This document shows positions 1 through 64,000 of a DNA stretch of 64,000 nt, piece by piece. Each line of letters begins with the position of its first letter. Within the stretch, counting starts at the first letter, position 1. The notes under the pieces are model-generated. The model did no database searches. It was not told the origin of the DNA and saw only the letters and a program-made list of their open reading frames with translations. Source of the DNA: Nonomuraea sp. SYSU D8015 (GTDB lineage Bacteria > Actinomycetota > Actinomycetes > Streptosporangiales > Streptosporangiaceae); assembly GCF_008065375.1 (NCBI RefSeq), contig NZ_VJYI01000034.1, positions 1 through 64,000 of the forward strand, given 5' to 3'. Both the position numbers and the translations under genes were made by a program.

Positions 1-88
1 CGGACATGCCGATCAGCCGAGCCCGCTCAGCCTCAGTCAGATGGATCTCCACTGCCGTCGGTCCTGAATGCGCCATGTCCGCCAGCAT
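1..88 (-). CDS. N-terminus of a probable IS630-type transposase (partial, runs off left edge)
   Basis: An open frame enters from the left edge on the minus strand. It starts at ATG 88 or in-frame ATG 76 and has no stop in the 29 visible codons. The visible residues include TAVEIHLTEAERARL, which resembles the start of the N-terminal helix-turn-helix region of IS630-family transposases. The catalytic DDE region lies outside the window, so this rests on a short similarity. It could be another DNA-binding protein. Confidence 0.4.
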   Translation of the reverse strand, partial: MLADMAHSGPTAVEIHLTEAERARLIGMS

Positions 89-126
89 ATGAACTTAACC
101 GACGGATTTCAGGCGTATGACACTAG

Positions 127-558
127 CTAGGGCGCCTGCGGCCCGGATCCGACCTCGGTGCCGCGGCGTCTGACCGCCGTGGCGTCGGCCGTGCGGCGGC
201 CTCGCGTGCCCGGCACCCGTTCGATGAGGTCGTCGATCGTGCAGTCCAGGATGTCGATCAGGGCCATGAGCACGTGGAGGTTCAGGCGCACGGGCCGCTC
301 GGCGACCAGTCGGTAGACCTGGCTGGGCGACAGTTCGAGCCCCCGTTCGGCCAGGAGCGGCCGCAGGTCCGTGGTGGCGTACAGGCCGCGGCTGGCCATG
401 ACTTTGCGCAGGTGCCATCGATAGTCAGACTTCTCGATCACATCGGGTCCTTGGCCCGTTCGCTGGTCCGGCAGAGGGTGTGTCATCGACCGGACGCCGT
501 TCCGGTGGAGGCGCGTGGTGTCGGCACCGCTCTCGGTGGCGGCCTGGACGTACGACAT
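127..558 (-). CDS. Small Xre-type helix-turn-helix regulator
   Basis: This 143-residue protein has one compact HTH domain at about residues 45-115. Its key segment is LSPSQVYRLVAERPVRLNLH followed by a DILDCTIDDLIE helix, a pattern typical of single-domain Cro/C1-type regulators. GGAG about 8 nt before ATG 558 supports the long form; ATG 486 would remove 24 poorly conserved residues. The C-terminus is rich in Arg and Thr and looks disordered. Proteins of this subfamily often sit beside recombinases or transposases in actinobacteria, which fits the transposase start just to the left. Its target is unknown. Confidence 0.7.
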   Translation of the reverse strand: MSYVQAATESGADTTRLHRNGVRSMTHPLPDQRTGQGPDVIEKSDYRWHLRKVMASRGLYATTDLRPLLAERGLELSPSQVYRLVAERPVRLNLHVLMALIDILDCTIDDLIERVPGTRGRRTADATAVRRRGTEVGSGPQAP

Positions 559-675
559 GGCTTGCTCCGCTTCCGCCGGGGTGACGAACCGGCAGAAGAC
601 CGGTCGGATGGTCGGTACGCCCCAGTCTCCGATGTCCGAGGCCGCGAGACATCTGTCAAATGACAGCGGTCGGCG

Positions 676-3621
676 TCAGAGGTCGCCGGGAATGGCCTCG
701 GGGTCGCGGCTGAACGCCTCCCGGGCGATCTCCACCCGGCTGCGTATCCCGAGCTTGGCGAGGATGCGTGAGATGTGCGTCTGTGTGGTGCGGCGAGTGA
801 GGAACATGCTCTGTGCGATGTCGGACGTGGAGCGGCCGGCCGCCACCAGTAGGGCGATCTTGTGCTCGGTCGGGGTCAGGGCGTCCCAGCCGTGCGCCGC
901 CCGCTTGACGCGGGCGCCGCGCACGCCGCGGCGGATCCCGTACCGGCGCAGGCGCGCCTCGGCCCTGCGGATGTCCCAGACCGCGCCGAACCCGCCGTAG
1001 ACGTCGAGCGCTTCCCCCACGACCTCCTTGGACTCGGCCGTGTCCCCCTGCTCGGCGAGGGCGACGGCGAGGTCCTCCAACGCCCCCGCCAGCTCCACCG
1101 GTACGCCGACGGCGCGGTAGTGGTCCACCGCTGATCGCAACGGCGCCGGGTCGCCCTCGTACAGTCCTGTGCACCAGGCGGCGGCCGCCGTGGCCCGAGC
1201 CGGGACCTGCTCGGCGGCGGCCTCGGCCCGGCAGGCCTCCAGCGCGGCCGCGGCGGCCGTTCGATCGTCCACGGAGAGTGCCAGGCGGACGTACGTCGGC
1301 AGCCACTGGTGGATCAGCGTCATTTCGCCGGGCCGCCGGTCGAGAAGACCGCCGAGGTGCGACAGCGCGAGGTGCCGGTCCCCGTCCTGCTCGGCGGCGA
1401 GCGTCTGCGCGAACATCAGGAAGTCGGTGTTCTCCCGATCGGCGACCGTGACAGGTGGCCGGCGCAGCCCTGCCCGCAGATGCGCGTCGGCCTCGGCGCG
1501 CTCGTCCCGGCGGACGGCGATGAGGGCGGCCAAGCCGTGCCACAGCCACACGGGGCCACGCTCGCGCAGCCCCCGGTACGTTATCGCGGAGACGCTCTGG
1601 TCGACCGAGCCGAGCTCCGCCAGCGCGTCATCCCACCGGCCCCGCCAGTACATGAGGACCGCGGCGGTGATGCTGGACATGGCGTCATCGGCTCGATCGG
1701 CGTCGTGCAGGAACTGCCGCGCCTGACGAAGGGCCGCCTCGGCATCCGACCACCGGGCCAGGTTCTGCAGGTTGAAGATCCTGGCATGCAGCGCGTACGC
1801 CCGCAGGTCCGCGTGGTCGCCGGCGCTGTTCAGCGTCTCCAGCGCCCGGTCCACGAATTCCAGCGCGGACAGATGCCGCCGCTGTACGGAGTGGTTGAGC
1901 CACAGATCGGTGAGCGCGTACGCGATGGCGAACGTGTCCCCGGCGGTCTCCCCCATCTCCAATGCGCGGCGGGCGGTGGAGTCCGCGGCCTCCAGCGCGC
2001 CCGATCCCGCCCGCTGGAACATCGCCAGTGAGGCGAGCAGCCGGGCACGCCAGGCGGTGGGCAGATCGGGCTGCTCCAACGCCTCTTCGATGGTCGCGAC
2101 GGCCGCGTGGTTGTGACCGCCACTGAACAGCGCGCGAGCCAGCGTCCAGTACATCCCCCCTCGGTCGGCAGGCTCCGTCGTCACCGCAAGAGCCTGCCGG
2201 GCGTGGGTCGCGGCCTCCTCGTGCTCCCCCGTGCCGACCAGGATGTGGGCGAGAGCCGCGCTCAAGGCGGCACGGTCAGGCTCGTCGGCGACCCCGTGGT
2301 CCAACTCCCGTCGCAGCAGCTCGGTCGCGAGGTGCGGAGCCCGGACCGCCAGTGTCGGCGCGGTGTCGGCGAGCCAGCGGCGAGACCAGCGGTCGCCGGC
2401 GAAGCCTGCCGCCAAGAGCTGTTGCGCCACCCGTTGAGGCTCGGCACCGCCGATGTCGTGCAGTTTCTGGGCCGCGTCCCGGTGCAGCGCGACGCGGAGC
2501 GCCGTCGGCATGCCGTCGTAGAGCGCCTGGCGGATGAGTGGATGCCGGAATCTCATCCGCTGACCGGCATCGACCAGGATCCCCGCCGCCATCGCCTCCT
2601 GGAGATCAGGGGAGACGTCGATGACGGACCGGCCCAGCAGTGCTGCCAGCTCGGTGACCGCGAACTCCCCGCCGAGCAGCGCGGCCACCCGCAGCATGTC
2701 GAGCGCGCCGGCCCGGACGAAGCTCAGCCGGTTGTCCAACGCCGCAGCCAACGACCTCGGGACGGTGCTCAACGAGGGCTCCCGCAGCTCGGCACGGGCG
2801 CCGACGGTCACCTCGCCTTCACGCACCAGGGACTCGACCAGCTCCCGCACGTACAGCGGATTGCCGCTCGCCTGGGCGGCAAGCCGGATCAGCGCAGGGC
2901 CCGGCTCCGCACCGGCGATGTCGGATACCAGGGCGTGGATCGCGTCCGGATCCAGCGGCCCCAGCGAGATCGTTCTCGTGCCTCGGCCGCGCAGCGCGGC
3001 GCGCAGCCGCCGCATGCCCGGCTCGCGAGGAACCGGCCGGAAGGGCAGGACCAGCAGCAACGGCAGCTGGACCGCGGTAGAGCCCAGGCGCCGGCACACG
3101 TCCAGAGAGCCTTCGTCGGCCCACTGCACATCGTCGAGCACCATCATGGTCGGCGAGCCCGCGCACACCTCGTCGACCAAGGTGATGAGCATCTCGGCGA
3201 CCGTGGCGTGGACGGCGTTGCTCAGGAAGTCGTCGGGCCCCCCGGCTCGTGCGAAGCGCGCGATCTCGGCGCGGCGGGGATCGGACGTGCGCTGTGTGAT
3301 CTCCAGGCAGTCGAACAGCAACCGCAGCGGAAGCGGGTGCGCGACCTGATCGGCGGCACTTGTCAGCACCGTGCAGCCGGACTCCTGACCGGCGGCGGCA
3401 GCAGCGGCGGCCAGCGACGACTTGCCGATGCCGGGCTCACCCTCGACCAGGACCACGCCGCCGGTGCCGGCTCGCAGCTGCGCGATGGCATCGCGCAGCA
3501 CCGCCAGCTCCGGTTCGCGTCCGACCAGGTGTGCCGGGCGGTGGGAGGACGTCGTCGCGTTCCCCCGCCACATCGGCGGCATCGGGGATCCATGACTGGC
3601 CCCCTGCGCACTCGTCGTCAT
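676..3621 (-). CDS. LuxR-family regulator of the large ATP-binding (LAL) type
   Basis: The 981-residue protein has LAL architecture. An N-terminal AAA/NTPase domain carries Walker A (GEPGIGKSS, residues 61-69) and Walker B (MVLDDVQWAD, near 160). A long alpha-helical TPR-like middle follows. A C-terminal LuxR helix-turn-helix spans about residues 905-965 and includes LTPTEHKIALLVAAGRSTSDIA. Known relatives include MalT and many pathway-specific activators of actinomycete clusters, in which nucleotide and inducer binding control DNA binding. The gene stands alone, divergent from the BlaI-controlled MFS operon, so its target is not evident. ATG 3621 begins the protein about 33 residues before the conserved LVGREPEL motif. 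Confidence 0.9.
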   Translation of the reverse strand: MTTSAQGASHGSPMPPMWRGNATTSSHRPAHLVGREPELAVLRDAIAQLRAGTGGVVLVEGEPGIGKSSLAAAAAAAGQESGCTVLTSAADQVAHPLPLRLLFDCLEITQRTSDPRRAEIARFARAGGPDDFLSNAVHATVAEMLITLVDEVCAGSPTMMVLDDVQWADEGSLDVCRRLGSTAVQLPLLLVLPFRPVPREPGMRRLRAALRGRGTRTISLGPLDPDAIHALVSDIAGAEPGPALIRLAAQASGNPLYVRELVESLVREGEVTVGARAELREPSLSTVPRSLAAALDNRLSFVRAGALDMLRVAALLGGEFAVTELAALLGRSVIDVSPDLQEAMAAGILVDAGQRMRFRHPLIRQALYDGMPTALRVALHRDAAQKLHDIGGAEPQRVAQQLLAAGFAGDRWSRRWLADTAPTLAVRAPHLATELLRRELDHGVADEPDRAALSAALAHILVGTGEHEEAATHARQALAVTTEPADRGGMYWTLARALFSGGHNHAAVATIEEALEQPDLPTAWRARLLASLAMFQRAGSGALEAADSTARRALEMGETAGDTFAIAYALTDLWLNHSVQRRHLSALEFVDRALETLNSAGDHADLRAYALHARIFNLQNLARWSDAEAALRQARQFLHDADRADDAMSSITAAVLMYWRGRWDDALAELGSVDQSVSAITYRGLRERGPVWLWHGLAALIAVRRDERAEADAHLRAGLRRPPVTVADRENTDFLMFAQTLAAEQDGDRHLALSHLGGLLDRRPGEMTLIHQWLPTYVRLALSVDDRTAAAAALEACRAEAAAEQVPARATAAAAWCTGLYEGDPAPLRSAVDHYRAVGVPVELAGALEDLAVALAEQGDTAESKEVVGEALDVYGGFGAVWDIRRAEARLRRYGIRRGVRGARVKRAAHGWDALTPTEHKIALLVAAGRSTSDIAQSMFLTRRTTQTHISRILAKLGIRSRVEIAREAFSRDPEAIPGDL

Positions 3622-3768
3622 TTCCCCGATGTCCCCGCCGTTTGGCCCCGTGCGTCACATTCTCTCAACAGAGAAGGTGCTGGGGGACGAATTGACCAAA
3701 AGGGAAGTCGCTCCACGAGGCCGTGAGTTCGTTCATCAGCGTTTGTCGCATATTTCTGAGGGATCTGT

Positions 3769-3802
3769 CTACTACACGCTGTAGCATTACACGCTGTAGT
3801 AG
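3769..3802 (+). promoter_or_regulatory. Tandem BlaI/MecI-type operators upstream of the MFS-blaI-M56 operon
   Basis: The element TACACGCTGTAG occurs twice, at 3773-3784 and 3788-3799, with a 15-bp period. Each copy is a TACA-N4-TGTA-like dyad, and the outermost bases CTACTACA and TGTAGTAG form inverted ends. BlaI/MecI regulators bind TACA...TGTA dyads. A BlaI-family gene is the second gene of the operon that starts 24 bp downstream, so autoregulation is the simple inference. Confidence 0.75.
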
Positions 3803-3825
3803 CGGCAGCATGAGAAGGGGACGTG

Positions 3826-4998
3826 ATGCGGCGCTCGGCGCAGGTCGTCGTCTCGGCCACAGTCTTCGTTGACCTGCTCGGCTTCACGCTGATCCTGCCC
3901 GCGCTGCCGTTCTACGCCGCCGGCCTCGGAGCCACCGGACTGTGGTTCGGGGCGTTGATGAGCGCCTACTCGGTGGCGCAGCTCGCCGCCGCTCCGGTGC
4001 TCGGCAGGTTGTCCGACCGGTACGGCCGGCGGCCCCTGGTGCTGCTCGCGCTCGCCGGGTCGGCGGTGTCGATGGCGCTCACCGGCCTGGCCGCCTCCCT
4101 GGCGTGGCTGCTGGTCTGCCGGCTGCTCGCCGGGGCGTGCGGCGGGAGCATCTCGGTGGCGCAGGCGTACCTGGCCGATGCGGTGCCCGAGGAGCGGCGT
4201 ACCGGAGCGATGGCGCGGATGGGGGCCGCCATCGGGATGGCGTTCGTGATCGGGCCGGCACTCGGCGGCGCGCTGGCGCCGCTGGGGTTCGCGGCCTGCG
4301 CGTACGCGGCGGCGGGGCTGGCGGCGGTGAACCTCGCCGCCGCCCTCGCCTGGCTGCCCGAGCCGGATGGCCCTCGGACGGCGCCGGACCGTCGAGAGGC
4401 GTCCGGTCCCGGCCATGACGAGGGGATGCGCAGGCCGGTGGCGCTGCTGGCCGGCACCGGGTTCCTGGCGATGGCCGCCTTCGTCGGGATGGAGACCACG
4501 CTGGCGTTCCTCGGCCGCGATCGGTACGGCTGGGATGCCACCTCGATCGGCCTGGCGCTCGCGGCGGCCGGGCTGGCGATGGCCGCCGTTCAGGCGGGGC
4601 TGGTGGCGTGGCTGGCCCGTCGCTGGGGTGACGCGCGGGTCGCGGCGATCGGCGCGGTGACGATGGCCGCCTGCATGGTGGCGATCCCGCTGGCCGCGAC
4701 CTGGTGGCAGTGCCTGGCCGCCGTCTGCGTGCTGGCCGCCGGGCACGGCCTGCTCACCCCGGCCGTCTCCAGCCTGCTGGCGTCCGCCGGACCGCCGGAG
4801 CAGCGTGGGGCGCGGCTGGGCACGGGGCAGTCCGCGGGGGCCGCGGCGAGGATCGTCGGACCGGCCGCGGCCGGGTTACTGTTCGACCTCGGGACGGCGC
4901 TACCGTACCTGGTCGGGGCGGCATCGGCGGCGCTGGCGGTCGCGGCCGTGCTCGCCGTACCCGCCCCGGAGCCCGCAGGACGTGAGGAGGGGGCGTGA
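3826..4998 (+). CDS. MFS drug efflux transporter (DHA1/TetA-like)
   Basis: This 390-residue membrane protein has about 12 hydrophobic segments. The MFS loop 2-3 signature LSDRYGRRPLV (about residues 64-74) is typical of 12-TM drug:proton antiporters, and the N-terminal DLLGFTLILPALPF resembles TetA/MdtG-type exporters. ATG 3826 is chosen over GTG 3823 because AAGGGG at 3815-3820 gives a better spacing. It is the first gene of a three-gene operon with blaI and an M56 peptidase, so expression is probably induced through that sensor. The substrate is unknown. No tetracycline-specific residues were checked. Confidence 0.85.
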   Translation: MRRSAQVVVSATVFVDLLGFTLILPALPFYAAGLGATGLWFGALMSAYSVAQLAAAPVLGRLSDRYGRRPLVLLALAGSAVSMALTGLAASLAWLLVCRLLAGACGGSISVAQAYLADAVPEERRTGAMARMGAAIGMAFVIGPALGGALAPLGFAACAYAAAGLAAVNLAAALAWLPEPDGPRTAPDRREASGPGHDEGMRRPVALLAGTGFLAMAAFVGMETTLAFLGRDRYGWDATSIGLALAAAGLAMAAVQAGLVAWLARRWGDARVAAIGAVTMAACMVAIPLAATWWQCLAAVCVLAAGHGLLTPAVSSLLASAGPPEQRGARLGTGQSAGAAARIVGPAAAGLLFDLGTALPYLVGAASAALAVAAVLAVPAPEPAGREEGA

Positions 4999-5360
4999 AC
5001 AGCCTCGGCGAGCTGGAACGCTCGATCATGGAAGTGCTGTGGAGCACCGACGCCTGGCTGACCGTGCGCGAGGTCGTCAACCGGCTCAGCGACCGGAACC
5101 TCGCCTACACCACGGTGATGACCGTCATGAACCGGCTCGTCCGCAAGGAGTTCATTCGCCGCGAACGCGACGACGACGGCCGCACCTGGCGCTACCGGCC
5201 CGCGGCCGGCCGGGAGGCGTACGTCGCGGAGCTGATGCTCTCGGCGCTCAGCGAGACCGGCGACCGCATCGCCGCGCTCAGCCACTTCGCCCGCTCGGTC
5301 AGCCCGGAAGAAGCCGAAGCGCTGCGCCAAGCCCTCCCCCACGGCGAGGAGCCGTTGTGA
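4995..5360 (+). CDS. BlaI/MecI/CopY-family repressor
   Basis: The protein has 121 residues, the usual size for the family. An N-terminal winged helix covers about residues 1-75 and includes LGELERSIMEVLWSTDAWLT and the recognition region AYTTVMTVMNRLVRKEFI. The C-terminal part is the dimerisation arm that M56 signalling is known to cleave or disturb. GTG 4995 overlaps the MFS stop by 4 bp (GTGA), which indicates translational coupling. Together with the tandem TACA...TGTA operators at 3769-3802 it forms a self-contained repressor circuit. Confidence 0.92.
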   Translation: MNSLGELERSIMEVLWSTDAWLTVREVVNRLSDRNLAYTTVMTVMNRLVRKEFIRRERDDDGRTWRYRPAAGREAYVAELMLSALSETGDRIAALSHFARSVSPEEAEALRQALPHGEEPL

Positions 5361-6268
5361 CCTATGCCGCCCACCACGTGCTCACCCTCCTGGCGGCCGT
5401 CTCGTCCATGGCGGCCATGTCGCGCTCGCGGCTCACCTGGAGGACGCCCCGCACCTCGCTGCTGATCTGGCAGGCGGTCGGCCTGACCCTCGTCCTGTCG
5501 GTGATCGGCACGGCGCTCGCCATCGGCCTGGCGCCCTACCGGCTCGGCATCGTCCCCGCTGTCGTCAGCTTCGGGCACGACCTGGCACGCGGTGACCTGC
5601 CGACCGGGATCACCGCCTTCCATCTTCTCCTCACGGCCTGCGGCATCGCGGTGACCGTCTGGATCGTGGCCGTCTTCGCCCGCAGCGCGTGTTCCGTCGC
5701 GACCCTGCGGCGCCGGCAGCGGTCGCTGCTCGGCTTGATCGCCCATCCCCATCCCGAGCTCCAGGAAGCCCTGGTGGTGGCGCATCCGGCGGTGGCCGCG
5801 TACTGCGTGCCCGGGCGGAAGGCCGCGATCGTGATCAGCACCGGCAGTCTGGACCTGCTCACCGATCAGGAGCTGCGCGCGGTGCTGGCCCACGAACGCG
5901 CGCACGCCCACGAGCGCCACGACCTGGTGATCCTCCCGTTCGCCGCCCTGCATCGCGCCTTTCCCGCCAGCCGCCACGTCCGCGCCATGCTGGACGCGGT
6001 GGCACTGCTGGTCGAGATGCGCGCCGACGACCGCGCGGCCCGCGAGCACGACCGCCGGACCCTGGCGACGGCGCTCCACCGCTTCCGCACGTGCGACCGC
6101 ATCGCCTCGCCTCCCGGCACGCTCGGCGGAGCCGGTCACGACCTCGACGCCCGCATCGCCCGCCTGACCATGCCATCTCGTACGCCATGGCCGATACGCG
6201 TCATGCTCCTGACCGTCGCCCTGACCGTGGCCAGCACCCCGCTCAGCCTCTTCCTCCTCCCCTTGTGA
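5357..6268 (+). CDS. M56 (BlaR1-like) membrane zinc metallopeptidase
   Basis: The protein has 303 residues, starting at GTG 5357, which overlaps the blaI stop by 4 bp. Three hydrophobic segments near residues 5-20, 35-57 and 88-108 precede the zinc motif HERAH (residues 179-183). A last membrane segment lies at the C-terminus. This matches short M56 peptidases without a penicillin-binding sensor domain. In this family the protease inactivates its BlaI partner after a signal. With no sensor domain the stimulus is not obvious. It converges on chrA with only a 3-bp gap and no terminator hairpin that I can see. Confidence 0.88.
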   Translation: MTYAAHHVLTLLAAVSSMAAMSRSRLTWRTPRTSLLIWQAVGLTLVLSVIGTALAIGLAPYRLGIVPAVVSFGHDLARGDLPTGITAFHLLLTACGIAVTVWIVAVFARSACSVATLRRRQRSLLGLIAHPHPELQEALVVAHPAVAAYCVPGRKAAIVISTGSLDLLTDQELRAVLAHERAHAHERHDLVILPFAALHRAFPASRHVRAMLDAVALLVEMRADDRAAREHDRRTLATALHRFRTCDRIASPPGTLGGAGHDLDARIARLTMPSRTPWPIRVMLLTVALTVASTPLSLFLLPL

Positions 6269-6271
6269 CGC

Positions 6272-7681
6272 CTACAGCAGCACCGTGGCCAAGCCGAGGG
6301 CTGCGCAGACGGCCAGGACGCGGAGCATGGGCCACCGTAGAACGAACGTCATGACCAGGGCCGCGGCCGTGATCCCGAGGGCGATCGGGCTTACCGTCTG
6401 CGGCTCGGGCAGCTGGGCGCTGAACGGGCCCCAGGCCCAGGTGAAGGTCTTGGCGAAGAGCGTGTGCTCGGCGAAGTAGAGCGCCAGGTTGGCGATGACG
6501 CCGACGACCGCGGCGGTGATCCCGGTGAGCGCGGCGCTGATGGCCGTGTTGTGACGCAACCGCTCCACGTACGGGGCGCCGAGGAAGATGAACAGGAAGC
6601 AGGGCACGAAGGTCACCCACGTGGTCAGCAGCGCCCCTAGCAGCGCGCCGGCCCATGGGGTGAGGGCGCCGGGATCGCGGTAGGCGCCGAGGAAGGCGAC
6701 GAACTGCACCACCATGATGAGCGGGCCTGGGGTGGTCTCGGCCAGGGCCAGCCCGCGGACCATCTCGCCCGGGGTGAGCCAGGCGTAGGTCTCCACGGCG
6801 CGCTGGGCGACGAAGGCGAGCACCGCGTACGCGCCGCCGAAGGTGACCAGCGCGGTGCCGGAGAAGAACAGTCCTTGGGTGGTGAAGACGCTGTCGGTGC
6901 CCAGGAACAAGGCGACGGCGGCCACTGGCACCCACCACGTGGCCAGCCCGACGGCGAGAATCTTCCCCGCGGAACGCCAGCTCGGCTGGGCGTGGTGGAG
7001 CGCGTCATCAGAGATCAGCGGCGCGGGCCCGCCATCGCCACCATGCTCGTTTCCGCTCTTGACGACGTGCGGAGCCAGCCTGTGCACGGTCCAGCCGACG
7101 AGCGCGGCAACGGCCACGACGACGGGGAACGGCACGCCGAACAGCGCGAGCGCAACGAAGGCGGCCACCGCGACGGCCACGAACACCGGGTGGATCAGAG
7201 ACCGCTTGGCGACCCGGATGACCGCCTGCGCGACGATGGCCAGCACCGCCGGGGCGATCCCGGCGAACAGCGCGGTGACCGGCGTGGTGTCCTGCCACAG
7301 GATGTACACCGCCGACAGGACCAGCAACGCCAGCATGCCCGGCAGGACGAACAGCGTGCCCGCCACCAAACCGCCCCGAGTGCCGTTCAGCAGCCAGCCG
7401 ACATAGATCGCCAACTGCTGCGCCTCAGGCCCGGGCAGCAGCATGCAGTAGTTCAGGGCATGGTTGAAGCGCTGCTGGCCGATCCACCGCTTCTCCTCTA
7501 CGAGGGTGCGCTGCATGACGGCGATCTGCCCGGCGGGACCGCCGAAGGTCTGCAACGAGATCAGGAACCAGGCGCGCACGGCCTGCCGGAACGGGATCAC
7601 ATCTTGACGCACATCTGTGTTCACGGGCACCTCGTCATCAGGGGTCGAGCGGATGGCGTCCTGGGAAGCGTCCTGCGTCAT
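6272..7681 (-). CDS. chrA: Chromate efflux transporter ChrA
   Basis: This 469-residue protein is a long-chain (bidomain) CHR-family transporter. The N-terminal half carries FGGPAGQIAVMQ and the C-terminal half the equivalent FGGAYAVLAFVAQ, the two internally repeated CHR motifs. About ten hydrophobic segments are visible. The known role is proton-coupled export of chromate from the cytoplasm. ATG 7681 overlaps the stop of the upstream ChrB C-terminal gene by 4 bp, so the two are translationally coupled in one operon with the ChrB N-terminal gene. Confidence 0.92.
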   Translation of the reverse strand: MTQDASQDAIRSTPDDEVPVNTDVRQDVIPFRQAVRAWFLISLQTFGGPAGQIAVMQRTLVEEKRWIGQQRFNHALNYCMLLPGPEAQQLAIYVGWLLNGTRGGLVAGTLFVLPGMLALLVLSAVYILWQDTTPVTALFAGIAPAVLAIVAQAVIRVAKRSLIHPVFVAVAVAAFVALALFGVPFPVVVAVAALVGWTVHRLAPHVVKSGNEHGGDGGPAPLISDDALHHAQPSWRSAGKILAVGLATWWVPVAAVALFLGTDSVFTTQGLFFSGTALVTFGGAYAVLAFVAQRAVETYAWLTPGEMVRGLALAETTPGPLIMVVQFVAFLGAYRDPGALTPWAGALLGALLTTWVTFVPCFLFIFLGAPYVERLRHNTAISAALTGITAAVVGVIANLALYFAEHTLFAKTFTWAWGPFSAQLPEPQTVSPIALGITAAALVMTFVLRWPMLRVLAVCAALGLATVLL

Positions 7682-8109
7682 GCCGGCTCACGACCCAGCA
7701 GCAGCGCACGCTTGTAGAACTCGTACAGGCCGTCGAAGACGGGCCCGGTGATCGCCAGAACGCCGGCGTCGTCGCACGTCATCGACAGCCCTCGCAGGAC
7801 CATGTCCAGCCCACGCGCCTCGGGCGCGTCGAACCGCTCGTCGTCGATGTCGGCCTCGTGCACGATCTCGGCCAGCTTCCACAACACCGGATCGTCGAGA
7901 CCGTAGCGCCGCAGGATGGTCTCGAAGCTGCAGTCGCCGCCGTGATGCGACAGCTCCGCCCCGCGCATGTCGAACGGGGTCGCGTCGGCGGGCGCCGAAA
8001 CCGGGTCGTCGACGAACACGAACTCCGGCTCAGGATCGATATGGCGGCGGATCAACCAGGCGCATGCCGCCCGATCGATGTGCACTCCAGCGCGCGTGAC
8101 CCACTTCAT
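7678..8109 (-). CDS. ChrB C-terminal domain protein (chromate resistance)
   Basis: The 143-residue protein corresponds to the C-terminal domain of ChrB. It begins WVTRAGVHIDRAACAWLIRR, and continues with the HIDPEPEFVFVDDP and SHHGGDCSFETILRRYGL segments typical of that domain. ChrB is normally one protein of about 300 residues that acts as a chromate-responsive regulator or accessory factor. Here the domain is a separate gene that overlaps both neighbours by 4 bp, between the ChrB N-terminal gene and chrA. Confidence 0.85.
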   Translation of the reverse strand: MKWVTRAGVHIDRAACAWLIRRHIDPEPEFVFVDDPVSAPADATPFDMRGAELSHHGGDCSFETILRRYGLDDPVLWKLAEIVHEADIDDERFDAPEARGLDMVLRGLSMTCDDAGVLAITGPVFDGLYEFYKRALLLGREPA

Positions 8110-8591
8110 CCGGCACCCTCCGTCACCTGCGCCAGAACGCGCACGGCCTGCTGCGCGGCCTCCCGCTCGGCGGGCGGGAAGTAGTCGCGGCGGCCGATCC
8201 TGCGTAGTTCGGCCTGCAGTCTTTTCGCCACCCGGCTGCGCTCCCCGGGCCGGGCCCGCGCCGCTTCCTCCGCCTGGTCGACGACCGCGCGATACTCGGC
8301 CGCCCGCGCCCGCCGCATCTCCGCGGCGATGGCCTTCTCCTGCGACACGCTGCCGGGTACGGCCAGCCAGACGGTGGAGCTGCCGCCCATCTCGCCGATC
8401 TCCTCAGCGACCCACTCCAACTGCTCACGCGTCCGGGCATCGGCTGGCAACGCCACCAGCCCGTCGCCCAGCCGCGCCGCGCCGAGCCGGTCCAGCTTGC
8501 GCCAGATCGTGATCCGCAACGTCGACGGCTGGCGCGGGATGCGGTACGCCAACAGCACCCACTGCCCCGCCGTACCCGCCACCGGATCCAT
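8106..8591 (-). CDS. ChrB N-terminal domain protein (chromate-responsive regulator half)
   Basis: The 161-residue protein matches the ChrB N-terminal domain, with VLLAYRIPRQPSTLRITIWR, LPADARTREQLEWVAEEIGE and an Arg/Glu-rich helical C-terminus. In fused ChrB this half is thought to bind DNA. ATG 8591 is preceded by AGGAGGG with good spacing. It is the first gene of the chrB(N)-chrB(C)-chrA operon, with 4-bp overlaps throughout. Two palindromes 18-36 bp upstream are candidate operators. The stop codon between the two halves is real in this sequence; there is no sign of a simple frameshift. Confidence 0.82.
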   Translation of the reverse strand: MDPVAGTAGQWVLLAYRIPRQPSTLRITIWRKLDRLGAARLGDGLVALPADARTREQLEWVAEEIGEMGGSSTVWLAVPGSVSQEKAIAAEMRRARAAEYRAVVDQAEEAARARPGERSRVAKRLQAELRRIGRRDYFPPAEREAAQQAVRVLAQVTEGAG

Positions 8592-8608
8592 GGCACCCTC
8601 CTATCTGC

Positions 8609-8627
8609 AACCATGGTTACTGTAACC
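8609..8627 (-). promoter_or_regulatory. Overlapping palindromes in the chr operon promoter
   Basis: AACCATGGTT (8609-8618) is a perfect 10-bp palindrome. It overlaps GGTTAC-T-GTAACC (8615-8627), a 13-bp dyad with a single central base. They lie 18-36 bp upstream of the first chr gene and are the only clear dyads there. Their position suits a repressor site, plausibly for the ChrB half encoded next to it, but no binding motif is known to me for comparison. Confidence 0.45.
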
Positions 8628-9537
8628 ACCGTTGCCTGTAAAGTTCAAGGGTAAGCGCAGGCGGGAATTCCTCGAGTCGGCTTCTCGACCCCGCATTGCG
8701 CCTCGCACCTCGACGCGAGGAGGCCGGGCTGAGCTCCGATCCCGGCCCAGGACGGCGCACCGGCGGCCAGCGGTAGGGCCGCCAGGTTGCATCCGGCCGC
8801 CCAGGACGACTCTGAGGACATTCCGGGACTATGTGTCGTGGGAGGGGACGGTGACAGCCGCCAGGACGAGTGTTTCCAAGCTCATCCTCGTCGCGCTGAA
8901 CAGTGCTGCGCCCGCGCCTCCGCGCCGGTAGGGCACGTACTTGAGTGCCTGCCCGTCTGGGACGCCTTCGGTCAGGCCGAGACACAGCCGGATGACTCCA
9001 GCCGCGGCGAGAAGAGCGGCAGGATGGTCGGCGACCTGCAGGATGAGCGCGGTGACGGTGCAGGCGAACAGGGCGGTTGTCACAGCGGCCGTGCCCGTCG
9101 GCGGGCGAGCCGCGCGGCGACAGGCGGGAGGACCAGTGCAGCCGGCCCCCGCCATGGGACAGCGGGCGCTGCTGCCCAGCGCACCTGTGCTCTGAGGGAC
9201 CGCTCGCGGATGTACGAAATAGAAAATCGTGCCGATGGCCGGCACCGACCCAAGGCAGATCCACAGCGTCGAAGCGATCTTCACAGTCAGGGGCGGAGTT
9301 GGCAGAGGCGTCCAGTTCGCGATCGCGTCCTGGCCGAGAGGGTCACGACCACGGACGTGGCGTATCCCGGCTGTTGGGCCGAGGCGGTTCGTGACCCTCC
9401 TCGGACGGCGTGGACCCGTGCTCGCTCGTCATCTTCACACAACCTTCCACATCGCCGACGGGACCGGTCCCGGAAGGACGTGGATGGCTGCGGTTCGGGA
9501 ACACTCAAGCGTGCGCCTGGCTCGATCAGTGCCGGCC
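8628..9537. other. 910-bp stretch without an intact gene
   Basis: This stretch lies between the chr promoter and the MFS gene ending at 9538. No frame has an intact recognisable protein. The only protein-like signal is the hydrophobic minus-strand fragment at 8829-9284. The rest shows only long high-GC frames with arginine-rich translations, as expected from composition. It is probably decayed coding DNA. Confidence 0.5.
8829..9284 (-). pseudogene. Degraded membrane transporter fragment (MFS-like)
   Basis: The minus-strand frame contains three hydrophobic stretches. One segment, ALKYVPYRRGGAGAALFSAT, recalls the late-TM region of DHA1 (Bcr/CflA-type) transporters, where P-x-x-x-R-G-A/G-A precedes a helix. 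No start region or MFS loop signature precedes it, and the first 50 residues are broken by low-complexity sequence. It is best read as the remains of a transporter. A spurious frame cannot be excluded. Confidence 0.3.
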
Positions 9538-10836
9538 TCACGCCTGTTGCTCGGCCGCCATCGGTGCGCGCCTCCCCACGGTCTCGGTCATCCGGGACAG
9601 AGGGAGCAGGCCGAGCAGGCAGATCGCGGCGAGCACGGTGTAGTGCACGGTGAACCCGTACTGATCGATGATCCAACCCGACACCGCCGCCGCGAGCACG
9701 CCGGACACCCCCAGAGCGATCCCGATCATGATGCCCATCGCCGTGCCGGCCGCCCTCGGCACGGAGTCGATGAGCAACGCGTACGTGACGGGGAACGGCG
9801 CATTACGGAAGAGTCCCCACGCGAGCAGGATGATCCACGCGGTCGCCACGCTGGTGATGAAGATCATGGCCAGCAGGGTCAGAGCCCACCCGATCACCAG
9901 GAAGCGGATGGCGAACTTGCGGCCGGCGTGATCCGACCACATGCCCCAGACCACCTGCCCGAGCCACCCCGTCAGCCCGGAGACCCCCGACAGGAAGGCG
10001 GCCTCGGCGAACCCCATGCCGTGCTGGGTGAGCTGCACCGCCAGGAACGTCACCGCACCCGCCTCGGCCCACAGGAACAGGAAGATCAATACAACCGACC
10101 ACCGCACGTTGGCGTTGCTCAGCGCCTGCTTGACCGGGGAGAGCATGCCGCCGGGCAGCCGGGTGGACAGCTCGGGCAGCGGGCGGGTGAGGCCGCTGCG
10201 GTCGATCCAGTCGTACACCTTCTCCTGGTTGCGCCTGGTGCCGAGGAGCGCCTGCGCCACGATGATCGGGATCCCCAGGAGCGGGATGAGCAGGAAGGCC
10301 TCACGCCAGCCGGCGAACCCGAGCACGGCGGCGATGAGGGCGCCGGTGAGGAACTGGCCGAGCGGGAATCCGGTGTGGTGCACGCCGACGGCGAAGCCGC
10401 GGTGCTCCTTGGGCCACCACTCGCTCACCAGCGCCACGTTGACCGGCTCGGAGCCGCCCCGGCTGATCCCCATCGGGATCCGCAGCAGCAGGAACGCCAC
10501 GAAGCTGCCGGCCAGTCCGAACGTCAGGGCGCCGCCCAGGATGGCGAGCAGCATCGCGATGTTCCACGTCCACGTCCGCCGGTAGCCGGTGCCGATCCGG
10601 TCGGAGACCCAGCCGAACAGCAGGGCGCCGACGATCAGGCCGCCGAAGAACACCGAGTTGACCAGCCCCGCCTGCGTGGAGTTAAGTTCGAACTCCTCCT
10701 GGATGGCGGGGAGGACAGCGGGCAGGATGCCGCCGTCCACGGCGGTCATCAGGATCGCGCCGGTGGTCACCGCGAGCGTCGCCCACGACAGCGGATGCCC
10801 GCGCGGTATCCATGATCTTGATGTCGGCGCCGGCAT
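9538..10836 (-). CDS. MFS transporter, anion/aromatic-acid symporter-like
   Basis: This 432-residue protein has 12 predicted membrane segments and the MFS signature GWVSDRIGTGYRR in loop 2-3. ILMTAVDGGILPAVLPAIQE opens the first helices, and the second half repeats the pattern with WGMWSDHAGRKFAIRF. The general shape fits anion:cation symporters that take up organic acids. The substrate cannot be read from sequence. ATG 10836 is preferred to an upstream TTG at 10845. The gene is monocistronic, with decayed sequence downstream. Confidence 0.8.
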   Translation of the reverse strand: MPAPTSRSWIPRGHPLSWATLAVTTGAILMTAVDGGILPAVLPAIQEEFELNSTQAGLVNSVFFGGLIVGALLFGWVSDRIGTGYRRTWTWNIAMLLAILGGALTFGLAGSFVAFLLLRIPMGISRGGSEPVNVALVSEWWPKEHRGFAVGVHHTGFPLGQFLTGALIAAVLGFAGWREAFLLIPLLGIPIIVAQALLGTRRNQEKVYDWIDRSGLTRPLPELSTRLPGGMLSPVKQALSNANVRWSVVLIFLFLWAEAGAVTFLAVQLTQHGMGFAEAAFLSGVSGLTGWLGQVVWGMWSDHAGRKFAIRFLVIGWALTLLAMIFITSVATAWIILLAWGLFRNAPFPVTYALLIDSVPRAAGTAMGIMIGIALGVSGVLAAAVSGWIIDQYGFTVHYTVLAAICLLGLLPLSRMTETVGRRAPMAAEQQA

Positions 10837-11169
10837 TTCAGGCAAGACGACCTCGCTGAGTGTCGGACCGGAGTGGCCGCGCCGACATCCGTTCGCACGA
10901 CAACCCTGCGCCGGCGGGGGCTCGTCCGGTGCTCGCGGTTGATCTTTCGTGCTGCCATTGTTTATGGCGATTTGTCCAAGGTCAACAGCCGGTGGAGGTG
11001 CTCAGTTTCCTGGTGCCGCTGTTCGTACCCGAGAACGTCTTCACCGCACTGTGCGGCCGACCATCCACGCCTCTTCTGCCGGGGTCTCGGCCGCCAACCC
11101 AACGGAAGCCGAGGCCGTGAGGTAGAGCTCCCCGTAGGGGGCCGGCTGGTTCGCGGGAGGGCGAGCGCA
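10837..11169. other. 333-bp intergenic stretch
   Basis: No supportable gene is seen. The only structure is a short dyad, GCCAT-TGTTT-ATGGC (10954-10968), about 120 bp upstream of the MFS gene start, which could be an operator. The remainder is unremarkable high-GC sequence. Confidence 0.4.
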
Positions 11170-11607
11170 TCACGGCCAGGTCGGGGGTGGCTGCTGTGGA
11201 ACTTCGCCGAAGATCATGCGGTGCCCGCGGGCAGTGTCCACGTATTCGCGGGCCCGGTGGATCAGCCCGTCCCGCAGCTCGAAGACGAAGCAGTAGTCGT
11301 TGGTGTAGTGGTTGCCGTTGGCGAGCGTCGCCGTCATGGTCGCCTCCGCCGTCACCCGCTCGCCGTCGGTGTGGGACCCGTGGAAGGTGACGCTGACGTC
11401 GCGTACGAACAGGCGCGGGAAGTCCTCGGCGAAGAAGCGTACGATCGCCTCCCTGCCCACCATGTGGTTGGTCACCTCGAGCGCGACGGCAGTGGCGTTC
11501 CCCGGGGGCGACAGCCATTCGGCGTCCTCGGTGAGCACCGCGGAGATCCGATCGGGGTCGCTGCCGGCGAACGCCCGGAAGGCGTTCTGGATGATGCTGT
11601 GGCTCAT
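11170..11607 (-). CDS. SnoaL/NTF2-like (ketosteroid-isomerase fold) protein
   Basis: The 145-residue protein has the size and pattern of the NTF2-like alpha+beta barrel superfamily. It has an N-terminal helix (IIQNAFRAFAGSDPDRISAVL), then EDAEWLSPP, then the central GREAIVRFFAEDF segment and C-terminal strands with FVFELRDGLIHRAREYVD. ATG 11607 (MSHSIIQ) is chosen; a longer frame exists but its extra N-terminus has no family resemblance. The gene diverges from the P450 gene, with a 191-bp shared promoter region, so a joint small-molecule role is possible. Catalysis cannot be assigned. Confidence 0.75.
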   Translation of the reverse strand: MSHSIIQNAFRAFAGSDPDRISAVLTEDAEWLSPPGNATAVALEVTNHMVGREAIVRFFAEDFPRLFVRDVSVTFHGSHTDGERVTAEATMTATLANGNHYTNDYCFVFELRDGLIHRAREYVDTARGHRMIFGEVPQQPPPTWP

Positions 11608-11798
11608 GACCCCACTGTCACCGTCACTGCGCGCCGGTGTCTTGGACAAATGTTTTGCCATCCCCGCCTTGGCACGGGGCCGTGCAAATGTGGCCTGGTT
11701 GGAACATGAAAGCGGCTCAGCAGTAAGACCGTTCGCTACTTGGCGTGTTCGCATGTCACACGCACAGTGAAAATGACATCCCATCACAGGAGTTGCCG

Positions 11799-13070
11799 AT
11801 GCAGACCCCCCTCCAACTGCCGGCCCCGAACGAGCGAACATCCCAGACGATCCGCCGCTATCGCGACGAGATCGGCCCGGTCGTGCGAGTCGAATTGCCG
11901 GGCAACGTGCCCGTCTGGCTGGTGACCTCGTACGACATGGTCAACGAGGTCCTCACGAATGACGGCACCGTCTACAGCAAGGACCCCAAGAACTTCACCG
12001 CCCTGCACGACGGCAGCATTCCCCCCGACTGGCCGCTGCGCCAGCTCTTCGAGGGCGATCACCTCCTGACCAAGGACGGCGCCGACCATCGTCGGCTGAG
12101 AAGTCTCATCAACCACGCCTTCACACCGGGCCGTGTGCGGGGGCTGGCCCCGCGCATCCAGGAGATGGCGGACACGTTGCTCGACCGGATGGCCGCCGAA
12201 GGCGGCGTGGTTGACCTCGTGCGCTCCTTCAACGCGCCGCTGCCGCTCACGGTGATCTGCGAACTGTTCGGCGTTCCCGAGGACGAGCGGCCCCAGATCC
12301 GCGAATGGGGCAACGTGCTGCTGTCGCACACCGCCACTCCGGAGGAGTCCATCGCCGCACACAACGGGATACTCGGCTACCTGGCCGCCTTCATCGAGCG
12401 CAAGCGCCGCCAACCGGGCGACGACCTCACCACCGGGCTCATCCGCGCGCAAGAGGACGACGGCGACCGCCTCTCCGTGGAAGAGATGATGTGGATCTTG
12501 TGGCAGATGCTGATCGCAGGCCACGAGACCACCGTGCACCTGATCGGCAACGCCGTCATCGCCCTGTGCTCGGACCCGAAGCAGCTCGCGCTGGCGGGTA
12601 CGGAGATCGCCTGGGAGCAGGTGGTCGAGGAGACGCTGCGCAGCCGCACCTCGGTGGTCGGCATCATGTTGCGCTACCCGCGGCACGACGTGCGGCTCGC
12701 CGGGGTGACGATTCCGGCCGGCGAGGCCATCATGGTCGGCCTCGCCGGCGCGGGCACGGATCCGGCCAGGTTCGGCCGGGACGCCGAGCGGTTCGACGTC
12801 ACGCGGGAGCCGGACATGCATCTGGCGCTCGGCCGCGGTCCGCACTTCTGCCTCGGCGCGCCGCTGGCCAGGCTCGAGATGCGCATCGCGCTGGCCTCGT
12901 TGTTCGGCAGGTTCCCCGAGTTGCGCCTGGCGGTCGAGGCGGACGAGATCGTCTACAACTCCTCGATCATCACCGAGGGGCCGGTCAGGCTGCCGGTGGT
13001 TCTCGGTCCCGCCCGGGACGTGTCCGGCGGGACCTCGTGCAGATCAGAGCCGGCCCACGACTTCACGTAG
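11799..13070 (+). CDS. Cytochrome P450 (class I, bacterial soluble)
   Basis: The 423-residue protein has the P450 hallmarks: I-helix LIAGHETTV (about 239), K-helix ExxR in EETLRSR (about 277) and the heme-binding loop LGRGPHFCLGAPLAR with the ligand Cys near 351. Length and the lack of an N-terminal membrane anchor indicate a soluble class I enzyme that needs ferredoxin and ferredoxin reductase. ATG 11799 follows AGGAG at 11788-11792. No dedicated ferredoxin is adjacent. The SnoaL-like gene is divergent. Possible roles are xenobiotic or specialised-metabolite hydroxylation; the substrate is unknown. Confidence 0.93.
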   Translation: MQTPLQLPAPNERTSQTIRRYRDEIGPVVRVELPGNVPVWLVTSYDMVNEVLTNDGTVYSKDPKNFTALHDGSIPPDWPLRQLFEGDHLLTKDGADHRRLRSLINHAFTPGRVRGLAPRIQEMADTLLDRMAAEGGVVDLVRSFNAPLPLTVICELFGVPEDERPQIREWGNVLLSHTATPEESIAAHNGILGYLAAFIERKRRQPGDDLTTGLIRAQEDDGDRLSVEEMMWILWQMLIAGHETTVHLIGNAVIALCSDPKQLALAGTEIAWEQVVEETLRSRTSVVGIMLRYPRHDVRLAGVTIPAGEAIMVGLAGAGTDPARFGRDAERFDVTREPDMHLALGRGPHFCLGAPLARLEMRIALASLFGRFPELRLAVEADEIVYNSSIITEGPVRLPVVLGPARDVSGGTSCRSEPAHDFT

Positions 13071-13169
13071 GTAGGCGGAGTGACGCGACGGGCGGCGGCG
13101 AGCAGCGTCTCCCGCCGCTCGCGCCCCCGCCTGATGTCCGCATCCGGGGAGCGGTTCCGAGAGGCCGGC

Positions 13170-13580
13170 TCAGCTGCAGCGCGCGACGCGGGTCACGGAG
13201 TACGGCTTGTAGACGGCGGCGTAGAACTTCTTCTTGCCCTTGGTGTTGGCGTTGACCGTCATGCAACGGTATTTGGCGGCCTTGTCGCCGACCGAGCCCT
13301 TCCTCACGAACGTGATCTTCACACTGACCTTGTGGTTGCAATGGTTGTTGAAGTAGATGGTCGCGGTCGTGGTGCCCTCGCCCCACGAGTAGTTGGCCCA
13401 CCTGTTCCTGGGCTTGGAGCACCTGACGCTGTCGCGCTCGACCCCGGCCTGGGCCGACGCGGCGGCTGCCTTCACCTGTACGGTGCCGGCCTGTGCGGAG
13501 GCCGCCGTTGCAGGGGTCAGCAGCATCGCCGCCGCAGCAGCGGAGCCGAGCAGGACGGATGTGAGCTTCTTACGGGTCAT
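13170..13580 (-). CDS. Small secreted protein with four cysteines
   Basis: The 136-residue protein starts with a Sec signal peptide: MTRKKL, a hydrophobic stretch, and a probable cleavage after ATAASAQA. The mature part is short, basic and carries four cysteines (RCSK, HCNH, YRCM, ARCS) that could form two disulfides. It contains YFNNHCNHKVSVKITF, a beta-rich pattern. I do not recognise a family. Similar small secreted beta-proteins are common in filamentous actinomycetes. It converges on the P450 gene with a 99-bp gap. Confidence 0.7.
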   Translation of the reverse strand: MTRKKLTSVLLGSAAAAAMLLTPATAASAQAGTVQVKAAAASAQAGVERDSVRCSKPRNRWANYSWGEGTTTATIYFNNHCNHKVSVKITFVRKGSVGDKAAKYRCMTVNANTKGKKKFYAAVYKPYSVTRVARCS

Positions 13581-13665
13581 GCTTCAACCTCACGAGGGTA
13601 AACGGATCTTTACCGAAGGTCACCATACCGGTCATCCGAATAATGGGTAAAGTTTCGACCTGTCC

Positions 13666-13688
13666 GCTGGTTAACCAGCTGGTCAACC
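13666..13688. repeat. Palindrome plus near-repeat, candidate operator
   Basis: GCTGGTTAACCAGC (13666-13679) is a perfect 14-bp palindrome. A near copy of its half, CTGGTCAACC, follows at 13679-13688. It lies 86 bp upstream of the secreted-protein start and just before the sugar-porter remnant. It could be a regulator site belonging to the lost 5' part of that remnant. Confidence 0.35.
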
Positions 13689-13782
13689 GTCGCTGGGTGC
13701 CGGGACGTCCTCGTCCACGTCGACGGGCTGCGGTCGCGATGCTCAGTGAAAGTGAGCGAATGCCCCGGTACGGCGGCCGGCC

Positions 13783-14164
13783 AGGAGTGCTCTTCGTGTT
13801 CGCGATGCAGGGCACGATCGGGCCGCTGGTGTGGCTGCTGCTGGCAGAGATCTTCCCGCTCAAGATCCGTAGTTTCGCCGTGGGAGTGTGCGTCTTCGGC
13901 CTCTGGATGGCCAACGCCGGTGTGGCGTTCGGGTTCCCGCCCGTCGTGCAGGCGCTGGGCATTGCGCCGACGTTCTTCATCTTCGCCGGCCTCGGCGTGC
14001 TCGCTCGGGTCTTCATCCACTCGGTGGTCCCCGAGACCCGCGGCGTCACCCTGGAAAAGTTCGAGGACTCCATCAAGCACGGGCGGAAAGCGTCAGTCAG
14101 GGCCTGCTGCTCGACGCGCCCATCCCTGTCCTCGCGGCTCAAGGTCGACAAGGGATCGAGCTGA
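13783..14164 (+). pseudogene. C-terminal remnant of a sugar-porter MFS gene
   Basis: About 115 codons encode the last part of a sugar-porter family transporter. GPLVWLLLAEIFPLKIRSFA contains the conserved PxxW...EIFP..xR motif before TM11, and VPETRGVTLEKFED is the C-terminal PETRG signature. Intact members are about 450-480 residues, so three quarters of the gene is missing upstream, where the frame contains no transporter-like sequence. The tail after PETRG is also abnormal. Confidence 0.75.
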
Positions 14165-14201
14165 TCAGCCGGCTGGCGCCGTACCGGAAGAAGCCGCCGT
14201 C

Positions 14202-14849
14202 TCAACCGACCAGCGACAAGGCCCATTCGGCAGCGCGCAGACCCCGGGTCGTCCAGCTGCGCGGGGCGAAGCCGAAGCTTCCCCGCACCTCCCACTCGAT
14301 GTCGACGATCCAGGAGCCACGGCTCGCCGCGACCCGTCCCGTCGTGATCGGCTTGTACAGGAGTGCGGTCGGCCGCTTGGCGCGTACGTTGGACACGACC
14401 TGGACACCGGACCAGCCGCCGTAGCGGAAAGGCGCGACGCCCACCTCTCCGTGCATGACGGCGCCCAGCTCCTCGACAGGTGGGCCGGCGCAGCTCTGAG
14501 CGGTTCGCGTGGCGGCATCGATCAGGTCACGCGCGGTCGCCGGGGTGGGGGCCCGGATGAAACGGATGTCCAGCGGCGGGTCGGTGGCGAGCCGGGCGAC
14601 GTGGACCGGCAAACCGCGAGGCTCGGCGGGCGGATTCGGCCGGCCCGTGCACAGCTCGAAGATGCTGTACGCCCTGTGGGGCCGCGACGTGTCGTCCGAC
14701 TCGTAGGCGTGCAGGCGATCGGCGAGCTCCTCTATCGAGTGCACGGGTGCCACGCGGATGGGCTGCAACGTGGCGACGGCGGAATCGGCGCTCCCGCCGG
14801 CAGCACCGATGAGTACGACCGCCGTAGCAACCAGGACGAGTCTGCCCAT
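14202..14849 (-). CDS. Secreted hypothetical protein
   Basis: The 215-residue protein has a hydrophobic N-terminal signal (LVLVATAVVLIGAAGGSA). The mature domain contains two cysteines (ELCTGRP and AQSCAGP) and several aromatic beta-strand-like segments such as FRYGGWSGVQVVSNV and SWIVDIEWEVRGSFGF. I do not recognise a family. ATG 14849 is the only start that keeps the signal peptide. It is divergent from the EEP-family gene with a 101-bp gap. Confidence 0.6.
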   Translation of the reverse strand: MGRLVLVATAVVLIGAAGGSADSAVATLQPIRVAPVHSIEELADRLHAYESDDTSRPHRAYSIFELCTGRPNPPAEPRGLPVHVARLATDPPLDIRFIRAPTPATARDLIDAATRTAQSCAGPPVEELGAVMHGEVGVAPFRYGGWSGVQVVSNVRAKRPTALLYKPITTGRVAASRGSWIVDIEWEVRGSFGFAPRSWTTRGLRAAEWALSLVG

Positions 14850-14950
14850 ATCTGCTCCAACGGCTGAGACGGCCGAAGGTTTCAGCTCCTCGGCGAGCCG
14901 AGGCGCGTACGAAATGACGTAGGGCGGCGGAAACCTGCGAGGATCGCGCC

Positions 14951-15868
14951 GTGCCGATCTTCCGTATCGTCCTGGTCACGCTCGCGGCGCTGACCGCCGT
15001 CGTCCTCTCCTTCCCCCGGTCCGTGCCGAACGGGATCGGTCACCTCGGCAGTCTGGCCGAGACGTTCCTGCCGTGGCTCGCGCTGGTCGTCCCGGTGCTG
15101 CTCGGCCTGGCCTGGTGGCGGCGCTCGGCGCTGGGCGCGCTGGCCGCGCTGGTGCCGGCCGCCGCCTGGTTCGCCCAGTTCGGCGGGCACCTGTTGCCGC
15201 GCGGGGACCAGCCGCATCGCCTGGTCGCGGTGCAGCACAACGTCAGCGACGAGAACACCGACCCGGCCGGCACCGCGCGCACGCTGATCGCCGCCCGGCC
15301 GGACGTGATCGGCCTGGAGGAGCTCGTGCCGGCGGCGCTGCCGGCCTGGGACGCCGCGCTGAGCGCCGAGTACCCGTATCGGACGGTGCACGGCACGGTC
15401 GGGCTCTGGTCCCGCTATCCCCTCGCCGAGGCGGCCCCGGTGGACATCCGCCCGCACGACGTCGGCCTGGACTGGAACCGCGGGGTGCGCGCGGTCGCCC
15501 GCACCCCGCACGGCGACATCGCGCTCTACGTCGCTCACCTGCCCTCGGTGCGGTTCGGTCTGGGAGGATTCGATTCCGTGCGCCGGGACGAGAGTGCCCA
15601 TCGGCTCGGCGCGGTGCTGGCCGCCGAGCCGGTCGACCGCGTCCTTCTGCTCGGCGACCTCAACAGCACCGTCGACGACCGGGGGCTGCACCCGGTGGTC
15701 TCGCTGATGGCGGCGCCACCTCGCGATTTCGCCTTCAGCTGGCCGGCCCGCGCCCCACTGGCGCGCATCGACCAGATCCTGACCCGCGCGATGACGGTGA
15801 CCGAGATCCGATCGCTTCCCAGGACAGGCAGCGATCACCTACCGATCGCCGCCCACATCAGCCTCTGA
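14951..15868 (+). CDS. Membrane-anchored endonuclease/exonuclease/phosphatase-family protein
   Basis: The 305-residue protein has three N-terminal hydrophobic segments (about residues 5-20, 37-55 and 60-78). An EEP-fold domain follows on the outer side. Visible EEP motifs are VQHNVSDENT (Asn site), DVIGLEEL (metal-binding Glu), LLLGDLNST (GDxN) and the C-terminal RTGSDHLPIAAHI (SDH). These residues form the catalytic metal site of the family. Actinobacterial relatives with this layout are annotated as membrane phosphodiesterases or phosphatases of unknown substrate. The start is GTG 14951. Confidence 0.85.
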   Translation: MPIFRIVLVTLAALTAVVLSFPRSVPNGIGHLGSLAETFLPWLALVVPVLLGLAWWRRSALGALAALVPAAAWFAQFGGHLLPRGDQPHRLVAVQHNVSDENTDPAGTARTLIAARPDVIGLEELVPAALPAWDAALSAEYPYRTVHGTVGLWSRYPLAEAAPVDIRPHDVGLDWNRGVRAVARTPHGDIALYVAHLPSVRFGLGGFDSVRRDESAHRLGAVLAAEPVDRVLLLGDLNSTVDDRGLHPVVSLMAAPPRDFAFSWPARAPLARIDQILTRAMTVTEIRSLPRTGSDHLPIAAHISL

Positions 15869-16035
15869 TCCCGGACGCGACCGCCCGGCAGGCGGCCCCC
15901 GCTCTCGCGTCGGGCGCAGCGCTCCGCCGTCTGACAACGATCATCCAGCTCTCCTGACCAGATCTGGAAAGAATCACTTCCGCGCGGCGCCGGAATGGCT
16001 TATACCCGTGATTACGCGATGATCGGAGGTCCCCC

Positions 16036-17334
16036 ATGCGGCTGCTCGGCCGTCTCTCCCTGGTGTTCACCGCCGCCGCGGCCTGGTTGCCGGCGGCCGG
16101 GTCCGCGGAGGCCGCCGTGGCCCCGACGGCCGTGATCCGCGCCGACTTCCCGGACCCTGACGTCATCCACGTCGGCTCCACCTTCTACGCCTATTCCACC
16201 AGCAGTCGGGCCGGGCGCATCCCGGTAGCCAGCGCGCCGTCCGCCACCGGCCCGTGGACCGTACGCGGGGACGCGCTGCCCGCCAAGCCGTCCTGGGCGG
16301 GCGACGGCGGCTTCTGGGCGCCCGACGTCTCGCGCCTTCCCGACGGCCGCTATTTGATGTACTTCACCGCCCCCAGCACCGCGACCGGACGGATGTGCAT
16401 CGGCGCCGCGACCTCTGCGAACCCGCTCGGCCCCTTCCAGCCGGTCGGCAACGGGCCGCTCGTCTGCGACGCGAGCGAGGGCGGCGACATCGACCCGTCC
16501 AGCTTCGTCGACACCGACGGCAAGAGGTACCTGGTCTACAAGAACGACGGCAACGCCGTCGGCCGGCCCACCGTCCTGTGGCTGCAGCAGGTCGGCGCGG
16601 ACGGCGTCACCTTCGTCGGCGGCCGCACCGAGCTCATCCGCAACGACCGGCCGGAGGAGGCCGGGGTCATCGAGGCTCCGGTGCTGGTCAAGCGGCCCTC
16701 CCAGTACGTGCTCTTCTACTCGGGCGGCTCCTACACAGGCAACGGCTACTTCACCGGCTACGCCGTGTCCCCGTCGCTCACCGGGCCCTACACCAAGGCG
16801 TACCGGCCGTTGATGACGACCGCCACCTTCGACGGCGCGGTCCAGGGCCCCGGCGGGACCGACGTGCTCGGCGACCGGGTCTTCTTCCACGGCTGGGTGA
16901 ACGACGCGCGCCACATGTACACCGCGGAGCTGGGCTGGGCGAACGACTACCCGGTCGTCCGCGGCAGCCGGGTGCGCTACGAGGCCGAGCGCGGCACGCT
17001 CAACCATGCCGAGGTCCGCACCGGCGCGGCGGGCGCGTCACAGGGCGCCGTCGTCGCCAAGATCGACCATGCGGACAGCTGGGTCGACGTACGGGTGTAC
17101 GCGCCGGTCAGCGGGGCCTACACGGCGTACGTGGCCTACGCCGCCGGGTACGGCGACGCGCAGCACCTGGTGACGGTGAACGGGTCGGCGCAGTTCACGC
17201 TGAGCTACCCCAACCGCGGCTGGGACAACTGGACACAGGTGCCGGCCCAGCTCACGCTCGCCGCCGGCTGGAACACCCTGCGTTTCCAGCACCAGACGCG
17301 CTGGGCCGAATTGGACTACATCGAGATCGCCTGA
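16036..17334 (+). CDS. Secreted GH43-family glycoside hydrolase with C-terminal carbohydrate-binding module
   Basis: The 432-residue protein has a signal peptide ending near AGSAEAA, then a five-bladed GH43 domain (about 30-300). The catalytic pattern is visible: FPDPDVIHVG (general-base Asp), GGFWAPDVSR, GGDIDPSSFVDTDGKRYLVY (pKa-modulating Asp) and GVIEAPVLVKR (acid Glu). The last 120 residues start RYEAERGTLNHA and resemble a CBM35/CBM6-type beta-sandwich. GH43 enzymes mostly hydrolyse arabinan, xylan or galactan side chains; the exact substrate is not clear. ATG 16036 follows GGAGG at 16025-16029. The gene is monocistronic. Confidence 0.88.
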   Translation: MRLLGRLSLVFTAAAAWLPAAGSAEAAVAPTAVIRADFPDPDVIHVGSTFYAYSTSSRAGRIPVASAPSATGPWTVRGDALPAKPSWAGDGGFWAPDVSRLPDGRYLMYFTAPSTATGRMCIGAATSANPLGPFQPVGNGPLVCDASEGGDIDPSSFVDTDGKRYLVYKNDGNAVGRPTVLWLQQVGADGVTFVGGRTELIRNDRPEEAGVIEAPVLVKRPSQYVLFYSGGSYTGNGYFTGYAVSPSLTGPYTKAYRPLMTTATFDGAVQGPGGTDVLGDRVFFHGWVNDARHMYTAELGWANDYPVVRGSRVRYEAERGTLNHAEVRTGAAGASQGAVVAKIDHADSWVDVRVYAPVSGAYTAYVAYAAGYGDAQHLVTVNGSAQFTLSYPNRGWDNWTQVPAQLTLAAGWNTLRFQHQTRWAELDYIEIA

Positions 17335-17743
17335 TCCGGAGGCCGACGCCATAGGGGAGCCTCGCCTTTGGCTGTGCGCAGGACAACACGACTGCTCGTC
17401 ACATGATGAACATATGGCCAAGCCGATCACCATCACGGGCCGATCTCGCCTGGCACAGCGCCGTCGAGAAGACCCCCGAAGTCGTCGGTCAGCGGGCGTC
17501 GCGCTCGTCGGGGCGGAACCGGGTGGAAGGCCGTCCTTCGCCCCCCGGGTGGTATGGATGAGCAGGATCCGCTGGTGGATGCGCCTGTGAAGTACGACAT
17601 GACGGCGACGAACCTGGTGTTCCGCCGCAGCGAGGACACCGGTGATTGGGTCACTGGTGTGGCCTATCACGTCCGTCCCCGGCAGAGGTCACTAACCGTC
17701 ACCACCATGGGGCACGGGCCCGGCACCCGGATACGTTGGGGCT
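17335..17743. other. 409-bp intergenic stretch, possibly decayed coding sequence
   Basis: Short frames exist on both strands but none resembles a known protein. The plus-strand frame around 17554-17763 has codon choice unlike its neighbours and ends within the next gene. I see no clear terminator or dyad. It may contain an old gene remnant. Confidence 0.35.
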
Positions 17744-18961
17744 GTGCTGACCACCCCTGCTGATGCCCGCCAAGCCGCGCCGATGGCGCCGTCGCGACTG
17801 GCGTGGCTGGACGCGCTGCGCGGCGTCGGTGCGCTGGCGGTGGTGGGTGAGCATCTGACGACGTGGGCCATGCCCTGGTTACGCCCCACTTCCTTCAACT
17901 TGGGCGTCTACGGGGTGCTGGTGTTCTTCCTGGTCAGCGGCTACATCATCCCGCACTCGCTGGAACGGCACCGCGACCTGCGAGCCTTTTGGATCGGCCG
18001 CGTCTTTCGCCTGTATCCGCTGTATCTGGCGGTCATCGGCGTGGTGCTGGCATTGTCGCCGTGGATCGCGCTGCGGGCGGAGGTGCCCCGGGACGCCTCG
18101 GCGGTGGCCGCGCACGCCACGATGCTGCTGGATGTGGTCGGGGCGGGCGGCGTGCTGAACACCATGTGGACGCTGTCGTATGAGATGGTCTTCTACCTGC
18201 TGACGGGTGCGCTGTTCGCGGCCGGGGTACGGGAGGGGCGGGGCCTGCTGCCGGTACTGTTCGCCCTGGCCGGGGCGGTGGCGGGCGTGGTGCTGTCGGC
18301 GCCGCCGCTGTCGGGTGCGTGGCTGGCCTGGCTGTCGCTGGCCGTGTTCGCCACTGGGTTGGCGTGCATACTGTTGCGGCGCGCGGCCAGGGTCGCCGCC
18401 GTCGTGCTGGGCGTCATGGCGCTGGCCTTGCTGCTGCTGAGCAGCCGGGTGCCCTGGTTCGGCGCGGCGATCGTCGCGGTGATGTTCGCCGGCACGGCGA
18501 TCCACCGGTGGGAGCGCGGCCGGGGGCGGCTGTGGCCGGTGGGCATCGCGGCGGTGCTGGTGGCGGCGACGCCGGTATGGGCACTCAACGCCGGCTGGTG
18601 GTGGGTGCGACCACAGGTGTGGAGCCTGACCGTCGTACTGGCGGGTCTCACCTTCGCGGCCGCCATGGCGCTGCGGAGCCGGCGGGTGCCGGCCATGCTG
18701 GTCTGGCTGGGCGTCATCAGCTACTCCCTGTACCTGGTGCATCTGCCGATCCTGCTGATCGTCATGCGCCTGGTCGGGGAGATGCGCTGGGCGGCGTTGC
18801 CGGCGCAGATCGGCATCAGCGTGGTCGTGCTAGCCCTGCTGGTGCCGGTCAGTTGGGTGACGTACCGCTTCGTGGAGCGGCCGCTGCAGCGGATGGGCCG
18901 ACGCTTGACCGACCGGCATGATTCCGAGCGGCACGCCGGCGAGCCGGGCACGGCAGCGTGA
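17744..18961 (+). CDS. Acyltransferase 3 (OafA/YrhL-type) membrane protein
   Basis: The 405-residue protein has about ten hydrophobic segments. The N-terminus reads LAWLDALRGVGALAVVGEHL, with the R-G and His of the acyltransferase-3 active region, and later FWIGRVFRLYPLYLAVIGVV, the conserved R-x-R-x-x-R-L-Y-P-x-Y motif. Members transfer acyl groups to sugars or other extracellular acceptors. The soluble SGNH domain found in some relatives is absent. GTG 17744 is the start; an internal ATG at codon 14 is possible. The acceptor is unknown. Confidence 0.88.
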   Translation: MLTTPADARQAAPMAPSRLAWLDALRGVGALAVVGEHLTTWAMPWLRPTSFNLGVYGVLVFFLVSGYIIPHSLERHRDLRAFWIGRVFRLYPLYLAVIGVVLALSPWIALRAEVPRDASAVAAHATMLLDVVGAGGVLNTMWTLSYEMVFYLLTGALFAAGVREGRGLLPVLFALAGAVAGVVLSAPPLSGAWLAWLSLAVFATGLACILLRRAARVAAVVLGVMALALLLLSSRVPWFGAAIVAVMFAGTAIHRWERGRGRLWPVGIAAVLVAATPVWALNAGWWWVRPQVWSLTVVLAGLTFAAAMALRSRRVPAMLVWLGVISYSLYLVHLPILLIVMRLVGEMRWAALPAQIGISVVVLALLVPVSWVTYRFVERPLQRMGRRLTDRHDSERHAGEPGTAA

Positions 18962-19089
18962 ATCATCGCGGCCGGGCCTGGGCGTAGGCCAGCGTGACCC
19001 GGGCCATCGGCACTGCCCTGGGGAGACGAATACGGCGTGGCCGTCCCTGCGGGGCGCGGACGGTCATGCCAGGTCGTAGAGCAGGCGGT

Positions 19090-19425
19090 AGTAGGCGGCG
19101 TCGTATCGCGGGCGGTGCGCCGAGCAGCGCCCGGGCCTCGGCGAGGTCGAGATGCCGGTGCTCGGGAACCAGTCCGCCGGTTCCTCGCCGTCGGCGATGC
19201 GCTCGTCGGCGCGTTCGAGCCGCCGCTGGATGCTCCAGTCGAACGGGCACCGGCCCGTCGGCAGGGCGTCGTGGAGCAGGCCCAGCGCTGCGCCCAGGCC
19301 AGGCGTTTGGCTTCGCCGGGCAGGCCGATCTCCGGGGTGCCGGCGGCGACCCACTTGACGTATCTGGTGCCGTCGCGTCCGTCGTCGAGGCGGACGGTCA
19401 GGCCTCGGACATGACAGGACGGCTA
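19090..19425 (-). pseudogene. Aminoglycoside-phosphotransferase (APH(3')-like) remnant
   Basis: Three minus-strand frames together read like APH(3') enzymes. First comes VRLDDGRDGTRYVKWVA, with the kinase-lobe Lys, then LPGEAKRLAWAQRW. After a frame change and apparent deletion comes LLHDALPTGRCPFDWSIQRR. After a second frame change comes EHRHLDLAEARALLGAPP. These match the order of N-lobe, hinge helix and pre-catalytic helix in APHs. The catalytic HGD loop and everything after it are missing. The gene is dead, with at least two frameshifts and an internal deletion. Confidence 0.65.
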
Positions 19426-19426
19426 C

Positions 19427-20842
19427 TCATAGGATCATGCCCCTGCCAGGGGCACGGCCCCGCTGCCAAATGCACTTCCCAGCGCTGGTCGCAGAGGTCT
19501 GCGGCGGACCAGCGGGGATCGGCGGCCCGGTCCGCACCCCGGCGCGGGCATGCACGCGCGAGCGGTCAAGCGGCGGGCCCGGCATCGACGAGGGTGCCCG
19601 GGCCGGTTCCGGCACCGGCGTCAGACGGACCTGGGTGATGGCGTGGCCCTGGATGGCCAGGATGTGCAGCTGCCAGCCGCTGGTGGCGACGCTCTCGCCG
19701 GGTGCGGTGGGGACGTGGCCGAGCAGGGCCAGGATGAGGCCGGCGATGGTGGTGTAGTCGCCATCGGGCCGCTCTTCCAGGTGCACATCGAGGTCGGGCA
19801 GGTCGTGGACGGGGAAGGTGCCGGGCAACAGCAGGCTGCCGTCGGCCTCGCGGTCGATGGTGAGGATGTCGCGGTCGGTTTCGTCGTAGATCTCGCCAAC
19901 CACCTCCTCGAGGAGGTCTTCGAGGGTGACGATGCCGTCGATGGAGCCGCGCTCGTCGATGACGAGGGCGAACTGCTGGCGTTCGGCCTTGAAGCGGCGC
20001 AGCGCGTCGGAGACGGGCAGGCTGTCGGGCAGCAGCAGCGCCGGGCGGGCCACGTCGGCGGCCGTGACGGCGGCCTCGTCAGTGAGCAGGTCGCGCAGGT
20101 GCGCGATGCCGATGACCTCGTCCAGGCCGCGGCTGCCGATGATGGGGGCGCGGGAGTGGCCGGAGCCGGCCAGCAGGCGGCGGGCCTGGTCGATGGGGGT
20201 GTCGGCGTTCAGGGTGAAGACCTGGCGGCGGGAGATGAGGACTTCGCGCAGGACGCGTTCGGTGATCTCGACGGCGCCGGAGATGATCAGGCGTTGTTCC
20301 GGGGTGAAGCCGCGGTGGGTGGCGACCAGGTCGCGGATCTCTTCGGGGCTGATCTCCTCGCGGTGCCGGTTGGGGTCGCCGCCCATCAGCCGGACGGCCA
20401 GGTCGGTGGATTTGGCCAGCGCCCACACCACGGGGCGCGACAGGGTGGCGATGAAGTTGAGCGGCCGGGCGGCCAGCAGCGCCCAGGTCTCGGCGCGTTG
20501 CATGGCCACGCGTTTGGGGGCGAGCTCGCCGAAGACCAGGGTCAGGAACGGCAGCACGATCGTGACCAACACGATGGCGACCGGGCCGGCGGCGGCGCCG
20601 AGGAAGCCGAGCAGCGGCACCAGCGGCTGAGCGAGGGTGACCGCCGCGGTGGCCGAGGCCAAAAAGCCCGACAACGTGATGACGAGCTGGATGGTGGCCA
20701 GGAACCGGTTGGGGTCGCGGGCCAGGCGGGCAACGATCTTGCCGCCGGCGCCGCGCTGTTCCAGCCGCCGTGCCGCTCCCGCACCATCCAGTTCATCGCC
20801 GTCGGCCGCCAACGGGAACCCCGGCGGGTCCGACCTGCCCAC
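19427..20842 (-). CDS. CNNM/CorC-type (hemolysin-related) transporter, N-terminally truncated
   Basis: The 471-residue frame contains part of the CNNM membrane domain (RFLATIQLVITLSGFLASAT, FGELAPKRVAMQ), a pair of CBS domains (about residues 205-330, with IDERGSIDGIVTLEDLLEEV) and a CorC/HlyC domain. Intact members begin with a membrane helix ahead of the LxxxRDPNRF segment. Here the first 40 residues are hydrophilic and that helix is absent. The last 65 residues after VRLTPVPEP are low-complexity and look like read-through. It may be non-functional. Intact relatives are linked to Mg2+/Co2+ handling. Confidence 0.7.
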   Translation of the reverse strand: MGRSDPPGFPLAADGDELDGAGAARRLEQRGAGGKIVARLARDPNRFLATIQLVITLSGFLASATAAVTLAQPLVPLLGFLGAAAGPVAIVLVTIVLPFLTLVFGELAPKRVAMQRAETWALLAARPLNFIATLSRPVVWALAKSTDLAVRLMGGDPNRHREEISPEEIRDLVATHRGFTPEQRLIISGAVEITERVLREVLISRRQVFTLNADTPIDQARRLLAGSGHSRAPIIGSRGLDEVIGIAHLRDLLTDEAAVTAADVARPALLLPDSLPVSDALRRFKAERQQFALVIDERGSIDGIVTLEDLLEEVVGEIYDETDRDILTIDREADGSLLLPGTFPVHDLPDLDVHLEERPDGDYTTIAGLILALLGHVPTAPGESVATSGWQLHILAIQGHAITQVRLTPVPEPARAPSSMPGPPLDRSRVHARAGVRTGPPIPAGPPQTSATSAGKCIWQRGRAPGRGMIL

Positions 20843-21168
20843 GTGACGGACGTCTGCTCCCCGCGACCTCGCAGGTCGCTACACCTGGCCTGTGCCGGCC
20901 GGGGCCGCTGGCGGCCAGGAGCGGGCAACACCTCCCTCACCCGAGCGACCGAGGCGGGGCCGGCGGCGCGGACTGGTCGGCAGCCGCCGTGTCGTGCTCG
21001 CCGTCGACGATCAGCGGGAGCGCGGCACTGAGCGCCAGCGCCCAGCCCACCTCGACGGCACGAGCCTGCCATGGCGCTGCGAGGCCGCGGCCGGGGGCAG
21101 CGGGAAGGGGCAGCGGCATCGCGGTGAGCGATGATCTTCCCGCCGGACCTGGTGACGTTGGCGGCGGC
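20843..21168. other. 326-bp gap between two minus-strand genes
   Basis: This gap is where the missing 5' end of the CNNM-like gene would be expected, but no frame encodes the lost first helix. A short minus-strand frame (20937-21119) has one hydrophobic stretch, ALALSAALPLIVDG, with no clear family. The sequence is probably decayed. Confidence 0.35.
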
Positions 21169-21966
21169 TCAGACCAACGCGCCGGCCAGCAGGAAAATCG
21201 CTGTTCCGTGTGCGAGGGCGGCGGCGATGACGCCGCTGCGCAATCGCAGGAAGGCGCAGATCAGCCCCTCGTACAGGGTGAAGGCCAGCAGCGGCCAGCC
21301 GACGTCGGTCACCGTCGAGGCCAGGAAGACGTGGCAGGCCGCGAACAGCAGGGCCGACAGCACGGCCGCGCGGACGGCGCCGGCGTGCTGCTCCAGCCGT
21401 CCCTGCAGCAACCCCCGGAACAGCACCTCCTCGGCGAGGTTGCCCGCCAGGCTGAACAGCAACAGCACCGGCAGCAGCGTGACCGCGACCGCCCCGCCGC
21501 GTTCGGACAGCGGCGTCGGCAGTGAAAGCAGCAGGACCGGCGCGGCGGCCAGCACGCCGCCGCCCAGCCCGCAGGCGAGCGTGACCGGAGTGAGCCTGCC
21601 CCAGCGCACCAGCGAGCGAAGCCCGCCGTCCAGGCACAGCACGCCCGCGGTCGCCGCCACCGTGCCCAGGGCGAACACCAGCAGAACGCCCGCCTGGTCG
21701 GTGAAGCGCAGCCACGGCACCTCTCCCGCGGTGCCCAATCGCCAGAACCCGAGCGGCGTCATCGCATCCCTCACCAGGACGAAGCCGAAGACGAGGGTCA
21801 GGATGCGCAGCAGCGGGTCCCGCTCGGCGCGCGCCAGTGCGAAAGACGCGCCGATCAACAGCAGGCCGGGCAGGATCCGGGCGCCGTAGTTTAGGAGGTC
21901 GGGCAGCACGAAGACGTCTCCGTTCAGAGCGGGGAAGCGGGGAGAGGCGGGTGATCGGCCCGCCAT
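21169..21966 (-). CDS. CPBP-family intramembrane metalloprotease (CAAX/Abi type)
   Basis: The 265-residue protein has about eight hydrophobic segments and the CPBP signature: AEEVLFRGLLQ (EExxxR, about residue 184), FAACHVFLA (FxxxH) and ALAHGTAIF with a third His. These residues form the metal site of the Rce1-like family. Bacterial members include bacteriocin-immunity and protein-maturation proteases, but most are uncharacterised. ATG 21966 is chosen. It diverges from the TetR gene, sharing a 47-bp region with an inverted repeat. Confidence 0.85.
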   Translation of the reverse strand: MAGRSPASPRFPALNGDVFVLPDLLNYGARILPGLLLIGASFALARAERDPLLRILTLVFGFVLVRDAMTPLGFWRLGTAGEVPWLRFTDQAGVLLVFALGTVAATAGVLCLDGGLRSLVRWGRLTPVTLACGLGGGVLAAAPVLLLSLPTPLSERGGAVAVTLLPVLLLFSLAGNLAEEVLFRGLLQGRLEQHAGAVRAAVLSALLFAACHVFLASTVTDVGWPLLAFTLYEGLICAFLRLRSGVIAAALAHGTAIFLLAGALV

Positions 21967-21970
21967 CAAT

Positions 21971-22005
21971 AATGCGAGCTATTCTCAGTTTTCGGTACTC
22001 GCATT
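21971..22005. promoter_or_regulatory. Inverted repeat between CPBP protease and TetR genes
   Basis: AATGCGAG (21971-21978) and CTCGCATT (21998-22005) are perfect 8-bp inverted arms separated by 19 bp. They fill the intergenic space of the divergent pair. The arms may be the site for the TetR protein encoded immediately to the right, giving control of both genes. Confidence 0.5.
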
Positions 22006-22013
22006 GGAGGCTC

Positions 22014-22697
22014 GTGCTCACACCGCGTAAACAACCCCGCCAGCAGCGCTCCCGCGAGACGGTCGCAGCGATCCTGGAGGCGGCCGCTCAGCTTTTCCAG
22101 CGCCACGGCTACGCCGACACCACCACCAACAAGATCGCCGAACGCGCCGGGGTGTCCATCGGATCGCTGTATCAGTACTTCCCGAACAAGGACGCGCTGC
22201 TGGTGGCTCTTGCCGAGCGCCACCTCGCCCAGAGCGCCGAGCAGGTCGCCCAAGTCTTCGCCCGCGCCGCCGAGCATCGCCCGTCCCTGCACGATCTGCT
22301 CACCGACCTGGTGGGATGCGTGGCCGCGCTGCACACCGATCGGCCCGCGTTGCACCGGCTGCTGTTCGACCAAGCCCCCCGTACACCCGGCCTGGTCGCC
22401 CGCTTCCGCCAAGCCGAACAGCAGATCGCCCACGCCCTGGCCGGCGAACTGCGCCGCCTTCGAGCCGGTGGCCCTGATCCCGGATTGAGCGCGCTGCTGG
22501 CCGTCCAAGGCATCGAGGGACAACTTCACGGCACCCTGCTCGACCCACCAAGCGACCGCGACACCACTGGCCACCTGCAAGCCGCAATTCGCCTCTGGCA
22601 CCAGGCCCTCGCCGAGCCGACTCCACTACCAAGTGGACCGTCACGTGCTCCCCGCGCTCAACCCGCCAGACCCCAGCGCTACGGCAGGCGGAGATAG
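22014..22697 (+). CDS. TetR-family transcriptional regulator
   Basis: The 227-residue protein begins with a TetR HTH domain: TVAAILEAAAQLFQRHGYAD followed by KIAERAGVSIGSLYQYFPNK, the canonical recognition helix. The C-terminal domain is helical and probably binds a ligand. GTG 22014 is preferred because GGAGG lies at 22006-22010, though the spacing is short. An upstream ATG at 21972 would overlap the candidate operator. It probably regulates itself and the divergent CPBP protease. Confidence 0.87.
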   Translation: MLTPRKQPRQQRSRETVAAILEAAAQLFQRHGYADTTTNKIAERAGVSIGSLYQYFPNKDALLVALAERHLAQSAEQVAQVFARAAEHRPSLHDLLTDLVGCVAALHTDRPALHRLLFDQAPRTPGLVARFRQAEQQIAHALAGELRRLRAGGPDPGLSALLAVQGIEGQLHGTLLDPPSDRDTTGHLQAAIRLWHQALAEPTPLPSGPSRAPRAQPARPQRYGRRR

Positions 22698-22819
22698 GGC
22701 GCCGGGCCCGCATCTCCGCCCCACAGCTGCCCCGACGCGCGGGCCAGGCAATCCGCAACCGGGTCGCCCCTGGTCAGACAGCACAGGACGCAGGCCCCGT
22801 CACGTACTGGTAACGGCTG

Positions 22820-22848
22820 TTGACGTGGCCGACACGTGGACGTACTGT
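22820..22848 (+). promoter_or_regulatory. Sigma-70-type promoter of the LacI/sugar operon
   Basis: TTGACG (22820-22825) and TACTGT (22843-22848) are separated by 17 bp, close to the housekeeping consensus. The predicted start of transcription, near 22855, falls inside the first operator repeat, which suits steric repression. Confidence 0.6.
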
Positions 22849-22851
22849 TCC

Positions 22852-22879
22852 GTCAATCGATTAACGTCAATCGATTAAC
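22852..22879 (+). promoter_or_regulatory. Two tandem LacI-type operators
   Basis: GTCAATCGATTAAC occurs twice without a gap, at 22852-22865 and 22866-22879. Each copy contains the CG-centred dyad TCAATCGATTAA-like half-sites seen in LacI-family operators. They begin 3 bp after the -10 box and end 8 bp before the lacI start, so the adjacent LacI protein very likely binds here and represses itself. Confidence 0.8.
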
Positions 22880-22887
22880 GAGGAGCC

Positions 22888-23949
22888 ATGACAGCCACTC
22901 TGAAGGACGTCGCCCTCCGGGCCGAGGTGTCGGTCGCGGCCGCGTCGCTCGTCCTGTCCGGCAAGGCCGAAGGCCGGGTGGCCGAGGCGACCGCCGAGCG
23001 GGTCCGGATGGCGGCGGCGGAGCTGGGCTACCGCGGCAACCGAGCCGCCCGCAGTCTCCGCAGGCAGTCGGCTCCTCTGCTGGGCCTGCTGAGCCTGGGC
23101 GTGGCCACCCTGCCCTACGCCGGGGCGATGCTCGAAGCCGCGCAGTCAGCCGCGCGCGAGCACGACTACGACCTGCTGTTCATCGAGGCCGGCACCCCGG
23201 AGGACGCAGGCACCCCGGAAGCCATCGCCGAGAACCTGCTCCTGCTGCAGGAGCACCAGGTCGCGGGCATCCTGATCGCCTCCTACTTCCACCGGGAGCT
23301 CGCCTTACCGGCGCGACTACCCGCGCCCACCGTTCTCGTCGACGCGCTGTGCCCGGACCACGACATCGACTGGGTGGTGCCCGACGAGTACGGCGGCGAG
23401 ACCGAGGTCCTGGAAGAGCTCGCCCGCGCCGGCCACCGGCACGTCGGGTGGATCTGTCACACCATGCGATACCCCGCGACCAGGCTGCGGACCAAGGCGT
23501 TCGAGGACGTCGCCGCGCGCCACGGATGGGACGACGACCCGCGGCGCGTCGTCCTGACCGAGAACGCCGACGCCGCGGACGGCTACGCGGCCATGCAACG
23601 GCTGCTCGAGCAGTTCCCGAAGGTGACGGCGGTCGCCGCCTTCACCGACCGCATGGCCATGGGGGTCTACATGGCCTGTTTCGAGCGGGGCATCCGTGTG
23701 CCCCAGGACATGTCGATCGTCGGGTTCGACGACCAGGTCCTGGTGTCGGAGGCGCTCCGCCCCGGACTGACCACCGTGGCGCTGCCCCATCGCCAGATGG
23801 GCAAGTGGGCGGTGGGCCGGCTCATCGAGCGTATCGAGTCGGCGGAGGACCTGGGGGTCAGCCAGGTCCGCATCAATGGCGGCCTGGTCGTCCGAGACTC
23901 GGTCGCCGCTCCGCGCACTGGTCGGGTCAGGGCCAGCGCGCGGAGGTGA
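22888..23949 (+). CDS. LacI-family repressor of the sugar ABC operon
   Basis: The 353-residue protein has the LacI HTH at the N-terminus: TLKDVALRAEVSVAAASLVL, then a hinge with NRAARSLRR. A periplasmic-binding-like effector domain follows, with SIVGFDDQ and LRPGLTTVALPHRQMG near the C-terminus. ATG 22888 follows AGGAG directly after the tandem operators. The binding-protein gene starts 47 bp after its stop, so regulator and transporter appear cotranscribed. The inducer is inferred to be the transported sugar or a breakdown product. Confidence 0.92.
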   Translation: MTATLKDVALRAEVSVAAASLVLSGKAEGRVAEATAERVRMAAAELGYRGNRAARSLRRQSAPLLGLLSLGVATLPYAGAMLEAAQSAAREHDYDLLFIEAGTPEDAGTPEAIAENLLLLQEHQVAGILIASYFHRELALPARLPAPTVLVDALCPDHDIDWVVPDEYGGETEVLEELARAGHRHVGWICHTMRYPATRLRTKAFEDVAARHGWDDDPRRVVLTENADAADGYAAMQRLLEQFPKVTAVAAFTDRMAMGVYMACFERGIRVPQDMSIVGFDDQVLVSEALRPGLTTVALPHRQMGKWAVGRLIERIESAEDLGVSQVRINGGLVVRDSVAAPRTGRVRASARR

Positions 23950-23960
23950 GCAATACCCAC

Positions 23961-23979
23961 GCAACGGCGCAGCCGTTGC
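23961..23979 (+). repeat. Perfect hairpin between lacI and the binding-protein gene
   Basis: GCAACGGC (23961-23968) and GCCGTTGC (23972-23979) form an 8-bp perfect inverted repeat with a 3-base loop. It lies 17 bp upstream of the binding-protein start. It could be a processing or attenuation hairpin, or another operator. Confidence 0.4.
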
Positions 23980-23996
23980 CTCGCTTGGAGGGCATC

Positions 23997-25304
23997 ATGT
24001 CAATACTAGCCCGGAGCCTCCCCGTGGCCGCCCTGAGCGTCGCCGGTGCGCTGGCGCTCGCCGCCTGCGGCGGCGGCGGGACGAGCGCGGGGCCGACCGG
24101 TTCCGCCGCGGCCACGTCCGGCGGCAAGACCAAGGTCACCATGTGGACGCACAACGCCGGCAACGAGGTCGAGCTCAAGCTGGTCCAGCAGGTCACCGAC
24201 GACTACAACGCCTCGCAGGACAAGTACGAGGTCACAGTCCAGGCGTTCCCCCAGGCCTCCTACAACGACGCCGTCGTGTCGGCCGCGGCGTCCAAGAGCC
24301 TGCCGTGCCTCCTGGACGTCGACGCTCCCGTCATGCCGAGCTGGGCGTACGCCGACTACCTCCAGCCGCTGACCCTCGACGCCAAGCTCACCGACCCGCT
24401 GCTGCCCGGAGTCAAGGGCGTCTACAACGACAAGCTGTACTCGGTCGGCTTCTACGACGCCGCCCTCGGCATCCTGACGCGCAAGTCGATCCTCGACGAC
24501 AACGACATCCGGATCCCCACCGTCGACCAGCCGTGGACCCTGGAGGAGCTCGACGCGGCCCTCGCCAAGCTCAAGGCGTCGGGCAAGTACGACTACCCCC
24601 TCGACCTCGGCACCGGCTGGACCGGTGAGTGGTACCCCTACGCCTACTCGCCGCTCCTTCAATCCTTCGGCGGCGACCTCATCAACCGCACCGACTTCTC
24701 CACCGCCGAGGGTGTGCTGAACGGCCCGCAGGCGGTCAAGTGGGGCGAGTGGTTCCAGGGCCTGTTCAAGAACAAGCTGGCCAACCCCAAGGAGTCCGCC
24801 GACCGTACGGACTTCCTGCAGGGCAAGGTCGCGATGCAGTGGAACGGCTCCTGGGGCGTCGGCGACGCGATGAAGAAGTTCGACGACATCGTCGTCCTGC
24901 CGCCGCCGAACCTGGGCAAGCAGCCCTACATCGGCGCGGGCTCCTGGCAGTGGGGGATGTCCGCGACCTGCCAGACCCCCGAGGCGGTCAACGGCTGGAT
25001 CGCCTTCGGGCTGCAGGACAAGTACCTGTCGGCCTTCAGCGAGCAGCTCGGCAACCTGCCCGCCTCCGCCGGCGCGCAGGCGATGGGCGAGAAGTTCAAG
25101 GAAGGCACGAAGGAGAGCACCTACATCGAGCTCGCCCGCAAGTACGCGCTCATCCGCCCGCCGACACCCGCCTACCCGTTCATCGCCAAGACCTTCGAGA
25201 AGGCGGCGGCCGACATCATCGCCGGCGCCAACGTGCAGGACGCGCTGAACACCGCCGTCGACGCCATCGACAAGAACCTGGCCGAGAACGACAACTACCA
25301 GTGA
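23997..25304 (+). CDS. Sugar ABC transporter substrate-binding lipoprotein
   Basis: The 435-residue protein has a lipoprotein signal peptide with lipobox LAAC at about residue 22, then a Gly/Ser linker and a family-1 extracellular solute-binding domain (VTMWTHNAGNEVELKLVQQV onward). Aromatic segments such as WTGEWYPYAYSP and WNGSWGVGD could line the sugar pocket. ATG 23997 follows GGAGGG. It is followed by two permeases and a GH32-like hydrolase, so it probably binds a short oligosaccharide. No ATPase gene is present; a shared MsiK-type ATPase encoded elsewhere is the usual solution in actinomycetes. Confidence 0.9.
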   Translation: MSILARSLPVAALSVAGALALAACGGGGTSAGPTGSAAATSGGKTKVTMWTHNAGNEVELKLVQQVTDDYNASQDKYEVTVQAFPQASYNDAVVSAAASKSLPCLLDVDAPVMPSWAYADYLQPLTLDAKLTDPLLPGVKGVYNDKLYSVGFYDAALGILTRKSILDDNDIRIPTVDQPWTLEELDAALAKLKASGKYDYPLDLGTGWTGEWYPYAYSPLLQSFGGDLINRTDFSTAEGVLNGPQAVKWGEWFQGLFKNKLANPKESADRTDFLQGKVAMQWNGSWGVGDAMKKFDDIVVLPPPNLGKQPYIGAGSWQWGMSATCQTPEAVNGWIAFGLQDKYLSAFSEQLGNLPASAGAQAMGEKFKEGTKESTYIELARKYALIRPPTPAYPFIAKTFEKAAADIIAGANVQDALNTAVDAIDKNLAENDNYQ

Positions 25305-25307
25305 TCG

Positions 25308-25322
25308 GCCCCGGTCCGGGGC
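25308..25322 (+). repeat. Short hairpin after the binding-protein gene
   Basis: GCCCCGG-T-CCGGGGC starts 3 bp after the stop of the binding-protein gene and precedes the permease genes. Without a T-run it is more likely a partial terminator or mRNA-stabilising hairpin, of the kind that lets binding protein exceed permeases. Confidence 0.45.
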
Positions 25323-25364
25323 GTGCCGCACCCGCCCCGGACCCGCCCCACCTGTGAGGTCAAC

Positions 25365-26507
25365 GTGTCCCTGACGCATGCCCGCGGCAGACCCAAGCGA
25401 TCCGTCACCTACATGCGGGACCGCCCCAGCCGGCGGCCCGGCCGGCCCGCCGACCGCCGCAAGGCCGAGGCGAGGACGGGGCGGCTCTTCACCGCCCCGG
25501 CGATGTTCCTGCTGCTGATCTTCCTGATCATCCCGATAGCCCTGGCCCTCAGCCTCGGCTTCACCGACGCCAAGCTCTCCTCGCCGCAACCCACCCGCTG
25601 GGTCGGCCTGTCCAACTTCGAAGAGCTGCTGAGCATCAAGCAGGTCACTCTCGACGAGGCCCGCGTCCGCGAGCTCGCGGGGCCCGACGGCACCGTCCGC
25701 ACCGCCCTGCGCAGCCTGACCAAGAACGGCAGCGGGAGCCCCTACGAGGGCATGTCGGTGCTGTCGGACTCCGTCGCGGCCGACGGCAAGAGCGGCAGCT
25801 TCTGGCTCGCCGGCGACCCGCTGTTCTGGAAGTCGCTGCGCAACACCGCCGTGTTCGCCCTCGTCGTCGTCCCCGTCCAAGGAGGGCTGGGCCTGCTGCT
25901 GGCGCTGCTGGTCAACAGCAGGTTCCGGGGGCGGGTGTTCTTCCGCACGGTGTTCTTCCTGCCCGTGGTGATGTCGATGGTCGTGGTGTCGATCCTGTGG
26001 GCTTTCATCTACGAGAAGGACGGACTGATCAACAACGCGATCAAGGCCGTCTACCCGTCCTGGGACCCGATCGCCTTCCTCGCCGACCCGTCCACCGCGC
26101 TGCCGGCCATCATCGTCATGTCGATCTGGCAGGCCGTCGGCTTCCACATGATCATCTGGCTGGCGGGGCTGCAGACCATCCCGGCCGAGCTGTACGAGGC
26201 CGCCAAGATGGACGGCGCGGGCCCCTGGCGCACGTTCACCGCCGTCACCTGGCCCGGGCTGCGGCACACTTTCGTGTTCGTCCTGGTCACCATCACGATC
26301 GCCGCGCTCGGACTGTTCACGCAGATCAACGTCATGACCAAGGGCGGGCCGCTGGACTCCACCTCCACCCTCGTCTACCAGGCCTTGGTCGAGGGCTACG
26401 GCAAGCAGCGCATCGGGTACGCCTCGGCCATCTCCTTCGTGTTCTTCGTGCTCGTGCTGTGCGTCGCACTCATCCAGCGCCGGCTGACCAGGGAGAAGGA
26501 CGCATGA
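25365..26507 (+). CDS. Sugar ABC transporter permease (MalF/UgpA-like)
   Basis: The 380-residue permease has six or more hydrophobic segments and the EAA loop (ELYEAAKMDGAGPWRTF) that contacts the ATPase. A roughly 100-residue soluble insert (about residues 65-165, including VRELAGPDGTVRTALRSLTK) lies between the first two helices, as in MalF-type permeases with a periplasmic loop. GTG 25365 is chosen because it is preceded by GAGG. It overlaps the next permease by 4 bp (ATGA). Confidence 0.9.
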   Translation: MSLTHARGRPKRSVTYMRDRPSRRPGRPADRRKAEARTGRLFTAPAMFLLLIFLIIPIALALSLGFTDAKLSSPQPTRWVGLSNFEELLSIKQVTLDEARVRELAGPDGTVRTALRSLTKNGSGSPYEGMSVLSDSVAADGKSGSFWLAGDPLFWKSLRNTAVFALVVVPVQGGLGLLLALLVNSRFRGRVFFRTVFFLPVVMSMVVVSILWAFIYEKDGLINNAIKAVYPSWDPIAFLADPSTALPAIIVMSIWQAVGFHMIIWLAGLQTIPAELYEAAKMDGAGPWRTFTAVTWPGLRHTFVFVLVTITIAALGLFTQINVMTKGGPLDSTSTLVYQALVEGYGKQRIGYASAISFVFFVLVLCVALIQRRLTREKDA

Positions 26508-27403
26508 CCACCATCAAGGCCCGCCGGACCCTCGCCCGCACGGTCTTCTACATCGCCGGCGCGCTGTTCTCGCTCGCCTTCCTGCTGCCCATGATCTTCA
26601 TGATCGTGTCCAGCTTCAAAGGCAAGCTGCAGATCTTCGAAGACCTCGACTCGATCCGGGCGTTCCTGCCGGTGGGAGACGTCGGTCTCGACAACTACCA
26701 AGGACTGTTCGGCCGGGTCCCGCTCGCCCGCTTCTACGCCAACTCGCTGCTCATCTCGTTCCTCGTCGTCGGGCTCGGGCTGCTGGTCAACAGCCTGGCC
26801 GCCTTCGGCATCGCCCGGATGCGCTGGCGAGGGCAGGGGATCGTCATGGGGGTGCTCATCGCGACCCTCATCGTGCCGCTCGAGGCGCTCGCGATCCCGC
26901 TGCTGTACTGGGTGAACAATCTGCCCTATCTCTCGTTCGCCTCCGGCACGCCCGAGCTCACCACCGGCTGGATCAACACCTACGCGGTGCAGATCGTCCC
27001 GTTCATCGCCAACGCATTCTCGATCTTCCTGTTCGTGCAGTACTTCAAGTCCATCCCGCGTCAGCTCGACGAGGCCGCCTTCATCGACGGCGCCAGTTTC
27101 CTGACCGTCTACCGGCGCATCGTCGTCCCGCTGAGCGGACCGGCCTTCGCCACCAGCGCCATCCTCACCTTCCTGCCCATCTGGAACTCCTACCTGTGGC
27201 CGACGATGGTCGTCCAGGAGGAGGGCCTGCGGCCGCTCCCCGTCGGCCTGGACTACTTCTTCCAGTCCAACACTGCCGAGGGTGTGCCCTGGGGCCAGAT
27301 CATGGGCTACACCACCCTGGTCACACTGCCGATCATGGTGCTTTTCGTCATCTTCCAACGCAGTTTCGTGGCCAGCGTGGCCAGCAGCGGAATCAAGGGG
27401 TAA
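26504..27403 (+). CDS. Sugar ABC transporter permease (MalG/UgpE-like)
   Basis: The 299-residue protein has six predicted membrane helices and the EAA motif QLDEAAFIDGASFLTVYRRI. ATG 26504 overlaps the upstream permease stop by 4 bp, so the two subunits are translationally coupled. It forms the heterodimeric channel with the upstream permease and receives substrate from the lipoprotein at 23997. Confidence 0.92.
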   Translation: MTTIKARRTLARTVFYIAGALFSLAFLLPMIFMIVSSFKGKLQIFEDLDSIRAFLPVGDVGLDNYQGLFGRVPLARFYANSLLISFLVVGLGLLVNSLAAFGIARMRWRGQGIVMGVLIATLIVPLEALAIPLLYWVNNLPYLSFASGTPELTTGWINTYAVQIVPFIANAFSIFLFVQYFKSIPRQLDEAAFIDGASFLTVYRRIVVPLSGPAFATSAILTFLPIWNSYLWPTMVVQEEGLRPLPVGLDYFFQSNTAEGVPWGQIMGYTTLVTLPIMVLFVIFQRSFVASVASSGIKG

Positions 27404-27406
27404 TCA

Positions 27407-28369
27407 ATGTTGCGACTGGCGGACAGCTGGGTCTGGGACTCGTGGTACGCCTACGACGGTGGGCTCCACCACGTGTTCTACCTCCGGGCCTCGCGCGGCC
27501 TCGGGGATCCCGACCGCCGTCACCGCCATCCGAGCGTCGGCCACGCCGTCTCCGCCGACCTGCGGGACTGGACGGTCCTCCCCGACGCCCTGACGGTCTC
27601 GGACTCCCCGGCGTTCGACGACTGGACAACCTGGACCGGCAGCGTCGTACGCGACGACGCCGGTCGGTGGTGGATGTTCTACACCGGCACCACCCGGCAG
27701 GACGGCGGCCACGTCCAACGTGTCGGCATCGCCACCTCCACCGACCTCCTCGTCTGGCACAAACACCCGCCGCACACCGTCCTGGAGGCCGACCCCCGCT
27801 GGTACGAGAAGCACGGCCAGTCCGCCTGGCCCGAAGAAGCCTGGCGCGACCCCTTCGTCTTCCGGGGCGAGGACGGCCGATGGCACATGTACGTCACCGC
27901 CCGCGCCGCCCACGGCGACTGGCGCAGCCGCGGCGTCGTCGGACACTGCACCTCCACCGACCTGGAGCAGTGGCACGTCCAGCCGCCACTGACCGAGCCC
28001 GGCGCCGGGTTCGGCCACATCGAGGTCATCCAGGCCGAAGTCGTCGACGGCACGCCCACGCTGATCTTCTCGTGTGCGAGCGCCCAACTCGACGAGGACG
28101 CGCGCCGCCGTCACGGCTCCGGGGGGATCTTCAGCGTCACCGGGCCCAGCCTCCACGGCCCCTTCGACATCTCCACCGCCCGGTTGTTCCCCGAACCCTC
28201 GCTCTACGCTGGGCGCCTGGTCCGGCACGACGGCCGCTGGCACCTGATGGCGTTCCGCGACCTCGTCGACGGCTGCTTCGTCGGCGAGCTCGCCGACCCG
28301 GTCCCCGTCACTAGCACGCCGGATTCGGGCTTGGTGCCTGCCGTGGACCGCAGCGCGGCCCACCGGTAG
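27407..28369 (+). CDS. Intracellular GH32-like (clan GH-J) glycosidase
   Basis: The 320-residue protein has no signal peptide. It shows a five-bladed propeller pattern: WVWDSWYAYDGGLHHVFYL in the position of the GH32 nucleophile strand, TTWTGSVVRDDAGRWWMFYTG, EEAWRDPFVF with the RDP motif of GH32/68, and HIEVIQAEVV as the possible acid/base Glu. The classical WMNDPNG motif is not intact, so exact family membership is uncertain. It is the last gene of the operon, 3 bp after the permease stop. It probably splits an imported fructose-containing or related oligosaccharide in the cytoplasm. Confidence 0.72.
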   Translation: MLRLADSWVWDSWYAYDGGLHHVFYLRASRGLGDPDRRHRHPSVGHAVSADLRDWTVLPDALTVSDSPAFDDWTTWTGSVVRDDAGRWWMFYTGTTRQDGGHVQRVGIATSTDLLVWHKHPPHTVLEADPRWYEKHGQSAWPEEAWRDPFVFRGEDGRWHMYVTARAAHGDWRSRGVVGHCTSTDLEQWHVQPPLTEPGAGFGHIEVIQAEVVDGTPTLIFSCASAQLDEDARRRHGSGGIFSVTGPSLHGPFDISTARLFPEPSLYAGRLVRHDGRWHLMAFRDLVDGCFVGELADPVPVTSTPDSGLVPAVDRSAAHR

Positions 28370-28387
28370 CCACTGAGCCACAAGTGG

Positions 28388-28406
28388 AACGCAACAACCT
28401 TGCGTT
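28388..28406 (+). repeat. Inverted repeat upstream of the GNAT-methyltransferase gene
   Basis: AACGCAA (28388-28394) and TTGCGTT (28400-28406) are perfect 7-bp arms around a 5-base loop, in the 83-bp gap between two plus-strand genes. It could be an operator or a weak terminator of the sugar operon. No T-run follows. Confidence 0.35.
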
Positions 28407-28452
28407 AGCCTCGCGCCGTCCGCACTCGGTGATCCAAGGGGGTTCCGCAGCC

Positions 28453-29889
28453 ATGTACGACGACGCAGGCGTCCAGGCGCGATGGGTTGAATGGCAGGAG
28501 GCCGGCGAGAGAATCGTCGACCTCCGCCGGCGTGTGTTCCTGTCCGAGCAGGGGTTCGGCGACGACATGGCGCACCACGACAGGGATCCCGCCGGCCTTC
28601 ACCTGTGCGCCATGTCCGGCGACAAGATCATCGGAGCGCTGGCGGCGTACGTCTATGAGCCGGGTGCGCCCGAGCTGGCCGACCTGCGTCTGCCCGAGGT
28701 CGACGGGTTATCGGTGCAGATCGGCAAGAGGGTGGAGCTTCCCGCGTACCGGGGCGGGCTCGTCACCGAGCAGCTCGGCACCTCGATGATGCGGCAGGTG
28801 ATGGAGTCGCTGCGGCCTGCCCGCTTCTTCATCGTGCTCAGGGGCGAGCACCGGCAGCTGGCCGAACGGTACGCCAGACGCGGCTTCGTCAGGCACACCG
28901 ACCTCGGGGCGGACGGCGACGCGGTGACGGTGATGACCGTCGAAGGCAGGGACGCCTTGGAGGAGCTGTACCTCGCCTACCGCGCCCTCGGAAAGAGGTC
29001 GCCGGACAACGGCCTCAAGATCCCCGTTCCCTCCCTGGTCAAGTTCCTGGCCGACAGCGGGCGTGACCAGTTGCCGGCCCGGGATCGCCTGGGCGCGGAG
29101 AACCTCTACCTGGAGCCGCTGTCCCTGGCCGAGGAGATGCCCCGCCTGACCGCGCAGAGCCGGCTGGTGGCCGCCGAGCAGGCACCCCGCCTGGCGGCCA
29201 CCTCCTTCCCTGCCGCACCCGCCTCCCTGCTCGACATCGGCTCGGGTCCCGGAGACCGGCTGGCGGCGCTCGCCCGGCACCCCGTCTTCGCCGGCTACCG
29301 GGTCCGGGGTGTCGAACCTTCGCCCCAGCTCCGCGCGCGAGCCCGCTCGGCCTTCCCCGAGCTCACGCTCCGCCAAGGCACCGCGTACTCCACCGGCGAG
29401 CCGGACGCCTCGCACGATGTGATCACGGCGAGCTTCCTCTTCATCCACCTGCGCAACCCCGACCTGGCGCTGCTGGAGATGTGGCGGGTGCTGCGGCCGG
29501 GCGGAGTGCTGTACGTGGTCGACGTCAACGACGACAGCTTCACCGGCCCCGACCGGATCCGCCGCATGATCGAGACACATGATCACCACTATCCCGGTGA
29601 CCGCGCCATCCTGACGGACCTGCCACGACGGGCCGCGGAGTTCGGCTTCGAGCCGGAGACCCGGTTCGTGACGACCGTACGCAACACCGGAGGCTCCGAG
29701 CCGGTCTTCGGCGAGGACGAGATCCTGCTGGGGAGGGAGGAAGGGTGGGGCCTTCTGTCCTTCGTGCGCTCCCTGGAGGCGGCCAAGGAGCAGTATCGGG
29801 AGGCCGAGGAGCACTATTTCCGTACGAAGTGCGAGCTGAGTCTGAACTTCGAGACTCACGTCTACCGCAAACCCATAGTTCGCATTTGA
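28453..29889 (+). CDS. GNAT N-acetyltransferase-like / SAM methyltransferase fusion
   Basis: The 478-residue protein has two parts. Residues 1-180 look like a GNAT fold: RRRVFLSEQGFGDDM, LHLCAMSGDKIIGALAAYVY and RQLAERYARRGFVRH. Residues 235-400 are a class I methyltransferase with SAM motif SLLDIGSGPGDRLAAL, ASHDVITASFLFIHL and MWRVLRPGGVLYVVDVNDD. A C-terminal helix (RSLEAAKEQYREAEEHYFR) follows. ATG 28453 with an AAGGGGG ribosome site is chosen over an upstream ATG at 28384 that overlaps the inverted repeat. The substrate is unknown; modification of a peptide or metabolite is one guess. Confidence 0.78.
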   Translation: MYDDAGVQARWVEWQEAGERIVDLRRRVFLSEQGFGDDMAHHDRDPAGLHLCAMSGDKIIGALAAYVYEPGAPELADLRLPEVDGLSVQIGKRVELPAYRGGLVTEQLGTSMMRQVMESLRPARFFIVLRGEHRQLAERYARRGFVRHTDLGADGDAVTVMTVEGRDALEELYLAYRALGKRSPDNGLKIPVPSLVKFLADSGRDQLPARDRLGAENLYLEPLSLAEEMPRLTAQSRLVAAEQAPRLAATSFPAAPASLLDIGSGPGDRLAALARHPVFAGYRVRGVEPSPQLRARARSAFPELTLRQGTAYSTGEPDASHDVITASFLFIHLRNPDLALLEMWRVLRPGGVLYVVDVNDDSFTGPDRIRRMIETHDHHYPGDRAILTDLPRRAAEFGFEPETRFVTTVRNTGGSEPVFGEDEILLGREEGWGLLSFVRSLEAAKEQYREAEEHYFRTKCELSLNFETHVYRKPIVRI

Positions 29890-30021
29890 TCATAAAGTGG
29901 ACAATTACCCCACTTGCCTGTAAGTCTCCTACTAATCTCGACCGTAGTCTTCCGGACTGGCCGTATCGCGCTTTATGTTCCCTTTATTTCGTCCTCTGCC
30001 ACCAATGGAGGAACACCCCCG

Positions 30022-31878
30022 ATGCGACACAAAGCCAGCCGTCTTGCGGCAGCCGCGGTCATCGCCGTAGGCACGAGCCTGGCGGCTCTGGTGCCGCCCG
30101 CCGCCGCACACGACGGGGCTACCAGCTCCGACGGCGCGATAGACCACGCGAAGATCACACACAACCACCACCAGCACGGCGGCGATCACGGCCACCTGCC
30201 CGCCTCGAAGGCCAACGTCGAGCTCGTCAGCAAGCTCGCACTGAAGAACGTCGAGCCGGAGAAGATCGCCGACGTCGGCGTCCACGAGGGCTACGCCTAC
30301 CTGGCCGCATGGGGTGGCGCGACCTGCAAGTACAACGGCGTGCACGTCGTCGACATCAAGAACCCGGCCCAGCCGAAGGAAGTCGCGTTCATCGTCGCGA
30401 AGGAAGGCAGCGCGCCCGGCGAGGGCGTCCAGGCCCTGAGCGTCGACACGCCGGCGTTCACCGGCGACATCCTCGTCACGAACAACGAGGTCTGCAAGGG
30501 CAAGACCGGGGTCGGTGGCCTGAACATCTACGACGTCACTGACCCCGCCCACCCGACTCCCCTCGCGGTCGGCATCGGCGACGAGACCGTCGCGGGCGCC
30601 GGCAAGAAGGACGCGAACGAGATCCACAGCGTCTTCGCCTGGGACGCCGGCAACAAGGCCTACGCCGTCATCGTGGACAACGAGGAAGGCCCCGACGTCG
30701 ACATCCTCGACATCACGAACCCGAAGAAGCCTGCGGTCATCGCAGAGTACGACATCGACGAGAAGTTCCCCGGCATCACGCAGCCCGGCCTCGACGAGAT
30801 CTTCCTGCACGACATGGTGGTGAAGGAGATCGGCGGCAGGCAGGTCATGCTGCTGTCGTACTGGGACGGCGGCTACGTCCAGATCGACGTCACCGACCCG
30901 CGCAACATCTCGCTGCTGGCCGACAGCACCTTCGCCGACCCCGACCCCGAGGCGGCCGAGAGCGGGCTGAGCGTCAGGCCGGAGGGCAACGCCCACCAGG
31001 CCGAGTTCACCCTCGACGACAGATACGTCCTGGCCGCCGACGAGGACTTCTCCCCGTACGCGTTGAAGACCTCGAACCTCACCGACGGCACGGCGATCAG
31101 CGCAGGCCAGGGCAGCGGCACCACCAAGCTCACGCCGGGACAGACGCTGACGGGCGTGGCCAAGTTCGCCGGCCTGGCCTGTCCGGGCAGCCCGGCCGTC
31201 CCCGCCGGTGACCCCAACGCCGAGGACATCGCCGTGGTGGAGCGCGGCGTGTGCACGTTCACCGAAAAGGTCGCCGCGGTCATCGCCGCCGGCGGCTACG
31301 ACGCGATCCTCGTCTTCAACCGCACCGGCACCGACGCCTGCGACGCCGCCCTGGGCATGGACGTCCATGGAGACATCCCGACCTTCGGGGTGGCGCCCCG
31401 TGGCCAGGGCTTCGCGATCTTCAACCAGCCGTACAGCAACGCCGACTGCCTCGCCGGCACGGGCCCGGCGCAGCTTCCCGTGCCGCTCGGCACGACCGGC
31501 GACACGCTCACCTTCTCGTCGTACTTCGACGGCTGGGGGTACGTGCACCTGTACGACCGGCGGACGATGAAGGAACTCGACACCTACGCGGTGCCCGAGG
31601 CGCACGATCCGGCCTTCGCGGAAGGCCACGGCGACCTGTCGGTCCACGAGGTGGCGACCTCCGCCAAGCAGGCGGACCTCGCCTACTTCTCCTACTACTC
31701 CGCGGGCTTGCGCGTGACGCGGATCGTGGACGGCAAGATCCAGGAGGTGGGCCACTTCGTGGACGAGGGAGGCAACAACTTCTGGGGCGTGCAGGTGTTC
31801 GAGCACGACGGCCAGGAGTACGTCGCCGCCAGCGACCGCGACCACGGCCTCTACATCTTCCGCTATACCGGCGGCTGA
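30022..31878 (+). CDS. Secreted LVIVD-repeat protein with an inserted protease-associated (PA) domain
   Basis: The 618-residue protein has a signal peptide (AAAAVIAVGTSLAALVPPAA) followed by a His-rich stretch (HNHHQHGGDHGH, residues 54-65). LVIVD-type propeller repeats are visible as GVHVVDIKNPAQPKEVAFI, GLNIYDVTDPAHPTPLAV, DVDILDITNPKKPAVIAEY and YVQIDVTDPRNISLLAD. A PA domain (about residues 370-475, EDIAVVERGVCTFTEKVAA) interrupts the repeats, which resume to the C-terminus. ATG 30022 follows GGAGGA. The function is unknown. The PA domain suggests a peptide- or protease-related role at the cell surface. Confidence 0.82.
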   Translation: MRHKASRLAAAAVIAVGTSLAALVPPAAAHDGATSSDGAIDHAKITHNHHQHGGDHGHLPASKANVELVSKLALKNVEPEKIADVGVHEGYAYLAAWGGATCKYNGVHVVDIKNPAQPKEVAFIVAKEGSAPGEGVQALSVDTPAFTGDILVTNNEVCKGKTGVGGLNIYDVTDPAHPTPLAVGIGDETVAGAGKKDANEIHSVFAWDAGNKAYAVIVDNEEGPDVDILDITNPKKPAVIAEYDIDEKFPGITQPGLDEIFLHDMVVKEIGGRQVMLLSYWDGGYVQIDVTDPRNISLLADSTFADPDPEAAESGLSVRPEGNAHQAEFTLDDRYVLAADEDFSPYALKTSNLTDGTAISAGQGSGTTKLTPGQTLTGVAKFAGLACPGSPAVPAGDPNAEDIAVVERGVCTFTEKVAAVIAAGGYDAILVFNRTGTDACDAALGMDVHGDIPTFGVAPRGQGFAIFNQPYSNADCLAGTGPAQLPVPLGTTGDTLTFSSYFDGWGYVHLYDRRTMKELDTYAVPEAHDPAFAEGHGDLSVHEVATSAKQADLAYFSYYSAGLRVTRIVDGKIQEVGHFVDEGGNNFWGVQVFEHDGQEYVAASDRDHGLYIFRYTGG

Positions 31879-31905
31879 CCCTCGGCGCCCTCGCACCGAG
31901 TAGAC

Positions 31906-31943
31906 GCGCTGCCGCTCCGAGCCTGCCCTCGGGGCGGCAGCGC
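31906..31943. terminator. Bidirectional terminator hairpin
   Basis: Two 16-base arms (31906-31921 and 31928-31943) pair with one G-T wobble around a 6-base loop. The hairpin lies between the converging stops of the LVIVD/PA gene (31878) and sdaA (31981) and should end both transcripts. Confidence 0.75.
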
Positions 31944-31980
31944 CGTCCCGCAGTGACTAAGGCGAATAGTAGAAGCCGGC

Positions 31981-33353
<1,373 letters not shown>

Positions 33354-33357
<4 letters not shown>

Positions 33358-33923
33358 GTCACGTATTCCGTCGCCGCGTCGAGGAGCCACTCCGCCATGT
33401 AGGCCGCGAAGGACGAGCGGACCAGCACGAGGAAGCCGTCCTGCCGGGGAAGCAGCACGACCTGGGCCCGCGCCAGCGTGGTCTGCGCGCACCTGCCCGG
33501 GCCGAACACGCTCGGGTGCAGGTCGAGGGCGCACCCGTGGGCCAGCAGATCACGCGCGTGCGGACCCGCCACGAGCAGGGTGGTGCGCTGGGCCGACACG
33601 TCGACGACGGACCCGTGCCGCTCGCCGAGCGCCTTGCGCAGGAGCTCGGGCTGGTAACCCTCCGGCGCGACCACCAGCCACTCGTCCGGGCCGAGCCAGG
33701 CCACGGTGATGTCGGAGGCCGCGGTGACGGCGGTGCAGGGCTCCTCCGGGAGCGGCGCTCCCAACACGTCCGCGATGTCCCCGGCCGCCGGGCTCGCCGG
33801 ATCGACCCGCACGTTGACGTGGGTGAGGAAGGGCAGCTCCGCCAGCCGCAGCCCCTCTCCCCGCGACGCGGCCTCGAACCGGTCGGCGTGGGCCGCGGCC
33901 GGACTCCTGCGCTCAGCCATCAC
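33354..33923 (-). CDS. soxG: Sarcosine oxidase gamma subunit
   Basis: The 189-residue protein matches the small GcvT-like gamma subunit of heterotetrameric sarcosine oxidase. Features include [35 protein letters not shown] and [20 protein letters not shown]. It forms the tetramer with SoxA, B and D. It overlaps soxA by 11 bp and sdaA by 4 bp, so its translation is tied to both neighbours. Confidence 0.9.
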
Positions 33924-36723
33924 GGCGGGCTCCTTCCGGGTCGTACAGGACGTGGGAGGTGACGGTGACGGGCACCAGCGTGCCGGCGACGGGTGCGTAC
34001 AACCGCTCCCCGACCCGGCCCTGCCCGCCCTTCACCAGGGCGAGGGCGAACGTGCGGCCCAGGGCGGCGCTGCGGTAGCTGGACGTCACGTGGCCGAGCA
34101 TGGGCACGGGCGGCTCCGGCAGCGTGGCCGTGGAGACCAGGTGGGTCCCCTCGGGCAGCAGGAACCCCGGGTCCTCCGGCAGCAGCCCGACGAGCTGCTT
34201 GCGGTCCGCCCGCGAGGTGTCGGCCCGCGTGAACGAGCGCTTGCCGATGAAGTCGGGCTTCTTCTTCGACACCACCCACGACATGCCCAGGTCGTGCGGG
34301 GTGACGGTGCCGTCGGTGTCCTGGCCGACGATGGGATAGCCCTTCTCGGCGCGCAGCACGTGCATGGTCTCGGTGCCGTACGGGGTCACGAGCCCGGTGT
34401 CCATGATGGCCGTCCACAGGCGCAGGCCGTCCCAGGAGGTCACGTTGATCTCGAACGCCAGCTCGCCGGAGAAGCTGATCCGGCACACCCGCGCCGGGAT
34501 CCCGGCCACGTCCGCCTCCCGCCAGGTCATGAACGGGAAGTCGGCCGCGCTCACCGCCAGCCCGGGCGCGAGGCCGGCGAGCACCTCGCGCGACCTCGGG
34601 CCGACGAGCGCGACCGTGGCCCACTGCTCGGTGACGGACGTGCAGTGGACCCGCAGCGAGGGCCACTCGGTCTGCAGCCACTCCTCCATCCAGTCGAGCA
34701 CCATGGCCGCGTTGCCCGTCGTGGTGGTGACGAGGAAGTGGTCGTCGGCCAGGCGGATGACCGTGCCGTCGTCGAGCACCATCCCGTCGGGCCGGCACAT
34801 CACGCCGTAGCGGACGGAGCCGACCTTCAGCGAGCTCATCAGGTTGGTGTAGAGCCGGTCCAGGAACTCCCCGGCGTCGGGCCCGATCACGTCGATCTTG
34901 CCGAGCGTGGAGGCGTCCATCGCCGCCACGCTCTCGCGCGCGGCGCGGCACTCGCGCAGCACCGCGGTCTCCATGTCCTCGCCGGGGCGGGGGTAGTACC
35001 AGGGCCGCTTCCACTGGCCGACGTTCTCGAACAGTGCCCCGTGGGCGACGTGCCACTCGTGCAGCGCCGTCACCCTGACCGGGTCGTGCAGCGCGCCGCG
35101 GTCGCGACCGGCCAGCGCCGCGAAGCTCACGGGCAGGTACGGCGCGCGGAACGTGGTGGTGCCCAGCTCGGCCACCGAGGTCCCGAGGGCGTGGGCCACG
35201 ACCGCCGAGGTGAGCAGCCCGGACGTCTTGCCCTGGTCGTGGGCCGTTCCGGCGGTGGTGTAACGCTTGACGTGCTCGACGGAGCGCAGTCCCGCGCCGG
35301 TCGCCCGGTGGATGTCGGCCACGGTCACGTCCCGCTGCAGGTCAACGAAGTGCGCCGAGTAGTCGTTCGCCGGGACCAGCCAGTACGCCGGCGCGTTGGT
35401 CGCCTCCGGCTCCGCCGCCCGGGGCGCCTCCGCGGCGTGCGGCCCGGCGTGCGGCCCGGCGGCGCGGGCGCCTGCGGCGGCGCCGTCGGCCAGGCAGCCG
35501 GGCAGCGTGAACACGCCTCCGGCGGCACCCGCCGGCTGGACCGCCTGACGGGAGGCGCCCGGGACGAGCGTGCCAAGGGCCTCGTCGTAGCGGAGCGTGC
35601 CGCCCGACTGGCTGAACAGGTGCACGACCGGATTCCACCCGCCGGACACGAGCAGCAGGTCGGCGTCGATCGAGCGGCCGCCGTCGCCGGTCGCGCCGAC
35701 CAGGACCGAGGAGAGCTGCCCGTCGCCCCGAGCGGCCGTCACCACGTGCCCGGCCAGGAGCTCGATGCCGCGCTCGCGCGCCCGGGCGGCCCAGCGCTCG
35801 CCGGGCGCGGTCCGCACGTCCACGATGGCCGCCACCTCGACGCCCGCCTCCGCCAGGTCGAGGGCGGCGGCGTAGGCGCTGTCGTTCGCGGTGAACACCA
35901 CCGCCCGGCGGCCCGGCAGCACCCCGTATCGATGGACGTAGGTGCGGGCCGCGCCGGCCAGCATCACACCGGGCAGGTCGTTGCCGGCGAAGGCGATCGG
36001 CCGCTCGTGCGCGCCGGTGGCCAGCACCACCTGCCGCGCCCTGATCCGCCAGACCCGCTCGCGCGCCACGTGCGCGGGGGCCGCCGCGCCGAGGTGGTTG
36101 GTCCGCCGCTCGACGGCGACCAGGTAGTTGTCGTCGTAGTAGCCGAAGACGGTGGTGCGCCGCAGCACCCGCACGTCGGGCAGCCCTTCCAGGTGGGCCG
36201 CGGTCGCGGCCGCCCACTCGGCGCCGGGCACGCCGTCCACCTCGTCCGGCGAGCCGAGGAGGGCGCCGCCGGGCTCGGGCTGCTCGTCGGCGAGGATGAC
36301 CCGGGCGCCGGCGCCGGCGGCGGCGCGGGCGGCGGCCAGCCCCGCCGGGCCGGCGCCGACCACGAGGACGTCGCAGTGGGCGTGGACCGCGTCGTACCGG
36401 GCCGGGTCCGGCTCGGTGGCGAGCCGTCCCTGCCCGGCCAGGCTCCTCGCGACCAGGCCGTCGTAGAGCTCGACGGTGGTGGCGGGAAGCATCGGCTCCG
36501 GAAACGGCTCCTCGATCTGGACGACCGCGTTGGGTTCCTCGCTGCCGGCGGAGAACACGCCGCGCGGGCGGCCCAGCTTGACGCTCGTGGCGATCTGGCG
36601 CACGCCGCCCGCTAGCAGCGCGGAGGCGAGCGTGTCACCGGGGTGGCCGGTGTACTCCTGCCCGTCGAACCGGAAGCGCAGGGTTCGGGAGCGGTCGATC
36701 CGGCCGCCGTTCTCCCGCCTCAT
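33913..36723 (-). CDS. soxA: Sarcosine oxidase alpha subunit
   Basis: The 936-residue subunit has three parts. The N-terminal domain (FRFDGQEYTGHPGDTLASAL) belongs to the 2Fe-2S-ferredoxin-like fold used by this subunit. A dinucleotide-binding domain with CDVLVVGAGPAGLAAARAAA (about residue 118) holds NAD. The C-terminal GcvT-like domain binds tetrahydrofolate and receives the methylene group. The holoenzyme converts sarcosine to glycine, H2O2 and 5,10-methylene-THF. ATG 36723 (MRRENGG) overlaps the soxD stop by 4 bp. Confidence 0.94.
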   Translation of the reverse strand: MRRENGGRIDRSRTLRFRFDGQEYTGHPGDTLASALLAGGVRQIATSVKLGRPRGVFSAGSEEPNAVVQIEEPFPEPMLPATTVELYDGLVARSLAGQGRLATEPDPARYDAVHAHCDVLVVGAGPAGLAAARAAAGAGARVILADEQPEPGGALLGSPDEVDGVPGAEWAAATAAHLEGLPDVRVLRRTTVFGYYDDNYLVAVERRTNHLGAAAPAHVARERVWRIRARQVVLATGAHERPIAFAGNDLPGVMLAGAARTYVHRYGVLPGRRAVVFTANDSAYAAALDLAEAGVEVAAIVDVRTAPGERWAARARERGIELLAGHVVTAARGDGQLSSVLVGATGDGGRSIDADLLLVSGGWNPVVHLFSQSGGTLRYDEALGTLVPGASRQAVQPAGAAGGVFTLPGCLADGAAAGARAAGPHAGPHAAEAPRAAEPEATNAPAYWLVPANDYSAHFVDLQRDVTVADIHRATGAGLRSVEHVKRYTTAGTAHDQGKTSGLLTSAVVAHALGTSVAELGTTTFRAPYLPVSFAALAGRDRGALHDPVRVTALHEWHVAHGALFENVGQWKRPWYYPRPGEDMETAVLRECRAARESVAAMDASTLGKIDVIGPDAGEFLDRLYTNLMSSLKVGSVRYGVMCRPDGMVLDDGTVIRLADDHFLVTTTTGNAAMVLDWMEEWLQTEWPSLRVHCTSVTEQWATVALVGPRSREVLAGLAPGLAVSAADFPFMTWREADVAGIPARVCRISFSGELAFEINVTSWDGLRLWTAIMDTGLVTPYGTETMHVLRAEKGYPIVGQDTDGTVTPHDLGMSWVVSKKKPDFIGKRSFTRADTSRADRKQLVGLLPEDPGFLLPEGTHLVSTATLPEPPVPMLGHVTSSYRSAALGRTFALALVKGGQGRVGERLYAPVAGTLVPVTVTSHVLYDPEGARRDG

Positions 36724-36998
36724 GAGGTCACCGGCCGCGGCTCGCCGACGCGGTAGACGGCGTGGATCTCGTTGGTCGCGGTGTCGCGCAGGGCGTTGAA
36801 CCAGCGGCGGCAGCCGGCGGAGTGGCTCCAGCGCTCGGCGAACACACCCTTGGGGTTGTCGCGGAAGAACAGGTAGCGGGCCCACTCCTCATCGGAGAGC
36901 GCGGCCGGGTTCTCCGGGTAGGCGACGTGGGCCTGGCCGCCGTAGTGGAACTCGGCCTCCTCGCGAGGGCCGCACCACGGGCAAGGGATCAGCAGCAT
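36720..36998 (-). CDS. soxD: Sarcosine oxidase delta subunit
   Basis: The 92-residue protein carries the zinc site of the delta subunit: Cys6 and Cys9 in IPCPWCG, with His59 and Cys63 in WSHSAGCRRWF. This spacing is the one expected of the family. EEWARYLFFRDNPKGVFAERW is the conserved core. It starts 9 bp after the soxB stop and overlaps soxA by 4 bp. Confidence 0.93.
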   Translation of the reverse strand: MLLIPCPWCGPREEAEFHYGGQAHVAYPENPAALSDEEWARYLFFRDNPKGVFAERWSHSAGCRRWFNALRDTATNEIHAVYRVGEPRPVTS

Positions 36999-37007
36999 GT
37001 GACGTCC

Positions 37008-38240
37008 TCAGTGGGCGACGGCGGCGGCGCCGTGCTCGTCGACGAGCGCCCCGGTGACGAATCGGTCAAGGGAGAAGGGAGCGGCGAGGGGGTGCGGGTC
37101 GTCGTGGGCCACCGTGTGGGCGAAGCACCAGCCCACGCCGGGGGTGGCCTTGAAGCCGCCGGTGCCCCACCCGCAGTTGATGTACAGGCCGTCGACCGGG
37201 GTCAGCCCGATGATCGGCGAGGCGTCCGGCGAGACGTCCACGACGCCGCCCCAGGTGCGCAGCACGTGCGCCCGGGCGAAGACCGGGAACAGCTCCAGCG
37301 CCGCGGCCATCTGCCGCTCGATGATGTGGAAGGCGCCGCGCTGGCGGTAGGAGTTGGCCGCGTCGATGCCCGCGCCCATCACCAGCTCTCCCTTGTGGGC
37401 CTGGCTGACGTACACGTGGACGGCGTTGGACATGACGACCGTCGGGTGCACGGGCTCCAGCAGCTCGGAGACCAGCGCCTGCAGCGGATGGCTCTGCAGC
37501 GGCAGGTCGATGCCGGCCGTGGCGGCGACGACCGAGGTGTGCCCGGCGGCGCACAGCGCCACCCGGCCGGCGGCGATCGCGCCGCGGGTGGTGTCCACGC
37601 CGGTGACCCGGCCGCCGCTCACCCGCAGCCCGGTGACCTCGCAGTTCTCGATGAACTCGACGCCGAGCGCCGCGGCGGCCCGGGCATAGCCCCACGCGAC
37701 GTGGTCGTGCTTGGCGATGCCCGCGCGCGGCTGGAAGGTCGCGCCGAGCACCGGGTAGCGGACGTCCGGGGAGACGTTGACGATCGGGCAGACCTCTTTG
37801 ACCTGCGCGGCGTCCAGCCACTCGGCGTCGACGCCGTTGAGCCGGTTGGCCTCCACCCGGCGTACGCTGTCGCGGACGTCCTGGAGGCTGTGCGCGAGGT
37901 TGAGCACACCGCGCTGGCTGAACAGCAGCGGGTAGCCGAGCTCCTCCTCCAGCCCTTCCCAGAGCTTGAGCGCGTGCTCGTAGATGCCGGCGCTCTCGTC
38001 CCACAGGTAGTTGGACCTGATGATGGTGGTGTTGCGGGCCATGTTGCCGCCGGCCAGCCAGCCGCGCTCCACGACCGCGACGTTGGTGATGCCGTGGTTC
38101 TTGGCCAGGTAGTAGGCGGTGGCCAGACCGTGGCCGCCACCGCCGACGATCACCACGTCGTAGGCGGCCTTGGGCTCGGCGGCGCTCCACAGCCGGTCGG
38201 GGTGCTCGGGCAGGTGGGCTCCGGGGGGACGGGGGGTCAT
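37008..38240 (-). CDS. soxB: Sarcosine oxidase beta subunit
   Basis: The 410-residue flavoprotein is the catalytic subunit. It has the FAD Rossmann motif [20 protein letters not shown] (residues 28-47) and the AKHDHVAW segment (176-183), the region that covalently carries FMN through a His in characterised enzymes. Near the C-terminus, [20 protein letters not shown] lies over the flavin. ATG 38240 overlaps the glyA stop by 4 bp. It follows glyA in the operon, placing one-carbon transfer and sarcosine oxidation under one control. Confidence 0.94.
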
Positions 38241-39493
38241 CGGGCCTCTCCGTAGAGGTGGTGCTTGCCGGCGAGGGCTTCGACCCTGCCGCGCAGGAAC
38301 GACAGGTCGGCGCCCGGGGTCAGGGCGCTCGCGATGACGTCGGCGACCTCCTTGAAGTCGTCGGCGGCGAAGCCGCGCGTGGCCAGGGCGGGCGTGCCGA
38401 TCCGCAGCCCGGAGGTGACCATCGGCGGGCGCGGGTCGAACGGCACGGCGTTGCGGTTGACCGTGATGCCGGCGGCGTGCAGCCGGTCCTCGGCCTGCTT
38501 GCCGTCCAGCTCGGAGTCGCGCAGGTCCACCAGGACGAGGTGGACGTCGGTGCCTCCGGTGAGCACCTTGACCCCGGCGGCGACGGCGTCGGGGGCCAGC
38601 AGCCGGTCGGCCAGGATGCGCGCGCCCTCCAGCGTGCGCCGCTGCCGGTCACGGAACGCCTCCTCGGCCGCGATCTTGAAGGCGACGGCCTTGGCTGCGA
38701 TGACGTGTTCCAGCGGCCCGCCCTGCTGGCCCGGGAACACCGAGGAGTTGATCTTCTTGGCGAGGTCCTCGGTGGACAGGATCACTCCGCCGCGCGGGCC
38801 GCCGAGGGTCTTGTGCGTGGTGGTGGTGACCACGTGGGCGTGCGGCACGGGAGAGGGGTGCAGGCCGGCCGCGACCAGGCCGGCGAAGTGCGCCATGTCG
38901 ACCATGAGGTAGGCGCCCACCTCGTCGGCGATCCGGCGGAAGGCCGCGAAGTCGAGCTGCCGGGGGTAGGCCGACCAGCCGGCGATGATGAGCTTCGGCC
39001 GGTGCTCGCGGGCCAGCCGTTCGACCTCGTCCATGTCGACCAGGTGGTCGCTCTCGCGTACGTGGTAGGCGACGACCCGGTAGAGGCGTCCGGAGAAGTT
39101 GATGCGCATGCCGTGCGTGAGGTGGCCGCCGTGGGCCAGGTCGAGGCCGAGGATGGTGTCGCCGGGCTCCAGCAGGGCGGCCATGGCCGCGGCGTTGGCC
39201 TGGGCACCGGAGTGCGGCTGCACGTTGGCCGCCTCCGCGCCGAACAGCGCCTTGACCCGGTCGGTGGCGAGCCGCTCTATCACGTCGACGTGCTCGCAAC
39301 CGCCGTAGTAGCGCCTGCCCGGGTAGCCCTCGGCGTATTTGTTGGTGAGCACCGAGCCCTGGGCGGCCATGACGGCAAGGGGCGCGAAGTTCTCCGACGC
39401 GATCATCTCCAGCGTCGAGCGCTGCCGGGACAGCTCCGCCTCGATGGCGGCGTGGACCTCCGGGTCCACCACGTCCAGCGGGGTGTCGATCAT
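38237..39493 (-). CDS. glyA: Serine hydroxymethyltransferase
   Basis: The 418-residue PLP enzyme interconverts glycine plus 5,10-methylene-THF with serine. Visible motifs are [37 protein letters not shown] and the PLP-lysine loop [19 protein letters not shown]. It starts 13 bp after the dimethylglycine dehydrogenase stop and overlaps soxB by 4 bp. Here it can consume both products of the demethylation steps, glycine and methylene-THF, and feed SdaA. A second housekeeping copy may exist elsewhere in the genome. Confidence 0.94.
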
Positions 39494-39506
39494 GTGACGT
39501 CCTCTC

Positions 39507-41909
39507 CTAACCGCGCAGCCGGGTCATCGCCGGGTCGAACAGGGGCTCCTCGGCCACCACGGCTTCGACGCGCCGGTCGAAGTAGCCGATGTGGAGGCTC
39601 TGGCCCGGGGTGGCGAGGGAGGCGGGCAGCCAGGCGTAGGCGATGGCCTTGCCGATCGTGTATCCGTAGGCGGCGCTGGTGACGTAGCCGACCGCGCGCT
39701 CGCCGTCGTACACCGGCTCCCTGCCCATGACGACCTCGCCGGTGAGCAGGCAGGCGAGCCGGCGGGTGACCGACTCCTTGCGGGCGAGCAGCGCGTCGCG
39801 GCCGATGAAGTCGCCTTTGTCCAGCTTGACCGCGAACCCGAGACCGGCTTCGTACGGGTCGTGCTCGAACGTCATGTCCGTGCCGAAGGAGCGGTACCCC
39901 TTCTCCAGCCGCAGGCTGGTGAAGGCGCCGCGGCCGGCGGCGATGACGCCGTGGTCCCGGCCCGCCTCCCAGAGGGTGTCCCACAGCTTGAGTCCGAGGT
40001 CGGCGGTGGTGTAGATCTCCCAGCCCAGCTCGCCGACGTAGGACAGGCGGAGCATCGTGACGGGCACGTTGCCGATGTAGGTCCGGGTGCCGCGGAAGTA
40101 GCGCAGCGCGGTCAGGTCGGTGGTGGTGAGCGGCTGGACGAGGTCGCGCGCCCTGGGCCCCCAGACGCCGATGCAGCACGTGCCGGGAGTGACGTCGCGG
40201 ACGAACACGTCGGCGGGGCGGTGCCGCTCGAACCAGTCGAGGTCGAGGTTGCCGTTGGCGCCGACCTGGAAGTGTTGCGGGCCGAGGCGGGCCACGGTGA
40301 CGTCGCTGCGGATGCCGCCGTCGGTGTCGAGCAGCAGGCAGTACGTCACGGAGCCGACCGACTTGTCCACGTCACCGGTGGTGAGGCGCTGCAGGAAGGC
40401 GACGGCTCCCGGGCCGCTGACCTCCAGCCGCTTGAGCGCGCTCATGTCGTACATGGCGACGGACTGGCGGGTGACCTGCGCCTCCGCGCCGACGATCGGC
40501 GACCAGTACCGGGCCGCCCAGTCGCCGGGGACGGGGATCTCGCGGCCCTGCCGCAGCGGGTCGTTCGCGCCGTACCACTGCGGGCGCTCCCAGCCGGAGG
40601 CCTCCAGGAAGAACGCGCCGAGCTCCTGCTGGCGAGGGTGGAAAGGGCTGGTTCGCAACGGGCGGGGATGCTCCATCGGCTGGAGCGGGTGGATGACGTC
40701 GTAGACCTCGACGTAGTTCTGGCAGCCGCGGTCTTTCACGTAGTCGGGCGCGAGCTGGTGCGGCTCGAACCTGTTGACGTCGCACTCGTGCAGGTCGAAC
40801 GAGGTGCAGTGGCCGTCGACGAGCCATTCGGCCATCGCCCGGCCGACTCCGGCGGAGTGGGTGACCCAGACCGCCTCGGCCACCCAGAAGCCCTTGACCT
40901 CGGGTGACTCGCCCATCAGCGGCAGGTGGTCCGTGGTGAAGGAGAACAGCCCGTTGATACCCTCCTCGATCTTGGCCGAGCGGGTGGACGGGAGCAGCTC
41001 CTGGGTCTCCGACCAGGCGTCGGCGAAGTCGTCGGGGGTGAAGGTGAGCACCGACGGCATGACCTCGGCGGTGTCGACGGACAGGATGTCGTCGGCGTCG
41101 ACCGGCATGGGGCGGTGGCCGTAGTAGCCGATGCCGAGGGTGTCGAAGCGCTCGCGGTAGTACAGGTCGGCGTCCTGGTGGCGGAGGATGGGCCGCGAGG
41201 CCTCGACCGTCTGACCGGCCAGATCGGGCACCTGTCCCGTCCAGGCGAGCTGGTGGGCGAGCGGCGTGAGCGGCAGCCGCATGCCGACCATGCGGGCGAC
41301 CCGCGGGCCCCAGATCCCGGCGCAGCACACCACGATCTCGGCGGGGATCTCGCCCTGATCGGTCACCACCGCGGTGACCCGGCCGCCTTCGGTCCTGACG
41401 TCCAGCACCTCGTGCCGGGGCAGCACCCGCACGCCGCGCTCCCGGGCCCGGGAGAGCTGCGCGTCGACCGCTTTGACCGCTTTGGCCAGGCCGTCGGTGG
41501 GGATGTACAGCCCGCCGAGCACCTTGCCGGCGTCGAGGAGGGAGTGCTTGGCCGCGCTCTCCTCGGGTGAGAGCAGGTGGGCCTCGACCCCCCAGGAGGC
41601 GGCCCAGCCCTGGCGGCGGCGCAGCTCGGCGAGCCGCTCGGGAGTGGTGGCCACCTCGAGCCCGCCGACCTGGAGGAAGCTGTCCAGCTCGACGAACTTC
41701 TCGACGGTGTAGCGGGCCATCTCGGTCATGGTCTTCGAGCCGTTGATCTGGAACACCAGACCGGGGGCGTGCGAGGAGGATCCGCCGGTGGCGGGCACGT
41801 CTCCCTGGTCGACGACGGTCACGTCGGTCCAGCCGCGGGCGGACAGCTCGTCGGCGAGAGCCGCGCCGACCACGCCCGCGCCGATGATGACGACGCTCGG
41901 GCCCGTCAT
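39507..41909 (-). CDS. Dimethylglycine dehydrogenase/oxidase-like FAD protein
   Basis: The 800-residue protein combines an FAD-dependent oxidoreductase domain ([20 protein letters not shown], residues 6-25) with a C-terminal GcvT-like folate domain (about 430-800). The motif [10 protein letters not shown] puts a His at residue 47, where family members attach FAD covalently. These enzymes demethylate dimethylglycine to sarcosine and pass the carbon to THF. Sarcosine dehydrogenases share the layout, but soxBDAG is present, so dimethylglycine is the better substrate guess. ATG 41909 has a GGAGGTGG site. The start lies 15 bp from operator A. It opens a seven-gene operon ending with sdaA. Confidence 0.88.
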
Positions 41910-41923
41910 AGCCACCTCCGTTG

Positions 41924-41957
41924 TTGCGATATATGCAACCAAGCGCACTTTTCGCAA
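41924..41957 (-). promoter_or_regulatory. Operator pair A (betaine-catabolism regulon) at the dimethylglycine operon
   Basis: TTGC-GATATAT-GCAA (41924-41938) matches the TTGC-N7-GCAA pattern at all 8 defined bases. GCGC-ACTTTTC-GCAA (41943-41957) matches at 6 of 8. Their centres are 19 bp apart. They lie 15-29 and 34-48 bp upstream of ATG 41909. The IclR protein at 50560 is the likely binder. Confidence 0.7.
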
Positions 41958-42040
41958 CAAGCGTCGCTCGCTGCGTTCCAGGTGTCAAGGGTGCGTTCTG
42001 TCGGATTCCGTACGATTTGCGGCCCCCGGCGGACACGCGC

Positions 42041-42078
42041 GCGCCCGGCCGGGTCGAGTCGTCGACCTGGCCGGGCGC
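42041..42078 (-). terminator. Terminator of the betB-proVWX operon
   Basis: GCGCCCGGCC (42041-42050) pairs with GGCCGGGCGC (42069-42078). An inner GGTCGA/TCGACC stem lies between them. The hairpin starts 12 bp after the proX stop and separates this operon from the dimethylglycine operon promoter. Confidence 0.75.
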
Positions 42079-42089
42079 AAGGGCGGATC

Positions 42090-43070
42090 TCAGCTGCTCG
42101 GCAGCCAGGCCTTGACCTTGTCGGGGTTGTCGGCCACCCACTTGGCGGCCGCCTCGTCGGCCGTCATCTTGTCCTCGGCGATGTACTTCGCCACGAGGTT
42201 CTGGTCCTCGTTCGTCCAGGTGAAGTTCTTGATCAGGGTGTAGGCGGGGCTGCCCGAGTCCGCGAACTTCTTGCTGACGATCTTGTCGAGCTCGTACGGC
42301 GGATAGTCGCAGGCCACCTTTTCCGGATCGGCGTCACAGCCCTCCTTGTAGGCGGGCAGGTTGACCTTGACCAGCCTGAGTTCGGAGAGGAACCACTGCG
42401 GTTCGTAGAAGTAGCCGATGATCGGCTTCTGCTGCTTCTCCGACTGGCGGAAGGCGGTGATGAGCGCCGTCTCGCTGCCCGCGTACACGACCTTGTAGTC
42501 GAGCTTGAGGTTCTTCACCAGGGCCTCGTCGTTGGTGACGAACGAGGGATCGCCGTCGAGGAGCTGGCCCTTGCCGCCGGACTCCGAGGTCTTGAACAGG
42601 GAGGCGTACTTGTTGAGGTTGTTCCAGTCGGTGATGTCGGGATACTTCTTGGCCATCCACGGCGCCACGTACCAGCCGATGACGCCCTTGTTGCCGGTCG
42701 GGCCGGCGGACACGGCGACCTTCTGGTCCTCGATGTACTTCTTCTTGAGGTCGTCGTGAGCCCAGTTCTCGACGACCGCGTCGACCTCGCCGGTGCCGAA
42801 GCCCTGCCAGGCCACCTCCTCCTTCAGGTCCTTCTTGACCACCTTGCAGCCGAGCTGCTTCTCGGCGACGTACGCGATCACCGCGGCGTTGGCCTCGTAG
42901 CCCACCCACGGGTTGATCGCGAGGTTGACGGTGCCGCAGGCCTTCGCGCCACCGCCGCCGGCCGCGGGCTGGGCCTCACCGACCTTCGCCCCTCCGCACG
43001 CGGTGAGCAGGAGGCCTGCGCCGGTCACGAGCACGGCGGCCCGTACCTTTCCGCTTCTTGTCACTGACAC
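42090..43070 (-). CDS. proX: Glycine betaine/choline ABC transporter binding lipoprotein
   Basis: The 326-residue protein has a lipobox (LLLTAC, Cys about 25) and an OpuAC/ProX-type binding domain: VNLAINPWVGYEANAAVIAY, LKEEVAWQGFGTGEVDAVVENW and IIGYFYEPQWFLSELRLVKV. Trp and Tyr residues in these segments could form the aromatic cage that holds quaternary amines. Four cysteines in the mature part may form disulfides. GTG 43070 follows GGAGG. It is the last gene of the betB-proV-proWW-proX operon and is followed by a strong hairpin. Confidence 0.9.
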   Translation of the reverse strand: MSVTRSGKVRAAVLVTGAGLLLTACGGAKVGEAQPAAGGGGAKACGTVNLAINPWVGYEANAAVIAYVAEKQLGCKVVKKDLKEEVAWQGFGTGEVDAVVENWAHDDLKKKYIEDQKVAVSAGPTGNKGVIGWYVAPWMAKKYPDITDWNNLNKYASLFKTSESGGKGQLLDGDPSFVTNDEALVKNLKLDYKVVYAGSETALITAFRQSEKQQKPIIGYFYEPQWFLSELRLVKVNLPAYKEGCDADPEKVACDYPPYELDKIVSKKFADSGSPAYTLIKNFTWTNEDQNLVAKYIAEDKMTADEAAAKWVADNPDKVKAWLPSS

Positions 43071-43112
43071 CTGGTCCTCCTGTGTTTCCCTCCGGCCGGC
43101 GGCCGGTGTCTT

Positions 43113-45110
43113 TCAGTGCTGATGTGATCCGCCGTGCGCCGCCTGGTCGGCGCGCTGGGTGGCGGCCCGCATGACGCGGTCGAGCACGATGCCGAGCACG
43201 ACGATCGCGATCCCGGCGGCGAGCCCCTTGCCCCGCAGCTGGTGCTGCGAGAATCCGGCCACGACGTCGTAGCCGAGCGCTCCCGCGCCGACCAGGCCGC
43301 CGACGACCACCATGGAGAGCACGTAGATGAGTCCCTGACTGGCCGCCAGCGTCACGGCGCTTCGCGCCATCGGCAGCTGCACCTTGGAGATGAGCTGCCA
43401 GGTGCTCGCCCCCGCCGAGGTGGCGGCCTCGACCGTGGTCGCGGAGACGCCTCTGATGCCCTCGGCGACCAGCTTGATGGCGACCGGCGCCGCGAACACC
43501 ACGGCCGCGATGATCGCGGTGAACCGCGTCGGGCCGAACAGGCCGAGGATGGGCACCAGGTAGACGAAGGCCGGCATGGTCTGGCCCGCGTCCAGCACGG
43601 GCCGGAGCACCATGTCGGCCCGGTCGCTGCGGCCCATCCACACCCCGGCCACCATGCCGAGCAGCATGACCAGGACGGTCGCGACGAGCGTCGAGGCGAG
43701 CGTGACCATGCTGTCCTGCCACAGCCCGAGCACCACCACCAGCAGCAGGCCCACCGCGGTGACCAGCGCGGCCCGCGCGCTGCCCACCAGCAGGGCGACG
43801 GCCACGGCGACCGCGGTGACGAGCCACCAGGGAGAGCCGGCCAGCACCGTCTGGAACGGGTTGAGCAGGCCGTTGGTGAGCAGGTTCTTGACGATGTCGG
43901 TGTAGGCGACCAGGTTGTCCTGCGCCCACAGGCTCACGGCGTCGGCGGCGCGGCGCACGTACGAGCCGAGGTTGGCCTCGATCGGGAACTCCGCCGCCCA
44001 GACGTAGGTGTAGGACAGGTAGCCCAGCACGGCGGCGACGCCGAGGACGCCCGCCACCTCCAGGCGGCGGCCCCGCACCGTGCGCAACCGCCCGGCCCGG
44101 CGTGCGGCCTCCACGCGGCGGCTGGCCGCCGAGGTCACCCGGTCGAGCACCACCGCCATGATGACGATGGCCAGCCCGGCGTTGAACGCGGTGCCGACGT
44201 CGAGCGTCTGCAGCGCCTTCAGGACCGTCTGGCCCAGGCCAGGCGCGTCGATGAGCGCCGCGATGGTCGCCATGGACAGGGCGGCCATGATGGTCTGGTT
44301 GACGCCGACGATGATCGTCTGCCTGGCCATCGGCAGCCGCACGTGCCGCAGCGCCTGGGCGGAGGTGGCGCCGAGCGAGGCGCCTGCCTCCAGCGTGTCG
44401 GGCGAGACCTGCCGGATGCCGTGCGCGGTGATCCGGATGGCCGGCGGGATCGCGTAGATCATCGTGGCGACCGTCGCGCTGGCGGGGCCGATGAGGAAGA
44501 ACAGGGTGAGCGGCGCCAGATAGACGAACGTCGGCATGGTCTGCATGAAGTCGAGCACGGGGGTGACCAGCCGGTGGAACCGGTCGCTCAGGCCCGCCCA
44601 CACCCCGAGCGGGACACCGACGGCCAGCGACAACGCCACCGCGGTCAGCGTGAGCGCCAGCGTGTCCATGCTCTCCTGCCAGAGGCCGAGCACGCCGAAG
44701 GAGAGGAAGCCTGCGGCGGTCAGCAGCGCCACCCGCACGTTGCCGTAGAGCAGGGCGATCGCGGTGGCCAGGCCGACCACGCCGAGCCAGCCGAGCACGG
44801 GGAGCGGCCGGTCCATGGCCGGCTGGCTGATGAGGGCCTGGACGAACGTCACGGCCTCGTCGAGGAAGAGCCGGATGTAGTTGATGAAGTAAAGGAAGAT
44901 CGGATTGCTGTTGCGGCTGTCGTCGATGGCGTCCATCGCCGCGTTGAGCCAGGAGTGGAGCGGCGTCAGCTCGGCTCCGCCGAGCGCCAGCGTGTCGCGC
45001 CCGCGCAGCAGCACCCAGCCCGCCGCCCAGAAGGCGATCACCAGGGCGACCAGGTACCGGCGGGCGGGCAGCCGGGCGGCGAACGAGGTCGTGGCGGAGG
45101 CGGCCGTCAT
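43113..45110 (-). CDS. proW: Glycine betaine/choline ABC permease with two fused permease domains
   Basis: The 665-residue protein contains two complete permease domains in tandem. The first has [20 protein letters not shown] and [20 protein letters not shown]. The second has [20 protein letters not shown] and [20 protein letters not shown]. Each has its own EAA-type loop. Usual ProW proteins have about 280-350 residues and work as homodimers, so this fusion encodes the whole channel in one chain. ATG 45110 overlaps proV by 4 bp. Confidence 0.9.
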
Positions 45111-46168
45111 CGGTCCTGACCCCCGGCGATCACCTCGAGCATCTCCGCGCTGGTGACCACGCCGAGCAGGCTCCCTCCGTCCGTGACGCGCACCGGCCGA
45201 TCGGCGGACAGCACGGCGTGGACGGCGTCCCGGATGACCACGTCGGGGCCGAGCTCGGGCCCGTCGAGCGGCTCACCGGACTGCGGCGGGCGCATGATCC
45301 ACCGGAGCGTCAGCACGTGCGAGCGTGGGACGTCGCTGACGAAGTCCCTGACGTAGTCGTCGGCCGGCGCTCCCACCACCTGGTCGGGCGTGCCCACCTG
45401 GACGAGCTCGCCGTCGCGCATGATGAGGATCCGGTCGCCGAGTTTGAGCGCCTCGGCGAGGTCGTGGGTGATGAAGACCATCGTCTTGCCCACCTCGTGG
45501 TGCAGCCGGATGACCTCGTTCTGCATCTCGCGCCGGATCAGCGGGTCCAGCGCCGAGAACGGCTCGTCGAACAGCAGCACCTCGGGGTCGGCCGCGAGCG
45601 CCCGCGCCAGGCCGACGCGCTGCTGCATGCCGCCGGAGAGCTGGTCGGGGTAGGAGTTCTCGAAGCCATTGAGTCCGACCAGGGCGACCACCTCGCGGGC
45701 GCGCGCGTACCGGTCCTGTTTGGCGACCCCGCGGATCTCGAGCCCGAAGGCGACGTTGTCGAGCACGCACCGATGCGGCAGCAGGCCGAAGTGCTGGAAG
45801 ACCATGGCCATGCGGTGCCTGCGCAGCTCGCGCAGCCGGCGGTGGTCGGCCTTGCGCACGTCCTCGCCGTCGAGCAGGACCTCGCCGGCCGTGGGCTCGA
45901 TCAGCCGGGTCAGACAGCGAACGAGGGTGGACTTGCCCGAGCCGGACAGGCCCATGACGACGAAGACCTCGCCCCGGCGCACCTCGAACGAGACGTCGCG
46001 GACGGCGGCGACGCAGCCGGTCTGCTCCTTGAGCTCCTTACGCGTGAGCGAGCTGCCGACGACGCTCTCGGCCTTGGGGCCGAACACCTTCCACAGTCCG
46101 CGCACGGACAGGACGGGAGGGGCGTCGATGTCGAGTCCACTACGTTCGGCCACTGACGGCACGGTCAT
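45107..46168 (-). CDS. proV: Glycine betaine/choline ABC transporter ATPase
   Basis: The 353-residue ATPase has Walker [14 protein letters not shown], the signature [15 protein letters not shown], Walker [15 protein letters not shown] and the switch His in [12 protein letters not shown]. The C-terminal region ([10 protein letters not shown] to [11 protein letters not shown]) contains a CBS-like domain, which senses ionic strength in OpuA-type transporters. It starts 25 bp after the betB stop and overlaps proW by 4 bp. Confidence 0.92.
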
Positions 46169-46192
46169 GACTACCTCTTGGTCGTCGGAGCG

Positions 46193-47653
46193 TCAGTTCG
46201 CTGGGAACCACCGCTGGGGGCGCGGGCGGGTGTTCTGCCACACATGCTTGATCTCGCGATATTCGTCCAGGCCGGTCGGTCCGAGCTCGCGGCCGATGCC
46301 CGACTGCTTGAAGCCACCCCACTCGGCCTGGGGTACGTAAGGGTGGTAATCGTTGATCCACACCGTGCCGTGCCGCAGCCGGCCCGCCACCCGCTGCGCC
46401 TTGCCGGCGTCCTGGGTCCATACGGCGCCCGCCAGGCCGTACTCGGTGTCGTTGGCCAGGCCGACGGCCTCGTCCTCGGTGGTGAAGCGCTCCACGGTGA
46501 GCACCGGGCCGAACGACTCCTCGCGGACCACGCGCATGCCCTGCTTGCACTCGTCCAGCACGGTGGGCCGGTAGAAGAAGCCGGGGCCGTCGAGCCGGTG
46601 TCCCCCGCAGCGCAGGACGGCGCCCTCGGCGACCCCCGCCGCCACGTACTCCTCGACCTTGGCCAGGTGCGCGGCGGAGATGAGCGGGCCGGTGTGGGCC
46701 TCGGGGTCGAACGGCCCGCCCAGCCGGATCAGCTCCGCGCGCCGGACGACCTCGTCGACGAACGCGTCGTGCAGCGAGTCCTCCACCAGCAGCCGGGCCC
46801 CGGCCGAGCAGACCTGGCCGGAGTGCAGGAACACGGCGGTGAGCGCGAAGTCGACCGCGGTCTCGAAGTCCGCGTCGGCGAAGACGATGTTCGGGTTCTT
46901 GCCGCCCAGCTCCAGCGCCACGCGCTTGACCGTGGCGGAGGCCGCCGCCATGATCCGCCGTCCGGTGTCGACACCGCCGGTGAACGACACCAGGTCCACG
47001 TCCGGGTGCTCGGCGAGCGGCGCGCCCGCCGCCGGCCCGGCGCCCAGGACCAGGTTGGCGACGCCCGCCGGCAGGCCGGCCTCCTCCAGCGCGCGCATCA
47101 GCAGGATCGCGGTGCTCGGGGTCAGCTCGCTGGGCTTCAGCACGAAGGTGTCGCCGGCGGCGAGTGCGGGCGCCACCTTCCAGGTGGCCTGCAGCAGCGG
47201 GTAGTTCCACGGCGTGATCAGGCCGCACACCCCGACCGGCTCGTAAACGATGCGGCTGATCGCGTCATCGCGCCCCGTGTCGACCACGCGGCCCGCGTCG
47301 GTGCCGGCCACGCCGGCGAAGTAGCGCAGGCACGCGACGGAGTCGTCGACGTCGTACTCGCTCTCCACCAGGCGCTTGCCGGTGTCGCCTGACTCGGCGC
47401 GGGCGAACTCCGCGCGGTCGCGCTCGAGCAGGTCAGCCACCCTGAACAGCAGGGCGCCGCGCTCACGGGCCGGGGTGGCGGGCCACGGGCCCCGGTCGAA
47501 GGCCTGCCTGGCAGACTGGATCGCCGCCACGGTGTCGGTCGCGGTGGCTTCTGCGACCGTGGTAACGAGACTGCCGTCGGCAGGCGAGTGAATGGCCCGC
47601 TGTCCGCCTTCGGCCGGCTTGGTCCACGTGCCGCCGATATAGAGATCGGTCAT
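46193..47653 (-). CDS. betB: Betaine aldehyde dehydrogenase
   Basis: The 486-residue NAD(P)-dependent aldehyde dehydrogenase has PWNYPLLQATWKVAPALAAG, the FTGGVDTGRR cofactor loop, catalytic Glu in ALELGGKNPNIVF and catalytic Cys in HSGQVCSAGARL. It oxidises betaine aldehyde, the product of BetA, to glycine betaine. Related aldehyde dehydrogenases cannot be told apart with certainty by eye, but the neighbours (betA, proVWX) support the call. ATG 47653 is preferred to GTG 47659 because AAAGGTG lies 8 nt ahead. It opens the betB-proVWX operon and is divergent from purU. Confidence 0.88.
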   Translation of the reverse strand: MTDLYIGGTWTKPAEGGQRAIHSPADGSLVTTVAEATATDTVAAIQSARQAFDRGPWPATPARERGALLFRVADLLERDRAEFARAESGDTGKRLVESEYDVDDSVACLRYFAGVAGTDAGRVVDTGRDDAISRIVYEPVGVCGLITPWNYPLLQATWKVAPALAAGDTFVLKPSELTPSTAILLMRALEEAGLPAGVANLVLGAGPAAGAPLAEHPDVDLVSFTGGVDTGRRIMAAASATVKRVALELGGKNPNIVFADADFETAVDFALTAVFLHSGQVCSAGARLLVEDSLHDAFVDEVVRRAELIRLGGPFDPEAHTGPLISAAHLAKVEEYVAAGVAEGAVLRCGGHRLDGPGFFYRPTVLDECKQGMRVVREESFGPVLTVERFTTEDEAVGLANDTEYGLAGAVWTQDAGKAQRVAGRLRHGTVWINDYHPYVPQAEWGGFKQSGIGRELGPTGLDEYREIKHVWQNTRPRPQRWFPAN

Positions 47654-47670
47654 CGGCACACCTTTGATCG

Positions 47671-47704
47671 TTGCGTATGGCGCAAGTCAATGCTGATTGA
47701 GGAA
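47671..47704 (-). promoter_or_regulatory. Operator pair B at betB
   Basis: TTGC-GTATGGC-GCAA (47671-47685) matches the regulon pattern at all 8 bases. ATGC-TGATTGA-GGAA (47690-47704) is a weaker copy (6 of 8 when read on the minus strand). Centres are 19 bp apart, and the sites lie 18-32 and 37-51 bp upstream of ATG 47653. The strong site is the exact reverse complement of the strong site at purU. Confidence 0.7.
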
Positions 47705-47726
47705 CAGGATTGACCGCTCTCCCGGC

Positions 47727-47761
47727 ATTCGTCAAGAGCTAGCAGAAATCACTTGACGAAT
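47727..47761. repeat. 10-bp inverted repeat between betB and purU
   Basis: ATTCGTCAAG (47727-47736) and CTTGACGAAT (47752-47761) are perfect inverted arms with a 15-base spacer. They sit in the middle of the divergent promoter region and do not match the TTGC-N7-GCAA motif. They could be a site for a second regulator. Confidence 0.5.
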
Positions 47762-47830
47762 CGCTCGCCGTTATTTCCGCTGCGCCACAGCATGCCCTCT
47801 TGACTGAGGCGGCCCCGGAGATGGACCCTG

Positions 47831-47864
47831 TTGCGTATACGTCACCATTTTGCGCCATACGCAA
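47831..47864 (+). promoter_or_regulatory. Operator pair C at purU
   Basis: TTGC-GCCATAC-GCAA (47850-47864) matches all 8 bases, and TTGC-GTATACG-TCAC (47831-47845) matches 6 of 8. Centres are 19 bp apart. They lie 15-29 and 34-48 bp upstream of ATG 47879, the same placement as operator pair A. Confidence 0.7.
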
Positions 47865-47878
47865 CACTAGGGGGTGCG

Positions 47879-48742
47879 ATGTCTCCTCGGCCCGATCCTG
47901 GACGCGAGTTCATCCTCACGGTCTCCTGTACCGACAAGCCAGGCATCGTGTACGCCGTGACCAGCTTCCTGGTGCAGCACGGCGGCAACATGCTGCAGAG
48001 CAAGCAGTTCAACGACCGCAGGGGCGGCGGCTTCTTCATGCGCGTGCACTTCACGGCCCAGCACGGGCTGGAGGAGCTGCGCGCCGGCTTCACCTACGTC
48101 GCCGACTCCTTCCAGATGACCTGGCGGCTCAACGACGCCGCGACCCCCACCAGGTCGCTCATCATGGTGTCGAAGTTCGGCCACTGCATGAACGACCTGC
48201 TCTTCCGCCGCCAGGTGGGCGGGCTGAACATCGAGATCCCCGCGATCGTCTCCAACCATCCCGACCTGGAGCCGCTCGCGGCCTCCTACGGCGTGCCGTT
48301 CCACCACGTGCCGGTGACGCCCGAGACCAAGGCCGAGGCGGAGGCCAGGGTGCTGGAGCTGGTCGAGAAGTACGACGTGGACCTCGTGGTGCTCGCCCGC
48401 TACATGCAGATCCTGTCGGACGAGACATGCAAGCGCCTGGAAGGCCGGGCCATCAACATCCACCACTCCTTCCTGCCGGGGTTCAAGGGCGCCAAGCCGT
48501 ACCACCAGGCCCACGAGCGCGGGGTGAAGCTCATCGGCGCGACCGCGCACTACGTCACGGCCGACCTCGACGAGGGTCCGATCATCGAGCAGGACGTCGC
48601 CAGGGTGGACCACGAACTCGACCCCGACGACCTGATCGCGGCCGGCCGGGACGTCGAGGCCCACGTGCTGGCCCGTGCCGTGAAGTGGCACAGCGAGCAC
48701 CGGGTGCTGCTCAACGGCGACCGCACGGTCGTCTTCCGCTGA
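47879..48742 (+). CDS. purU: Formyltetrahydrofolate deformylase
   Basis: The 287-residue enzyme hydrolyses 10-formyl-THF to formate and THF. An N-terminal ACT domain (FILTVSCTDKPGIVYAVTSF) precedes a formyltransferase-type domain with INIHHSFLPGFKGAKPYHQA and TAHYVTADLDEGPIIEQD, which hold the catalytic Asn-His-Asp set. ATG 47879 follows AGGGGGTG. In this cluster it probably returns THF when demethylation of dimethylglycine and sarcosine floods the folate pool. It is convergent with betA across a terminator. Confidence 0.93.
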   Translation: MSPRPDPGREFILTVSCTDKPGIVYAVTSFLVQHGGNMLQSKQFNDRRGGGFFMRVHFTAQHGLEELRAGFTYVADSFQMTWRLNDAATPTRSLIMVSKFGHCMNDLLFRRQVGGLNIEIPAIVSNHPDLEPLAASYGVPFHHVPVTPETKAEAEARVLELVEKYDVDLVVLARYMQILSDETCKRLEGRAINIHHSFLPGFKGAKPYHQAHERGVKLIGATAHYVTADLDEGPIIEQDVARVDHELDPDDLIAAGRDVEAHVLARAVKWHSEHRVLLNGDRTVVFR

Positions 48743-48755
48743 CCGACGCACGAGC

Positions 48756-48792
48756 AGGAGGCGGTGGGGGGCGTCCCGCACCGCCTCCTTTT
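48756..48792. terminator. Rho-independent terminator between purU and betA
   Basis: AGGAGGCGGTG (48756-48766) pairs with CACCGCCTCCT (48779-48789), followed by TTT on the plus strand. It begins 14 bp after the purU stop and reaches the betA stop codon, so it probably serves both converging genes. Confidence 0.8.
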
Positions 48793-50432
48793 CACTTCTT
48801 CTGGTGCCGGTAGAACTCGACGGTCTCGGGCGGGAGCGGGGTGTTGCCGAGGATCAGGTCGGCCGCCTTCTCCGCCAGCATCATGACCGGCGCGTAGATG
48901 TTGCCGTTGGTGACGTACGGCATGACCGAGGCGTCCACCACGCGCAGCCCGTCGACGCCGTGCACGCGCATGGTCTCCGGGTCCACCACGGACATCTCGT
49001 CGATCCCCATCCTGGCCGTGCAGGACGGGTGCAGGGCCGTCTCGCCGTCCTTCGCGACCCAGTCGAGGATCTCCTCGTCGGTCTCGACGGACGGCCCCGG
49101 CGACAGCTCCCCGGTGCTGAACTCGGCCAGCGCGGGCTGCCCGAGGATGCTCCTGGCCACCCGGACGGCCTCCACCCACTCCCGGCGGTCCTGCGCGGTG
49201 GACAGATAGTTGAACCGCAGGGCGGGGTGCTGCCGGGGGTCGGCGCTCTTGATCTTCACCGAGCCGCGGGCATCGGAGTACATCGGCCCGACGTGCACCT
49301 GGTAGCCATGCCCGCCCGCGGGCGCCGAGCCGTCGTAGCGGACCGCGATGGGCAGGAAGTGGAACATCAGGTTGGGATAGTCGACGTCGTCGTTGCTGCG
49401 GACGAAGCCGCCGGCCTCGAAGTGGTTGGTCGCCCCTGGCCCCTTGCGCAGGAAGAGCCACTGCGCGCCGATCCACGGATGGCGCCACTTCTGCAGGTTG
49501 GGCTGCATCGAGACCGGTTCGGAGCAGCCGTGCTGGATGTAGACCTCCAGGTGGTCCTGCAGGTTCTCGCCGACGCCCGGCAGGTCGTGCACCACGCCGA
49601 TGCCCAGCGCGGACAGCTCACGCGCGTTGCCGACGCCCGACAGCTGCAGCAGCTGCGGCGAGTTGATGGCGCCGCCGCACAGGATGACCTCTTTGGCGCG
49701 TACGGTGCCGCCGTCGTACTCCACGCCGACCGCCCGCGTGCCCTCGAAGAGAACCCTCGACACGAACGCGCGGGTCTTGACCGTGAGGTTCGGGCGCTTG
49801 AGCACCGGGTGCAGGTAGGCGCGGGCGGCGCTGAGCCGCCGGCCGCGGCGGATGTTGCGGTCGAAGCGGGCGAAGCCCTCCTGACGGTAGCCGTTGACGT
49901 CGTCGGTGAGCGGGTAGCCTGCCTGCTGGACGGCCTCGAAGAACGCCGTGTAGAGCGGCGTGGTCGCGGGCCCGCGCTCCAGCGCCAGGGGCCCGTCATG
50001 GCCGCGGAAGGGGGTGCCCGGGTCGGCCAGGCAGTTCTCCATCCGCTTGAAGTAGGGCAGGCAGTGGGCGTAGTCCCAGTTCTTCATCCCGGGGTCGGCG
50101 CCCCAGCGCTCGTAGTCCATCGGGTTGCCCCGCTGGAAGATCATGCCGTTGATGCTGCTGGAGCCGCCGAGCACCTTCCCCCGGGCGTGGTAGATCCGCC
50201 TGCCGTGCATGTGAGGCTCGGGCTCGGACTCGTACTGCCAGTCGTAGAAGCGGTTGCCGATGGGGAACGGCAGGGCCGCGGGCATGTGGATGAACACGTC
50301 CCACGGATAGTCCGGGCGGCCGGCCTCCAGGACCAGCACGCGCGTGGCAGGGTCCGCGGAGAGCCGGTTGGCCAGGGCGCAGCCCGCCGAGCCGCCTCCG
50401 ACGATGACGAAGTCGTACTGGTGTGACGTCAT
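48792..50432 (-). CDS. betA: Choline dehydrogenase (GMC oxidoreductase)
   Basis: The 546-residue flavoenzyme has the FAD motif [19 protein letters not shown], the GMC signature [14 protein letters not shown] and the second signature near [16 protein letters not shown]-terminal catalytic residues lie in [10 protein letters not shown] (His) and [20 protein letters not shown] (Asn). It oxidises choline to betaine aldehyde. Other GMC alcohol oxidases look alike, so the neighbouring betB and betaine genes decide the call. ATG 50432 is preferred to an upstream GTG. It is divergent from the iclR gene and shares operator region D. Confidence 0.88.
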
Positions 50433-50466
50433 AGTGCCTCGTCTCATCGCACGTTTCACCGAATCG

Positions 50467-50500
50467 TATCGCTATACGCACCGTGTTTCACTAGATGCAA
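50467..50500. promoter_or_regulatory. Operator pair D between betA and iclR
   Basis: TTTC-ACTAGAT-GCAA (50486-50500) matches the regulon pattern at 7 of 8 bases. TATC-GCTATAC-GCAC (50467-50481) matches at 5 of 8 but shares the GCTATACGCA core with operator E. Centres are 19 bp apart. The pair lies 35-68 bp upstream of betA and at least 60 bp upstream of iclR, which suits autoregulation. Confidence 0.6.
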
Positions 50501-50559
50501 CATGAGATCTTTTGGTCGTACGTTCGACGCAGGTTCCCCGTAGCACTTACAGTTTCGCT

Positions 50560-51333
50560 ATGAGCAACGACTCGGGCAGCGGGGGCGTGCAGTCCGTCGA
50601 CAGGGCGATCAGTGTGCTGGAGATCCTGTCCCGCCGGGGCGAGGCCGGCGTGAGCGAGGTCGCCGCGGAGATCGACGTCCACAAGTCGACCGCCTTCCGG
50701 CTGCTCGGCGCGCTGGAGGCGCGCGGCCTGGTGGAGCAGGCCGAGGACCGCGGCAAATATCGCCTCGGCTTCGGCATCATCCGGCTGGCGGGCGGGGTCA
50801 GCACGCAGATGGACATCATCCAGCGGGCCCGGCCGGTCTGCCACCGGCTGGCCGAGGAGATCGGCGAGACGGTGAACATCGCCGTGCTCCGCTCCACGTA
50901 CGCGGTCAACCTCGACCAGGTCCGCGGCCCGTCGGCGGTCACCGCCTACAACTGGGTCGGCCAGATCACCCCGCTGCACGCCACCTCCAGCGGCAAGGTG
51001 CTGCTCGCCCACCTCGACGACCAAGAGCGCGCCCGGCTGCTGTCGGAGGTGACGCTGGACGGCCTCACGGCCCGGACGATCATCGACGTCGACGCGCTGG
51101 AGAAGCAGCTCGCCGAGGCGCGCCAGGCGGGCTTCGCCTTCTGCCTGGAGGAGCTGGAGGACGGGCTCAACACCATGGCGGCGCCCATCCGCGCCTACCA
51201 CGGCGAGGTCGTCGCCGCGGTCAGCGCCTCCGGGCCCGCCTACCGCTTCAGCCTCGAGCGCATCCAGGAGTTCGCGCCCCTCCTCATCGGCGGGGCCGAC
51301 GAGATCAGCCGGCGGCTCGGCTACGCGGGTTAG
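50560..51333 (+). CDS. IclR-family regulator of the betaine cluster
   Basis: The 257-residue protein has the IclR winged helix at the N-terminus (VSEVAAEIDVHKSTAFRLLG, then LVEQAEDRGKYRLGFG). The C-terminal effector domain includes HATSSGKVLLAHLDDQERAR and FCLEELEDGLNTMAAPIRAY. ATG 50560 begins the family-typical SVDRAISVLEIL segment after a short lead. It is the only regulator gene within the cluster and its own promoter carries the shared motif. The effector is unknown; betaine, dimethylglycine or sarcosine are candidates. Its stop overlaps that of the convergent oxygenase gene. Confidence 0.9.
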   Translation: MSNDSGSGGVQSVDRAISVLEILSRRGEAGVSEVAAEIDVHKSTAFRLLGALEARGLVEQAEDRGKYRLGFGIIRLAGGVSTQMDIIQRARPVCHRLAEEIGETVNIAVLRSTYAVNLDQVRGPSAVTAYNWVGQITPLHATSSGKVLLAHLDDQERARLLSEVTLDGLTARTIIDVDALEKQLAEARQAGFAFCLEELEDGLNTMAAPIRAYHGEVVAAVSASGPAYRFSLERIQEFAPLLIGGADEISRRLGYAG

Positions 51334-52445
51334 CCGACCCGGTCCTGGACCCATTCGTGGAAGGCGCCGATGTGGTGCTCGCTGGGCACCAGGACGCCGC
51401 CGTCGCGGTACGTGCGCGAGCTCATCGCGGGCTGGCAGCGCTCGCAGGCGTCGAAGTCCTGTTCGTTGACCCGGTGGAAGAGCTCGACCGACTTGTTCAG
51501 ATCCTTGCCACTGGCCACGACCTCCGGCAGGTAGAGCCAGTCGCACTCGACCACCGTGCGGTCGACGGCGAGGGGGAACATGCGGTGCAGGATGACGTGG
51601 TCGGGCACCAGGTTGACGAAGACCTGCGGCTTGATGGTGATCGCGTAGTAGCGCCGGTCCTGGTCATCTCTCAGCGTCGGGATGCGGTCGAGCCCCTCCG
51701 AGCCGTCCACGGTGAAGCCCTCGATCTGCTCGCCGAACTCCGCGCCGTGGCCGACGAAGTATTGAGCGGCGTACCCGTCGGCGAACTCCGGCAGCACCTC
51801 GGTCAGCTCAGGGTGGATCGTGGCGCAGTGGTAGCACTCCATGAAGTTCTCGACGATGAGCTTCCAGTTGGCCTTGACGTCGTAGACGATCCGCCGGCCG
51901 ACCTCCAGGTTCGCCACGTCGTAGTTGTCGATCAGCTCGAGCGCGCCCAGCCGCTCGGCCACCGCGCCGTGCACGTCCTGCTCGAACGACGGCGGGTCGT
52001 CGGCCAGGCAGACCCACACGTAGCCGAGCCATTCCCGGACGTGCACCTTCACCAGCCCGTACTTCACCCGGTCCAGGTCGGCCATCTTGGTCAGGTTGGG
52101 CGCCGCGATCAGCTTGCCGTCCAGGTCGTACGTCCACGCGTGGTAGGGGCACTGGAAGGCCCGCTTGACCTCGCCGGACTCCTCCGTGCACAGGGTCGCG
52201 CCGCGGTGCCGGCAGACGTTGTAGAAGGCCCGGATCGACCCGTCACGCGCCCGGCTGATGATCAGATTCTCGGTGCCGACCTGCACCGTCCTGAACGACC
52301 CCGGCTTGGGCACGTCGGACGAGCGTACCGCGCAGAACCACATCGCCTCGAAGATTTCCTTCTGCTCCAGCGCGAAGATCTCCGGATCGGTGTAGTAGCG
52401 GCCCGGCAGGGTGGGGATCACGCTGGAGGTCGTTGCGGTGGTCAC
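51330..52445 (-). CDS. Rieske-type oxygenase, probable glycine betaine demethylase
   Basis: The 371-residue protein is the oxygenase component of a Rieske non-heme iron system. The 2Fe-2S ligands are Cys78, His80, Cys99 and His102. The mononuclear iron motif is in NWKLIVENFMECYHCATIHP, with His206 and His211. Its length and motifs resemble GbcA, which demethylates glycine betaine to dimethylglycine and formaldehyde; betA-betB upstream and the dimethylglycine enzyme downstream in the pathway support this. Electrons probably come from the ferredoxin (55380) and reductase (54196) in the same operon. The stop overlaps the iclR stop. Confidence 0.87.
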   Translation of the reverse strand: MTTATTSSVIPTLPGRYYTDPEIFALEQKEIFEAMWFCAVRSSDVPKPGSFRTVQVGTENLIISRARDGSIRAFYNVCRHRGATLCTEESGEVKRAFQCPYHAWTYDLDGKLIAAPNLTKMADLDRVKYGLVKVHVREWLGYVWVCLADDPPSFEQDVHGAVAERLGALELIDNYDVANLEVGRRIVYDVKANWKLIVENFMECYHCATIHPELTEVLPEFADGYAAQYFVGHGAEFGEQIEGFTVDGSEGLDRIPTLRDDQDRRYYAITIKPQVFVNLVPDHVILHRMFPLAVDRTVVECDWLYLPEVVASGKDLNKSVELFHRVNEQDFDACERCQPAMSSRTYRDGGVLVPSEHHIGAFHEWVQDRVG

Positions 52446-52472
52446 GGAAGTCTCCTCTGGGTACGGGCCGGG

Positions 52473-53096
52473 TCAGTGCCCTCGGCGGATCCAGTCCTCT
52501 AGCTGCGGAGCCTCGGCTCCGATGGTGGTGTCGTCGCCGTGCCCGGTGTGCACCACCGTCTCGGCGGGGAGCGTGAGCAGGGTCTGGCTGATGGACGAGA
52601 TGATCGTGGGGAAGTCGCTGTACGACCTGCCCGTGGCTCCCGGTCCACCCTGGAAGAGGGTGTCGCCGGAGAACAGCGCGCCGAGCTCGGGCACGTACAG
52701 GCACACGGCTCCCGGGGCGTGCCCGGGGGTGTGCAGGACGTGGACGGCGCAGTCCCCGAGGCGCAGGATCTGCCCGTTCACCAGCGGCCGGTCCGGCGAC
52801 GCGGAGGGGTGCGCGAGCTTCCAGAGCACCTCGTCGTCCGGGTGCAGCAGCACCGGCGCCCCCGTGCGCGCGGCCAGCTCGGGCGCGGCGTCGACGTGGT
52901 CGTTGTGGGCGTGCGTGCAGACGATCCCGGTGACCCGGCGGTCGCCCACGGCACGTGCGATCGCCGCGGCGTCGTGGGCCGCGTCGACGACGAGGACCTG
53001 GTCGTCGTCACCCAGCAGCCAGACGTTGTTGTCGACGTCCCACGTGCCGCCGTCCAGGCTGAAGGTGCCGGAGGTGACCAGGCGCTCGATCCGCAT
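52473..53096 (-). CDS. Metallo-beta-lactamase-fold hydrolase, possible S-formylmycothiol hydrolase
   Basis: The 207-residue protein has the metal motif THAHNDH, then HTPGHAPGAV, SGDTLFQGGPG and TGHGDDT, typical of glyoxalase-II-like enzymes. ATG 53096 overlaps the mscR stop by 1 bp (TGATG). A hydrolase of this type often accompanies the mycothiol-dependent formaldehyde dehydrogenase in actinobacteria and is inferred to release formate from S-formylmycothiol. That activity is inferred from position. It is 27 bp ahead of the oxygenase gene. Confidence 0.8.
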   Translation of the reverse strand: MRIERLVTSGTFSLDGGTWDVDNNVWLLGDDDQVLVVDAAHDAAAIARAVGDRRVTGIVCTHAHNDHVDAAPELAARTGAPVLLHPDDEVLWKLAHPSASPDRPLVNGQILRLGDCAVHVLHTPGHAPGAVCLYVPELGALFSGDTLFQGGPGATGRSYSDFPTIISSISQTLLTLPAETVVHTGHGDDTTIGAEAPQLEDWIRRGH

Positions 53097-54181
53097 CACA
53101 GCACCACCACGGAGCGCAGCACCTCGCCGTGGTGCATCTTGGTGAAGGCCTCCTCGACGTCGCCCAGGCCGATGGTCTCGGTGACGAACGCGTCGAGGTC
53201 GAAGCGGCCCTGCAGGTAGAGGGAGATCAGCATGGGGAAGTCGCGGCTCGGCAGGCAGTCGCCGTACCAGCTGGACTTGAGCGCGCCGCCGCGGCCGAAG
53301 ACGTCGAGGAGCGGCAAATCGAGCGTCATCTCGGGAGTGGGGACGCCCACGAGCACCACGGTCCCGGCCAGGTCGCGGGCGTAGAACGCCTGCTTGTACG
53401 TTTCCGGCCGGCCGACCGCGTCGATCACCACGTCCGCGCCGAAACCGCCGGTGAGCTCCCTGATCCGTTCGACCGGGTCGCTCTCCTTGGCGTTGACGGT
53501 GTGCGTCGCGCCGAAGCCGCGAGCCCAGTCGAGCTTCCGGTCGTCCACGTCGACGGCGATGATCGTGGTGGCGCCGACCAGCCGGGCCCCGGCGATCGCC
53601 GCGTTGCCGACGCCGCCGCAGCCGATGACCGCGACCGAGTCGCCGCGGCCGACGCCGCCGGTGTTCACTGCCGCGCCGAGGCCGGCCATCACGCCGCACC
53701 CGAGGAGTCCGGCGGCGGCCGGGGAGGCGGCCGGGTCGACCTTCGTGCACTGGCCCGCGGCCACCAGCGTCTTCTCGGCGAACGCGCCGATGCCCAGGGC
53801 GGGGCTGAGCGGCGTGCCGTCCGCCAGCGTCATCTTCTGGGTGGCGTTGTGGGTGTTGAAGCAGTACTGCGGGCGGCCCCTGAGACAGGAACGGCAGGAC
53901 CCGCACACGGCGCGCCAGTTGAGGATGACGAAGTCGCCGGGCGCGACGTCGGCGACGCCGGGGCCGACGGCCTCCACCACACCGGCGGCCTCGTGGCCGA
54001 GCAGGAACGGGTAGTCGTCGCTGATGCCGCCTTCACGGTAGTGCAGGTCGGTGTGGCAGACGCCGCAGGTCTGCACCTTCACCAGCGCTTCGCCCGGGCC
54101 CGGATCCGGCACGAGGATCGTCTCCAGGCTGACCGGCTTGCCCTTGCCCGTCGCGACCACGCCGCGTACTTCATGAGCCAT
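53096..54181 (-). CDS. mscR: S-(hydroxymethyl)mycothiol dehydrogenase
   Basis: The 361-residue zinc alcohol dehydrogenase has catalytic-zinc residues in CGVCHTDLH and GHEAAG, structural-zinc cysteines in [15 protein letters not shown] and the NAD motif [15 protein letters not shown]. The whole sequence matches the mycothiol-dependent formaldehyde dehydrogenase type rather than the glutathione type. It oxidises the adduct of mycothiol and formaldehyde. Here formaldehyde would come from the Rieske demethylase in the same operon. It lies 14 bp after the reductase stop. Confidence 0.9.
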
Positions 54182-54195
54182 GTCTTACTCCTGTG

Positions 54196-55383
54196 CTAGC
54201 CGGCCTGCACCGGCATGGTCTCGAGTTGGCGACGCCAACGGGTGAACAGCCGGACCTGGTTGACGCCCAGCACCGCCACCGGCCGATCGGCCTGCCGGTA
54301 GACGGCGAGGAACCTGCCGTCGGCCGGATCGCCTTCCTCCACGGTCACGGTGTCCGCCTCGTCGGCGCGCCCGATGAACTGGATCTTCATGTCGAACTGG
54401 TCGGACCAGATGTAGGCCGGGCGCGGGGGCGCCGGGCGGGCGGTGCCGCCGGACAACAGTGTCGCCGCCGCGACGGCGGCCCGCTGCCGGGCGCCGGTCC
54501 AGTGCTCGATCCGGTGGTGACGGCCCTGCGCGGGGTCCCACCAGGCCGCGCAGTCGCCGACGGCGACGATCCCCGGGACGGAGGTGCCGCCTCCCTCGTC
54601 GCAGAGCACGCCGTCGCCCAGTTCGACGCCGCTCCCCCGCAACCAGGCGGTGTTGGGCACCGCTCCGATGCCGACCACCACGACGTCGGCAGGCAGATGC
54701 GTGCCGTCTTCCAGCCGTACGCCGTCGGCGCGGAGCGAGCCCGCGCGCTCCGTGGCCGTCACCTCGGTCACGCGGGCGCCGGCGATCAGGCGGACGCCGC
54801 GCTGCTCGTGCAGGGCGGCGATGGCCTGAGCCATCGTGAGACCGACGACGCCGGCCAGCGGCGCCGGTCCCGACTCCACGAGGGTGACGCCGAGGCCGAG
54901 CTCGCGGGCCGTGGCGGCGACCTCGGCGCCGATGAAACCGCCGCCGATCACCACCAGTCGCCCGGCGCTCTCCAACTCGGCGCGCAGGGCGTGGGCGTCG
55001 TCGAGGGTGCGCAGCGTGTGCACGCCGCGCAGACCCTCGGTGCGCGGGAGCGTCCGCGCGGCCGCGCCGGTGGCGATCACGATGCCGTCGACCACCAGGG
55101 AGGTGCCGTCGCTCAACGTGATCCGGCGGGAGACCGCGTCCAGGCCGGTCGCGGCCACGCCGAGCCGCCATTCGATGCGGGGATCCTCGCCGTCGTCCTC
55201 CAGGGCCAGGTCGGCCTCGCCGATCACGCCCTTGAGGAAGTCCTTGGAGAGAGGGGGGCGGTCGTAGGGCCGGTGCCGCTCCTCCCCGATGACGACGAGC
55301 CGTCCCTCGTAGCCCTGATCGCGAAGGGCGCGGGCCGTCAGCAACCCGGCGAGCGAGGCGCCGACCACGCAGACCGTGTTCAC
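54196..55383 (-). CDS. FAD-dependent ferredoxin reductase (oxygenase electron transfer)
   Basis: The 395-residue protein has two dinucleotide-binding domains: VCVVGASLAGLLTARALRDQ for FAD and LVVIGGGFIGAEVAATAREL for NAD(P)H. The motif VPGIVAVGDCAAWW contacts FAD. It belongs to the family of reductases that serve Rieske dioxygenases and P450s. GTG 55383 overlaps the ferredoxin stop by 4 bp. In this operon it probably transfers electrons from NAD(P)H to the Rieske ferredoxin. Confidence 0.9.
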   Translation of the reverse strand: MNTVCVVGASLAGLLTARALRDQGYEGRLVVIGEERHRPYDRPPLSKDFLKGVIGEADLALEDDGEDPRIEWRLGVAATGLDAVSRRITLSDGTSLVVDGIVIATGAAARTLPRTEGLRGVHTLRTLDDAHALRAELESAGRLVVIGGGFIGAEVAATARELGLGVTLVESGPAPLAGVVGLTMAQAIAALHEQRGVRLIAGARVTEVTATERAGSLRADGVRLEDGTHLPADVVVVGIGAVPNTAWLRGSGVELGDGVLCDEGGGTSVPGIVAVGDCAAWWDPAQGRHHRIEHWTGARQRAAVAAATLLSGGTARPAPPRPAYIWSDQFDMKIQFIGRADEADTVTVEEGDPADGRFLAVYRQADRPVAVLGVNQVRLFTRWRRQLETMPVQAG

Positions 55384-55730
55384 GCCTGGCCCTTCACGGT
55401 GACACCCGGCGGCAGGTTGGGCGGCGCGTCCGACGGCACGACGTAGATGACGTCGTCCTCCACGACGACCTGATGCGTGCGGACCGGCCGCTTCGCGGGC
55501 GGGGCGTCCACCATCCCGGTGCGCAGGTCGAAGCGCGAGGCGTGCAGCGGGCATTCGACCTCGCAGCCCTCCAGCCATCCGTCCGCCAGCGAGGCATCCT
55601 GGTGAGTGCAGGTGTCGTCGATCGCGAAGAGGTCACCGTCGTCGGTGTGGAAGACCGCGATGGGCGGATCGACGTCGAGGCGGAGGGCCTCTCCTCGCGG
55701 CAGTGACGCGAGAGGGCACGCAGGGATCAT
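55380..55730 (-). CDS. Rieske-type 2Fe-2S ferredoxin
   Basis: The 116-residue protein has the Rieske ligand set Cys41-x-His43 and Cys60-x2-His63, in CTHQDASLADGW and EVECPLH. Small proteins of this kind feed electrons to Rieske oxygenases. ATG 55730 (MIPACPL) is preferred to ATG 55751, which would run into the operator region. It is the first gene of a five-gene operon (ferredoxin, reductase, mscR, hydrolase, oxygenase). Confidence 0.9.
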   Translation of the reverse strand: MIPACPLASLPRGEALRLDVDPPIAVFHTDDGDLFAIDDTCTHQDASLADGWLEGCEVECPLHASRFDLRTGMVDAPPAKRPVRTHQVVVEDDVIYVVPSDAPPNLPPGVTVKGQA

Positions 55731-55745
55731 CGTGTCACACCCCGG

Positions 55746-55779
55746 TTTCACAAAGAGAAACGTCTAGCGCTATACGCAA
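55746..55779 (-). promoter_or_regulatory. Operator pair E at the oxygenase operon
   Basis: TAGC-GCTATAC-GCAA (55765-55779) matches the regulon pattern at 7 of 8 bases. TTTC-ACAAAGA-GAAA (55746-55760) matches at 6 of 8 and shares TTTCAC with operator D. Centres are 19 bp apart, and the sites lie 16-30 and 35-49 bp upstream of ATG 55730. Confidence 0.65.
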
Positions 55780-55894
55780 CAGACTGAGGGTGCGGAATGC
55801 GGATGTCAAGACCGGTTTGCGGGGACTTGGTGCATGGTTTCTGATTGGGCTTCCCACCCGCTACCCGCAGGTCACGGGGAGGCCGGTACGCCGG

Positions 55895-56479
55895 TCAGCT
55901 GCGCAGGCGTGGCCAGCTCGACTTCGGCTGCCATCCGGCCGGAGGATCCTCCCCCACCAGCCCGTCCACGGCCTCGCGGAGCAGGTCGGCATGGCCGGTG
56001 TGCCGCCCGTACTCCTCGATCAGGTCGCAGACCAGCCGGCGCAGGCTGACACGGCGCCCGTCGGAGTAGGCGAGGTGGACGAGCTGGTCGAGCCCGCCGG
56101 CGGCCAGGGCCGCGTCGAGCTTCGCCCGGGACCGTTCGACGGTGGCGTCCCAGAGTGCGTAGAGGTCTTCGGGGCTGTCGTCGGCGGCCGAGGTGAAGTC
56201 CCAGTCGGGGTCGGCGTCCCAGTCCGCGGTGTCCCACGGCGTGCCGAGCGGCGCGCCGCTGAGCTTGGGGCCGAACATCGCGTCCTCGGCACGCGCGAGG
56301 TGCTTGAGCAGCCCGCCCAGCGTCAGCGAGGAGGCGCCGACGCGGGTCCGCAGCCCGGTCGCGTCGAGGTCGTCGGTCTTCCAGCGGAAGGTTGTGCGCA
56401 GGCGCTCGAGGGCGCCGACGAGGTGCTCGGCCTCGGTGCCCGCGAGGGGCGGCTCCCACCAGTAATCGTCGTCAGCCAT
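55895..56479 (-). CDS. DinB/DUF664-family protein
   Basis: The 194-residue protein has the four-helix DinB-like pattern: EHLVGALERLRTTFRWKTDD, LTLGGLLKHLARAEDAMFGP, and a late VCDLIEEYGRHTGHADLLRE. His residues in HLARAE and YGRHTGHAD are in the positions that bind metal in this superfamily. Members include mycothiol- and bacillithiol-dependent transferases, but this one cannot be assigned. ATG 56479 (MADDDYWWEPPLAG) is the family-typical start. Confidence 0.85.
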   Translation of the reverse strand: MADDDYWWEPPLAGTEAEHLVGALERLRTTFRWKTDDLDATGLRTRVGASSLTLGGLLKHLARAEDAMFGPKLSGAPLGTPWDTADWDADPDWDFTSAADDSPEDLYALWDATVERSRAKLDAALAAGGLDQLVHLAYSDGRRVSLRRLVCDLIEEYGRHTGHADLLREAVDGLVGEDPPAGWQPKSSWPRLRS

Positions 56480-56632
56480 GCCGCAACCGTAGAGCCCATT
56501 CCGGACGTTCTGCGTCCGGAGCCCGTCAGAGCTCCAGAGACCGCTCCAGCAACTGCGCGCGGGCACCGAGATGGAGCGGCCGTGCTCTTGTGATACAAGC
56601 GGTCCGCGCGGTAGAAACGTCCGACCGTATGT

Positions 56633-56648
56633 GAGAGAGCGCTCTCTC
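56633..56648 (+). promoter_or_regulatory. 16-bp palindrome upstream of the secreted beta-helix gene
   Basis: GAGAGAGC-GCTCTCTC is a perfect 16-bp palindrome, 81 bp upstream of the ATG at 56729. Its GC-centred GAGCGCTC core resembles operators of CebR/LacI-family sugar regulators in actinomycetes. The regulator is not encoded in this part of the window. Confidence 0.55.
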
Positions 56649-56728
56649 GCGGGTCCGGCGGTGTCCGGCCGCCCGTCTGAGAACCCCCTCGGCCGAGCGC
56701 TGCAGAGGCAGCGGAAAGGACGGACCGT

Positions 56729-58615
56729 ATGACGACCCAGCCTCCCGGGGACGGGAGTCTCACGAGGCGGCGCCCCGGCCGCCTGCCCATCGGCCGGGCA
56801 TTGACGTTCGGTCTCGTACTGGCGACCGCCGTCATGACGGCGGGAACGCCCGCCACCGCCGCATCGACGACCCCCGGCGTCCCCGATCTCGGGCCGAACG
56901 TCACCGTCTTCGACCCGAGCATGCCGGTCGGCGAGATCCAGGCGACCCTCGACGCGGCGCACGCCGCCCGGGTCGACGACGAGATGGGCAGCGCGCGCCA
57001 TGCGTACCTCTTCAAACCCGGCACGTACGGCACCGCCGAGCAGCCGCTCCAGATCAAGGTGGGCTACTACACCGAGATCGCCGGCCTGGGCGCCTCGCCG
57101 ACCGACGTCGTCATCAACGGCAAGGTCGAGGTCTACAACCGCTGCCTGGCGGACGGCGGGACCTCCAACTGCCTCGCGCTCGTCAACTTCTGGCGCACCC
57201 TGTCCAACCTGTCGATCAACGTCAACGCCGCCGGTCAGGACGGCTGCAGGTCGTCGGCGAACTTCTGGGCCGTCTCCCAGGCGGTGTCCCTGCGCCGGCT
57301 CAACGTCGGCGGCGGCAACCTGTCGCTGATGGACTACTGCACCGCCGGCCCGCAGTACGCCAGCGGGGGCTTCATCGCCGACTCCAGGCTGCCGTCCGTC
57401 GTCAACGGCTCGCAGCAGCAGTGGCTGACCCGCAACAGCGAGGTCGCCGGCTGGTCGAACGCCGTGTGGAACCAGGTCTTCTCCGGCGTCGCCGGCGCAC
57501 CGGACGACGCCGCGTTCCCGAACCCGCCCTACACCACCCTCGACACCACGCCCGTCAGCCGCGAGAAGCCGTACCTGTACGTCGACGCGCAGGGCAGGTA
57601 CAAGGTCCGCGTGCCCGCCGCCCGGAAGGACACACGCGGCGTCTCGTGGGCCGACGGCATGACGCCGGGCCGCACGCTGCCGATCAGCGACTTCTTCGTC
57701 GCCAAGCCGTCGGATCCGGTGCAGGTCATCAACCGCCAGCTCGCGCGCGGCAAGCACCTGCTGCTCACGCCCGGCGTGTACGACATCGCGCGGAGCATCG
57801 AGGTCAAGCGCCCGAACACGGTCGTCCTCGGTCTCGGGCACGCCACGCTCACCGCCGTCCACGGCTCGACCCCGCTCGAGGTCGCCGACGTGCCCGGCGT
57901 CGTCGTCGCCGGCGTGACCGTCGACGCCGGTCTCGAGAAGTCGCCCGTGCTGCTGAGGGTGGGCAAGAAGCACGGGCCGCGCTGGAGCTCGGCGGACAAC
58001 CCGACGACCCTGTCGGATGTGTACTTCCGGGTCGGCGGGCCGCACGTCGGCAAGACCGACCTCGCGCTCGAGGTCAACAGCGACCACGTGCTCATCGACC
58101 ACACCTGGGTGTGGCGCGCCGACCACGGTGTCGAGGGCTTCACCGACACCCAGCGCTGGAACACGAACGTCGGCCGCAACGGCGCCGTCATCAACGGCGA
58201 CCACGTGACCGCGACCGGCCTGTTCGTCGAGCACTTCCAGCAGTACAACACCGTCTGGAACGGCGAAGACGGCACGACGATCCTGTACCAGAACGAGCTG
58301 CCGTACGACCCGCCGACCCAGGCCGACTGGATGAACGGCGACGTCGAGGGCTGGGCCGGCTACAAGGTCGGCGACCGCGTGAAGACTCACCGCCTCTACG
58401 GCGGCGGGGTCTACGTCTTCAACCAGAACAACCCGCAGATCCACACCGAGAACGGCTTCGAGGTTCCTCAGACCCCGGGCGTCCGGCTGCACCACATCAT
58501 GACCGTCAACCTCAGCGCCGGCACGATCGACCACGTCGTCAACGGCGTGGGCGACGCGGCCGACACGACCAAGGTCGGTGTGCCGGTGTACATCACGGAT
58601 TACCCGGCCCCGTAG
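56729..58615 (+). CDS. Secreted right-handed beta-helix protein
   Basis: The 628-residue protein has an Arg-rich N-terminus and a signal peptide (ALTFGLVLATAVMTAGTPAT). Two beta-helix regions follow. The first holds YLFKPGTYGTAEQPLQIKVG and YYTEIAGLGASPTDVVINGK. The second holds LLLTPGVYDIARSIEVKRPN and TVVLGLGHATLTAV. These repeated patterns resemble pectate-lyase-like or GH55-like beta-helices. From memory, close actinobacterial relatives carry misleading names such as coagulation factor or adenylyl cyclase, so the function is unknown. Polysaccharide binding or cleavage is plausible given the palindrome upstream and other secreted hydrolases nearby. Confidence 0.8.
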   Translation: MTTQPPGDGSLTRRRPGRLPIGRALTFGLVLATAVMTAGTPATAASTTPGVPDLGPNVTVFDPSMPVGEIQATLDAAHAARVDDEMGSARHAYLFKPGTYGTAEQPLQIKVGYYTEIAGLGASPTDVVINGKVEVYNRCLADGGTSNCLALVNFWRTLSNLSINVNAAGQDGCRSSANFWAVSQAVSLRRLNVGGGNLSLMDYCTAGPQYASGGFIADSRLPSVVNGSQQQWLTRNSEVAGWSNAVWNQVFSGVAGAPDDAAFPNPPYTTLDTTPVSREKPYLYVDAQGRYKVRVPAARKDTRGVSWADGMTPGRTLPISDFFVAKPSDPVQVINRQLARGKHLLLTPGVYDIARSIEVKRPNTVVLGLGHATLTAVHGSTPLEVADVPGVVVAGVTVDAGLEKSPVLLRVGKKHGPRWSSADNPTTLSDVYFRVGGPHVGKTDLALEVNSDHVLIDHTWVWRADHGVEGFTDTQRWNTNVGRNGAVINGDHVTATGLFVEHFQQYNTVWNGEDGTTILYQNELPYDPPTQADWMNGDVEGWAGYKVGDRVKTHRLYGGGVYVFNQNNPQIHTENGFEVPQTPGVRLHHIMTVNLSAGTIDHVVNGVGDAADTTKVGVPVYITDYPAP

Positions 58616-58626
58616 GGCGGACCGCC

Positions 58627-58655
58627 CCGGTGGGCCGGAGTCCCCGGCCCACCGG
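58627..58655. terminator. Terminator hairpin after the beta-helix gene
   Basis: CCGGTGGGCCGG (58627-58638) and CCGGCCCACCGG (58644-58655) are perfect 12-bp arms around a 5-base loop. They lie between the converging stops of the beta-helix gene and the acyl-CoA dehydrogenase remnant. Confidence 0.8.
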
Positions 58656-58660
58656 ACCGC

Positions 58661-59696
58661 TCACGCCTGCAAGCCGAAGAGGACCCAGGACTCCCCCTGA
58701 GCCAGGCCGGCCAGCTCGCGGCCGCACTCCCGCAGCGCCTGCGGGCCCGAGGTGATGTGCGCCGTGCCGGCGTGGACGTCCCTGAACAGCCGCTGCATCA
58801 GCCCGTCGCGCAGCGCCGAGGTGCCCACGGAGGCGTGGACGAACCGGGCCACCTCGGCGACCGTCCACGTGATGTGGTTGAGCGCCAGCCGCGCCATCGT
58901 CTCCTGGCGCACGTCGAGCTTGCGGCCCGCGTCCAGGGTGCGCTCCACGTCGTCCCAGGTCTCGCGCACCAGGGCCGTGGCGGCGCGGAGCTTGGCCTCG
59001 GCGCGGGCGAAGTCGGCGTGGAAGGCGTGGCTGTCGGCGATCTGGCCGGGCCGCCCGGCCCGTGCACCGACGTGGCGGATCAGCTCGGCACGAAGACGTC
59101 CTCGATGGCGTAGTCGATGCTGCCCGTCGCCCGCAGGCCCAGCACCTCCCAGTTGCCGAGCATCTTGACGTCCTCGACGGGGGTGATGAACATCCGGGGC
59201 TCGCCGGTGTCCTCCACGACGGCCAGGCTGTGGACGTATTGGGCGTGCAGCATGCCGGAGCCGAAGCTCCACTGCCCGCTGAGGCGGAAGCCCCGTCCTC
59301 GCGTACGGCGGTGCCGGGCCGGGTGCCCTGACCGGCGAAGAGTGGCATGCGTGGGCCCTTGTAGATGCGCTCCACGGCGTCGTCGCCCAGGTAGGCGCCG
59401 GCCGTGCCGTTCTCCAGCGTGGTGATCATGGCTACCCAGCCCGTGGAGGCGTCGGCGTAGGACAGCTCCGCGATCACGTCGAGCAACTCCCTGGGGGAAA
59501 GCTCGGCGCCGCCGAGCGGCGCGGGCACCCACATGCCGAAGATTCCCGCCTCGTGCAGGGCGTCCACGACGGGGGTGGTGAGTTTCCCCTGCGCCTCGGC
59601 CGTGCCCGCCTCGCTCTCGATCAGCGGGCGCAGCTCGCGGGCTCGCTCCAGCAGGGTGGTGGTGCCGGCCCGGTGCAGTCGGGGCGTATCGCTCAT
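58661..59696 (-). pseudogene. Broken acyl-CoA dehydrogenase-like (flavin monooxygenase) gene
   Basis: The reading frame starts normally at ATG 59696 (MSDTPRLHRAG) with LRPLIESEAGTAEAQGKL and YADASTGWVAMITTLENGTA. It shifts near 59300, after which a second frame carries FRLSGQWSFGSGMLHAQYVH and VLGLRATGSIDYAIEDVFVP. It shifts again near 59085, where a third frame carries AFHADFARAEAKLRAATALV to the C-terminus. About 60 residues usually found between the last two parts are missing. Two frame changes and a deletion make it a pseudogene. Confidence 0.8.
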
Positions 59697-59802
59697 GTCC
59701 AGGTGCTCCTGATCGTGACGTCGGCGCCTTTCCTCCGTCAGATCACATAGGCGGCACCATGTCCATGGCAAATGGTTTTCCGGCACATCTCTGAATACGC
59801 GC

Positions 59803-59876
59803 CTGTAATTTGCGTGTGGCAGGGGAATGCATTTCGGCCACCACATTACAGCGCGTCATCACGTGATTCCTGTAAT
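59803..59876 (+). repeat. Three CTGTAAT elements upstream of the M4 protease gene
   Basis: CTGTAAT occurs at 59803-59809 and 59870-59876, and inverted as ATTACAG at 59845-59851. The last two form a dyad with an 18-base spacer. They lie 80-153 bp upstream of the protease start in an unusually AT-rich 250-bp region, and may be regulator sites. Confidence 0.4.
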
Positions 59877-59955
59877 GCGATTGTGATTTGTGGTGTTGTC
59901 AAAAGCATGGTGACGATCAGGGACGCCGGTAATTCTGCGTACACCTGGAGGTGTC

Positions 59956-62565
59956 GTGTCCTGGCGTTCCCTCACCATCGCCGCGGCCGCCGTCCTGTCC
60001 CTGGTGACGACCTCACCCCGAGTCGCCGCGGCGGAGGACCCGCCGCCGCCCAGCGTCGAGACCCGAGCGGGCACGGAGGCGCCCGCCGAGGTCAGCGGCC
60101 TGGCCGAACCCGCACCGGCGGGTGATGCGGTCGCCGCGGCCGAAGAGCACCTGACCGATCCCCGCTACCACATCGACCCGGCCGACCTCGTCCCCTTACA
60201 TACCGTCGTGGACGGCGCGGACGAGACGGTCAGGTTCGCGCAGCGGCACCGGGGCCTGCCCGTCGTCGGCGGCCAGTACCTGGTGCACTTCCGCACCGAC
60301 GGCGGCGAGCGCCGGGTGATCGGCGCGGGCGGCCGCTTCCTCACCGAGCTGGACGTCGACCCGACGCCGAGGATCACCGCCGAGCAGGCGGGCAGGCTCG
60401 CCCGCGCCACCCTGGTCAAGGACCGCGCATCGGTACGGGTCATTCCCGGTGGCGGCCTCGTCGTGGTGCCGGACGGGAAGGGCGTGCTGGCCTGGAAGGT
60501 CACCCTCACCGGCGCGGACCCGGTCAAGAAGAAGCCGGTCCTGCTGGAGGCGTACGTGGACGCCCGCTCCGGACGGCCGCTGTTCGCCGTCGACCGGCTG
60601 CGCGGCTTCGAGGGCTCGGTCGTGGCCGGCGGGCAGACCGCCCGGGGCCGTACCGTGCCGCTGCAGGCCTACCAGCGCGCCGACGGCGTCTATGAGCTGC
60701 GCGACCGCTCCCGCCCGATGTGGAACGGCGTCACCGGCGAGATCCTGACCCACGACGCGGCCGGCGCCGACGTCATGGAGATCATGGGTGTGCCGCCGAC
60801 CGGCCTCAAGCTCGCCGAGTCGCCCACGCAGGTCTTCGGCCCTCAGCACACCGACACCGGCGCGGTGGACGCCCACTGGGGCGCGGGACAGATCTACGAG
60901 TACTACCGCAAACTCGGCCGCGAAGGACTGGACGGCCGCGGCGGCACCATGCACTCCGTCGTCAACGTCACCGCCCGGGGCGAGCCGTACGTCGACGCCT
61001 TCTGGGACGGATTCAAGATGGTGTACGGCGGAGGCTACGGCGACTACTACACCCTGGCCGCGAGCCTGGACATCGTCGGCCACGAGATGACCCACGCCGT
61101 GATCGAGCACAGCGCCGACCTGCTCTACCTCAACCAGTCCGGCGCGATCAACGAGGGCCTGGCCGACTACTTCGGCAACGCCGCCCAGCTGGACGTCCTC
61201 GGCATCCCCATGAGCGATCCCGACGCGAGCCTGGTGGGCGAGGACGCGTGCAGGACCGGCCCGCCCATCCAGTGCGCCGCGCGGGACCTCGACGAGGACC
61301 GGCGGCTGCCGGAGGACTACCTCGGCGTCGTCTTCGACAACGGCGGCGTGCACTTCAACTCCACGATCTTCTCCGGCGCGCTCTGGGAGGTCAGGGAGCA
61401 ACTCGGCGCTCGCTTCGACAGGGTCGTCTACAAGGCGCTGACCGAGTACATGACGCCGCTGGACGACTTCGCCGACGGCCGCCGCGCGGTCGAGTCGGCC
61501 GCCCGCGCCGCCGGGCTGTCGGTGCGCGACCGGCTCACGGTCGCGCGGGCATTCGACCGGCGCGGCATCAGGTCCGGCTGGGAGCGCCAGATCCGGGTCG
61601 ACAGCCGCGTCGTGGTCGACCACCCCACCTATGTGTACGGCCCGCCCGCACTGGCAGGCGACCGGTACGCGATGACGAACGCCGCCCCGGACCCCTCCGG
61701 TCCCACCGCGATCTTCACCGGCCGGCTGCGCGGCGGGCCTCCGGTGCGGTTGTCGGACGACGACGGCCGCTCCCACTCGCTCCCCGCCACCGACGGCACC
61801 CGCGTGGGCTGGACGGCCTTCGCCCCCGGGCGGGGCACGTACCAGATCCTGACCCGGCCCCTCGACCGCAGCCGCCCCGCGGCCGTGGTGCACGAGACGG
61901 CCGCAGACGTCATCGCCGTCGAGATCTCCGGTGACACCGTCGCCTGGACCGGCATGGATCCCGCCACCGGAGAGTTCGAGGTGTGGCTGAAGCGGGGGGC
62001 GGCGGCGCCGGTCAACCTCACCGCGGCGGCGGGCGTCCAGGGCGAGTCGCCCTCGATCGCCGCGGGCAGGCTCGCCTACCTGCGGATCACGGAGGAGGGG
62101 GCCGTCCCGGTCGTCCGCGACCTGGCCACCGGCGCCGAGGTCGTGCCGGCGGGCGCGGCCCCGTCGCTGTCCTACCCGCCCGCCGCCGTCATGACCTCCA
62201 GATACGTGCTCTGGCTCGTCGACGCCGACGGCGACGGCCGCAGCGGGATCATGCGGGCGAACGCCGACGGCTCCGGCGTGACCCCGCTCGTGCCGGACGG
62301 GCCGGAGGCGCTGCTGGCGTTCGGCCTGGACGCCAACGACGAGGTCGTCACCGTCTCCTCCGCCGCCAGCTACGTCGTCACGAACGAGACCGTGAACAAG
62401 CTGTACCAGCTCCCGATCACGGGCGGGACGCCGGCGCGGTACTCCTGCAACAGCGGAGAGCAGGTGTTCTTCGCCTCCGGCGAGCGCGCCCGCGTCCTGT
62501 GGCTGGACGGCTCGGCCGGCGACGTCGACCTGGTCACCCGCGACCGGCCCGCCCGCCGCTGCTGA
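59956..62565 (+). CDS. Secreted M4 (thermolysin-like) metalloprotease with C-terminal propeller-like region
   Basis: The 869-residue protein has a signal peptide (SLTIAAAAVLSLVTTSPRVA), an FTP/PepSY-type propeptide (about 60-215) and an M4 catalytic domain. The zinc motif HEMTH is at residues 376-380, the third ligand Glu in NEGLADYFG about 24 residues later, and the catalytic-His region in GGVHFNSTIFSGALW. The last 320 residues contain repeats such as GPTAIFTGRLRGGPPVRLSD and GTYQILTRPLDRSRPAAVV, a beta-propeller pattern not usual for thermolysins. GTG 59956 follows GGAGG at 59947-59951. Confidence 0.9.
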   Translation: MSWRSLTIAAAAVLSLVTTSPRVAAAEDPPPPSVETRAGTEAPAEVSGLAEPAPAGDAVAAAEEHLTDPRYHIDPADLVPLHTVVDGADETVRFAQRHRGLPVVGGQYLVHFRTDGGERRVIGAGGRFLTELDVDPTPRITAEQAGRLARATLVKDRASVRVIPGGGLVVVPDGKGVLAWKVTLTGADPVKKKPVLLEAYVDARSGRPLFAVDRLRGFEGSVVAGGQTARGRTVPLQAYQRADGVYELRDRSRPMWNGVTGEILTHDAAGADVMEIMGVPPTGLKLAESPTQVFGPQHTDTGAVDAHWGAGQIYEYYRKLGREGLDGRGGTMHSVVNVTARGEPYVDAFWDGFKMVYGGGYGDYYTLAASLDIVGHEMTHAVIEHSADLLYLNQSGAINEGLADYFGNAAQLDVLGIPMSDPDASLVGEDACRTGPPIQCAARDLDEDRRLPEDYLGVVFDNGGVHFNSTIFSGALWEVREQLGARFDRVVYKALTEYMTPLDDFADGRRAVESAARAAGLSVRDRLTVARAFDRRGIRSGWERQIRVDSRVVVDHPTYVYGPPALAGDRYAMTNAAPDPSGPTAIFTGRLRGGPPVRLSDDDGRSHSLPATDGTRVGWTAFAPGRGTYQILTRPLDRSRPAAVVHETAADVIAVEISGDTVAWTGMDPATGEFEVWLKRGAAAPVNLTAAAGVQGESPSIAAGRLAYLRITEEGAVPVVRDLATGAEVVPAGAAPSLSYPPAAVMTSRYVLWLVDADGDGRSGIMRANADGSGVTPLVPDGPEALLAFGLDANDEVVTVSSAASYVVTNETVNKLYQLPITGGTPARYSCNSGEQVFFASGERARVLWLDGSAGDVDLVTRDRPARRC

Positions 62566-62580
62566 TGTCCCACGCGAAGC

Positions 62581-62608
62581 GCCTGCCGCACGCCGTCGTG
62601 CGGCAGGC
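62581..62608. terminator. Bidirectional terminator hairpin
   Basis: GCCTGCCGCAC (62581-62591) pairs perfectly with GTGCGGCAGGC (62598-62608) around a 6-base loop. It fills the gap between the converging protease and membrane-protein genes. Confidence 0.75.
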
Positions 62609-62609
62609 C

Positions 62610-63203
62610 TCACGTCAGTTGCAGGATGATGATCGCGACGCCGAGGGTCAGATCGAGGACGAGGCAGAACTCGGCGAGTGAGCGGGCCACGACCTTGTTG
62701 GCGCGCCAGACGATCACGTCTTGTATGCCGTGGCCGATGAGGGCGGCCGCGACCAGGTAGGAGCCGAGGGCCGGGGAGAGCGACAGGGCGACCACCGCGG
62801 CCGCGCCGCAGACCAGCATCAGGGGGATCTGCATGGCGGCGAGTCGTGGGCGGCGTGGCAGGTCGCTGACCAGGCTGAGGATGATGATGGAGGCCGCGCC
62901 GGCGACGAGCGCGGGCCACAGCTCGGCGTCGAGCAGTCTTACCACCGTCACCCCCACGATGCAGGCGCCGAGCAGGATCCAGGCGACGCCTGGCCTGCCG
63001 ACCACCGCCGTGGCGAGGTAGACGAGGGCGGCGAGAAAGACGACGATGCCTTGAGCACGGCCGTCCTGGTCGTCGAAAACGGAAAAGGCCATGGCCAGCA
63101 GGCCCAATAGGGTGGGCCAGCGGTGCACGAGGAATGTCAGGGCACCACCCACCGACGAGCGGTCGGGACGTAAATTTGCTGGTGTCTGGGAAATGTCGGC
63201 CAT
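62610..63203 (-). CDS. Hypothetical integral membrane protein
   Basis: The 197-residue protein has about six hydrophobic segments, including FLAALVYLATAVVG, ILLGACIVGVTVV, ALVAGAASIIILSLV and LVLDLTLGVAIIIL. I recognise no family. ATG 63203 (MADISQTPANL) is chosen; a longer frame adds 13 residues with no support. Confidence 0.65.
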   Translation of the reverse strand: MADISQTPANLRPDRSSVGGALTFLVHRWPTLLGLLAMAFSVFDDQDGRAQGIVVFLAALVYLATAVVGRPGVAWILLGACIVGVTVVRLLDAELWPALVAGAASIIILSLVSDLPRRPRLAAMQIPLMLVCGAAAVVALSLSPALGSYLVAAALIGHGIQDVIVWRANKVVARSLAEFCLVLDLTLGVAIIILQLT

Positions 63204-63310
63204 GACGTCGATTTCATCAGCGGGCCCAACCGACGCCCACATCCTTTGACCGAGCGGTCCGAATTCTTGGGCGTCTGGTCCGATCTGATGCCCCGGCCCG
63301 CGAGGTCCGG

Positions 63311-64000
63311 TCAGCGCAGGGTGGCGGTGAAGGTGCGGCCGTGGGCGTGGCGGGTCGTCGCCTGGACCAGGGTGCCGCCGGGCACGCGGCGTACCGTCAC
63401 CCCCTCTTCGGCCGTGTCGAGCCTCAGGGAGGCGCCGTGCAGGACGACGGTGACGCGGTCGCGTTTCATCGTGGGGTCGGACAGGGCGACGACCGTGCGG
63501 TCGCCGTACCGGACGATGACCGAGGCGGGGCCGTCGATCGACAGGCGCTCGACATGGCGGGGGCCGTCGGCGAAGACGTTGGCGGCGACGAGGCCGAGGG
63601 TCCTGTGTTTGATCGCCTGCACGTGGCGGTTGTTGACCAGGACCGTCAGCGGGCCGCGCGCGTAGCCGCGCAGGCGGGACTCGGTGGCGTTCGGGACCAG
63701 GGCGTAGGCGAGGGCGGGGGCTTCGCCGGTGGCGGGGTGGGTGATCGAGGCGGTGAAGACGTTCTTGGTGACGCTGGTGTCGGGGTTGGAGGTGCGGACG
63801 ACGCGACGGCTGCGGGTCACCGTCTCCAGGCCGGCGGCGACGGGCTGACGGGTGAGGAAGGCGTAGCCGATCGCGGTGCGGCGGGTCTCGTTGGCGTAGC
63901 GCAGCCAGCGCGGGGGCGTGGTGTCGCCGGCCTGCCAGGCCCCGCCGTCCCAGGACGCTCCGGTGAGTGCGACCGTGTCGCCGGGGGCGGCGATGCGGCT
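63311..64000 (-). CDS. Polysaccharide lyase family 8 (hyaluronate/chondroitin/xanthan-lyase type), C-terminal part
   Basis: The frame runs leftward from the right edge for 229 codons to a stop at 63311; the start lies outside the window. RTAIGYAFLTRQPVAAGLE and TRSRRVVRTSNPDTSVTKNV match the beta-sandwich region that follows the catalytic domain in PL8 enzymes, with ITHPATGEAPALAYALVPNA after it. The catalytic Asn-His-Tyr residues are not visible. Family members cleave acidic polysaccharides by beta-elimination. The substrate cannot be told from this part. Confidence 0.82.
   Translation of the reverse strand, partial: SRIAAPGDTVALTGASWDGGAWQAGDTTPPRWLRYANETRRTAIGYAFLTRQPVAAGLETVTRSRRVVRTSNPDTSVTKNVFTASITHPATGEAPALAYALVPNATESRLRGYARGPLTVLVNNRHVQAIKHRTLGLVAANVFADGPRHVERLSIDGPASVIVRYGDRTVVALSDPTMKRDRVTVVLHGASLRLDTAEEGVTVRRVPGGTLVQATTRHAHGRTFTATLR

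Follow-up and report, generated by a model that had tools for sequence, protein, structure and literature searches.

BlaI-BlaR1 pairs are usually taken as signs of beta-lactam resistance. In the BlaR1-BlaI and MecR1-MecI systems of S. aureus a repressor is partnered with a membrane gluzincin bearing HExxH and ExxxD motifs, and control is exerted through operators of the TACA/TGTA type; all of these features recur in the operon described here, which differs from those systems in having no extracellular penicillin-binding sensor and in having an exporter, not a beta-lactamase or PBP2a, as its target. A sensorless partner has already been described for M. tuberculosis, whose BlaR1 homologue has the protease domain and lacks the sensor domain according to the accessible part of the source (PMC9834060), and the ATP synthase operon is regulated by the BlaI of that species, as stated in the accessible part of another (PMC5874750, citing Sala 2009). 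The M. tuberculosis pair is therefore similar to ours both in its sensorless BlaR1 homologue and in having a respiration gene as a BlaI target; the accessible text names atp genes, blaC and cell-division genes as targets and reports no exporter in the operon of the pair. Copper export under CopY/CopR presents another likeness, namely a BlaI-superfamily repressor encoded alongside an exporter, frequently under the control of two operators, but CopY senses copper itself via CxC motifs and has no protease partner as described in the accessible part of PMC7253601; moreover, the spacing inside a site is 2 bases there versus 3 in the operator analyzed here. In a search of mostly open literature we found no earlier report of a sensorless BlaI-protease pair linked to an exporter or of a BlaI-protease-MFS operon, and none of BlaI control of cydA; the M. 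tuberculosis regulon study (Sala 2009) may name exporters and may include cydA.

The window, which is the whole 64-kb stretch of contig C32 that was analyzed, comes from a 12.43-Mb genome and carries at 3769-6268 three plus-strand genes behind an operator. These genes encode an MFS exporter of 390 aa (3826-4998; ATG start, with a GTG at 3823 also possible), a BlaI-family winged-helix repressor of 121 aa (4995-5360) and a sensorless BlaR1-like membrane zinc protease of 303 aa (5357-6268), and their reading-frame coordinates overlap by 4 bases at both the MFS/BlaI and the BlaI/protease junctions. The genes flanking the operon on either side have the opposite orientation. Gene order and overlaps, read directly from the DNA, agree with the original prediction that the exporter stands at the head of a BlaI/protease operon; the linkage of a sensorless BlaI-protease pair to an exporter is real, conserved and was correctly described there. 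Neighbours run through Pfam comprised a LuxR-type regulator, chromate genes and a second MFS protein; neither a beta-lactamase nor a PBP was identified in the operon-flanking genes searched in this way. The chromate transporter gene lies at 6272-8591 of the window on the minus strand, the N- and C-terminal parts of ChrB being two separate overlapping genes, and a cytochrome P450 gene is found at 11745-13070 (plus strand).

A repeat search defined the operator as a 34-bp imperfect inverted repeat at 3769-3802, of the TACA/TGTA type, which is conserved before the operon and whose motif is also found before blaI elsewhere. Inside it, TACACGCTGTAG is present in two identical tandem 12-mers (3773-3784 and 3788-3799) separated by 15 bp from start to start, exactly the tandem arrangement and period that had been proposed. 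The window is the sole site of the tandem TACA pattern in the 12.43-Mb genome when up to 2 mismatches are allowed. The pattern CTACn5GTAGnnCTACn5GTAG was found with at most 1 mismatch at 3 places in the same genome, versus 0.04 expected under a base-composition model: upstream of cydA (0 mismatches), upstream of a C2 gene resembling EboE (208 bits, under the cut-off of 250) and upstream of the exporter operon. Tandem matches in this genome were counted only at this stringency, and with up to 3 mismatches the pattern fell below its control (42 versus 468 per strand). Single sites are not evidence in this genome, since CTACTACn5GTAG with 1 mismatch occurred 90 times versus 747 for the reversed control on both strands; a single site before a ResA/CcdA-type pair at C2:241990 is a lead only.

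The centre of the operator is GTAGCATTAC or GTAGTATGAC in nine of nine aligned operators, giving TAGCAT or TAGTAT (TAnnnT), while the same central position in the genome's own cydA array reads GTAGTACTAC. In the window this hexamer, TAGCAT at 3782-3787 on the plus strand, is a putative -10 element, placed inside the operator on account of its position and accompanied by no convincing -35; a standard scan found no sigma-70 promoter at the operator. TAGGAT is seen at a like place in Micromonospora loci, a few bases 5' of the blaI start codon. Because a -10-like TAGCAT sits at the operator centre, promoter occlusion would be the likely mode of repression.

With the motif as anchor, an alignment was made of the operators from nine orthologous operons, those of the window, G289, Nonomuraea sp. 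G32, N. basaltis, N. solani, N. antri, G301, Spongiactinospora rosea and N. jiangxiensis. Invariant positions numbered 24 of 34 in the operator and 0 of 120 in the flanks (60 on each side), and mean pairwise identity was 90.5% within the operator versus 35% and 34% in the flanks, the operator being the only clearly conserved DNA in the 154 bases. Judged by this alignment, the operator is a phylogenetic footprint. The long reading frames nearest upstream of the operon differ among those compared (window, L143, L148 and L150). In N. jiangxiensis (L015) an extra short ORF, which has no Pfam match, is inserted between operator and exporter; the operator, matching at 14 of 16 positions, is nevertheless located at the operon head. 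The distribution of the exporter operon is patchy: allowing no more than 1 mismatch, the operator in this form occurs in 7 of 54 same-genus genomes, and a protease with an identity of at least 60% in 6 of 297 family genomes, the window's own included; the nearest named relative of the window protease is that of Nonomuraea sp. G32 (86%).

The repressor scored 94.3 bits against Penicillinase_R (PF03965, cut-off 22.6), and the sole solved structure that it matched at E 0.001 using phmmer was 2g9w (E 8.2e-24), which we take to be the M. tuberculosis BlaI Rv1846c, the title of the record being 'conserved hypothetical protein'. A profile built from 19 relatives picks up MecI and penicillinase repressors as well. 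Membership in CopY/TcrY was ruled out (30.6 bits versus a cut-off of 121.95), the protein having no cysteine and hence no CxC motif. The helix residues T39, T40, V41, M42, T43, V44, R47, L48 and K51 are invariant in the 19 sequences, and since these include exporter-linked as well as unlinked BlaI proteins a common operator would be expected. A complete CTACn5GTAG was found within about 220 bases upstream of blaI in 84 of 95 exporter-free BlaI-protease loci (94 of them distinct, 67 from Micromonosporaceae and many closely related) versus 2 of 1900 shuffled stretches. Within the family the site was complete in 18 of 24 loci (L096-L119) and had 7 of 8 positions in the other 6; the fit was poorer for the genome's own core BlaI on C18 (7/8) and for the BlaI on C5 (6/8). 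Action of BlaI on the tandem sites, as originally proposed, is strongly supported by this motif and by the 34-bp footprint in the nine operons. The window BlaI and the core BlaI (C18) have 62% identity and the same recognition-helix residues, so that the latter could be a further binder of the exporter operator. Phe98 is likewise invariant in the 19 sequences, but the profile alignment sets it a single residue away from the MecI Phe; in MecI/BlaI repressors the partner protease cuts at the bond before a conserved Phe.

The third protein had been assigned to M56 as partner of BlaI; the BlaI half of that assignment is upheld by Pfam, whereas the protease itself matches PF01435 (M48), with 43 bits, as its only Pfam family. 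It was unmatched by Peptidase_M56 (PF05569) and is absent from the three matches of that model in its own genome, all of which are below the cut-off. Both motifs of a membrane gluzincin are present in the protein: HERAH, the HExxH zinc motif, is encoded at 5891-5905 and E220-M-R-A-D224, the ExxxD gluzincin motif, at 6014-6028, both on the plus strand, the latter being a BlaR1 motif according to the accessible part of PMC9834060. Residues H179, E180, H183, E220 and D224 are invariant in 32 protease sequences. An AlphaFold2 model (mean pLDDT 86) predicts helices at 2-23, 31-57, 87-128 and 278-300 as potential membrane spans, with a short helical loop at 65-78 and the protease domain in between. 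Nothing follows the last predicted helix (278-300 of 303 residues), which confirms the expected lack of a sensor domain, and no penicillin-binding sensor domain was detected by Pfam or in the model.

Sequence search of solved structures with the protease gave a best E of only 0.64. Foldseek with the predicted model placed S. aureus BlaR1 first, weakly (best E 2.3e-3, TM 0.32-0.40). VIA-align likewise ranked BlaR1 highest, with Z scores of 9.2-11.2, the best over 217 residues with an rmsd of 5.4, but the fold match is not exclusive, as ZMPSTE24 is within 1 Z unit (10.3 over 152 residues), and both are under the Z of about 13 below which helical folds may have only a shared arrangement. BlaR1 covers 217 residues of the model versus 139-161 for ZMPSTE24, Ste24p and BepA. 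The protein can safely be called a gluzincin of the BlaR1/Ste24 kind; its probable BlaR1-like identity draws on motifs, gene context and the predicted structure, and BlaR1-like is the preferable name given that the protein is partnered with BlaI.

Regarding the lineage of the protease, a tree of 45 sequences grouped the exporter-linked proteases in one clade (support 100/99), which also includes a copy from G278 with no exporter or blaI found in its 3.7-kb locus, L095. That locus (G278:C1:7273817-7277533) carries a protease fragment with 61% identity over residues 65-303 and is probably what remains of an operon that has decayed. The exporter-linked clade is separate from the same-genus core proteases L105 and L106, in a tree that excludes the core protease of the genome itself; in a midpoint-rooted drawing it joins Micromonosporaceae and Streptoalloteichus through long branches, a join that is unsure.

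The exporter scored 198 bits against the Pfam MFS_1 model (cut-off 33.4) and its nearest solved structure is NorA. The best NCBIfam model is that of Tet(A)/Tet(B)/Tet(C), in which membership was ruled out by a score far below the cut-off (177 versus 475 bits). With NorA as nearest structure and Tet exporters as nearest curated models, outward drug transport is likely, as judged from these nearest relatives only, and BlaI-BlaR1-type machinery here appears to control a drug pump. Among 394 class genomes a close relative of the exporter was found in its own genome only; the next best by score had 36% identity, and the other relatives listed had 23-40%. Neither blaI nor a protease gene was present in the 1.5-kb flanks of such relatives (0 of 29 further loci), so no second origin of the exporter linkage was seen in this sample.

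The more surprising by-product of the analysis is a link to cytochrome bd. Exact tandem arrays were detected in 26 of the 394 class genomes, 25 of 41 in the family of the window and 1 of 353 outside it; the reversed control pattern was present in 6 genomes, 1 in the family and 5 of 353 outside, so that exact arrays outside the family are at or below the control level. Taking one array per genome (26 loci, second sites in G042 and G033 being left out), the array was followed by cydA in 18, by a blaI-protease pair in 6 (L262 among them) and by a flavin monooxygenase in 1; the remaining array, the one outside the family, was near none of the genes probed for. The TACA pattern with at most 1 mismatch occurred in 55 of 341 family genomes versus 2 for the control. 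Besides the window's own, 29 TACA loci were examined out of a larger number listed, some genomes being common to the 341- and 394-genome sets: 18 were before cydA, 6 at the head of exporter operons and 2 upstream of flavin monooxygenases, and in 3 the site separated a blaI-protease pair from a cydA-type gene running the other way. The genome of the window has the array CTACn5GTAGTACTACn5GTAG and a third site just upstream of its cydA (419134; L157, C1:419051-419096). Moreover, in L129, L130, L156 and L262 one array is common to a blaI-protease pair and a divergent gene of the cytochrome bd subunit I type, as assigned by Pfam in L129 and L262. From the shared motif we infer that BlaI would bind the cydA arrays. 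The original prediction called the signal unknown; the field is narrowed by operators of the same kind before cytochrome bd genes in this genome and in its family. Since the family is tied to respiration, the leading candidate for the signal of the exporter operon is a respiratory or membrane one, and the pattern suggests a signal linked to respiration rather than to penicillin.

Taken as a whole, the locus is probably an autoregulated export operon, repressed by BlaI and relieved by the membrane protease. BlaI dimers would occupy the two adjacent sites at 3769-3802 and cover the -10 region, shutting the whole operon including the gene of BlaI itself; the protease, once activated, would cut BlaI in the manner of S. 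aureus BlaR1, the freed operator would allow exporter, repressor and protease to be made together, and fresh BlaI would restore repression when the signal falls. The protease may sense disturbed respiration or a perturbed membrane and not beta-lactams, a conjecture prompted by the same kind of operator before cytochrome bd genes. More tentatively, and with rather less than even confidence, we propose that the sensorless BlaI-protease pairs of actinomycetes are respiration guards, which would read the respiratory chain or the quinone pool and release cytochrome bd when BlaI is cut, and that a separate old lineage was wired to an MFS pump in Nonomuraea-like genomes, giving inducible export against respiratory poisons. 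If such machinery does control a drug pump here and its operators elsewhere in the family do serve cytochrome bd genes, annotating a sensorless BlaI pair as a penicillin system is misleading.

Other explanations were weighed against the autoregulated operon. The exporter might be one more respiration-linked target in the regulon of the core BlaI (C18), to which the operator would mainly belong, with the linked BlaI adding little; the 62% identity between the two repressors, their common recognition helix and the related array before cydA speak for this, but the exporter operator has a conserved centre, GTAG[CT]AT.AC, unlike that of the cydA array, and the proteases linked to this operator form their own clade, which makes such an explanation unlikely. 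We consider even less probable a classical beta-lactam response, in which beta-lactams or wall damage would be sensed by the protease indirectly (e.g. via a PASTA kinase), the drug or wall fragments being removed by the exporter. BlaI and BlaR1 are known from that role, and the accessible part of PMC9834060 suggests that in M. tuberculosis PknB might take the place of the sensor; however, the protease here is devoid of a penicillin-binding domain, the flanking genes run through Pfam include no beta-lactamase or PBP, and the related operators are mostly before cytochrome bd genes.

It is also conceivable, though very improbable, that BlaI directly senses a metal or small molecule, as CopY does copper, the protease having another job. 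CopY is homologous to BlaI, controls exporters and has two operators in 67 of 88 cases, according to the accessible part of PMC7253601, but a repressor that has no cysteine and scores below the cut-off of the CopY model does not fit such a role, nor do protease motifs that are invariant.

Finally, genes of other kinds were observed next to these operators or to blaI. The tandem operator also precedes FAD-binding monooxygenase genes in L128 (1528-2724) and L151 (1540-2673), both identified by Pfam, and in L249, identified by similarity (50%); a divergent MFS gene is nearby in L151. The core blaI-protease pair of the window's own genome (C18, L126:1969-2673) adjoins a gene for a CbtA cobalt transporter. 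In Streptoalloteichus (L057:2522-3595) a heme O synthase gene (ctaB) is divergent from blaI, with a site at 3516 between them if ctaB starts at 3478; its longest reading frame would cover that site, and 3478 is the likely start.
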